34,665 nucleotides of DNA from a virus, in IMG/VR virus record IMGVR_UViG_3300031746_000089, positions 1-34,665 of that record, one strand, 5' to 3'. The notes under the pieces are model-generated. The model did not search any database and was not told the origin of the DNA. It saw only the letters and a list, made by a program, of their open reading frames with translations. Below, one piece after another: positions 1 through 34,665 of this stretch (its first letter is position 1; every line of letters starts with the position of its first letter). Position numbers and translations under genes: made by a program.

Positions 1-156
1 TTTTTCTTTGATGATAGGATTTAATATCATCTTCAATTCGTGCCATACATCGTGTAAATCACCATATGTTGGAGCAAAGTATGCAACAGGATGACCATCT
101 AATGCAGGTTGAGGAATCAATTCGTGAACTGCTAAAGTTGTCTTTCCCCATCTTCT
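1..156. repeat. Terminal direct repeat, left copy (circular closure)
   Basis: Bases 1-156 match 34510-34665 in the same orientation with two mismatches (127 a versus 34636 t, and 154 t versus 34663 c). Joining the copies restores one continuous terminase reading frame, so the molecule is circular or circularly permuted with a unit of about 34,509 bp. Both mismatches fall in third codon positions and are synonymous (Val GTT/GTA, Arg AGA/AGG), which suggests strain variation in the source population rather than sequencing error. Confidence 0.93.
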
Positions 157-249
157 TCCAATCTTTAATATATTGAATCTTGAAGATAGATTAAGAACTT
201 CGTGTTGACCTTTATGAAGTGATTTCAGGTGAAGAACTATCTCCGGCAT
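1..249 (-). CDS. terL: Large terminase subunit, N-terminal part (continues at 34509)
   Basis: This is the ATPase end of the DNA-packaging motor. On the minus strand an ATG at 249 opens a frame beginning MPEIVLHLKS that runs off the left edge and joins, across the terminal repeat, the frame at 33520-34509. The joined protein is about 412 residues, normal for a terminase. The Walker A-like motif GRRWGKTT lies at residues 31-38, with the arginine-rich loop common in phage terminases. The start overlaps the end of the upstream small-terminase-like gene by 38 bases, which fits translational coupling. I see no strong Shine-Dalgarno sequence. Confidence 0.9.
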   Translation of the reverse strand, partial: MPEIVLHLKSLHKGQHEVLNLSSRFNILKIGRRWGKTTLAVHELIPQPALDGHPVAYFAPTYGDLHDVWHELKMILNPIIKEK

Positions 250-565
250 CTCTAATTACTTTAATTGATATTTGATTGTCACCAATGTTTTCTATTGTCT
301 GCGTTACCTTTCCTTCAAAACGATCCAATATCTCTTGATATGCTTTGATATCTCCTTTCAATGCTCTCTGCATCAGGACCAAATCCATTTGTTCTGCAAT
401 AGATAATGATTCCTTTTCTCCAGTAATAGGATTGTTTTTAGTTTGAATCAATTCAAGAAATCTTTTCATTCTTGTCTTTGAATTTGGAACTCCTTTACCT
501 CTTCCTCCGGGATTCTTTACTTCTCCTTTTTTGATTTGGAATTTCTCAATGTCTTTTGCTGCCAT
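212..565 (-). CDS. Small terminase subunit-like protein
   Basis: A 117-residue protein directly upstream of, and overlapping, the large terminase, the usual place of the small subunit that recognises phage DNA. Its basic N-terminus contains NPGGRGKGVPNSKT, like the 'NPGGRPxGSxN' segment of DUF5681-type phage proteins found next to terminases. A helical segment follows, including ALKGDIKAYQEILDRFEGK near residues 68-86, resembling the helices of small terminases. DNA binding and oligomerisation are inferred from the family and the position; I see no classical helix-turn-helix with certainty. Confidence 0.7.
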   Translation of the reverse strand: MAAKDIEKFQIKKGEVKNPGGRGKGVPNSKTRMKRFLELIQTKNNPITGEKESLSIAEQMDLVLMQRALKGDIKAYQEILDRFEGKVTQTIENIGDNQISIKVIRDAGDSSSPEITS

Positions 566-605
566 CGTGCTTTTTTATTGCATTATTTTTTTGATAAATA
601 AAATA

Positions 606-812
606 CTATTTCAAATATGTATGTATGAAGAAATCTTCAGCAGTTAAGAAACCACCATCGTTTGCATAATCATCATATTCTTTTAAGATAGATAATATTA
701 ATTCTTGTTCTTTAACGAGTGAAGATAAATATAATCCTTCAATTTTTGAATTATTAGTTGTGATTTCTAATATTGAATTATATAACCATTCAACTGCTGA
801 TGTTTGTTTCAT
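606..812 (-). CDS. Small conserved phage protein, first gene of the late operon
   Basis: A 68-residue acidic, mostly helical protein beginning MKQTSAVEWL, a start seen in many small uncharacterised proteins of Bacteroidota phages. No function is known to me. It is the first minus-strand gene after the large non-coding region and lies 40 bases upstream of the small terminase, so it opens the late operon. Unlike most genes here it has a strong Shine-Dalgarno sequence (AAAGGAGG, plus-strand bases 821-828) about seven bases before its ATG, which fixes the start. Confidence 0.75.
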   Translation of the reverse strand: MKQTSAVEWLYNSILEITTNNSKIEGLYLSSLVKEQELILSILKEYDDYANDGGFLTAEDFFIHTYLK

Positions 813-820
813 TTTTTGTC

Positions 821-828
821 CTCCTTTA
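821..828 (-). promoter_or_regulatory. Strong Shine-Dalgarno sequence of the 68-residue gene
   Basis: On the minus strand AAAGGAGG stands about seven bases before the ATG at 812. Most genes in this window have A-rich leaders instead, so this site stands out and supports the chosen start. Confidence 0.75.
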
Positions 829-929
829 GTTTACCTAATTCTTTTTTTTTAACTAACTTTTTTTTACTTAAATATAGTTAATTAGTTATATCTATATTGT
901 AATATCCTTGTAGATTAGAGCATCCATTA

Positions 930-980
930 GAGTATAGTATGTTTTATCCTATGAATTACTTCATAAGTTGTACTATACTC
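930..980. repeat. Nested inverted repeat / hairpin
   Basis: GAGTATAGTA at 930-939 pairs perfectly with TACTATACTC at 971-980. Inside the loop, TATGAA at 950-955 pairs with TTCATA at 960-965 around a four-base loop. Two stacked stems within 51 bases suggest a folded RNA or a cruciform-type binding site. Confidence 0.65.
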
Positions 981-1026
981 CAGTTTCAATGTAACATCCT
1001 CGTGAGTTGTCGCACCACCTTTGTAT

Positions 1027-1053
1027 AATTAGTTCAACACATCGTGACTAATT
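1027..1053. repeat. Inverted repeat / hairpin
   Basis: AATTAGT at 1027-1033 pairs with ACTAATT at 1047-1053. Immediately inside, CAC at 1038-1040 pairs with GTG at 1044-1046. It lies at the downstream end of the second degenerate repeat copy. Confidence 0.5.
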
Positions 1054-1065
1054 CTGAAATCAAGT

Positions 1066-1158
1066 TATCGATTATAATGCTAACCGGAGGACCTATGGCT
1101 CATTTCTTTGTATCACCACTTCGATGTATTCCTCATCCCTTTGTATCGATTAAAATGC
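1066..1158. repeat. Direct repeat pair TATCGATTAWAATGC
   Basis: A 15-base element at 1066-1080 recurs at 1144-1158 with one difference (T or A at position 10), start to start 78 bases apart. Both copies lie in the GC-richer part of the non-coding region. Possible iteron-like binding sites. Confidence 0.55.
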
Positions 1159-1207
1159 ATACCCAAACCTATTTTCGCTGCCAGTATGCAAGTATTATTA
1201 AAAAGGA

Positions 1208-1248
1208 ATGCCATCAGACAAACCGGGAGGACGATTGACTAATGGCAT
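1208..1248. repeat. Inverted repeat ATGCCAT / ATGGCAT
   Basis: The arms at 1208-1214 and 1242-1248 enclose AACCGGGAGGAC at 1221-1232. A near copy of that block, AACCGGAGGAC, occurs at 1082-1092. The end of the GC-richer segment coincides with this stem. Confidence 0.45.
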
Positions 1249-1486
1249 ATATATAGAGAGAATTAACTCCTATTTTAGATATTAGTATCAATAAAATCCT
1301 CCAATTTTTATTAATAACATCACAAATATGCAATTATATGCTCAAATTCTGACATTTGTTAAGAACTAATGTTATCAAAAACTGCTTTATTTGACTTAAA
1401 AACGCATATTTTGATCCATATTTGTTAAAAATTATATGCTGATAATCAGTAAGTTATAAATTATTTTCATTTATTTTGAATAAATA

Positions 1487-1519
1487 TTTGCAAAATAGAA
1501 TCTATTGATATTATATTTG
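1487..1519 (+). promoter_or_regulatory. Bacteroidota-type promoter for the early block
   Basis: TTTG at 1487-1490 and TATATTTG at 1512-1519 are separated by 21 bases, fitting the Bacteroidota primary sigma-factor pattern TTTG...TAnnTTTG. Transcription would start near 1526, about 40 bases before the first early gene. Confidence 0.75.
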
Positions 1520-1565
1520 TCAAACCAAACAACAACATATTTTAACTCTTTAAAACAACAAAAAA

Positions 1566-1781
1566 ATGACAACATTCAGAAAAGTAAAATTAGAAATCAG
1601 CAGAGGAAATGGATATGGACAATATATCGTATCTGCCACATACAAAGGAAAAGAAATATTTGCACATACTACGGATTCCGAAACATTTGACTGGTTAAAT
1701 GATGATTCAAATGTAAAGATGCATCAGGAAGCAAAGAGAACCGCCTATTCACTAATTGTTAATTCTTATAAAAACTACTAA
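1566..1781 (+). CDS. Hypothetical early protein
   Basis: A 71-residue protein starting MTTFRKVKLE, with a predicted beta-rich N-terminal half (alternating hydrophobic strands around YIVSATYKGKEIFAHTT) and a C-terminal helix. I do not recognise the family. It is the first gene after the early promoter, its leader is A-rich (TTAAAACAACAAAAAA then ATG) and it has no Shine-Dalgarno sequence. A longer overlapping frame beginning at 1505 lies inside the leader and looks spurious. Being first and next to the promoter, it may act on host takeover, which is inference only. Confidence 0.7.
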   Translation: MTTFRKVKLEISRGNGYGQYIVSATYKGKEIFAHTTDSETFDWLNDDSNVKMHQEAKRTAYSLIVNSYKNY

Positions 1782-1785
1782 AACA

Positions 1786-2028
1786 ATGGAAAAACTAACT
1801 TTAATGCCAAAATCAGCAATTGATTTCCTTTCAAAAGATGTAATTCATCTATATGCTATGGAAATTGATCCAAGTGGCGAAGAAATCAACATCTATCTGC
1901 CAGTATTCATTAACATCAAAGACATCGTTACAATTGATATATCAAAGGAATACACGAAGTTTATTTGCAGGAAACAAATAATCACCTTGAGTAATATCAA
2001 ATCATATATGCACATTCATAATCTATAA
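1786..2028 (+). CDS. Hypothetical early protein
   Basis: An 80-residue protein starting MEKLTLMPKS. An upstream in-frame ATG at 1756 lies inside the previous gene, so I prefer 1786, four bases after that gene's stop. The sequence alternates hydrophobic and polar residues in several strands (INIYLPVFINIKDIVTIDI), suggesting a small beta-rich fold. It resembles no family I can name. Confidence 0.65.
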   Translation: MEKLTLMPKSAIDFLSKDVIHLYAMEIDPSGEEINIYLPVFINIKDIVTIDISKEYTKFICRKQIITLSNIKSYMHIHNL

Positions 2029-2032
2029 TACG

Positions 2033-2158
2033 ATGCAGTTACCAACTTACAATGAAATAATATTCTCAATAGAGATTCTTTCAATCGCATTAGCAACATT
2101 TACAATTCATTATTTATTATTAAAAATCAAAAACTATGGAAAATCAAGCAAAAACTAA
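2033..2158 (+). CDS. Small single-pass membrane protein
   Basis: A 41-residue frame starting MQLPTYNEII lies between its neighbours and fills an otherwise empty gap. Residues 9-32 form one hydrophobic helix rich in Ile, Leu, Ala and Phe, followed by a basic tail (KIKNYGKSSK). It overlaps the next gene by 23 bases in another frame. Such tiny early membrane proteins often disturb host envelope functions in phages, but no specific role can be assigned. Confidence 0.5.
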   Translation: MQLPTYNEIIFSIEILSIALATFTIHYLLLKIKNYGKSSKN

Positions 2159-2330
2159 AGGAGGCAAACGAGAGAATGCCGGGAGAAAACCATCTTCTGA
2201 CAAAAAAGTACAAGTTTCTTTGTACATCAATCAATCTATCATTGATGCATCAGGAGGAATTGAAGAACTGAAACGAAAGTTGATGTTATTCACGACATCA
2301 AAGTATAACTTTAAGAACTTGAATATATGA
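2136..2330 (+). CDS. Small AGRKP-type protein, possible DNA binder
   Basis: A 64-residue basic protein. Residues 9-20 carry KGGKRENAGRKP, a segment found at the N-terminus of many small phage and plasmid proteins of Bacteroidota, followed by KKVQVSLYINQSII and a helix (IEELKRKL). A short strand followed by helices resembles ribbon-helix-helix-like regulators, but the second helix is not clear. DNA binding is plausible, not shown. Confidence 0.65.
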   Translation: MENQAKTKGGKRENAGRKPSSDKKVQVSLYINQSIIDASGGIEELKRKLMLFTTSKYNFKNLNI

Positions 2331-2542
2331 GTAAATCGAAATTGGTGCATTATAAAGACCTGCAAGATAACGAGAAGTATTATTTGCTTATTGATAACGG
2401 AAATGATGTTATACAACACGAAATCATCTACAATGAGTATATTGAACTGAAGAATGCAGAAGTCAAGAATTATAATGAGGAGTTAAAGAAAATCAAAGAT
2501 AAATATCATCTATTAACAAAGGAAAGGAGAAAATATGAATAA
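2327..2542 (+). CDS. Hypothetical coiled-coil protein
   Basis: A 71-residue protein starting MSKSKLVHYK that overlaps the previous gene by four bases (ATGA), typical of coupled phage genes. The C-terminal half (about residues 38-71) is a highly charged helix with regular hydrophobic spacing, probably a coiled coil. I do not recognise a family. Confidence 0.65.
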   Translation: MSKSKLVHYKDLQDNEKYYLLIDNGNDVIQHEIIYNEYIELKNAEVKNYNEELKKIKDKYHLLTKERRKYE

Positions 2543-2786
2543 AGATAAGTTAATGCAAGTTTTGGATCTATCAATTCAACTGCAAGAAATCGGATATAGA
2601 CAAGTAAATATTAGGTATAATTTAACCGGAGGAACATTAGCAATAGCAATTAGTCACGATGGTGATGGTTTTCTTGATGTATTTGACTGCCCATTTCATC
2701 GAACAATTGTGATTGATAATGCAGCCCACGAAGAAGATTTGGATGAGATATTAATCTTTTTTAAATCTTGCTTTATTAACATTTAA
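2535..2786 (+). CDS. Hypothetical early protein
   Basis: An 83-residue acidic protein starting MNKDKLMQVL. An N-terminal helix is followed by strands (VNIRYNLTGGTLAIAISH) and an acidic helix near the end (HEEDLDEILIFF). It overlaps the previous gene by eight bases, and GGAG stands five bases before the ATG. Function unknown. A promoter begins inside its last codons, so it closes the first early sub-operon. Confidence 0.65.
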   Translation: MNKDKLMQVLDLSIQLQEIGYRQVNIRYNLTGGTLAIAISHDGDGFLDVFDCPFHRTIVIDNAAHEEDLDEILIFFKSCFINI

Positions 2787-2798
2787 ATTTTAATTTTG
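2768..2798 (+). promoter_or_regulatory. Bacteroidota-type promoter for the recombination genes
   Basis: TTG at 2768-2770 and TAATTTTG at 2791-2798 are separated by 20 bases, matching TTG-N20-TAnnTTTG. The predicted start near 2805 leaves an A-rich leader of about 38 bases before the ATPase gene at 2843. Confidence 0.7.
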
Positions 2799-2842
2799 AA
2801 CACAATAAACAATTTTATACACATTTTAAAACAACAACAAAA

Positions 2843-3697
2843 ATGAAATTACAAAAAGCAAAACGAGAACAGGTTAAACTTCGGTTAGGTTTATCCGGTG
2901 CATCAGGATTTGGAAAGACATATTCTGCTCTATTACTTGCCTACGGAATAACTGGTGATTGGTCCACAATAGCAGTAATTGATACTGAAAACAATTCAGC
3001 ATCTTTATATGCTAATTTAGGCGAATACAATGTTCTTCCATTAACTGCACCATTTTCTCCTGAACGATACATAGAAGCCATTAAAACTTGTGAAGATGCA
3101 GGTATGGATGTTATCATCATCGATAGCATAACACACGAATGGGATGGTAAAGGAGGATGTCTTGAGATAGTAGATTCTTTAGGAGGAAGATATCAGGATT
3201 GGTCTAAAGTAACACCAAGACATTCAGCATTCATTCAAAGTATAATGCAGAGTAAATGCCATATGATTACTTGTGTTAGAAGAAAGCAGGATTATGATAT
3301 GGTAAAAGGAGATAATGGAAGATTGTCCGTAACTAAAGTTGGAACAAAAGAAATTACGAGAGATGGATTTGAATACGAATTAACTATCAACTTTGAATTT
3401 CTGAATGAAAAACATTTGGTAAAAGCATCTAAAGATAGGACATCTTTATTCGCAAATCAACCTGAATTTATTATAACATCTGATACCGGAAGAATGATAT
3501 TGGATTGGTGCAATGATGGTGATCCGATTCTTTCATTAATTGATGCGTGTATTGAAATCACATCAGCAAATGATATTGATGAATTAAAATCTATATGGAA
3601 TAAGTTTTCCATTTATCAAAAGGATGAAAAGTTTATCAAGGCAACCGTTGATAGAAAACAAGAAATTATGAATGCATCTAAAAAATTGGAGGAATAG
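2843..3697 (+). CDS. RecA-like P-loop ATPase (AAA_24 / Sak4-like)
   Basis: A 284-residue ATPase. Walker A is GASGFGKT at residues 19-26 and a Walker B strand is VIIIDSITHEW at about 90-100. The opening MKLQKAKREQVKLRLGLSGA is typical of the phage AAA ATPases of the AAA_24 type, related to Sak4 single-strand annealing recombinases of RecA/Rad51 ancestry. The C-terminal 70 residues are helical and less conserved. It is followed by Gp157-like, RusA-like and SSB-like genes, so a role in homologous recombination or replication repair fits. The family assignment is good; the exact biochemical activity is inferred. Confidence 0.85.
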   Translation: MKLQKAKREQVKLRLGLSGASGFGKTYSALLLAYGITGDWSTIAVIDTENNSASLYANLGEYNVLPLTAPFSPERYIEAIKTCEDAGMDVIIIDSITHEWDGKGGCLEIVDSLGGRYQDWSKVTPRHSAFIQSIMQSKCHMITCVRRKQDYDMVKGDNGRLSVTKVGTKEITRDGFEYELTINFEFLNEKHLVKASKDRTSLFANQPEFIITSDTGRMILDWCNDGDPILSLIDACIEITSANDIDELKSIWNKFSIYQKDEKFIKATVDRKQEIMNASKKLEE

Positions 3698-3699
3698 TT

Positions 3700-4188
3700 A
3701 TGAGTAGTTTATTTAATATCAAAAATGAATACAAGATGATGATTCAAGAAATCATCGATTTAGATGGTGAGATAACTCCTGAAATGTCGGATAAACTGGC
3801 AATAAATTTAGAAGAACTTCAAGAAAAATCTGCATCGTATTGCTATGTTATTCGACACGAAGAAAAGGATATTGATTTGATTGATGATGAGATTAAGAGA
3901 TTGCAAGACATCAAAAAAAGAAAGAACAATGCAGTTGCATTAATGAAGTCAAAGATTCAAGAATCAATGGAACTTTATTCGATGACTAAAATTGAATCCG
4001 ATTTTATCAACATTTCATTTCGCAAATCTGAATCAATTGAAATTACAAATGAAGAATTGATATCTGAAGAATACAAAGTTATTCAACCATCTAAAATATC
4101 AAAGACATTGATTAAAGATGCTATGAAGTCAGGTAAAGATGTTCCCGGAGCAATGATTGATTTAAAGTACAATTTGCAAATAAAATAG
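3700..4188 (+). CDS. Siphovirus Gp157-like protein
   Basis: A 162-residue protein with the Gp157 layout. An N-terminal helical segment (LFNIKNEYKMMIQEIIDLDG) is followed by a long charged coiled-coil region with RLQDIKKRKNNAVALMKSKI at about residues 65-84, then the strand block FINISFRKSESIEI and the ending KDVPGAMIDLKYNLQI. Gp157 proteins were first described in Streptococcus phages and are linked to phage resistance when expressed in the host; they commonly sit in recombination or replication cassettes. It starts two bases after the ATPase and ends three bases before RusA, so all three belong to one operon. Confidence 0.85.
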   Translation: MSSLFNIKNEYKMMIQEIIDLDGEITPEMSDKLAINLEELQEKSASYCYVIRHEEKDIDLIDDEIKRLQDIKKRKNNAVALMKSKIQESMELYSMTKIESDFINISFRKSESIEITNEELISEEYKVIQPSKISKTLIKDAMKSGKDVPGAMIDLKYNLQIK

Positions 4189-4191
4189 TTT

Positions 4192-4563
4192 ATGACTGAT
4201 GTACTTCTACATTCATTTCTTGATGGTGCAAGAATAGGAATTAAACCATTGTCTGTTAATAATGCGTATAGAGGAAGAAGATTCAGCACAAAGGAACATC
4301 TTCGATTTGCTGAAGATGTTTCTTTTCTTCTTCCAAAAATAATACTTCCTAAACCACCATATCAGATAGAATTCATCTTTGGTTTATCATCAACAAATGC
4401 CGATGGAGATAATTGCATTAAAGTTGTGCAAGATGTTATTGCAAAGAAATATGGATTCAATGATAAGCAAATCAAGAGATGGATTGTAGATGTCATTAAG
4501 ACAAATAAAGGAGAAGAATTTTTTGAATTTCATTTAAAAAAACACAACAATAATGAACGATGA
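4192..4563 (+). CDS. rusA: RusA-like Holliday junction resolvase
   Basis: A 123-residue endonuclease, the usual RusA length. After IKPLSVNNAYRGRRF, which matches the 'P.SVN..Y' start of the family, comes the catalytic block TNADGDNCIKVVQDVIAKK and then FNDKQI, carrying the conserved aspartates that bind metal (GDN, QD, ND). RusA forms a dimer that cuts four-way junctions, here probably to resolve recombination intermediates or branched replication products before packaging. The last 11 bases overlap the next gene. Confidence 0.88.
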   Translation: MTDVLLHSFLDGARIGIKPLSVNNAYRGRRFSTKEHLRFAEDVSFLLPKIILPKPPYQIEFIFGLSSTNADGDNCIKVVQDVIAKKYGFNDKQIKRWIVDVIKTNKGEEFFEFHLKKHNNNER

Positions 4564-4987
4564 ACATTATATTATAGGTTATAACGATGGTTATAAAGAT
4601 GGTTATTCAAAGGCAGTTAAAGATTTAAATCTGCCAGTTAAAATCAATCATCAGTTTTTTGCTGATAAACAATTTTCAGAAATATGGGATGAATTTATAA
4701 AGTTAAAGAAAAGAAAAAAGGCATCCACAACTGAAAAAATATTATCAAAACAATTAAAAAATCTTGAAATATTATCAAATAATAATGTAAATTTAGCCAT
4801 TGAAATCGTAGAGAAATCAGTTGTTTCCGGATGGTCAGATTTGTACGAATTAAAAAATCAAAATAATGGAACTTCAAAAAGTCAATCAGCAAGAAATTCA
4901 AATAGCATCGACAAGAGAACAAGCATTGATAACTTGGAGAAACTTGCCTATGCAGTATTACAAGGCAATTCAAATCAAGAAATTTGA
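4553..4987 (+). CDS. Replication-associated protein, probable
   Basis: A 144-residue protein with a Gly/Tyr/Asp-rich start (YIIGYNDGYKDGYSKA). The central part, FSEIWDEFIKLKKRKKAS followed by AIEIVEKSVVSGWSDLYEL at about residues 83-101, resembles the C-terminal domain of phage replisome organisers and DnaD-like proteins ('FW..Y.KK..K..A...I..SI..GW..L'). The N-terminal DNA-binding domain normally found in such proteins is absent, so it may be a stand-alone adaptor. It shares a long out-of-frame overlap (122 bases) with the next gene. Confidence 0.6.
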   Translation: MNDEHYIIGYNDGYKDGYSKAVKDLNLPVKINHQFFADKQFSEIWDEFIKLKKRKKASTTEKILSKQLKNLEILSNNNVNLAIEIVEKSVVSGWSDLYELKNQNNGTSKSQSARNSNSIDKRTSIDNLEKLAYAVLQGNSNQEI

Positions 4988-5483
4988 TGATGTATTTGAA
5001 AGTTTAACTCCATCATTAGGAGGAATAAAAAAAGAACTTGGTGATATCGTTACCAAAGCAATTCTTTCAATTATCCTAATCGATTTAGTAAAGTTTTTTA
5101 ACATCGGAAAATCAATGGATGATGAACAAGTTGCACAAACAATTGAAATGATTCAAGATGAATTTTATATGCTAAAACCTGAAGATTTAAAGTTGTGTTT
5201 CAGTAATGCAAAGAAAGGAAAGTATGGTAAAGTATATGACCGGTTAGATGGTCAAATTATCATCGAATGGTTAACTACATACTTTAACGATAGAACATCT
5301 TATTCAGCAGAAAAATCATTTCAAAAACACGATAAATTAAAATATGAAAATGAAAGTATCAGGTATGAACAAGAGAAAATTGATAGAAAGAAAGACCAAG
5401 AGATAACAAAGATTTCAACGCAACATTATATTGACAACTTAAAAAAACAAAAACACGATGGAACAATTGGTAATCAACTTTGA
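4866..5483 (+). CDS. Conserved Bacteroidota phage protein (DUF6633-like)
   Basis: A 205-residue protein. Its most conserved-looking block is KGKYGKVYDRLDGQIIIEWL near residues 117-136, a pattern I recall from uncharacterised proteins of Bacteroidota phages and integrative elements (DUF6633-like); the family name is uncertain. The N-terminal part is helical and the C-terminal 50 residues are a charged coiled coil. The neighbours are replication and recombination genes. The first 122 bases overlap the preceding gene in the +1 frame. If the true start were the later Met near residue 29 (LPMQYYKAI), the overlap would shrink to about 40 bases. Confidence 0.65.
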   Translation: MELQKVNQQEIQIASTREQALITWRNLPMQYYKAIQIKKFDDVFESLTPSLGGIKKELGDIVTKAILSIILIDLVKFFNIGKSMDDEQVAQTIEMIQDEFYMLKPEDLKLCFSNAKKGKYGKVYDRLDGQIIIEWLTTYFNDRTSYSAEKSFQKHDKLKYENESIRYEQEKIDRKKDQEITKISTQHYIDNLKKQKHDGTIGNQL

Positions 5484-5721
5484 TAGGATTGAAAACAATC
5501 CGGAATCAACAAGAATTTTACACAACAATAAAAAACATTTAGCGAAACAATGCCAAACATTACTTGATGCATTCAATAGAGGAGAACATTTAACTTGTAT
5601 TGATGGTGCTATAATATATGGTTTTGGTGATATGAGAAGGAGAGTAAAGGACCTACGAGATGCAGGTTATAATATTAAAGATACATTAATCGATGGAAGA
5701 TTTAAAACCTATTATTTATGA
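5458..5721 (+). CDS. Helix-turn-helix domain protein
   Basis: An 87-residue protein. Residues 30-75 carry LLDAFNRGEHLTCIDGAIIY, then GFGDMRRRVKDLRDAGYNI, the pattern of a winged-helix or helix-turn-helix domain in many phage proteins ('LL..L..G..IT...A...GI..L..RI.DLR..G'). It probably binds DNA as an early regulator or replication accessory factor. Its start overlaps the previous gene by 26 bases and its end overlaps the next by four (ATGA). Confidence 0.75.
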   Translation: MEQLVINFDRIENNPESTRILHNNKKHLAKQCQTLLDAFNRGEHLTCIDGAIIYGFGDMRRRVKDLRDAGYNIKDTLIDGRFKTYYL

Positions 5722-5933
5722 ATGAAAAGTTAAGTAAAGAAGAAAGAGATTTATTATTTAAGCATCTGAAAAACATTTGGGATATAACTCCTGATGAAGT
5801 ACAACATCGTTTTTTAAAAGAATTTAATTGTATCTTGTGCAATGAATGTACAATATATATTTCACAATTACAAAAAGAAATTATCGATGAACGAACAAAA
5901 AAAAATGGAAGTGATTTACAAACTGATGTATAA
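5718..5933 (+). CDS. Hypothetical early protein with Cys pair
   Basis: A 71-residue helical protein beginning MNEKLSKEERDLLF, with CILCNEC at about residues 38-44. The closely spaced cysteines could bind a metal, but no second pair is present. It is coupled to the preceding helix-turn-helix gene by an ATGA overlap. Family not recognised. Confidence 0.6.
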   Translation: MNEKLSKEERDLLFKHLKNIWDITPDEVQHRFLKEFNCILCNECTIYISQLQKEIIDERTKKNGSDLQTDV

Positions 5934-6033
5934 AGCAGATATACAAGTTTGGATTCTATATATTAATGGAGAAGAATTTCAAAGATATGTAGACATAAAA
6001 AAAGCATTAGATTATATTTCAAAAAACAATTAA
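5887..6033 (+). CDS. Small hypothetical protein
   Basis: A 48-residue protein starting MNEQKKMEVIYK. An upstream in-frame ATG at 5842 would overlap the previous gene by 92 bases, so I prefer 5887. It contains VWILYINGEEFQRYVDIKKA, a short strand-turn-helix pattern. No family recognised. Confidence 0.5.
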   Translation: MNEQKKMEVIYKLMYKADIQVWILYINGEEFQRYVDIKKALDYISKNN

Positions 6034-6063
6034 TTATTAACTTTAAAAAAAACAAAAACACAA

Positions 6064-6312
6064 ATGGAACAAAAAATTAATTCAGGTGCTATCTTTAAAA
6101 ATGATAATAAGTCATCTGACAAGCATCCGGAATACAAAGGAAAGATTAATGTTGATGGCAAAGAATATGCAATTGCATTGTGGTTAAATGAATCAAAAGC
6201 AGGAGTAAGATATTTCTCCGTTAAACTGGAACTTCCTTATGTCAAGAATGAAGAAGTCAGCAAAGCAGTTGAAACATTAAAGCCATTACTTGATGATGAT
6301 TTACCATTTTAA
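6064..6312 (+). CDS. Single-strand DNA-binding-like protein
   Basis: An 82-residue protein starting MEQKINSGAIFKN. The segment HPEYKGKINVDGKEYAIALW is typical of small phage DUF736/SSB-like proteins built as an OB fold. The C-terminus is acidic and ends in DDDLPF, matching the 'DDDIPF' tip with which bacterial SSB recruits replication and repair partners. With the ATPase and RusA it completes a recombination set. The A-rich leader gives the start. Single-strand DNA binding is inferred. Confidence 0.75.
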   Translation: MEQKINSGAIFKNDNKSSDKHPEYKGKINVDGKEYAIALWLNESKAGVRYFSVKLELPYVKNEEVSKAVETLKPLLDDDLPF

Positions 6313-6318
6313 TGAGAT

Positions 6319-7041
6319 ATGCAGATGAAAAAATGTAAAGTAATGATATTAATACTTGGATCAACACATCCTCAATATAAAGAATTAGAAGATGCAATTA
6401 AAGAAACTTGGTTCAAGAATTATAATTCAGATGTTGAAATATTATTTTACAAAAATTCAGAAAAGAAATCTGCATATCTTGAAGATGTAACATTATACTT
6501 ACCTATTGAAGATGGACATCACAACATTGGACATAAGACCATTAAAGCATTTGAATACATTTTGAAACGATATGATTTCAAATATATATTTAGAACAAAT
6601 TATGGTTCTTATGTTCAAGTTGAAAATCTTCTTAAATTTCTTGAGGATAAACCTGAAGAAAAATATTATTCAGGAATAAACGGAATTGATGTTGAATACT
6701 TTCAAAAAGAAATTACATTTGCGTCAGGAAGTGGTTATTTTTTAAGCAAAGATTTAGTAAAATTAATTTGCAGCAAAAAAAATACTTGGAATCATAATGC
6801 AATGGATGATGTTTCTTTAGGATTATTTCTTTCTAACTTTAAAATATTTACGGATAAACTGGCAACAAGAAAAGATTTATGCGATGGTGAAGAAAAGTAT
6901 TTAATAGGAAATAGAGAAGTAGATTATATTTCAAAACATTTTTTATATCATTTTAGATGTAGGTCACAAAATAGAAACATAGATATTAACAACATTAAAA
7001 CAATACACAATGAATATACTAACCGGAAACAATATGATTGA
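6319..7041 (+). CDS. Glycosyltransferase, GT31-like
   Basis: A 240-residue protein with the layout of beta-1,3-galactosyltransferase-like (GT31) enzymes: an N-terminal Rossmann strand (VMILILGSTHP), the IKETWFKNY segment, YIFRTNYGSYV at the usual metal site (residues 89-99), FASGSGYFLSKDLVKLI, and MDDVSLGLFL near residue 160. The canonical Asp-Asp-Asp metal motif is replaced by TNYGSYV, as in some viral members, so metal dependence or activity may differ. It lies in the early block, apart from the five late glycosyltransferase genes, which suggests a separate job such as host glycan change. A second ATG two codons later is an alternative start. Confidence 0.75.
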   Translation: MQMKKCKVMILILGSTHPQYKELEDAIKETWFKNYNSDVEILFYKNSEKKSAYLEDVTLYLPIEDGHHNIGHKTIKAFEYILKRYDFKYIFRTNYGSYVQVENLLKFLEDKPEEKYYSGINGIDVEYFQKEITFASGSGYFLSKDLVKLICSKKNTWNHNAMDDVSLGLFLSNFKIFTDKLATRKDLCDGEEKYLIGNREVDYISKHFLYHFRCRSQNRNIDINNIKTIHNEYTNRKQYD

Positions 7042-7168
7042 TGGTGATAATGGAAGACATCCATTCTCTCCAAAGTATAAAGGATTTCTTTTATATGCTG
7101 ATGACATCGAAGATATAGAATATGAAGAATTTGAAGATGATGAAGAAGAAAAGGAGGATGAAGAATGA
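7010..7168 (+). CDS. Small acidic protein
   Basis: A 52-residue frame starting MNILTGNNMIDGDNG and ending in a strongly acidic tail (about 20 Glu or Asp in the last 25 residues). It overlaps the glycosyltransferase end by 32 bases and the next membrane protein by four. Highly acidic short phage proteins can mimic DNA, but the length is small and this is only a possibility. Confidence 0.55.
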   Translation: MNILTGNNMIDGDNGRHPFSPKYKGFLLYADDIEDIEYEEFEDDEEEKEDEE

Positions 7169-7263
7169 AACATAAAAGAGAATTGATTAATCTTGCTATT
7201 CCAATTGTAATAGTAATTTTATCAGCAATAACTTTAACAATAATTTTAATAAACAACTTATGA
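7165..7263 (+). CDS. Tiny single-pass membrane protein
   Basis: A 32-residue frame starting MKHKRELINL, with one hydrophobic helix (LAIPIVIVILSAITLTIIL, about residues 10-28). It overlaps its neighbours by four bases on both sides (ATGA), and a clear Shine-Dalgarno sequence (AAGGAGG, within the acidic gene) stands seven bases before its ATG. Both points support that it is real. Function unknown. Confidence 0.6.
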   Translation: MKHKRELINLAIPIVIVILSAITLTIILINNL

Positions 7264-7604
7264 AACAACAAAGTATCAACATCGAAAACATATACAAGTT
7301 TTTAGCCATAACATCATTGATGAATGAATATCTTGTTTACTGCAAAGAAGATTTAATTAATATTCAGAAAATTAATTTGGATCAATATGTAGATGCAAGT
7401 AATAATAGAAAGCAAAAAAGATTCAGAGAAAAGGAAGCAAATGAAAATCTTTTAGGATATGTTAAAGCAATTGAAAGAATTTATAATTCATCAAATCGTA
7501 TTATTGAAACAATTGAAAATACTGAAGAAGGTAAAGAAATGATTAATTCAATGATAGATAATTTAAACCATTCATTGAAAGATTTAACTATTGAAATTCG
7601 GTAA
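7260..7604 (+). CDS. Hypothetical helical protein
   Basis: A 114-residue, almost wholly helical, charged protein starting MKQQSINIENIYKF, with a likely coiled coil near residues 60-110. It is coupled to the small membrane protein by an ATGA overlap. It is the last gene before the inverted-repeat-flanked cassette. Family not recognised. Confidence 0.6.
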   Translation: MKQQSINIENIYKFLAITSLMNEYLVYCKEDLINIQKINLDQYVDASNNRKQKRFREKEANENLLGYVKAIERIYNSSNRIIETIENTEEGKEMINSMIDNLNHSLKDLTIEIR

Positions 7605-7622
7605 AATAGCAGCTACCGTTTT

Positions 7623-7670
7623 GCAGCTAACCGATAGTTTTTGCTTTTCGCAAAAATTTTGGTTAGGTGC
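7623..7670. repeat. Nested hairpin at the left flank of the gene cassette
   Basis: GCAGCTAACC at 7623-7632 pairs with GGTTAGGTGC at 7661-7670 with one mismatch. Inside it TTTTTGC at 7638-7644 pairs with GCAAAAA at 7650-7656 around a five-base loop. The right arm contains GTTAGGT, which fits the integron core GTTRRRY, but the left arm deviates from RYYYAAC at one position. The base composition is richer in G and C than the surrounding genes. Confidence 0.65.
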
Positions 7671-7671
7671 T

Positions 7672-7685
7672 GTTAGCAGTAGTAC
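7672..7685. repeat. Left inverted repeat of the gene cassette
   Basis: GTTAGCAGTAGTAC. Its reverse complement occurs at 7905-7918 with one mismatch, so the 63-residue gene is bracketed by inverted repeats. Confidence 0.7.
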
Positions 7686-7713
7686 GGATTATTAACAATT
7701 AAATATAAATAAA

Positions 7714-7905
7714 ATGACAAGAAGAGAAAGATTAAACGAGTGGATTAAAACACTAAACGAAGAACAAAAAGACAATGTGATACTTGAACTTACAGACTTT
7801 GCAATAGATGCCGAGTATGTTGGATTTTATGACACCACTAAAGTTCCTTATTATGATAATACTGGCGAAAGATTAGACGGAACTGAATATGACGATGAAG
7901 ATTAG
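7714..7905 (+). CDS. Small acidic protein in an inverted-repeat-flanked cassette
   Basis: A 63-residue protein starting MTRRERLNEWIKTL and ending in an acidic tail (EYDDED). It has one N-terminal helical region and a Tyr/Asp-rich second half. I recognise no family. It is the only early gene with long gaps on both sides (109 and 56 bases), and these flanks hold inverted repeats with higher GC. It therefore looks like an inserted gene with its own context, and may serve in defence, counter-defence or host modulation. That is inference. Confidence 0.65.
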   Translation: MTRRERLNEWIKTLNEEQKDNVILELTDFAIDAEYVGFYDTTKVPYYDNTGERLDGTEYDDED

Positions 7906-7918
7906 TATTACTGCTAAC
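7905..7918. repeat. Right inverted repeat of the gene cassette
   Basis: GTATTACTGCTAAC, the near-perfect reverse complement of 7672-7685. It starts on the last base of the stop codon and continues into a GC-richer tail (CGAATCGCTATACGCC). Confidence 0.7.
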
Positions 7919-7961
7919 GAATCGCTATACGCCATAACACGCACATATAAATAATATAACT

Positions 7962-9365
7962 ATGAATGTACTATCATTATTCGATGGAATGTCTTGCGGA
8001 AGACAAGCATTAGAACGAGCAGGAATAAAAATTGATAAATATTATGCATCTGAAATTGATAAATATGCTATAAAGGCAACAATGAATAATTATCCTGATA
8101 CAATTCAATTAGGTTCAGTTATTAATGTTGATGGATATTCATTACCAAATATTGATATTTTAATTGGAGGTTCACCTTGTCAAAGTTTTTCATTTGCCGG
8201 GAAAAGAAAAGGTATGTCTACTAAAGATGAGCAAGAGATATTAACTTTAGAACATTATATTGAATTAAAATTAGAAGGATTTGAATTTGAAGGTCAAAGT
8301 TATTTGTTTTGGGAATATATGAGAATATTAAAAGAAATTAAACCTACATTTTTTCTTCTTGAAAATGTTATGATGGGTGATAAATGGGAATTGATTCTTT
8401 CAAAAGCCATTGGAGTTAAACCTATTGAAATTAATTCATCATTAGTATCAGCACAAAATCGAAGAAGATTATACTGGACTAATATCGGAATGAAACCATC
8501 AGGTTTATTTGGTGATTTAGAAAGCGTAATACCACAACCAAAAAATAAAAAAATATTGCTGAAAGATATTTTACAAAATGATGTTGATGAGAAATATTTT
8601 TTAAGTGAGAATATGTTAAATTATTTAAACAAAAATTCAGAACAACAAAAAGAAAATGGCAATGGATTTTCTTATAAACCAACTGATGGAAATGAAAAAG
8701 GAAAAGCAGTAACTACAAAAGAAGATAATAGAATGGAAAATAATTTTATTATTCATTCAACATATGGAAGAACATCAACAAATGGTAATGGAGGAAATGG
8801 TCCATTGATGAGAGATGATGGTAAAACTTATTGTCTTGATACTGCTAATAGTATGGCAGTTGAATATAAAGGATTAACTCAAGTAAGAACTGAAGAAGCA
8901 AAAAAAATAAGAAAAGAAACAGGAACAAATCCAAAAAGAGCAAAAGAATTAGTAGAACGAACTAATGATAAAATAGGTGCTTTACTTACAACACATACTC
9001 CTGATAATTTAATAATTAAATTAAAAAAACCAAATTCACAAATTCAAAAAACTATTGATAAAAATACTTTTGAAAAAGGAGAAATAAAAGCATTAGATTT
9101 TTATAATCAATATAAACACGATTTATCTCCAACACTATCTAATCCATCACACGGTAATTTAGGTTTATTTGAATCATCAAGAATCCGTAGATTAACACCA
9201 GTTGAATGTTGCAGATTGCAGACAGTTCCTGATTATTATTTTAAAGATGAAAATGGTAACGATGTAATTTCTGAAACACAACAATATAAATGTTTAGGAA
9301 ATGGATGGACAATAGATGTTATTGCTTATATCTTTTCTTATATTTCAAATACTTATAAAATATGA
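7962..9365 (+). CDS. DNA (cytosine-5) methyltransferase
   Basis: A 467-residue Dcm-type enzyme that transfers a methyl group from S-adenosylmethionine to cytosine C5. Visible motifs: I (LSLFDGMSCG, residues 4-13), IV with the catalytic Cys (GGSPCQSFSFAGKRKG, Cys73), VI (FLLENV, 131-136), VIII (QNRRRLYW, 165-172), a long variable target-recognition region (about 175-410), IX (RRLTPVECCRLQ) and X (KCLGNGW). No restriction enzyme gene is next to it, so it is an orphan methyltransferase, probably protecting phage DNA from host restriction. It follows the cassette and overlaps the thymidine kinase by four bases. Confidence 0.93.
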   Translation: MNVLSLFDGMSCGRQALERAGIKIDKYYASEIDKYAIKATMNNYPDTIQLGSVINVDGYSLPNIDILIGGSPCQSFSFAGKRKGMSTKDEQEILTLEHYIELKLEGFEFEGQSYLFWEYMRILKEIKPTFFLLENVMMGDKWELILSKAIGVKPIEINSSLVSAQNRRRLYWTNIGMKPSGLFGDLESVIPQPKNKKILLKDILQNDVDEKYFLSENMLNYLNKNSEQQKENGNGFSYKPTDGNEKGKAVTTKEDNRMENNFIIHSTYGRTSTNGNGGNGPLMRDDGKTYCLDTANSMAVEYKGLTQVRTEEAKKIRKETGTNPKRAKELVERTNDKIGALLTTHTPDNLIIKLKKPNSQIQKTIDKNTFEKGEIKALDFYNQYKHDLSPTLSNPSHGNLGLFESSRIRRLTPVECCRLQTVPDYYFKDENGNDVISETQQYKCLGNGWTIDVIAYIFSYISNTYKI

Positions 9366-9913
9366 TTGAAGTAATATGTGGACCAATGTATTCCGGTAAA
9401 ACTGAAGAACTAATACGAAGAATTAAACGAGTTAAAATTGCAGGATTAAAATATGTTGTCATCAAACCAAATATCACAAGTAGATACGATAAAGAAGTTG
9501 ATGGTATTGTAACACATTCTCAAGATTCATTTATCAATGCAGAAACAATTAATTCATCAACTGAATTACTGAAGTATATTCATTACGATGTTATTGCAAT
9601 TGATGAAGTACAATTCTTTGACAATGATTTATATATCATCATTCAAATGCTTTCAGATTATGGTAAACGAATAATTGTTTCCGGATTAGATATGAAATTT
9701 AATAGACATCCATTTACATTAATGTCAAACATACTTTCCATCTCACATAAGATAGATAAATTATCTTCTATTTGTGCAGAATGTAAGGAAAATGCAGTAT
9801 ATTCGTATCGCATTAGTGATAGTGAAGAAGAAGTAATTATAGGAGAAAAAGAACTTTATATTCCTTTATGCAGTAAATGTTTTCAAAAATATAGTAATGA
9901 ACGGAATTCTTAA
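9362..9913 (+). CDS. tdk: Thymidine kinase (type II)
   Basis: A 183-residue enzyme that phosphorylates thymidine with ATP, supplying dTMP for phage DNA synthesis. The P-loop GPMYSGKT is at residues 7-14, the DEVQFF block with the catalytic Glu at 81-86, GLDMKFNRHPF at 108-118, and four zinc-binding cysteines at 138, 141, 170 and 173 (CAEC and CSKC). The length is close to the bacterial family norm. It is the only clear nucleotide-metabolism enzyme here. It is translationally coupled to the methyltransferase (ATGA) and overlaps the next small gene by 17 bases. Confidence 0.95.
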   Translation: MIEVICGPMYSGKTEELIRRIKRVKIAGLKYVVIKPNITSRYDKEVDGIVTHSQDSFINAETINSSTELLKYIHYDVIAIDEVQFFDNDLYIIIQMLSDYGKRIIVSGLDMKFNRHPFTLMSNILSISHKIDKLSSICAECKENAVYSYRISDSEEEVIIGEKELYIPLCSKCFQKYSNERNS

Positions 9914-10115
9914 AAAACAATATGATAACTGGATAGTTATCTATCAAGAAAATGTTAATGGAAAAACAATTGAATCAAAGATAGATGTTGAATCAACTGA
10001 TGCTATTAATCTTCCATTAGATTGGCATAATTCAATAGTTGATTTTAAAGTTAATCTTCACATAGTTGGTTCAGGTGATTATGCTGAAACAATTAGATAT
10101 GCAAAGATTAATTAA
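9897..10115 (+). CDS. Small conserved Bacteroidota phage protein
   Basis: A 72-residue protein starting MNGILKKQYDNWIVIYQEN. Short proteins with a 'G.LKK....W.V.Y' start followed by an LPL...W segment (here INLPLDWHNS) are widespread in Bacteroidota phages and appear to be small beta-barrel proteins of unknown function. Its stop codon TAA (10113-10115) is followed directly, in the same frame, by a DUF3310 coding segment, so the two may have been or may still be one product. Confidence 0.7.
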   Translation: MNGILKKQYDNWIVIYQENVNGKTIESKIDVESTDAINLPLDWHNSIVDFKVNLHIVGSGDYAETIRYAKIN

Positions 10116-10349
10116 TTTGTTGAATCTAATTATACAATTCATCCGGATTATTATAACTCAACAAATATAACTCCATTAGATATCATAGATGATTGGAATT
10201 TAGATTTTCGTTTGGGAAATGTAATAAAATATATTGCAAGAGCAGGAAAGAAAAATTCTGAAACTGAAATTCTTGATTTGGAAAAAGCATTATCATATCT
10301 TAAAGGAAAAATTAATCATTTAAAAAATAAAGATGGAAAAGATATTTAA
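10116..10349 (+). pseudogene. DUF3310 domain coding segment without a normal start
   Basis: Translation gives a clear DUF3310 (SaV-like) domain: HPDYYN, then a block through DWNLDFRLGNVIKYIARAGK, then LDLEKALSYLKGKINHL. These features define this widespread small phage family. No ATG, GTG or TTG precedes the domain in frame; the frame opens right after the TAA of the preceding gene and is in register with it. It may be a start-less remnant, a product of stop-codon readthrough (about 150 residues), or a gene damaged by a recent mutation or base error. The domain itself is intact, which argues against long decay. Confidence 0.7.
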
Positions 10350-10926
10350 TAAATATGATGAACTATTCAGAACTCCATCTGATATTAATGAGCATCTTCC
10401 AATATTAAGATATTATGCTGATGAATGTAAACACATAACTGAATTAGGAGTTAGATGGGCAGTATCAACATATGCTTTTTTGATGACAAAACCTGAAAAG
10501 TTAATTAGTTATGATATCAAGAAAGATAATGCAATTGATGAAGTAATTAATTTGGCTAAAGAATACAATATCAATTTTGTTTTTAAAGAATCTGATGTTC
10601 TTAATATTGAACTTGAAGAAACTGATTTACTATTCATTGATACATTGCATACATATAACCAGTTAACTCAAGAATTGAATCTTCATTCAGACAAATCAAA
10701 GAAGTACATCATTCTTCACGATACAACATCATATGGTTACAAAGATGAAGACATCTATGAGCATTCAAGTAAACTACTTGCTGAAAAAATTGATGTCAAA
10801 CAAGGCATTAAAAATGCGTTAAATGATTTCTTGGTAACTGATAAAGGAAAACAATGGATCATTCATAGAGAATACACTAATAATAATGGTTTAACAATTT
10901 TAAAAAGGAACAATGACATCAGATAA
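10333..10926 (+). CDS. Class I SAM-dependent methyltransferase-like protein
   Basis: A 197-residue protein with a Rossmann-type pattern: SAM-binding motif I ITELGVRWAVST (residues 35-46), an acidic strand end (LISYDIK), and DLLFIDTLHTYNQLTQEL followed by YIILHDT. This matches the Methyltransf_24 and cephalosporin-hydroxylase-like group, which often acts on sugars or small molecules. It could methylate glycans made by the phage glycosyltransferases. It overlaps the DUF3310 frame by 17 bases and the next gene by 14. The substrate is unknown. Confidence 0.72.
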   Translation: MEKIFNKYDELFRTPSDINEHLPILRYYADECKHITELGVRWAVSTYAFLMTKPEKLISYDIKKDNAIDEVINLAKEYNINFVFKESDVLNIELEETDLLFIDTLHTYNQLTQELNLHSDKSKKYIILHDTTSYGYKDEDIYEHSSKLLAEKIDVKQGIKNALNDFLVTDKGKQWIIHREYTNNNGLTILKRNNDIR

Positions 10927-11347
10927 GATTATAAGAGTAGTTGCAAAACATACAAATGTTTCAGTTTCTGAATTGATGAGCAAAACAAGGAGGAGAGCAG
11001 TATCACAACCAAGACAAATAGTACATTATTTCATCAGATTATTTGTAAAAGTAAATGGTTTACCATTAACTCTAACTCAAATTGCTCATATGTGGGAATA
11101 TATGAACACATCCAACATATGTCATTCAGTTAGAACGGTGAATTCCCTAATGAAAATCAATAAAGAATATCGATTACTAATTGAAACAATAGAAAGAGAA
11201 ATTAAAGAAGATAATCCGGATATCAATAACGAAGTATTTAGTATTTTAAATGATTTTAAAAATGATTATTTAAATATTAAAGATGCCCACGATAAATTAT
11301 TATCCATTGGATGCATTTTCCCTTATGAATTAACAATAAAAAAATAA
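10913..11347 (+). CDS. DnaA domain IV-like DNA-binding protein, copy 1
   Basis: A 144-residue protein whose residues 4-95 resemble the C-terminal DNA-binding domain of the replication initiator DnaA: IIRVVAKHTNVSVSELMSKT, then RQIVHYFIRLF, then TQIAHMWEY and NICHSVRTV at the place of the box-recognition signature (DHSTV). The AAA+ ATPase domain of DnaA is missing. It probably binds an origin-like sequence and may recruit or block host initiation. A paralogue follows four bases later. DnaA similarity is confident at the pattern level; the role is inferred. Confidence 0.78.
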   Translation: MTSDKIIRVVAKHTNVSVSELMSKTRRRAVSQPRQIVHYFIRLFVKVNGLPLTLTQIAHMWEYMNTSNICHSVRTVNSLMKINKEYRLLIETIEREIKEDNPDINNEVFSILNDFKNDYLNIKDAHDKLLSIGCIFPYELTIKK

Positions 11348-11351
11348 TATA

Positions 11352-11717
11352 ATGATACTTAAACCACTTCAAATTATAGATGCAGTTGCACAAGTTATGG
11401 AATTCAATGTTGAAGATATAATTAATAAGAAATCAAGAAAACAACAACTTACTCTATGCAGACATATAGCATATTACTACATTCGTAGATTTTGCGTATC
11501 AGAAAAATCAATTGATTATGCAATGACATATCAAGAGATAGGAAAAATTTTCAATAAACATCACGCTACAATTATATTTGGTGAAAAAAATATTGAAAAC
11601 TATATCCAGTATAATTCTGATTTCAGAATGTATATGATTTCAATAGATGAAATTATAAAAAGAAAGTTAATGTCAACATCAAATTCAGTTGATGGTTTAG
11701 TTAACCTATTTATTTAA
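11352..11717 (+). CDS. DnaA domain IV-like DNA-binding protein, copy 2
   Basis: A 121-residue protein, again only the DnaA C-terminal domain: IIDAVAQVMEFNVEDIINKK, then CRHIAYYYIRRF, YQEIGKIFNKHHATI (the recognition-helix signature, closer to DnaA's DHSTV than copy 1) and a final helix. The two copies are clearly diverged, so they may bind different sites or form a heterodimer. It is the last early gene, and its stop overlaps the stop of the convergent endolysin gene by eight bases. Confidence 0.8.
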   Translation: MILKPLQIIDAVAQVMEFNVEDIINKKSRKQQLTLCRHIAYYYIRRFCVSEKSIDYAMTYQEIGKIFNKHHATIIFGEKNIENYIQYNSDFRMYMISIDEIIKRKLMSTSNSVDGLVNLFI

Positions 11718-12336
11718 AATCATTTTCAGTCAGCAAAGTATAGGTAAATTTACTACCATATTTTGCTGCTGATTTTTTGGCAATATCCAAAACATAAACT
11801 AAATCTTTTGGATGTCTATGTACTTGGCATCCTGCTGAATGTGGACCAATATTAATTGAATCATATCCGTGATGTTGATTGATACCATATAGACCTTTAT
11901 CAACTGATTTTTCATCAGCATCTATATAGTTGTCTTTGTTTCTATCACGATATATTTTACAAGGATTTATCTGAACAAATGCTTGATACTTTCCACGATG
12001 CATTCCAATTGTCCACAATGAGTTATGTTGTTCCGGATAAAGAATCGCACAACCTTGAGAAGATAGTAATTCTTTTTGAAGATAATATATACCCGGATCA
12101 GTTGTGAACTCTTTATTAATCCAAATTTTATCAACACCATTTTCTTGATACAACAAACAAAAATAGTCATCAAAATTATTTGATTTTCTATTCATTGTTC
12201 TTATACCAATCATATTAAGATTTAATTCGCCAGTAAAGAATTTATATTCTTTCTTTAGAACTACATCTTTAATATTATTATAGTTCAGATTCATCTGCTG
12301 AAAAACATTTAGTGATTGCTTTTCCAATTGCTCCAA
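11710..12336 (-). CDS. Endolysin-like protein with YkuD-type motif
   Basis: A 208-residue protein of a family common in Bacteroidota phages: GIRTMNRKSNNFDDYFCLLY, TDPGIYYLQ, IGMHRGKYQAFVQ, YRDRNKDNYID and the C-terminal block GINQHHGY...GPHSAGCQVH. The last block resembles the His...(S/T)xGC active site of YkuD-fold L,D-transpeptidases and related peptidoglycan enzymes. With two holin-like genes just upstream, a lytic role at the cell wall is likely; the catalytic activity is inferred. The proposed start overlaps the upstream gene by 59 bases. A Met at residue 15 is an alternative start. Confidence 0.72.
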   Translation of the reverse strand: MEQLEKQSLNVFQQMNLNYNNIKDVVLKKEYKFFTGELNLNMIGIRTMNRKSNNFDDYFCLLYQENGVDKIWINKEFTTDPGIYYLQKELLSSQGCAILYPEQHNSLWTIGMHRGKYQAFVQINPCKIYRDRNKDNYIDADEKSVDKGLYGINQHHGYDSINIGPHSAGCQVHRHPKDLVYVLDIAKKSAAKYGSKFTYTLLTENDFK

Positions 12337-12499
12337 TTGTCGCTAAATACCCGGCAGTAGTTACAATTATTGTAGGCAAAGATATTGGTGCAGTTGCAAT
12401 AACTCCTCCAATAACTCCTGCTAACAACATTGCATCTCCAAGTTTTTGAATAATCTTTGGAGTATTATTTTTTTGATAATTTTTTGGATGAAACTTCAT
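12278..12499 (-). CDS. Holin-like membrane protein
   Basis: A 73-residue protein with a basic N-terminus (MKFHPKNYQKNN) and two hydrophobic segments, GDAMLLAGVIGGVIATAPIS (about 21-40) and IIVTTAGYLATIGAIGKAIT (about 44-63). This size and two-helix form suit class II holins, and it lies directly upstream of the endolysin. It overlaps both neighbouring genes. Confidence 0.65.
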   Translation of the reverse strand: MKFHPKNYQKNNTPKIIQKLGDAMLLAGVIGGVIATAPISLPTIIVTTAGYLATIGAIGKAITKCFSADESEL

Positions 12500-12770
12500 T
12501 GTCTTTATTTATTAGTAAATCTATTTTAGTTTCTATTTTGGTTAAACGAATATCAAAGTCATTAAACTTTGGATATGTTTCTTTTTTGAATGCTTTGTAA
12601 TCTTTATAAACTGATACGACAAACCAAATCATAAATGTCATTAGTATTCCCCAAGTAATTTTCATAAGACCTGATGGTATTACATCAGATATTAATTCAA
12701 CTGATTGCAGAATAATAACTGATATGCTTAATCCTATCATCAAAATTGATTTTGCAAATAATGAAATCAT
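12465..12770 (-). CDS. Membrane protein with coiled-coil tail, possible holin or antiholin
   Basis: A 101-residue protein with two transmembrane segments (about residues 5-25 and 36-55) followed by a charged coiled coil (FDIRLTKIETKIDLLINK). It is a small membrane protein of the lysis cluster, perhaps a second holin or an antiholin; the coiled coil would face the cytoplasm or periplasm depending on topology. It is coupled upstream by a four-base overlap and overlaps the next holin-like gene by 35 bases. Confidence 0.6.
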   Translation of the reverse strand: MISLFAKSILMIGLSISVIILQSVELISDVIPSGLMKITWGILMTFMIWFVVSVYKDYKAFKKETYPKFNDFDIRLTKIETKIDLLINKDNEVSSKKLSKK

Positions 12771-13006
12771 AAAATTAAAGTTTCTAAATACGATGCCAAT
12801 TCATATGCAGATGCAAATGATGGTTCATATAGTTTAGTGTAATCTAATGCATATCTTCTTTCATTTGTACGAAGATAAACCCATTTGTTTTTTATTTCAA
12901 ATTCTTCGATGTTTACATCTTCTTTTAAAATATAATTACTGCTTCCATCATCATATGATAGAAGAATTGTTCCTGATGTATCAGAAATACCAACTATCAC
13001 GCACAA
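12767..13006 (-). CDS. Small conserved protein
   Basis: A 79-residue protein with several predicted strands (VIVGISDTSGTILLSYDDG, KWVYLRTNERRYALDYTKL) and a C-terminal helix. Similar small proteins occur next to tail or lysis genes in Bacteroidota phages, but I know no function. It starts inside the last codons of the upstream gene and overlaps the downstream membrane gene by four bases. Confidence 0.6.
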   Translation of the reverse strand: MCVIVGISDTSGTILLSYDDGSSNYILKEDVNIEEFEIKNKWVYLRTNERRYALDYTKLYEPSFASAYELASYLETLIL

Positions 13007-13320
13007 GTAGTTTTAAAGATTATGCAAGTATAAGTAATACTGCTAATCGTTAAGTTAACCCTTACTGATGACATTGGTAAAGTAAACCATATCTTAACTG
13101 GACCTGCCCATTTATTAAAGATAACATCACCATTAAATGTATACTTACCATCAATGGCAGTTGTTATTGCAAGTAAATAGGAGTTTCCAAATTTATCTGA
13201 TGCATACATATTGTAACTTGTGCTTGGAGTTAATCCGATGTCAAACACATATGGAATGACACCGGATAACTCTTTACACTTTTGACAAGATGCATTTATT
13301 TGTTCACACAATAAATTCAT
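12997..13320 (-). CDS. Cys-rich structural-type protein
   Basis: A 107-residue beta-rich protein. Its N-terminus holds three cysteines in CEQINASCQKC and its C-terminus has two more (TCIIFKTTCA). Alternating strands with Ser/Thr suggest an immunoglobulin-like or other virion-surface fold. It lies just after the tail-tube-like gene, so a tail or virion decoration role is possible. No family recognised. Confidence 0.55.
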   Translation of the reverse strand: MNLLCEQINASCQKCKELSGVIPYVFDIGLTPSTSYNMYASDKFGNSYLLAITTAIDGKYTFNGDVIFNKWAGPVKIWFTLPMSSVRVNLTISSITYTCIIFKTTCA

Positions 13321-13332
13321 TTACTTATAGAA

Positions 13333-13866
13333 TTAACAAGCAATACATCTATCAAATATTCCAACCGGCATATTAGTTGGACAAGGAACATCTTCTTGCG
13401 AAAACTTAATTGTAGTATTCCATAATACCTTTGATTTAATATCATCAGATATTGGTGCTTTTGGAATAATTAAAGCAACTGATGTAGAAAGATATACTTG
13501 TGTTTCCGTTCTATAACCTACTTTCCATTCACTTGATTTCTTGATAGAATTCCAAAATGAACAATTTCCAAGAAAGTTTGGATCAAATACATTCAATGTG
13601 AAATCATAACCTGACAAATCCATTGGAATGTCACCGAAACCAGTATCAGTAACTTCAGCCATATCAAGAGAACCTCTTGTTTTTGGAAGAACAAATACAT
13701 CTTTCGCACAAATTTTTGTTGCCCATTCAGTTGGATTAGTTATGTCCAAGAATGGACTGCTAACTTTTTGAAACCAAATTGAACGAATACCACCAAGTTC
13801 TTTTGGTGGACAATCGGAACAAGTTGGTGACAATACCGTTGAACACGATGGATAATATATTGGCAT
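13333..13866 (-). CDS. Tail tube (major tail) protein-like
   Basis: A 177-residue beta-rich protein located just after two neck or tail-completion-type genes, the usual place of the tail tube subunit. The text TKICAKDVFVLPKTRGSLDM and SLDMAEVTDTGFGDIPMDLS suggest strand-loop architecture. Its ends are Cys-rich (PTCSDCPP near the start, CIAC at the end). The assignment rests on size, beta pattern and gene order rather than on a signature, so confidence is moderate. Confidence 0.55.
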   Translation of the reverse strand: MPIYYPSCSTVLSPTCSDCPPKELGGIRSIWFQKVSSPFLDITNPTEWATKICAKDVFVLPKTRGSLDMAEVTDTGFGDIPMDLSGYDFTLNVFDPNFLGNCSFWNSIKKSSEWKVGYRTETQVYLSTSVALIIPKAPISDDIKSKVLWNTTIKFSQEDVPCPTNMPVGIFDRCIAC

Positions 13867-13913
13867 TTTATTTTGTTTTTTAAAATTAATTTAATGATGG
13901 CATTGCCCATACA

Positions 13914-14504
13914 TCAAACACAAATTGGGAAACATAATTTGTTGAACGATGTTATTATTTTATATTTTACTGAATAGAATATTGAATTAGTTTTTAATCC
14001 ATATTCATCCAAATTATATTCTTGTTTGAAAACTTCTTCCATATTAGTATTAACTGATTCTATATTAATGTTAACATCATATAGATTCAATGTTGATAAT
14101 ACTGATGATGGAATATATTGTGGAATGTTTATAAGCATATAAGCAATTAAATCAGTTCCGTGCATTTGAATTTTATTTCTATCTGAAATAACTATCATAA
14201 ACATTTCAGCAGTTTCCTGAATGTTGTTTCCGGCATCACCAAACAAATCAGCAGTTGTTGTTTGATATTCAGTTGAAATTAATCTATGATAAACTTGTAT
14301 TGGTAAAGTATCATCAATTACAACTGATGTTCCTTCTCCGTAGTTATCAATAATAGCAGGATAAGTTGTTCTTACATCACTATCAATAGATGGAACTAAT
14401 TCTGCAATACCATTATACCATTCACCACCTTGAAACTTTTCATTTGCTAATGATGTTTGCAAAGAAGAATTAATGTATGTGATTATTTCTTTTAATTTAG
14501 GCAT
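13914..14504 (-). CDS. Tail terminator / head-tail joining-like protein
   Basis: A 196-residue protein between the neck-type protein and the tail tube. The N-terminal helix (LKEIITYINSSLQTSL) followed by strands and a loop-rich centre is compatible with the tail terminator fold of siphoviruses. It overlaps the upstream gene by eight bases. The assignment is positional. Confidence 0.5.
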   Translation of the reverse strand: MPKLKEIITYINSSLQTSLANEKFQGGEWYNGIAELVPSIDSDVRTTYPAIIDNYGEGTSVVIDDTLPIQVYHRLISTEYQTTTADLFGDAGNNIQETAEMFMIVISDRNKIQMHGTDLIAYMLINIPQYIPSSVLSTLNLYDVNINIESVNTNMEEVFKQEYNLDEYGLKTNSIFYSVKYKIITSFNKLCFPICV

Positions 14505-15072
14505 TTAATATTTTATTAATATAATCTTCAAATATTTGTAATGCAAGTTTTTTATCTTCATCAGTAACTCCCCAAATTGTTTTATCAAAATGTTCTTCCT
14601 GATACTTACGCATATTATCACCATATTCAGATTTAAATCCGATGATATAATCTTTACCTGATGATTTGAATTGTAAATCCTTTCTTAACTTACCAGTTCT
14701 ATCAAGATTAACATTCTTTGTTTCTTTACCTTCGATGTTTCTTATCTCTTTGTAACCTCCTTTTAATACTGCTAATTTTCTTCCTTTAAAAGTTACCCAT
14801 TCAAGTTCTTTTCTTTTTTTCTTACTTCCAAAAACTTTATTAGCAGCACCTTTATTTACAAAAGATTTTGCACCTATTAAAATATCTTTAGTAGAATAAC
14901 TTCCTATTGATTGATTCTTTACATCCTTACCAGTATTGTGAATACGATAAGACATATTAGAATAAATTGTTGCAGCAATTTCCCTTATTACTTCATTTGG
15001 ATTTTCAATTTTCTTTGCTTCCAATTGAAATTGCTTTACTAATTCATCAATATTAGATTCGTATGTAGGCAT
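14497..15072 (-). CDS. Neck / tail completion protein (HK97 gp10-like)
   Basis: A 191-residue basic protein. The segment KSFVNKGAANKVFGSKKKRK, then KGRKLAVLKGGYKEIR and TGKLRKDLQF, is like phage virion morphogenesis proteins of the HK97 gp10 and Mu gpG type in Bacteroidota phages, which close the head-tail interface. Neighbouring genes encode capsid, connector and tail tube, which supports this. It overlaps the upstream gene by one base. Confidence 0.6.
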   Translation of the reverse strand: MPTYESNIDELVKQFQLEAKKIENPNEVIREIAATIYSNMSYRIHNTGKDVKNQSIGSYSTKDILIGAKSFVNKGAANKVFGSKKKRKELEWVTFKGRKLAVLKGGYKEIRNIEGKETKNVNLDRTGKLRKDLQFKSSGKDYIIGFKSEYGDNMRKYQEEHFDKTIWGVTDEDKKLALQIFEDYINKILNA

Positions 15073-16103
15073 TATAAAGAAACATTTTTATACATAATTG
15101 GCGAATCACATTCGATGCAACAATCATTTTGATTTAGATATAATCCGTAAACTGCATTCGTTAATTCTCCTGCAAATTTAACTTCAGAAACAACTCCTCC
15201 CATATATCTTGCTTCGAATTCTTTTCTCAATTCAGTTGCTCTTGCCTTATCAATAGTTGTCCATCTATTAATCCTTGAAGAATAAATTCTTTCAGTCATT
15301 AATTCAGCACCCAATAGATAAGCCCAAGAAGAAAGGAAATTTGATTTGTTGTTGCAAACCAAATTATCATAAGTACATTTAACACTAAAGATAGCAGATA
15401 AACCAAATGAATCTGATGTTTGATTTGCTCCTTTAATGCCGGTTACATATGCATTACAAGAATCCATATTGTAACATACACAATCACAAGATGCATCATA
15501 TCCATTAACATTATTAATGTCAAGAGAAACCGATGTAATCAATGTTGAATTGTATGTAATAGATAAATTTTTACTTGAATAATTCTTTCCAACATTAACT
15601 AAATTCCATCCTATAACTGATGTTACATTGAATGTATCTAAAGTTAAATTAGTATCTAAATCCTTTACAACTATTGCAACTGCATAGATAGCATTAGTAT
15701 AAAGATTTAAAGATTGTATATGTATAGATTGTAAATTACTTCCAAAGTTTGAAAGATGAATCTTTATTCCTCTGCTCTCATTAACTGGAGCAAATGTTGT
15801 TATTGCATCTATTATTTGACCAAGATTATTTGATTGAAAAATTTGTTTCAAAAGATATCCTGATGCAAGACCATTGTTTACAAAACGATTTTGCAATGAT
15901 GAATTAACATCATTTCTAAATCTTGCAATGGACCTATTCTGAATGTCTTCCCATACTTGAACGAATGATAGTTGGTCACTATCTGCGATTTGGTCAATCT
16001 GCTTCCATTCAACTCCGGGAAGAAAATCATTGATGTAAATTCCACTAATTGAAGTAGTATTTGTGCATCCTCTAATTCCGATATAATCTTTAAGACAATC
16101 CAA
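15072..16103 (-). CDS. Virion structural protein, connector region
   Basis: A 343-residue protein starting MDCLKDYIGIRGCTNTT. Proteins with the 'YIGI.GC' start, a GIYINDFLPG segment and Cys pairs (CDCVCYNMDSC, DCCIEC) occur after the major capsid gene in Bacteroidota siphoviruses and are taken to be structural. The central third is beta-rich. The exact position in the virion is unknown. It is separated from the capsid gene by a strong terminator hairpin. Confidence 0.6.
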   Translation of the reverse strand: MDCLKDYIGIRGCTNTTSISGIYINDFLPGVEWKQIDQIADSDQLSFVQVWEDIQNRSIARFRNDVNSSLQNRFVNNGLASGYLLKQIFQSNNLGQIIDAITTFAPVNESRGIKIHLSNFGSNLQSIHIQSLNLYTNAIYAVAIVVKDLDTNLTLDTFNVTSVIGWNLVNVGKNYSSKNLSITYNSTLITSVSLDINNVNGYDASCDCVCYNMDSCNAYVTGIKGANQTSDSFGLSAIFSVKCTYDNLVCNNKSNFLSSWAYLLGAELMTERIYSSRINRWTTIDKARATELRKEFEARYMGGVVSEVKFAGELTNAVYGLYLNQNDCCIECDSPIMYKNVSL

Positions 16104-16121
16104 AGTATTTTGTTTTTAGTA

Positions 16122-16156
16122 AAAATGCCCTACCCAAATTATGAGTAGGGCATTTT
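16122..16156 (-). terminator. Hairpin terminator after the major capsid gene
   Basis: AAAATGCCCTAC at 16122-16133 and GTAGGGCATTTT at 16145-16156 form a perfect 12-base-pair stem with an 11-base loop. On the minus strand it is followed by TTTTTACTAAAAA, and on the plus strand by a T-rich stretch, so it can work in both directions. It would let the capsid gene be transcribed to a higher level than the genes downstream. Confidence 0.8.
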
Positions 16157-16177
16157 AATTTAATTAATGAAAACTAA

Positions 16178-17290
16178 TTAGCAGTTTGTACAAGCATTCG
16201 TTACAGAGTAACCTAATGTTCCACGATTACCTACCAATGTATCTCCTGCTCTATATGCATTTGATGGTATGGTAAACAATCCTGCTGATTTAGAAATAAT
16301 CAATTGATAACCCGGATCTTGAGTTGAAGTAGTTCCATAGTATGGATCAGTAATTGATTTCGCACAATCATTATATTTCAATTGAAAATCAAAATCAACT
16401 GGCATTACATCTTGACCTGACATCATAGGTAATGTCAATGTTCCAAATGTAGAACCACCCGGTTTAGTTCCTGCTTTAAAGCCAGTGTACTTAAGGTATT
16501 CAACCATTTGAATACTATCAGGTTCAGCAACTACGATGTTGTTTGTTCCAAATGTAGATGCCATATCCAAATCATAATAGAACTTAACTCCTGCTGCTAA
16601 TGCAGATGTATTCAATCCTGATTGGTCAGAAGATTTTGCAACTTGTTCTAACCAAAAGTTTGCGAATAAACCACCACCAATTACTTGAGGAGTTCCGGAG
16701 AAACCATTGTATTTGTAATCAGAAAGCAATAAAGTCATTCCTGTTAACAAATCATTTGTAGATGCATTTTTATTTAAGTTTAAAGTTGCAGCAACATTAG
16801 ATGCAGTTCTTCTATTAACACCCATATTAGCAGACAATGTAGTCAACAAATCTCCGTTAAGTTTTGCAAGGATAGCATTTGCACCACCATAAATTTCTTC
16901 AAGAAATTCATTCATAAAGTCAGTAGATGGTTGACCAATTGCAACTGATTTAGATGCTTCATCTTCATATTGTGCAATAGTTTCATCAGGAATATAAATG
17001 CTAAATGCAGATGTTGATGTAAGACCAACTGCTGTTTCTTGGTAAGACGGAACATTGGCAGAGTTACAATCGATTGTGCTTTTCACAAAATCCTTTGTAT
17101 ATCTTTGGCGATATTTAATTTGAACACTTTCTTTGTGACCTTCTGCATTATTCAAGCGAAGAATAGATGGTTTTTTTTGTGATTGAAGAAAGTTAAGAAA
17201 TCCGTGAGGATCCATTTTGTATTGAGGAGTAGCATTTTGAGCAACTTCCATCAGATGCTTGAGTAGATAAGGGCGAAATCCGTTTGGCAT
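16178..17290 (-). CDS. Major capsid protein (HK97-type), probable
   Basis: A 370-residue protein starting MPNGFRPYLLKHL. The scaffold-like gene directly upstream, size, alternating strand and helix pattern, Gly/Ala-rich centre (MGVNRRTASNVAATLNLNKN) and a strong terminator right behind it all suit the major capsid subunit. The segment DVMPVDFDFQLKYNDCAKSI and a C-terminal ACTNC are also present. No catalytic motif is expected. The assignment is by context and family resemblance. Confidence 0.78.
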   Translation of the reverse strand: MPNGFRPYLLKHLMEVAQNATPQYKMDPHGFLNFLQSQKKPSILRLNNAEGHKESVQIKYRQRYTKDFVKSTIDCNSANVPSYQETAVGLTSTSAFSIYIPDETIAQYEDEASKSVAIGQPSTDFMNEFLEEIYGGANAILAKLNGDLLTTLSANMGVNRRTASNVAATLNLNKNASTNDLLTGMTLLLSDYKYNGFSGTPQVIGGGLFANFWLEQVAKSSDQSGLNTSALAAGVKFYYDLDMASTFGTNNIVVAEPDSIQMVEYLKYTGFKAGTKPGGSTFGTLTLPMMSGQDVMPVDFDFQLKYNDCAKSITDPYYGTTSTQDPGYQLIISKSAGLFTIPSNAYRAGDTLVGNRGTLGYSVTNACTNC

Positions 17291-17310
17291 TTTATTTTTT
17301 TATTATAAAA

Positions 17311-18213
17311 TTAAGAATCTAATTCTGCAATTTGTTGTTGCAACTTATTCATTGCAGTATTCTGACCTTTACTAATATTAGTATTAATTGGTGCAGAATT
17401 AACTACTTGAGCAGTTGTTGATACTGGTGCAGAAGTTTGTAATAAATTATTGTCCGCAAAGACCTTTGATAAGTAATCATTAACTGATACTTGTTTATTT
17501 TGTTCGAAGTAAGGAGTATCCTCATTTGTACGCAAAACGATGTTTCCCAAATCATCTGCTACAACCTTCAAACCATTTTCTTTTAATTTTTTATTTGCAA
17601 TAATTTTAGCAGTTTCGATACAAGCATCTTTCGGCATCTTTAAAGAATCCTCCATTGCATATCTATAATTGCTATACAAAGAATCCATTGTCCAGTTAAC
17701 TCTATCAGTTGACCTTTCAGAATTTAATTGATGAATTTTTTGTTCAAACTCTTGAGTTTTTTGCAACATCTTAATGTTCAAATCCTCAATATCTTTAATT
17801 AACTTTGTCTTATCACCTTGATTCATTCCGGAATATTTTCCTTTTGTTTCTTCAGCAATAAACTCATTAAACTTCTCAATTGCATCATAGGTATTAAATT
17901 TACCATCAGCATTTTTTCTTACATTAACATCCTTGTATTGAATCCATTTTTCAGTCAAACCGTGCTTGTCTGCTAATGTATCAATTTTAGAATCAATAGG
18001 ATTCAATGCTTTTGCAGTTAACAAAGATTTAATCTTTGGATTTGCTTGTGCTGCTTCTTCAGTTAATAGATTTGATAATACCCTTGATGATAGTTCATCA
18101 GGAACATCTAATTCAATTACTGATTGCGATGCAAGAACTGCTTTTACTGATGGATCATCGTAGGCAATGCCTACATCCGTGAACAATTTGTTGAGAAAAT
18201 CTCCGAGTTTCAT
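17311..18213 (-). CDS. Capsid scaffolding-like protein
   Basis: A 300-residue, mainly helical protein with a long charged coiled coil (about residues 130-175, with LIKDIEDLNIKMLQKTQEF) and a low-complexity Ser/Thr/Asn/Gln C-terminus. This is the usual form of phage scaffolding proteins and it lies immediately before the capsid gene. No protease domain is seen, so the scaffold may be released or removed by an unknown or host protease. Confidence 0.65.
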   Translation of the reverse strand: MKLGDFLNKLFTDVGIAYDDPSVKAVLASQSVIELDVPDELSSRVLSNLLTEEAAQANPKIKSLLTAKALNPIDSKIDTLADKHGLTEKWIQYKDVNVRKNADGKFNTYDAIEKFNEFIAEETKGKYSGMNQGDKTKLIKDIEDLNIKMLQKTQEFEQKIHQLNSERSTDRVNWTMDSLYSNYRYAMEDSLKMPKDACIETAKIIANKKLKENGLKVVADDLGNIVLRTNEDTPYFEQNKQVSVNDYLSKVFADNNLLQTSAPVSTTAQVVNSAPINTNISKGQNTAMNKLQQQIAELDS

Positions 18214-18219
18214 ATTTAA

Positions 18220-18531
18220 TTATTTAGTTTTGGTTTTGCTTTTTTTAGCCAGTAATGGTTTTGTTTCTACTTTCTTTTTTGAATCAATTTCTTTTTTCAA
18301 TTTTTCATTTTCTTTTACCAAATCATCATTTTCTTTTTGATAACTTTTCAAAGCAATTGAAACATCTTTAGATTCAATAGATTTTTTTTCAACTTTATTA
18401 AAGTTTCCTTCAGCATCAGGATAAATTAATTCCTTGATGTCTTCAAAAAATACACTTCTAAAGTTTTCAATGTTCGATGCAGGTACTATAACTTCTCTAC
18501 CATCGTGAAATATAAATTTAACAAATTCCAT
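18220..18531 (-). CDS. Small coiled-coil protein, possible scaffold or head accessory
   Basis: A 103-residue protein with an N-terminal strand block (EFVKFIFHDGREVIVPASNI) and a C-terminal coiled coil rich in Lys and Glu (residues 65-95), ending in a Lys-rich tail. Six bases separate it from the scaffold-like gene. A head-assembly role is plausible. Confidence 0.55.
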   Translation of the reverse strand: MEFVKFIFHDGREVIVPASNIENFRSVFFEDIKELIYPDAEGNFNKVEKKSIESKDVSIALKSYQKENDDLVKENEKLKKEIDSKKKVETKPLLAKKSKTKTK

Positions 18532-18555
18532 AGATGCAAAATAAAATAAAAATTC

Positions 18556-18586
18556 TTTGTTATTACTTGTTTCTTAATTAAATTTG
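18556..18586 (+). promoter_or_regulatory. Bacteroidota-type promoter for the plus-strand regulator
   Basis: TTTG at 18556-18559 and TAAATTTG at 18579-18586 with a 19-base spacer match the Bacteroidota promoter consensus. The predicted start lies about 24 bases before the ATG at 18617. It points against the surrounding late operon. Confidence 0.75.
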
Positions 18587-18602
18587 CAGTAAATTACTGC
18601 AA
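18584..18602. promoter_or_regulatory. Palindromic operator overlapping the promoter
   Basis: TTGCAGTAA, one base, TTACTGCAA: a perfect 9+1+9 palindrome that covers the last three bases of the -7 element and the predicted transcription start. Its place suggests a binding site for a dimeric repressor, most simply the product of the adjacent gene. Confidence 0.7.
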
Positions 18603-18616
18603 TAAATATATACTAT

Positions 18617-18808
18617 ATGTCAAGAAAAAAAGGTGATTGCGATGAATGTTGTTCATTCAGTATTATATTCTCTCCGGAGAATTGTATAACCATAAAAAAG
18701 ATTCAAGCAAATGCATTATCAAAAGGAAAAAAAATATCATTTGAAAATGCAGTTAATAAATTGATTACTGAATATCGTAATGTAAAAGAATCAGGAACAA
18801 TTAAATAA
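18617..18808 (+). CDS. Small plus-strand regulator-like protein (ribbon-helix-helix-like)
   Basis: A 63-residue basic protein. After a Cys-rich start (CDECC, residues 8-12) comes a strand (CITIKKIQ) and two helices (KIQANALSKGKKISFENAVN, LITEYRNVKE), the ribbon-helix-helix layout of small dimeric repressors. It is the only plus-strand gene in the late block. It has its own Bacteroidota promoter, a palindrome at the start site and a terminator at its stop, so it is a complete transcription unit. Autoregulation and control of late genes are inferred. Confidence 0.65.
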   Translation: MSRKKGDCDECCSFSIIFSPENCITIKKIQANALSKGKKISFENAVNKLITEYRNVKESGTIK

Positions 18809-18832
18809 CTGCTCCTGATTCAATTGTTTTTT
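18788..18832 (+). terminator. Rho-independent terminator of the plus-strand regulator
   Basis: GAATCAGGA at 18788-18796 pairs perfectly with TCCTGATTC at 18813-18821, followed by six T at 18827-18832. The left arm lies in the last codons of the regulator gene and the stop codon is in the loop. On the minus strand only four T follow, so it is mainly a plus-strand terminator. Confidence 0.75.
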
Positions 18833-18837
18833 ATTTA

Positions 18838-19320
18838 CTAAAGTTCAAATTTATTTGAAACAATAGTTGTCCAAGTATCATAGTTATTGAAATCTTTACG
18901 ATAAGTAAATAGATTCCATATTGAATCTAATTGATAAATAGATAATGCAGGTTCAGTTGGTTGACTATCGTGAATAACAATGTAATCTGCTTTGTCTGCT
19001 AACTTTGCAATGTCAATTATCCTTTGTTCAGATGGTGCGTGATCCACAAGAACAACTGAATAATCTTCAAAGTTAATAGTTGACCAATCAGCAATATAAT
19101 TTGCATTATATTTTGTTGCATATTCTTCATTGTTATCATATGATACTAATGTTCTATTATGCTCTAATGCATATTCAGTTAACAAAGGAGTTGAACCATC
19201 ACCAGTTCCCAATTCAAGAATAGGTAATTCACTTTCATTTGTACTTTCCAATGCAAACCATAATGCTTCACGATGTGTTGTCCAATCAGTCACATCTCCA
19301 ATAAATTTTTCTTTTTCCAT
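18838..19320 (-). CDS. Class I SAM-dependent methyltransferase-like protein
   Basis: A 160-residue protein with motif I LELGTGDGST (residues 35-44), an acidic strand end (LVSYDNNEEY) and VVLVDHAPSEQRIIDIAKLA followed by YIVIHDSQ, typical of the Methyltransf_24 group. It is short, a minimal Rossmann fold. It lies between minor head and scaffold genes, an unusual place for an enzyme, so it may modify virion glycans or capsid proteins. It resembles the early gene at 10333 in fold but not closely in sequence. Confidence 0.7.
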   Translation of the reverse strand: MEKEKFIGDVTDWTTHREALWFALESTNESELPILELGTGDGSTPLLTEYALEHNRTLVSYDNNEEYATKYNANYIADWSTINFEDYSVVLVDHAPSEQRIIDIAKLADKADYIVIHDSQPTEPALSIYQLDSIWNLFTYRKDFNNYDTWTTIVSNKFEL

Positions 19321-19350
19321 TTTTTTTAAACTTGTTTTTTTTTAAATTAA

Positions 19351-20271
19351 TTATTGGTTAATTGCTAACCCATTAGCATCATACTTGATGTTTTCTTTTT
19401 TGTATAATTCAATTCTTATTTCTTTAGGAACTGCTCGTTCTGAAATAGGAGTTAACAAATGATTGCAGTTGTAACCACCACGATAAACTTGGAAGTTAGA
19501 TGCATTTGTTCCTGAAATCATTCCGGCTTTACCAACATTTTTTCCATCAACAACTCCTCTTGATATTTCACCTAATTCCGATTTGTGAACATATCTTTTT
19601 TTAACTAATGAATCACATAATGGTCTTGATGATGTAACCAATGGACCAACATATTGATACCATTTTAATCCTAAATCATCAGTAACAATTTTTTGATAAT
19701 TCGCAGTATATTGCGACATTGAATCCGTTAATATTTGCTTACTATAAGAAGCAAGTTTACTATCAATCTTATCATTACCAATAATGAATTCTTTTAATGA
19801 ATCTTGCAAATCCATAAAGTTAGCACCTGATGTTATATTTTGTTCTAACAAATCAGTAACTCCTTTAACGATGTTTTCATTGATTGCAAATTCAGATAAA
19901 GAACCTATTGTACTATTTATAGAAATGTTTTCAAGTTCAGCAATAACTTCAGGAGCAGCGAAATCAGTAAACACATTGTTAAAGTATTTCGTTTGCAATT
20001 CAGTAATATCATTGAATGATGTTTTTAAATCATCAACTTGTGATAGATAAGAATCCGTTAGAATATTGTTTTCAAATTTTAATTGAATCTTATTTATCAA
20101 TCTTAAATTCTCAACTGATACTTTAATGTTTCCTGATGCATCAACTTTTAATTCCTTTAATAAAGATTGAATACTTTTAAATGCATCATTAGATAGATTG
20201 GGAAGTTCATTTGTAAACTTCCCAATCTTATCTGATACTTCACTAACTAAATCTTGTGGAGTTATTGCCAT
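19351..20271 (-). CDS. Minor head protein (Mu F / SPP1 gp7-like)
   Basis: A 306-residue protein. The C-terminal part has the Mu F pattern: WYQYVGPLVTSSRPLCDSL, then SGTNASNFQVYRGGYNCNHL and LTPISERAVP. The N-terminal two thirds are helical. Proteins of this family sit next to the portal and enter the head in a few copies, acting in head morphogenesis or with the DNA. The gene follows the portal by two bases, the usual order. Confidence 0.8.
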   Translation of the reverse strand: MAITPQDLVSEVSDKIGKFTNELPNLSNDAFKSIQSLLKELKVDASGNIKVSVENLRLINKIQLKFENNILTDSYLSQVDDLKTSFNDITELQTKYFNNVFTDFAAPEVIAELENISINSTIGSLSEFAINENIVKGVTDLLEQNITSGANFMDLQDSLKEFIIGNDKIDSKLASYSKQILTDSMSQYTANYQKIVTDDLGLKWYQYVGPLVTSSRPLCDSLVKKRYVHKSELGEISRGVVDGKNVGKAGMISGTNASNFQVYRGGYNCNHLLTPISERAVPKEIRIELYKKENIKYDANGLAINQ

Positions 20272-20273
20272 TA

Positions 20274-22298
20274 TTAAATTGTAGTTTGTGTTATAATTGG
20301 TTTAGGATTACCAACAAGTTTCTTACCAGTTTCTTCATCGAATCCATATATCTCGTATAGCAATGTTATTGCTGCCAATGGATCAGTTATACCTTGAGAA
20401 ACTGACCTTTGAATTTCGAGAATTCCTTGAACACCACCAACCGTTCCTTTGAGATTTGCTTTTGCTTGTGCTTCAATATCCGTAACATCAGTTGCTTGAG
20501 GAATAGATGTAGTTGATGTTATACTAATTGGTTTAACTGATGGAGAAATTTCTTCTATCTTTTGTTTTGCAAATGCATAAAGAATATCAAGTTTTTCTTG
20601 TCTTGATAAATTTAAAAAATTAATATTTTCATCAATTGCCCTATCAATAAATGATACAATGTAATTACTTAATACAACATCTTCTTTACTTACTGATTTT
20701 GTTAAAAGTAAATCTGATTTTTCTTGTTCAGTTAAACTTGGCAAAGGATTACATTGTTTTGTTGTCACAATCTTATCTCTTAATTCAGGATTGTTGTAAA
20801 AATATTTTGATACTAAATCAATTTCTAACTGGTCAGTAATTAATGAATCAACATTAGCAGATTTTGCTGCTTGTATTTGTTGCATAACAACTCCTTCAGA
20901 AAAAATATCAAATCTTTGTGGAATATTTATTCTTGGCAACATTGAAATTCTATCATCGTAATTTGGAACAACAATTGAATATCTATATTCATTAATGAAG
21001 AAATAAACATCATTCAAAATATTTTCCACAATGTGATAGTAAACTGAATAAACAAAGTTGTTTGCTTCTTCTCTATCGTATTGTTTTGAAACACCCGATT
21101 GATTCAAAGAACCTACAATGTAATCCATTCCAATCGATGATAATGCATTCAGTATATGTGCTTGAATTCTTTCATCTTGTAACTTAACTATATCAGTTGG
21201 TTTAGTCAAGTAACCGGCAGGAGGAATAGGAACTGATGTTGGAGATAATGCAGAACTTTTTATTACAATATCTTTTTCAGGACTTCTTTTAAAGTTACCA
21301 TCACCTTTACAAGTTGGACATACAACACTTCCTTGAGGAGTAGGAACTTTTCCAATTCCTGAACAAGTATTACAATCCGTTCCATCAACTCTCCACATTG
21401 TTGAAAAAATGTTTTGAATTACTTCAGCATCTAAATCTGACATCTCTCTTGCTGCCTTATCTAAACCCGGCAACATCGATGCAATGAATGATTCGTATAA
21501 AACATAATCACCAAAATGATTTGAAACAAAACCTCCCATCTGCCAAGCAGGAAGATAACCAATATTGTGAACCATTTTAAGAATTAAATTAAAATTACTT
21601 CCATCTTCATTCTTTGTTCCAGTTTGTTCTGCTTCCCATATTTCAGTTGATGTAATGATGGTTAATACTTTTCCGTTTGAATATTTTCTTCCATTGGAAT
21701 AGTATATACATTTTCTATCTGATTCAAAAATAACATACTCATTAATTTTATAATCTAATATTTTTTTAGATTCAATAATGTATGTGTATGGTTTATAATA
21801 TTCAGTAGGTTCAATATCAAAGTTGATAGGCATTACAACTAATATTGCATTTGGATCAGTAAGTAATTTTTTAATACCAAATGAATACATCCAATTTTCA
21901 ACACTATTCCAAAACGGATAATTGTCATCAGTATATTCTTCTAATGTTTCTGATTCTTTTATTTGTGCAAATTCATTGGATTGTGACCAATCTATTTTCC
22001 AATCTTCAGAACGAATTCCTTTCTTTAAAATATTCAATACTTTAAAACAAGGAGTTTTATTTTCAGGAATATAATTATCTCTCCTCCATTGTTTATACCT
22101 TTCAGATTCACCCGGTCTCATTGTATCAATCAACCTTGTGAAGTATGGATTACCATCTACATTTTCTTCATTTGGTTTTTTGAAAAACCCATCAAAGTGA
22201 AATGAAACGTGATAATGTTCATCAACACTTTGCTTGTAGTATTCGTGTTTTTTTCCGTTGAAATACGGAACAACTAATGATTTGTCAACTATTATCAT
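20274..22298 (-). CDS. Portal protein with internal zinc-ribbon-like insert
   Basis: A 674-residue protein next to the Mu F-like gene. It has the portal layout: helical and mixed N-terminal body and a C-terminal GGVQGILEIQRSVSQGITDP segment followed by EIYGFDEETGKKLVG, typical of portal C-termini. At residues 309-334 lies an unusual pair CNTCSGIG ... CPTCKGDG, like the DnaJ zinc-finger repeat, with Cys309, 312, 327 and 330. The protein forms the ring through which DNA enters the head. The portal call rests on size, order and C-terminal pattern. Confidence 0.75.
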   Translation of the reverse strand: MIIVDKSLVVPYFNGKKHEYYKQSVDEHYHVSFHFDGFFKKPNEENVDGNPYFTRLIDTMRPGESERYKQWRRDNYIPENKTPCFKVLNILKKGIRSEDWKIDWSQSNEFAQIKESETLEEYTDDNYPFWNSVENWMYSFGIKKLLTDPNAILVVMPINFDIEPTEYYKPYTYIIESKKILDYKINEYVIFESDRKCIYYSNGRKYSNGKVLTIITSTEIWEAEQTGTKNEDGSNFNLILKMVHNIGYLPAWQMGGFVSNHFGDYVLYESFIASMLPGLDKAAREMSDLDAEVIQNIFSTMWRVDGTDCNTCSGIGKVPTPQGSVVCPTCKGDGNFKRSPEKDIVIKSSALSPTSVPIPPAGYLTKPTDIVKLQDERIQAHILNALSSIGMDYIVGSLNQSGVSKQYDREEANNFVYSVYYHIVENILNDVYFFINEYRYSIVVPNYDDRISMLPRINIPQRFDIFSEGVVMQQIQAAKSANVDSLITDQLEIDLVSKYFYNNPELRDKIVTTKQCNPLPSLTEQEKSDLLLTKSVSKEDVVLSNYIVSFIDRAIDENINFLNLSRQEKLDILYAFAKQKIEEISPSVKPISITSTTSIPQATDVTDIEAQAKANLKGTVGGVQGILEIQRSVSQGITDPLAAITLLYEIYGFDEETGKKLVGNPKPIITQTTI

Positions 22299-22303
22299 TG
22301 TAA

Positions 22304-23188
22304 TTAAATTATTGTCCTATCAGACATAAAATTTCTTTTGTCAACTAATGGAAACAATGTTTCCCCAATAAGATTCAAGTAATATTGTGCTAAATTATTA
22401 TAGAAATTTATCACATAATTTTCGTTTACTGCACCACCAAATGAACAAAGAAAATAGTTTTCGTACATTTGTTTTACTGGCAGATTTTGTTTGTTGAATG
22501 CTTCCCAATATGCCGGGAAGAATGATGATGTATGAGGATATAATTCTGATTGCATCATAGCAATAGTAAAAGATAATTCATCAGGTTGATTGTTTCCAAA
22601 TAGTTTATAAGGAACTTTTGGATAATCAAAATTCTTCTTTACTTTTTCAAAGAATGATTTATTTTCTTTTGTTTTTTTAAAGTATATAAATTCAGAAGAT
22701 AGATGAAAAAACATTTGCTTATCAAAACCATATATTTGTTTTATTAATTGTGGATCAGCCCATTCAATGAATCCTTTTTCTGCATCATCAATAGATAAAC
22801 TTCCTCTATTAGACATAGTGAAATTAACATCTTTTAATTCATCGAATAATGATTCAACATTTTTTTGTGGCAACCATAACATATCAGCATCAAGATATAA
22901 TGTAGTATCATATGGTGATAAATCATATATATGTGTTTTCAATTTGAAAACATCTCTAATGCCTAAAGATTTACTGATGTAGTTTTCAGGTTTTGCAGGA
23001 ATAATCAAATCAAATATCTTTAACTTATCATTTGTTAAATGAGTAATTCCATTACCTTCAACTATTAATGATATAGGAATATTATTACTATTTTCCTTAA
23101 TCGAAACTGCTAACTGATAGGCATAATTACCATAGTATGGATGCCCTGCTGCAATGAGAACTATTCCTTTTGATTCAGTTTTTTTCAT
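22304..23188 (-). CDS. Glycosyltransferase, GT-A fold (GT8-like)
   Basis: A 294-residue protein with an N-terminal Rossmann strand (IVLIAAGHPYYGNYAYQLAV), KLKTHIYDLSPYDTTLYLDA, and the metal-binding DxD in TLYLDADMLWLP near residues 96-107, followed by acceptor-side residues. This is the pattern of GT-A glycosyltransferases of the GT8 group. It is the last gene of a five-member cluster between tail genes and portal, and is followed after five bases by the portal. Substrates are unknown. Confidence 0.75.
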   Translation of the reverse strand: MKKTESKGIVLIAAGHPYYGNYAYQLAVSIKENSNNIPISLIVEGNGITHLTNDKLKIFDLIIPAKPENYISKSLGIRDVFKLKTHIYDLSPYDTTLYLDADMLWLPQKNVESLFDELKDVNFTMSNRGSLSIDDAEKGFIEWADPQLIKQIYGFDKQMFFHLSSEFIYFKKTKENKSFFEKVKKNFDYPKVPYKLFGNNQPDELSFTIAMMQSELYPHTSSFFPAYWEAFNKQNLPVKQMYENYFLCSFGGAVNENYVINFYNNLAQYYLNLIGETLFPLVDKRNFMSDRTII

Positions 23189-23193
23189 AGTTA

Positions 23194-23340
23194 TTATTTT
23201 TTCTTTCCTGCTTTTTTCAATGGACCAAAAGCAGATGACAAAGCCATTGCAACTGCTTGTTTTTGTGGATGACCTTTTTTTACTTCAGCAGAAATATTTG
23301 CTGAAATAGTTTTTTGTGAACTTCCTTTTTTTAATGGCAT
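23194..23340 (-). CDS. Small basic phage protein (DUF6496-like)
   Basis: A 48-residue frame starting [13 protein letters not shown] and containing [16 protein letters not shown], the pattern 'QKQAVAIALS.A' of a short basic protein found in many phages and often placed in DUF6496. Its composition and conserved helix suggest a nucleic-acid or virion-associated role, but no function is established. It lies between two glycosyltransferase genes, in a gap of 163 bases. Confidence 0.72.
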
Positions 23341-23351
23341 TTTTTTTAGTA

Positions 23352-23960
23352 TTAAATGTTTGAATCTGAATTTATAAAACCATATTTTGAATTATGATTT
23401 TCAAATTTGTATCTGTAAATATACAATTTTTTATCAATAAATGTTTCTGATTTTAACAATGGATAAATCCTTTTTGCAAAATCTGAATCTTCACCAAAAC
23501 GCAAATCAGCACAACCAACTTGCCTACATATTTCAGTTTTAATTGGAACTTTAAAGAATGGAGTACGAACATAATCATAAACTCCTACATTGTTCATCCA
23601 AGATTTATATCGTAAACTAATGCAAGATGTAGCCCTCTGATTCCAATCGAATACACAATCTTCAAGATAACCTATACAATCACTATCATCTTCACAAGCA
23701 GATAATACATCGTTACAATAGTTGTATGGTAACCAGTCATCATCATCTATCATTACAATATACTTTCCTTTTGCTTTTTTAATAAGCAAATCTCTTTTAG
23801 CACCAATACTAATTTCTTTGTTATCACATTCAAAAATCAATTCAACTTTCTTTGTTAACTTGTATTCTTTTATTTGATTTCGTATATGCTCATATAGTAA
23901 AGTAAATTGATTTCTTCTACTTGTAATAGTAGGAATTGCTATTGTTAAAATTGGATTCAT
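23352..23960 (-). CDS. Glycosyltransferase family 2-like
   Basis: A 202-residue protein with the GT2 pattern: [18 protein letters not shown] at the start, [20 protein letters not shown] with the metal-binding DDDD at about residues 72-75, and [15 protein letters not shown] later, which supplies the catalytic acidic residues ('ED..'). It probably transfers a sugar from a nucleotide donor to a growing glycan or protein. It overlaps the upstream gene by four bases. Confidence 0.8.
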
Positions 23961-24673
23961 ATTAATGAGTATAAGTTGTTGATTAATGTTTCATTTTCTT
24001 TAAATGGAACTGGAAGATGTGCATCGTAATAGATACCATTTTTAACATCATCATTGAAGTATATCCAACTTAATCTATCTATTCTTCTATTAGCAATTCC
24101 ATCTTGACTAAATACTCTTGTAAGATGTATTACTTTATGATATGAATCTAAAATAGTTTTCATATACTTTTGATCCGTTGTCCATTGGTCTTCACAAATA
24201 TATAATAAATTCTCAACAAATGACTGCCAAGAATTAAATTTAATTAGTTGTAAAAATGTTTCTGCATTCGCTGAAATATAACACATCGGATATGTTCCAT
24301 CAAATTTTTCTGCTGCATCTGATGAATAAGAAACTATTGTTTCATCATCATATATAGATGCAATATCTTGAAAGTAATTCTTGTTCAATGGCATCATATC
24401 GATGTCGGAAAATATAAACTTACCTGACAAGTATTTAGTTGCCCATATCCTTCCAATTTGTGCTTGTAATGATGTCTTAATACCTTTCAATTCAGGCAAT
24501 GTAATCTTCATTGTATCATCTTTTAAATTGATTATTGTATCATCACCATTAATGTGAACTAATACTGGAGTTATTCCCATTTTAATCCAAGCATTTGAAA
24601 TGATATTCCAATAGTCAAGATAATGAGAATTATCTGCTGATACAATTGCATACTTGATTACATTCCCTGACAT
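23957..24673 (-). CDS. Glycosyltransferase-like protein (GT-A, DxD)
   Basis: A 238-residue protein starting MSGNVIKYAIVSADNSHYLD. It has the GT-A features IGRIWATKYLSGKFIFSDID with DxD in FSDIDMMPLN at about residues 89-98, and a later EDQWTTDQKYM segment. The nucleotide-sugar-binding core is visible, but the family (GT8 or relative) is not certain. It overlaps both neighbours in the cluster. Confidence 0.72.
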   Translation of the reverse strand: MSGNVIKYAIVSADNSHYLDYWNIISNAWIKMGITPVLVHINGDDTIINLKDDTMKITLPELKGIKTSLQAQIGRIWATKYLSGKFIFSDIDMMPLNKNYFQDIASIYDDETIVSYSSDAAEKFDGTYPMCYISANAETFLQLIKFNSWQSFVENLLYICEDQWTTDQKYMKTILDSYHKVIHLTRVFSQDGIANRRIDRLSWIYFNDDVKNGIYYDAHLPVPFKENETLINNLYSLI

Positions 24674-25314
24674 ACAAATATTGTTTTTTTATGTTCTGCT
24701 CCTTTGTAAGATAGAAAAGTATTCAATTCAGGAATCTTATAACCCAACTTATAAAGTATTATTGATGCTACTGATTGGTCTTGTCTATGATGAAAAAATC
24801 TTGAATCAGAACTTTGATTGTTATGTTCTCTGCTTCCATTGAATATTCCATCAATTGATGCCTGAACAAATTGATTTATAAATGATTTTCCGATGTCAGT
24901 TGTTATATCAAATCCAAGCATTCCGGAAGAACACATTGGAATGTTTTCTGCTTCATCTCTTGTTACATCAAAGTATTTTAAACAAGCATCAGAACATTCT
25001 TGTGCTGCATTATATCCATTTGTTTCAACATATATACCATCTTTCTTAATCTTATCAAATATTGCTTTAGGATTCTTTATTGCCATCAATGAACAATCTG
25101 CCCAAAGAATAGTTTTAAATCCATCTGATATTACTTCTTTCATTGCAGCAGTTTTAATTGTATATCTGCAATCATCATTATAATATTTATTTATAGCAAC
25201 ATTTCTAAATGTAATTAGATTATACCATTCTTGTTCAAACAAAGTATCTCTTAATCTTGTTGATCCTTTATCATACCAACCATCACCAATATATGCGTTA
25301 ACAATTGTTTCCAT
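24658..25314 (-). CDS. Glycosyltransferase-like protein
   Basis: A 218-residue protein with ILWADCSLMAIKNP in the place of the metal motif (ADCS, a variant of DxD) and HHRQDQSVASIILYKLG near the C-terminus, the 'H..D...' helix found in related phage and bacterial sugar transferases. It may have changed metal use. It is coupled to its neighbours by short overlaps, so the cluster is one operon. Confidence 0.65.
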   Translation of the reverse strand: METIVNAYIGDGWYDKGSTRLRDTLFEQEWYNLITFRNVAINKYYNDDCRYTIKTAAMKEVISDGFKTILWADCSLMAIKNPKAIFDKIKKDGIYVETNGYNAAQECSDACLKYFDVTRDEAENIPMCSSGMLGFDITTDIGKSFINQFVQASIDGIFNGSREHNNQSSDSRFFHHRQDQSVASIILYKLGYKIPELNTFLSYKGAEHKKTIFVCQGM

Positions 25315-25994
25315 TACAATCCAAATCTTTTTTCTTTTCTTCTTACATAATTTGCTTTATCAATATGAAAAAACATTTGCGTTTTTTTCATCAATTCATC
25401 AGGTTGAATATTAGGAGTATTTGAAAAATGAATATGTCTAAAAATTACTTTATCAATGAATTTAATTTTGTTCAATAATAAACCAACTTCAGTATATTCG
25501 TTATCTGACCATAAAGATATATATGATGGATGATATAGATATCCAAATCTATTATAGTATTTCTTACCCATTATATTCATAGTACACAAACCATTCTTCT
25601 TTGTGTTAACATCACCATCCCAAAACCAAAGACAACCATCAGTATCAGGAAAGTAATCAGTCATATTGTTTCTTATGTCTTCATCCCATCCTTCTACTTG
25701 ACAAATCATATCATCAGATGCTAATACAATTATATCCCATTTTTTATTGTATGTTTCGATTCCACGATTACAAGCGTGAATCTTATTCGCTGAATGACCT
25801 GATAATAAAGTTATATTCTTTGATAAAGATTTTATTGTTGCAATAACTTCTTCATTCATTGTAACATCATCATTATCGTAAGTAACAAGATAATTTATCT
25901 TACTTGGATTAGATGATAGTTCAATATAACTCTTTAGAACTTCAATGAATTTAATTGGTCTACTTCGTGTAGGAAATTTTACTAAAATTTTCAT
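25314..25994 (-). CDS. Glycosyltransferase family 2-like
   Basis: A 226-residue protein starting MKILVKFPTRSRPIKFIEVL, with a GT2-type core: YLVTYDNDDV, and IIVLASDDMICQVEGWDEDI, where the DD near residues 93-94 is the metal motif, then further acidic residues (YFPDTDGCLWFWDGD). It opens the glycosyltransferase cluster directly after the tail genes and overlaps the next by one base. Confidence 0.7.
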   Translation of the reverse strand: MKILVKFPTRSRPIKFIEVLKSYIELSSNPSKINYLVTYDNDDVTMNEEVIATIKSLSKNITLLSGHSANKIHACNRGIETYNKKWDIIVLASDDMICQVEGWDEDIRNNMTDYFPDTDGCLWFWDGDVNTKKNGLCTMNIMGKKYYNRFGYLYHPSYISLWSDNEYTEVGLLLNKIKFIDKVIFRHIHFSNTPNIQPDELMKKTQMFFHIDKANYVRRKEKRFGL

Positions 25995-26003
25995 ATTATT
26001 TTT

Positions 26004-27557
26004 TTAACAATTACAATTAGGTTTACCAGTTTCATTTCCAAAACAAGTAGCAGCACCAACACCACATATTTTATTTTCAACTAACTGAATTTTTTCAGAA
26101 ACTTTAATAGTTGATATTGCTTCTATATCGTTTCTTGATGGATAAGATACATTATATTCATCATCATCAATAAAGTATTCAACATTATCAATATATATGT
26201 GGTCATAACCACCAAGAGTAGAAATAAAATCGTGAACATATTCAGCAACTGCCGGTTCAATTCTTAACTCTCTTGATTTCCTTGATTTAAAATGAATAGT
26301 TTTTTTATTTCCCAATGAATCTTGAAATGAATCTCTTTCATTTTTATAACTTCCTCTAACAAGTTTTGAAATTAAACGCATACTAAAAGAGAATGATGGA
26401 TTTGCAAAACTAAAACCTAAACCATTCTTGTCATTACAAGCAACAATTCTATGTGAACAATCAAATGTTCCTAAACGAAACATATTACTGCAACAATCAC
26501 ATATAACTGCTGATGCACATACTGCTAAATTAATATCTCGTATATATAATTCGTGAATGTTTTCATCATTATGTGTTGACTGAATTTCAAAAACAAAGTT
26601 AACTCCAGTTTGTGCATTGTGCTGAAATGTATATGTTCCAACTGATGATATCCATCCACTAACATTTCCTCCGTGTTTAACTCTGAATCTTGTAGAATTT
26701 ATTTCTCCTGCAAAAACTTTATAAGATAAATCGTAACATAAACCATCAATAAGATTTGCATTATTCATTGTAACCGTAGCAGCACCTGAATTACTATTTG
26801 ATGTGTAATGAATAACATCATTAATAGCAGTACAAGTAGCAGATGATACTGGACCTACTGAATATCCATTGGTTAGATTTAATATGTTTTGATTGTTTGT
26901 GTTAACACAAGGATCAGCAAGACAAATGTAATAGCATCCATCAGGTAAATTATATTGAACCCAATTTATATTCAAAGACATTTTATTATCTTCAATAGAA
27001 ATATTTTTATCTATTTCAGTTATGAAATTACCATCACTATCTTTGATTATAAATCTATAATTAGTAGGTAATAAACATCCTGATGGAAGACCATCATTTG
27101 ATAATGAATTATTGAAAACTAAAGTATCATTACCAGTCATAGGAGTAAATGATAATGTAGCCATTGATGATACAAGGAAAGTAAATGTATATGTTCCCGG
27201 AGAATTTAATGTTGCAACAATTGATGCATCATTTCTAAATTCGAATGAACCTGATAATGATGTAATAAAAAATGATATAGTTATCCATTCAGGATCAACA
27301 TTTGTTAAAAGAACTTCCCAACTACCACCACCACCACCACTTCCATCATATACATAATTTGATGACCATCCAGTTCCAATAGTTATATTTCCTTCATTAA
27401 CTACATTTGTGCAGTCAGGACAAGGACCAATTTCAAATTGAACAAATTGATTATCTTCATTTTTATTTACAACTTGAACATATTTTGCCGAAGGAGATGC
27501 ACAAGTATCAGTATCATTTAAGAATGATATTGGTTGATTATTTATATTTTTTATCAT
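26004..27557 (-). CDS. Tail protein with beta-sandwich, possible receptor binding
   Basis: A 517-residue protein. It has a Gly-rich linker (YDGSGGGGGS, about residues 70-79), beta-rich repeats with Ser/Asn (AATVTMNNANLIDGLCYDLS) like carbohydrate-binding jelly-roll domains, Cys pairs (CPDC, CDCC, and CNC at the end), and a C-terminal segment FSFSMRLISKLVRGSYKNER that recurs in tail fibre-like proteins of Bacteroidota phages. It follows the other tail gene by overlap. A tail-tip or receptor-binding role is inferred. Confidence 0.6.
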   Translation of the reverse strand: MIKNINNQPISFLNDTDTCASPSAKYVQVVNKNEDNQFVQFEIGPCPDCTNVVNEGNITIGTGWSSNYVYDGSGGGGGSWEVLLTNVDPEWITISFFITSLSGSFEFRNDASIVATLNSPGTYTFTFLVSSMATLSFTPMTGNDTLVFNNSLSNDGLPSGCLLPTNYRFIIKDSDGNFITEIDKNISIEDNKMSLNINWVQYNLPDGCYYICLADPCVNTNNQNILNLTNGYSVGPVSSATCTAINDVIHYTSNSNSGAATVTMNNANLIDGLCYDLSYKVFAGEINSTRFRVKHGGNVSGWISSVGTYTFQHNAQTGVNFVFEIQSTHNDENIHELYIRDINLAVCASAVICDCCSNMFRLGTFDCSHRIVACNDKNGLGFSFANPSFSFSMRLISKLVRGSYKNERDSFQDSLGNKKTIHFKSRKSRELRIEPAVAEYVHDFISTLGGYDHIYIDNVEYFIDDDEYNVSYPSRNDIEAISTIKVSEKIQLVENKICGVGAATCFGNETGKPNCNC

Positions 27558-29665
27558 TGATTTGTATTATTAATATTTGAAACTAATTCAATTGTAGCCA
27601 TACCATTTTCAGCATTTCTTTCAATTAAATTAATCCATCCTCTTTTTGTTGCATTGTCAATGCCAAAATTAATTGATTGTTTTGGATTACTTTTAATGTT
27701 AATCCAATCAGTTTCATTTATTGGAAATTCATATTTAAATAAAGAAACTTTATATGCATCAACATTTTTTCCTTGATAAATACCACCACCATCTGATGTA
27801 GTTGTACATTCAAATTCTGAACCTGATTGTAAAGTATAACTATTAACTCCAAATTCTTGATTGTATACTGAACCAGTTGGAACTGAAATACCCGGATAAT
27901 ATCTTTCTTGATATAAATCGTAATATGCAAATTCTAATTGTATCTGACATTGTTCAGATGCATTCATATATAAATCAATATATACATCATCTTCTAAATT
28001 CATATATACATCCTTATCAAAACTACTTCCAATAGGATTAACATAAGTAAATAAATATTGATTAGCAATATTTAAAGATGAATCAGTAAATGATTTTGTT
28101 AAAGTAGTTTGAAAATTACTTCTCTTTAATGTTGCACCACTATAAGCATTTGCAGTTATTCGCCATTTATCAAATGCAGCAAATGTTGATGTTGATAAAC
28201 CACCTTGATCCACTTGTTGTAAAAATTTTCTTTTAAACTTTACTCTAAAAGTATATATACCATTTGCTTGAGCAGTATATCGATATGTTGCAGTATTATA
28301 ATTTGCATTTGCATCGTAGTTCGGAGGAGTTGAATCATCAGGAAATGCATATGGATTAAATGGAGTTTGTAATATATATGATGGTGATAATGTAACCGTT
28401 GTTTGAAATGGCATAGTCATCGTACTTGATGCCATAAATCTATTGTCAGTTGCATTTAAATATTGTGCTATATTACCTTGAACATCCCATCTATTAGATA
28501 CATTAGCATTTGTTAAAATCTTATTATAGAATACTGGAGTAGCAGATGTATTATCATTCCAAGCAACTGCTTCATTATTAACTATAATTCCATTTGGAAT
28601 TGTATATTGAATTAAAAATATATCTTTATCGTATGAAGTATTAGTTGTATTTGTAAATAATAATTCTTCAATAACATTTGAATCAATAATAAATCCTGAT
28701 GACAAATCAAGTTCTCTATCAATGTTACATTGTCCTTGAATGATATAACTTTCTTCTTCAAATGCAAGAAATCTTATAGGAGGAAATGAATGAATAGATG
28801 GATCATAATCTGCTGATTTACTACTTCCAACTTTTACTTTAGAATATAGATTTGCAGTATTAAATGATTCCACTAAATCAGGTATGTATTCAGTTGTAAG
28901 AACATTTGTTGTATCATAGAAAAATGACATTGGTTCAATTCTCATTGTCCAAGTTCCTGCAATGTTTTCAATTGAAAAACCAATATTGAATTTCTTATTT
29001 AATTCTTCAAATAATTGTTGAAACGATACTTCAGGAACATCAGTATTAGTATGATTACCTAAACGCAATTCCATTCCTTTTATAATGCAAATTCTTTCAT
29101 CAGGAAGTAAAGTTGAATACCAATTAGAAACAACATTCATTCTTCCATCAGTCATAAATTGCACAAGATAATTCATTGCATCCATAATATCGAATGCAGT
29201 TAATTGTCTTGCATAAATAGTTGCAGTTGCAGGTTCAAAAATACTTAACTGCAAATTAATTGATGGAGTTATTGCAACTTGATTCTTTGAATATCCTGAA
29301 TTCACAAATGTTTTAATGCTTTTGTTGTTAAATATTCTTGCACCAAATGAATCATCTTCAATGTTGCATTCAACTAAACAATTATTTAAATGAAATGTAC
29401 AATCTGAAATCCTTATATTACCTTCAAATAATAATGAATCAACACTATTGCATAACTTATAAATCTTTAAAGTTACAAAGTTGCAATATCCATTTGAATT
29501 CTTTGTATTATAAAGATATGCATATGCATCATCAGTAAAATTAAGTTTAGTATTTATTTTAATTAATAAACCACGAATAACATCATTTCGTTCTATTGTT
29601 TCAGAAAATTCATCCCAGTTAATTGGATTGTTTACAAGATTATTATCTAAATAAAATTTGAACAT
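27554..29665 (-). CDS. Tail-associated protein (distal tail or tail-tip type)
   Basis: A 703-residue beta-rich protein directly downstream of the tape measure gene, where distal tail and tail-associated proteins usually lie. The N-terminal part (MFKFYLDNNLVNNPINWDEF, then IRGLLIKINTKLNFTDDAYA) resembles the distal-tail-type start seen in Bacteroidota phages, and the central part is made of strands with many Asn and Tyr residues. It overlaps both neighbours by one to four bases. Confidence 0.65.
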   Translation of the reverse strand: MFKFYLDNNLVNNPINWDEFSETIERNDVIRGLLIKINTKLNFTDDAYAYLYNTKNSNGYCNFVTLKIYKLCNSVDSLLFEGNIRISDCTFHLNNCLVECNIEDDSFGARIFNNKSIKTFVNSGYSKNQVAITPSINLQLSIFEPATATIYARQLTAFDIMDAMNYLVQFMTDGRMNVVSNWYSTLLPDERICIIKGMELRLGNHTNTDVPEVSFQQLFEELNKKFNIGFSIENIAGTWTMRIEPMSFFYDTTNVLTTEYIPDLVESFNTANLYSKVKVGSSKSADYDPSIHSFPPIRFLAFEEESYIIQGQCNIDRELDLSSGFIIDSNVIEELLFTNTTNTSYDKDIFLIQYTIPNGIIVNNEAVAWNDNTSATPVFYNKILTNANVSNRWDVQGNIAQYLNATDNRFMASSTMTMPFQTTVTLSPSYILQTPFNPYAFPDDSTPPNYDANANYNTATYRYTAQANGIYTFRVKFKRKFLQQVDQGGLSTSTFAAFDKWRITANAYSGATLKRSNFQTTLTKSFTDSSLNIANQYLFTYVNPIGSSFDKDVYMNLEDDVYIDLYMNASEQCQIQLEFAYYDLYQERYYPGISVPTGSVYNQEFGVNSYTLQSGSEFECTTTSDGGGIYQGKNVDAYKVSLFKYEFPINETDWINIKSNPKQSINFGIDNATKRGWINLIERNAENGMATIELVSNINNTNQ

Positions 29666-31881
29666 TAGAATTTATAATTAGAGTTTGAATTTGTTGCAAT
29701 CTTTTTTAGCAATTTATTTTGCTCAATAAATATCTTACGATTAATTCTATCGGATTCAAGAAGATTAGTATCATTGAATAGTGAATTAAGTTGAATTGCT
29801 TTTGCTATTTTACTTGAAAATTCATCAGCATCAATTCCTTTTCTATTTGATTTTAATGCCGGAATAACATAACGATGATTTATGTAATCATCAAGATTTC
29901 CTTTTATCCAAGCATTAGACATACCCGGATATTTTGCATTCTTATCCGTTGGAATAATTGCTTCTCCTTCGTTTGCCATAATTGGAATTGTATCAATACC
30001 TGATTTGTTTCTTCCTCTCTTTAAAAAGTCAGTTCCTTTTGCAAATTGTGGAATTGGAGTTGATGCTGCAATTGCAAATTCAGCAACTCCCATTGCACCA
30101 ACAATAGCAGACATAATTAAACCGGCAGGACCCGGAAAGTCAAGAATTGCTTTCATTATACCTTGAGCAGTAGTTAATACGATGTTATACATTGCAAGTT
30201 CTTTATCAACTTCTGCTGCATCTCTCTTTGCTTTCTTTACTCTTGCATCATATTCTTTTTGCGTAATCGTTTTGTTTGTTAACTGGTTATTCAAAGTTGT
30301 TAACTCATAATTTAAATATGCATCGTTAATTGTCTTGATACCATCAGTCATAGTATTCGCAATTGCAAATGCTTCTTCAGCAGATAATTCTCTTTCAACC
30401 GTTAATGTTTTCAAAGTTTCTGATTGATTTTTTGCAATTGCAGTTTGTGCTTCAATAGATGTATCTTTTCCTGCTTGAATTAATTGTTCATCTTCTTCTT
30501 TAGTAGTTAATTTTTTTTCAGTTAAAGTATTTAGATGTGTTTGCAAATCTTCTTCAATCTTTTTATTTGCATTTTTTGTTGATTCTGCTTGTGAATCTAT
30601 TGCTTTAATTGTTGGATCAATAGCATTCTTTAATAATCTTTGAGCATCAGTTATTCTTGTTGTTACATCTTCGTATTCTTGTAATGTTTTATTATTTAAA
30701 GTTCCTGATATTGATTGAAGTTCTAATTCTTTTTTTAATTCACCTTGTTTTTTAATCAACAATTCTAATTCATTAAGAATCTTTGTTGGCTTTCCATCTT
30801 CAACACCAAGATTATTTTTTGCATCTTTAGGATGTTCAAGGTCATCCAATGATTTCTTTAACTTCTCTAATTCTTCTCTTAACTTTGGTATTGGTCCACC
30901 AACACCTGCATTTTCAAGAGTTCTAATTTGCATTTCTTTTTGTGCAATAGAAAACTTTGTCATTGAAATCCCTGCTGCCTTAACTACTTCATCCGTACTT
31001 TTAATTGAATTAGCAAATTCATCAGCAGGAGATTTTCCTGAAATCATTGCTTTTATTGTTTCATTAAAATAATGTGGTAAGTCAGTAAATACTGATATTA
31101 ATGATTCTGCTGAATCTAAAAGAAAACCACCAACTGACTCTTTGAAATCATCCCAAGCATTTGCAAGAATTTTCATCTTACCTGAAGATGTTTCTGCAAT
31201 AACTCCTGCTTGTCCGGTAAACTTATTTAATTTTTCAGTTATGATTGCTAAATTTTCTGCTTTATCTCCAGTATCTTTAAATTCTAAACCTAATGGTTTT
31301 AATCCTCTTGTAAGACCATTTACACCTTGAATGACCGTATCAGTTGCAGAACCTAAATCAGTTCCCGTAGCAGATGCTAAATCAATTATTTTAGGAATTA
31401 ATTTTTCTACTTGATCCGAGTTTAAACCGAATTGAACCAATTGTGTTTGCGCCCTTTGAATATCATCATCTGAAAAAATAGTTATTCCCTGAAGAATCTC
31501 TGATTGGTCAATTAACTTTTGATAGGCATCAACTCCTTCTCCACCAATTAATTTAACTGCTGATAATAATTTGTTTGCATTTAATTCTGCTTCTTGAAAT
31601 GCAGCAATAGATTCTTTTCCGAATGCAATTACTGATTCAATTGCAAATGCTGCTGCAATACCTTTACCCAAATCAAGAAGTTGACCTTTAATATCAGTAA
31701 TACCTTTGAAAGTTTCCTTTAAAGTATTTGTATTTTCTTTATTACCTTTTTGAAATTTCTTGTTGTTATCTTCAAATTGTTTTGCATTTTCATCATCAAT
31801 CTTTCCAAGTTTCTTGAGTTCTTCACCTAATGCAACTACATCTTTTGAATCTCCTTTAATCCGGAGTATAATATCAGGCAT
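29665..31881 (-). CDS. Tape measure protein
   Basis: A 738-residue protein starting MPDIILRIKGDSKDV. The form is that of a siphovirus tape measure: long helical and coiled-coil segments (EELKKLGKIDDENAKQFE), a hydrophobic segment near residues 590-620 (LIMSAIVGAMGVAEFAIA) and a Gly-rich C-terminal part (FAKGTDFLKRGRNKSGIDTI, then MANEGEAIIP). At about 0.15 nm per residue the tail would be about 110 nm long. It follows the tail assembly chaperone frames, the standard order. Confidence 0.88.
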   Translation of the reverse strand: MPDIILRIKGDSKDVVALGEELKKLGKIDDENAKQFEDNNKKFQKGNKENTNTLKETFKGITDIKGQLLDLGKGIAAAFAIESVIAFGKESIAAFQEAELNANKLLSAVKLIGGEGVDAYQKLIDQSEILQGITIFSDDDIQRAQTQLVQFGLNSDQVEKLIPKIIDLASATGTDLGSATDTVIQGVNGLTRGLKPLGLEFKDTGDKAENLAIITEKLNKFTGQAGVIAETSSGKMKILANAWDDFKESVGGFLLDSAESLISVFTDLPHYFNETIKAMISGKSPADEFANSIKSTDEVVKAAGISMTKFSIAQKEMQIRTLENAGVGGPIPKLREELEKLKKSLDDLEHPKDAKNNLGVEDGKPTKILNELELLIKKQGELKKELELQSISGTLNNKTLQEYEDVTTRITDAQRLLKNAIDPTIKAIDSQAESTKNANKKIEEDLQTHLNTLTEKKLTTKEEDEQLIQAGKDTSIEAQTAIAKNQSETLKTLTVERELSAEEAFAIANTMTDGIKTINDAYLNYELTTLNNQLTNKTITQKEYDARVKKAKRDAAEVDKELAMYNIVLTTAQGIMKAILDFPGPAGLIMSAIVGAMGVAEFAIAASTPIPQFAKGTDFLKRGRNKSGIDTIPIMANEGEAIIPTDKNAKYPGMSNAWIKGNLDDYINHRYVIPALKSNRKGIDADEFSSKIAKAIQLNSLFNDTNLLESDRINRKIFIEQNKLLKKIATNSNSNYKF

Positions 31882-31924
31882 CTTTATTTATTTTAATATA
31901 AAAATCCTTATTGCTTTCGCCAGT

Positions 31925-32221
31925 TTAATCTTCATCAATCATTACATTATGCTTATTTGCTGATAGTATATTATCTTCAATCAGTAAGTAATATTCATAT
32001 GTTGACAATTGATATAATTCTTTCAACTTTAAGTTGTTATTGTTTGCGATTTTAGAATGTTGTAAAAATCTTTGCTCTTGTCTTTCACGGATAGATGAGA
32101 TATAATTGTTGTTAATTGTTCGCTTGTCATCACTTCCATTGTTTTCAAATAAAGATTTAAATCTTTCTTGGATAAATCTATTGATGGCATTAAACTCTTG
32201 ATTGGCTTTGACAAAAAAAAA
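31925..32221 (-). CDS. Tail assembly chaperone, -1 frameshift extension
   Basis: This frame is open for 98 sense codons between a TGA directly before the slippery tract and a TAA at 31925. It has no ATG until its last few codons. It encodes a coherent, mostly helical protein (FVKANQEFNAINRFIQERFK, then LKLKELYQLSTYEYYLLIED). It lies in the -1 frame relative to the gene starting at 32682, directly before the tape measure. This is the signature of the 'T' part of a G/GT tail assembly chaperone. A -1 shift at the T tract gives a product of about 252 residues. Confidence 0.75.
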   Translation of the reverse strand, partial: FFFVKANQEFNAINRFIQERFKSLFENNGSDDKRTINNNYISSIRERQEQRFLQHSKIANNNNLKLKELYQLSTYEYYLLIEDNILSANKHNVMIDED

Positions 32222-32682
32222 TCAATGCCGGGAGCAGATATTTCATTCGTTCCTTTAATAACTAATGGATGTTCATCCCACATTGCCATCTTTTCAGTTC
32301 CATATTTAAAGTCATATGAATACGGATTTTCACTTTCATCAAAATAAATTACTGATGCTAACTTCTTTATTATTTCAGGTTCAAAAATATAATCCAATCG
32401 TTCTTTACTATTCTGAACAATCTTCATTACTTCGAATATATCTATTTCGGTTTTGCGTAGAATATTTTCAATAGCAGTAAATGCACCTTGAAGATATTCT
32501 CTTGTACATCTCATCTCAAGTTCTTCATAATAAGATAATGCGTGAAATGCCCTACCACAAGGAATACTGCTACTATCATCAAACTTAAAAAAATCAATAT
32601 CGTTACAAGTGAAACTATATACAACACGATGTTCAGGTTGAATTTTACCATTGAAGTTAATTTTTTTTGACATATGGTCCAT
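32029..32682 (-). CDS. Tail assembly chaperone (G form)
   Basis: A 217-residue protein when read without frameshifting, starting MDHMSKKINFNGKIQPEHRV. It is mainly helical (YYEELEMRCTREYLQGAFTA) and lies two frames upstream of the tape measure, the usual place of the lambda gpG-type chaperone that keeps the tape measure soluble during tail assembly. At codons 155-157 the gene holds a run of nine T on the coding strand. A -1 slip there leads to the longer form described at 31925-32221. Identification is by position and frameshift architecture. Confidence 0.72.
   Translation of the reverse strand: MDHMSKKINFNGKIQPEHRVVYSFTCNDIDFFKFDDSSSIPCGRAFHALSYYEELEMRCTREYLQGAFTAIENILRKTEIDIFEVMKIVQNSKERLDYIFEPEIIKKLASVIYFDESENPYSYDFKYGTEKMAMWDEHPLVIKGTNEISAPGIDFFLSKPIKSLMPSIDLSKKDLNLYLKTMEVMTSEQLTTIISHLSVKDKSKDFYNILKSQTITT
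32213..32221 (-). other. Slippery site for programmed -1 frameshift
   Basis: Nine consecutive T on the coding strand, read GAT TTT TTT TTG in the zero frame, contain the heptamer T TTT TTT of the X XXY YYZ type. A -1 slip of the two TTT codons leads straight into the 98-codon open frame. A TGA stop in the -1 frame lies directly upstream. Confidence 0.72.
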
Positions 32683-32836
32683 TGATTGAATTGTGAAATA
32701 AATATCCTTTTTTGTGTTGTCTTACTTGATACTCTTTATCCTTTCGCAGAATATCAAATACTCTTTTACTAATACCTTCAGGTCTTATACCTTTAAATAT
32801 TAATATTAATTGTTCTTCAGTTATGTCTTCGTACAT
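32657..32836 (-). CDS. Small hypothetical protein
   Basis: A 59-residue frame starting MYEDITEEQLILIF, with a helix-turn-helix-like charged pattern (GIRPEGISKRVFDILRKDKE) and a basic tail. Its ATG overlaps the stop of the preceding gene by one base (TAATG) and it overlaps the chaperone start by 26 bases, both signs of coupled translation. It fills an otherwise empty 153-base gap. Possibly a tail-completion or regulatory protein. Confidence 0.6.
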   Translation of the reverse strand: MYEDITEEQLILIFKGIRPEGISKRVFDILRKDKEYQVRQHKKGYLFHNSINGPYVKKN

Positions 32837-33063
32837 TATCCAATTATTTCTTTATATCGTAATGTCAGTTGATCCAAACCGGTTCCTGACCTTTTTGTAA
32901 TATCTTGATGTCTTATTTCAAATACTCCAGTTCCGTTAACTGCAATTCGTATTTCAAATCCTGAATGTTCTTTTGAAACATATTTCCATTTGTCAAGAAC
33001 GCAACCACATTTACCAATGCAGTTCCAATTCTTATTCAATACGAAATCATTTATTGCTGCCAT
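32836..33063 (-). CDS. Hypothetical protein with Cys cluster
   Basis: A 75-residue protein with CIGKCGC at about residues 15-21, then strands (FEIRIAVNGTGVFEIRH) and a C-terminal helix. The cysteines could bind zinc, though only three are close together. It lies between a membrane protein and the chaperone genes. Family not recognised. Confidence 0.6.
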   Translation of the reverse strand: MAAINDFVLNKNWNCIGKCGCVLDKWKYVSKEHSGFEIRIAVNGTGVFEIRHQDITKRSGTGLDQLTLRYKEIIG

Positions 33064-33372
33064 TTATATAAATCTAATTATAATTCTATTCATCCCGGCT
33101 AACGATGGAATGTATATAAGTAAGAACAATGGATTAGTAAAGTAAAGAAAGAAGAAAGGTAATGACCATAAAGATGCCATACATATTATGCATCCACCAA
33201 ATAACTTTGCGAAATAATTTCCTAATATTTTCTTTGCATAATACTGAACAAACCACAACAAAGATTTATTAAAGATATTACCATCTGCATCTTCATCGTA
33301 TGAAAAAGAATAGTGTAAACCAAATATGAATAAACTATTCAGAAATAATATTAGTAGCAATTGTATCATCAT
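33064..33372 (-). CDS. Membrane protein with CxxC motif
   Basis: A 102-residue protein with at least three hydrophobic segments: LLLILFLNSLFIFGLHYSF at the start, CIICMASLWSLPFFFLYF in the middle, and FLLIYIPSLAGM near the end. The 'C..CMAS.W' pattern occurs in small membrane proteins of Bacteroidota phages of unknown function. It starts right at the leftward promoter-like boxes, where a second ATG one codon later may be the real start. Confidence 0.65.
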   Translation of the reverse strand: MMIQLLLILFLNSLFIFGLHYSFSYDEDADGNIFNKSLLWFVQYYAKKILGNYFAKLFGGCIICMASLWSLPFFFLYFTNPLFLLIYIPSLAGMNRIIIRFI

Positions 33373-33374
33373 TA

Positions 33375-33408
33375 CAAATGTATTATTTTACATTAAAAAT
33401 CAAATGTA
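33375..33408 (-). promoter_or_regulatory. Leftward promoter-like boxes
   Basis: On the minus strand TACATTTG occurs twice, at plus-strand 33401-33408 and 33375-33382, each matching TAnnTTTG. The TTTG of the upstream box is 18 bases before the downstream box and could serve as its -33 element. The upstream box would give a start about 22 bases before the membrane protein gene. Late-gene expression could be renewed here, after the terminase. Confidence 0.5.
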
Positions 33409-33446
33409 TGTTAATAACTTTTTATAAAGGTATTTAAATGATTTTA

Positions 33447-33521
33447 TACATTTGTGATGTTGTTGTTTTTAATCGTTGTTACCTGAATGGGAGGAGTTAA
33501 ATCTCTTCCCATTTTTTTTTT
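33447..33521 (+). ncRNA. Candidate plus-strand small RNA with terminator
   Basis: TACATTTG at 33447-33454 matches the Bacteroidota -7 box on the plus strand, though a -33 element is unclear. It is followed by about 30 bases of T/G-rich sequence and then a Rho-independent terminator. No plus-strand gene lies near. The predicted RNA (about 33461-33520) would be around 60 bases. Its 5' part (TGTTGTTGTTTTTAA, 33458-33472) is complementary over 12 bases to the leader of the ATPase gene at 2828-2839, but that leader is low in complexity, so pairing may be chance. Confidence 0.45.
33487..33521 (+). terminator. Rho-independent terminator on the plus strand
   Basis: ATGGGAGGAG at 33487-33496, a six-base loop, CTCTTCCCAT at 33503-33512 (one G-U pair in RNA), then nine T at 33513-33521. 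The T tract ends in the terminase stop codon. On the minus strand the same stem has one A-C mismatch and no T tract follows, so it does not look like a terminator for the terminase gene. Confidence 0.75.
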
Positions 33522-34665
33522 AGATATTAAATGATTTGATAAAATCTTTGTGAAATGTTGCCAAATCGTATCTCATACAATCAAGTAAATCGGCTTTGCG
33601 ATTATCATTGGACCTATCCTTCTTGATGTCACCATTACCATCAACTTCAACATATTTCAAATCTTTAATCAGATATGGACATTCAATTGTATCAATGATG
33701 ATGTTATAGTTTTGCAACATTGAATTTAGCAGAACTCTTGTATCAGCAACTGATGGATTAACCGTTCCTTGCTTAAATTGACCATCACCTAACTTTAATT
33801 CGTATTTGATTACTGAATAGTAATTCATATTACCTTTAGTTAATGCTGAACGATTCCTGCCAGTAGCATCACCGGTTACCATAAATATTGCATTAGGAAA
33901 CTTTGCTTTGATATGCTGACATATCTCATAGATATCTGAATTCTCTATTCTGAATTCTTTAATAAAGTATTTAAATGAATTATAGTTTTGCGATGCAGTA
34001 CAAGTTATCGGATCCACATTGAAATCGAATGACAATGTTACAACATAGTTTGAATTATAAGATGCAGTTCCAATGTGTTTGTTTTCATCAAATGCATATG
34101 CAAAGGAGTTTCGAGTTAAATCAATATCTTCAGCAAGTATCTCGCATCTAAAAGATAATTCATCCATTGTTCTTTTGATGATATCAATATCTTCTTTAGC
34201 AATAGTTGGATTCTGATATGTTGAAAGATTGAATGATGACCAATCGTTTTCTTTTTTTCCTTGATTGAATAATCTTTTAAAATATGTATCACCGAATTTA
34301 GGAGTTGAAAGAATCCAAGCATCACCTGAATAATCAATTAGAGTAGGTAAGATGGTGTTTTGCCAAGCATCTTTAAACTTACTTGCTTTCTCTGCTTCAT
34401 CCACTATAACTCTCTTATACTTGCGACCACGACCACTATCAGGATTATCCATAGACCAAAAATCAATTACTCCTCCAGTAATTAATCGCATCTGCTTTTG
34501 TTGTTCGTTTTTTTCTTTGATGATAGGATTTAATATCATCTTCAATTCGTGCCATACATCGTGTAAATCACCATATGTTGGAGCAAAGTATGCAACAGGA
34601 TGACCATCTAATGCAGGTTGAGGAATCAATTCGTGTACTGCTAAAGTTGTCTTTCCCCATCTCCT
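33520..34665 (-). CDS. terL: Large terminase subunit, main part (continues at 156 and upstream)
   Basis: This is the C-terminal 330 codons plus the duplicated segment of the packaging motor. Walker B is RVIVDEAE (about residues 116-123 of the joined protein), with the catalytic Glu after the Asp. The nuclease domain starts near VVTLSFDFNVDPI, with GDATGRNRSA and the final KADLLDCMRYDLATF also visible. These match the RNase H-like fold that cuts concatemeric DNA. The full protein, about 412 residues, is obtained only by joining with the N-terminal part at 1-249. Confidence 0.92.
   Translation of the reverse strand, partial: RRWGKTTLAVHELIPQPALDGHPVAYFAPTYGDLHDVWHELKMILNPIIKEKNEQQKQMRLITGGVIDFWSMDNPDSGRGRKYKRVIVDEAEKASKFKDAWQNTILPTLIDYSGDAWILSTPKFGDTYFKRLFNQGKKENDWSSFNLSTYQNPTIAKEDIDIIKRTMDELSFRCEILAEDIDLTRNSFAYAFDENKHIGTASYNSNYVVTLSFDFNVDPITCTASQNYNSFKYFIKEFRIENSDIYEICQHIKAKFPNAIFMVTGDATGRNRSALTKGNMNYYSVIKYELKLGDGQFKQGTVNPSVADTRVLLNSMLQNYNIIIDTIECPYLIKDLKYVEVDGNGDIKKDRSNDNRKADLLDCMRYDLATFHKDFIKSFNI
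34510..34665. repeat. Terminal direct repeat, right copy
   Basis: The same 156 bases as 1-156 with two synonymous differences in the terminase frame. Position 34510 corresponds to position 1. Confidence 0.93.

Follow-up and report, generated by a model that had tools for sequence, protein, structure and literature searches.

Probable -1 frameshifting at a conserved U_UUU_UUU site in a putative lambda G/GT-type tail assembly chaperone of an undescribed phage group

The slip site of the phage lambda tail assembly chaperone gene is G_GGA_AAG. Its products gpG and gpGT (Xu et al. 2004; reviewed in PMC5009743) are a short protein and a -1 fusion encoded directly before the tape measure gene, and the locus described here shares with them this position, the predicted pair of products and the -1 direction of the shift. 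It differs from lambda in its slip site, U_UUU_UUU, in a zero frame that runs on for 63 codons past this site and is itself conserved, and in that no sequence or fold similarity to chaperones was detected in the libraries searched. The original prediction, according to which frameshifting occurs at exactly the place used by many siphoviruses, needs a qualification here, as the 63-codon continuation and the conservation of both frames set the site somewhat apart from the usual one. A U-rich heptamer is also present in gene 17.5 of SPP1, where a putative -1 shift at UUUUUUC would give the products 17.5 and 17.5*, an analogue of lambda G/GT (PMC6316719). The SPP1 site, however, ends in C and holds no pure U run, its host is Gram-positive, and no relationship between 17.5 and the present gene emerged from the searches done. 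To call the T heptamer unusual, as had been done, was fair, although SPP1 17.5 provides a precedent. Transcriptional slippage at nine identical bases, which would have the same protein outcome, is known from 9A/9T runs in bacteria (PMC1088944) and from Shigella mxiE (PMC5009743), whereas relatives of the present gene shorten the run to T7, T8 or T6A while the ribosomal heptamer stays. This kind of frameshift has been known since lambda, and the locus is most suitably classed as an undescribed family of the lambda G/GT kind. Its novelty lies in the family as such, in a homopolymer site that is fixed yet varies naturally in length, and in a long overlap that is dual-coded. A literature search conducted mostly outside subscription papers brought up no phage group described as fixed on U_UUU_UUU, the nearest site being the UUUUUUC of SPP1.

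The window, meaning the whole stretch of DNA that was analysed, is the IMG/VR record IMGVR_UViG_3300031746_000089 (34,665 bases, 29% GC). Positions 1-153 and 34510-34662 form a terminal repeat of 153 bp with one mismatch, and because both ends repeat in this way the record probably represents a genome that is circular or circularly permuted, with its terminase gene cut in two by the record ends. The portal protein (20274-22298; PHROG 7376, E 1e-22) contains at residues ~307-336 a CXXCXGXG zinc-finger-like stretch with a faint likeness to the DnaJ central domain, and the region between the portal and tail genes (22304-25994) holds several ORFs that appear glycosyltransferase-like, judged by reading alone. 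Scans of the window for Rfam families and tRNAs gave no match. The weak matches of the tape measure and portal proteins fell mostly on Flavobacterium phages, and a Shine-Dalgarno-like start was present in only 4 of 51 genes, which together suggest that the host probably belongs to the Bacteroidota.

A check of the coordinates (Table 1) bore out the geometry that had been claimed for the locus: nine T read as T TTT TTT in the zero frame (32213-32221), a -1 frame of 98 codons opening right after a TGA (32224-32222), and an end of that frame (stop at 31925) 43 bases ahead of the tape measure ATG at 31881. The claim that the -1 frame has no usable ATG also proved correct, and in the window neither ATG, GTG nor TTG occurs in this frame 5' of the tract, nor does any start codon lie close to where the frame opens. 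The computed lengths of 217 aa for the zero frame and 252 aa for the fusion after a single -1 slip agreed with the sizes that had been given (217 and about 252 residues).

Table 1. Coordinates of the chaperone locus and its anchoring genes in the window
Feature	Position	Strand	Remarks
Tape measure protein gene	29665..31881	-	738 aa; PHROG and tblastn matches
-1 frame (GT extension)	31925..32221	-	98 codons + TAA (31927-31925)
Part read in the -1 frame alone	31925..32031	-	~34 codons; pN/pS
Dual-coded overlap (zero-frame C-terminal tail over -1 extension)	32029..32212	-	Depressed synonymous variation
Zero-frame ORF, putative gpG-like tail assembly chaperone	32029..32682	-	217 aa, stop in coordinates
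Second, overlapping in-phase heptamer T_TTT_TTG	32212..32218	-	Sequence
T9 tract	32213..32221	-	Zero frame GAT TTT TTT TTG; begins at codon position 3
Slippery heptamer T_TTT_TTT (U_UUU_UUU)	32215..32221	-	In-phase; conserved across relatives
TGA closing the -1 frame directly 5' of the tract	32222..32224	-	Sequence
Terminase large subunit	33520..34665	-	Runs past window end; anchor for finding relatives

The gene is probably a lambda G/GT-type tail assembly chaperone with ribosomal -1 slippage at U_UUU_UUU, and the frameshift interpretation of the original prediction is supported by the conservation of the heptamer and the -1 frame, by selection, and by the adjoining tape measure gene. In the proposed scheme, most ribosomes would stay in the zero frame and produce the short chaperone, while a minority would slip one base back at U_UUU_UUU, with two Phe tRNAs re-pairing, and read on in the -1 frame to give the fusion. 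If lambda serves as a guide, the tape measure protein would be coated by the short form, and tail tube subunits would be brought in by the -1 domain of the long form, which would be rare. Production of the fusion is very likely on the comparative evidence below, and the slippage is likely to be mainly ribosomal; the ratio of short to long product and the chaperone role are what we infer from position and architecture.

The occurrence of the tract was compared with chance expectation. Two coding-strand runs of at least seven T were present in the 51 predicted genes, both within the chaperone gene, and a single run of at least eight, the T9 tract. In-phase T_TTT_TTT was expected 5.3 times from synonymous shuffles versus 2 seen, and T9 on both strands, including non-coding DNA, was seen 6 times versus 10.9 expected. 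As T9 is thus not rare in the window at 29% GC, weight rests on its phase, on the open -1 frame and on the conservation of that frame. When the zero-frame protein was held fixed and codons were drawn by the window's codon usage, none of 5000 random synonymous versions had a -1 frame that stayed open through the 61-codon overlap, and the open -1 frame is hence unexplained by the zero-frame protein. The other run of seven T in the gene is a second in-phase T_TTT_TTT (32587..32593, minus strand); it was rejected as a slip site, being absent from the close relatives L001 and L004 and followed by a -1 frame that stops after two codons.

Relatives were collected by terminase-based and then chaperone-based searches. 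The zero-frame ORF is kept in distant relatives as well as in the phage contigs L001 and L004, whose chaperones are 71% and 66% identical to that of the window and which retain T9 and both frames, at 65-66% identity in the -1 frame and 62-68% in the zero-frame tail. Loss of the -1 frame in related phages had been named as the result that would count against frameshifting; all 76 contigs with a complete tract (34 clusters at 90% amino acid identity, 19 at 70%) kept an in-phase heptamer followed by the -1 frame, the heptamer being T_TTT_TTT in 75 and T_TTT_TTA in one. The run was T9 in 33 contigs, T7 in 41, T8 in one (L018) and T6A in one (L099), whose U_UUU_UUA is the heptamer used by HIV-1 (PMC4373837). 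T9 was present in 16 of the 19 clusters at 70% identity, and exactly T7, in phase, in a clade of 41 contigs. The second, overlapping heptamer occurred in most T9 members and in none with T7 or T8. Of the relatives found by protein similarity, three ended short of the slip site and all others carry the in-phase heptamer and then a -1 frame, which spans ~85-130 codons where complete. L016-L027, L085 and L088 came from a scan of the neighbours of terminase and tape measure genes for T7; because T7 was partly the search criterion, they do not attest the site independently, although their -1 products are alignable. Past the site, the zero-frame tail measures 27-71 codons across relatives and is conserved inside groups, poorly between groups. 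The terminase relatives L030-L084 showed no comparable site ahead of the tape measure gene, and no relatives of the chaperone were found among GenBank phages, nor of the chaperone and terminase in ~85,000 bacterial and archaeal genomes.

Purifying selection on the -1 frame, likewise named beforehand as a test, was observed. In the part read in the -1 frame alone, pN/pS was 0.35 for the window against L001, 0.18 against L004, and 0.13-0.58 over all 19 pairs. Within the overlap, pS fell below the outside value in both frames for most pairs, as expected if both frames are read, so that the same bases constrain both C-termini. The zero-frame tail past the tract gave a pN/pS of 0.33-0.49 in the window's group.

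The same fusion would result if RNA polymerase added a U at T9 in some transcripts, which were then translated normally. This explanation, which we regard as unlikely, draws on the dominance of T9 in divergent lineages (the 16 of 19 clusters above), on the slippage-prone nature of 9A/9T runs and their avoidance in many bacterial genomes (PMC1088944), on the lack of coding-strand runs of at least seven T in the other genes of the genome, and on the failure to find a conserved RNA stimulator. That the T9 of most lineages exceeds what the heptamer needs likewise counts against a ribosomal reading, as does the fact that U_UUU_UUU shifts far less readily in E. coli than A_AAA_AAG does (PMC5009743). 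However, the run length varies while the heptamer stays, which favours ribosomal slippage: the T7 clade, the T6A member and the T8 member each have a conserved -1 frame, and a conserved homopolymer of 8-9 or more was found in the window and the other T9 members but not family-wide. As transcriptional slippage is often seen at runs of 8 or more (PMC3711429), the 41-contig T7 clade counts for the ribosome. So does the shift direction, -1 in every member, since ribosomal cases are reported to conserve their direction and transcriptional ones need not do so (PMC3711429). In L085 the tract begins at another codon position yet holds the in-phase heptamer, a point against polymerase slippage that is true of any T9.

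The T7 clade, L018 and L099 fall apart on the tree, and the run length seems to have changed several times, each time with the heptamer retained; the deep branches of this tree are poorly supported, and it does not fix the direction of change. T9 members could use both ribosomal and transcriptional slippage. A stronger version, in which T9 members including the window make the long form mainly by RNA polymerase slippage or by transcription and translation together while the T7 clade is purely ribosomal, is unlikely; if true, one family would have crossed from one recoding mechanism to another without changing its site. The natural T6A, T7, T8 and T9 variants could serve to separate ribosomal from transcriptional slippage.

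For the favoured ribosomal slippage, stimulatory elements were sought around the site. No downstream RNA stimulator conserved across members was found: z values for downstream structure were -0.2 to +0.8 in the window, and the T7-clade alignment folded at -0.79 kcal/mol with no covarying pair. Downstream hairpins were present in L134 (z -4.4) and L102 (z -2.75). No conserved motif resembling an internal Shine-Dalgarno stimulator was seen upstream of the slip site. A pure-U site lacking a conserved stimulator, in genes that hardly use Shine-Dalgarno starts, makes a useful test case.

The assignment as a chaperone rests on position and architecture, since searches of Pfam, PHROG and PDB sequences gave no match to a known chaperone family, no GenBank phage relative was found and no fold match was obtained. 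The AlphaFold model (pLDDT 84.8) has beta strands at the N-terminus and helices after; Foldseek returned nothing below E 0.1 with it, two chaperone-annotated entries in the viral top 10 being weak (E 0.6-0.7), and a structure search with the -1 domain likewise gave no match below E 0.1. Similarity to a known chaperone family is usual but not required, as G/GT-type ORFs share low sequence similarity (PMC5009743). The tape measure gene itself matches PHROG tail length tape measure families (E down to 1.8e-5) and the gp18 tape measure of Gordonia phage Malibo (E 1e-7, tblastn). The chaperone gene lies directly upstream of it in the window, and in most relatives checked the tape measure is the next ORF; the downstream gene matched named tape measure PHROGs in 8 of 9 loci tested. 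The distance to the next long ORF is a few hundred bases in L007, L104, L107, L108, L128, L134 and L135, and ~1 kb in L018 and L161. That recoding does occur here, but in a gene other than a tail assembly chaperone, as the lack of profile or fold similarity would allow, is improbable given the gene's place right before the tape measure in many divergent phages and its short/long design, both of which point to a G/GT chaperone. The known range of the G/GT frameshift would thereby come to include an undescribed phage group that is large, probably infects Bacteroidota and was left unrecognised by profile and GenBank searches, and the comparison offers a route to finding the tail chaperones of such a group.

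It is very improbable that the -1 frame is an independent gene with an internal start and no fusion, for although L001 and L004 carry an ATG in this frame 18 nt 5' of the tract, from which separate initiation may occur in these two, and L018 one at 27 nt, these starts are unconserved while the heptamer is conserved, and in the window, L007 and L013 a -1 stop directly before the tract leaves no room for a start. A sequencing or assembly indel in the homopolymer, the true gene being a single unbroken ORF, has a negligible chance of being correct and is already largely refuted: homopolymers are error-prone and the relatives are all metagenome contigs, but 76 contigs from many metagenomes, with runs of T6A, T7, T8 and T9, all show the two frames in an identical relation, and the zero-frame tail is conserved in its own right, as its pN/pS indicates.

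Similar arrangements were noticed in other phages. In Nonlabens phage P12024S (NC_018271; L165), gp38 (23136-23830), just after the terminase, holds an in-phase TTTTTTT at 23579 and a -1 frame of 83 codons, the end of which has its own annotation, gp39; a frameshift pair, gp38-gp39, may thus have gone unrecognised in a flavobacterial phage that is in culture. By profile comparison gp38 showed no significant homology to the window's chaperone family, and the pair remains a lead. Flavobacterium phage FPSV-S1 (L092) has the classic heptamer A_AAA_AAG at 26305, late in the gene that precedes its annotated tape measure. A 63-codon -1 frame follows, and the arrangement resembles a tail chaperone frameshift of the ordinary sort that lacks annotation. 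In L014, a phage contig with a related terminase, no chaperone-type gene was found within reach; this contig carries a 921-aa ORF (12464-15229, plus strand) that appears by eye to resemble a Cas9-family nuclease, with an HNH-like NIDHIVPKSKL, and is followed by a helicase-like ORF.
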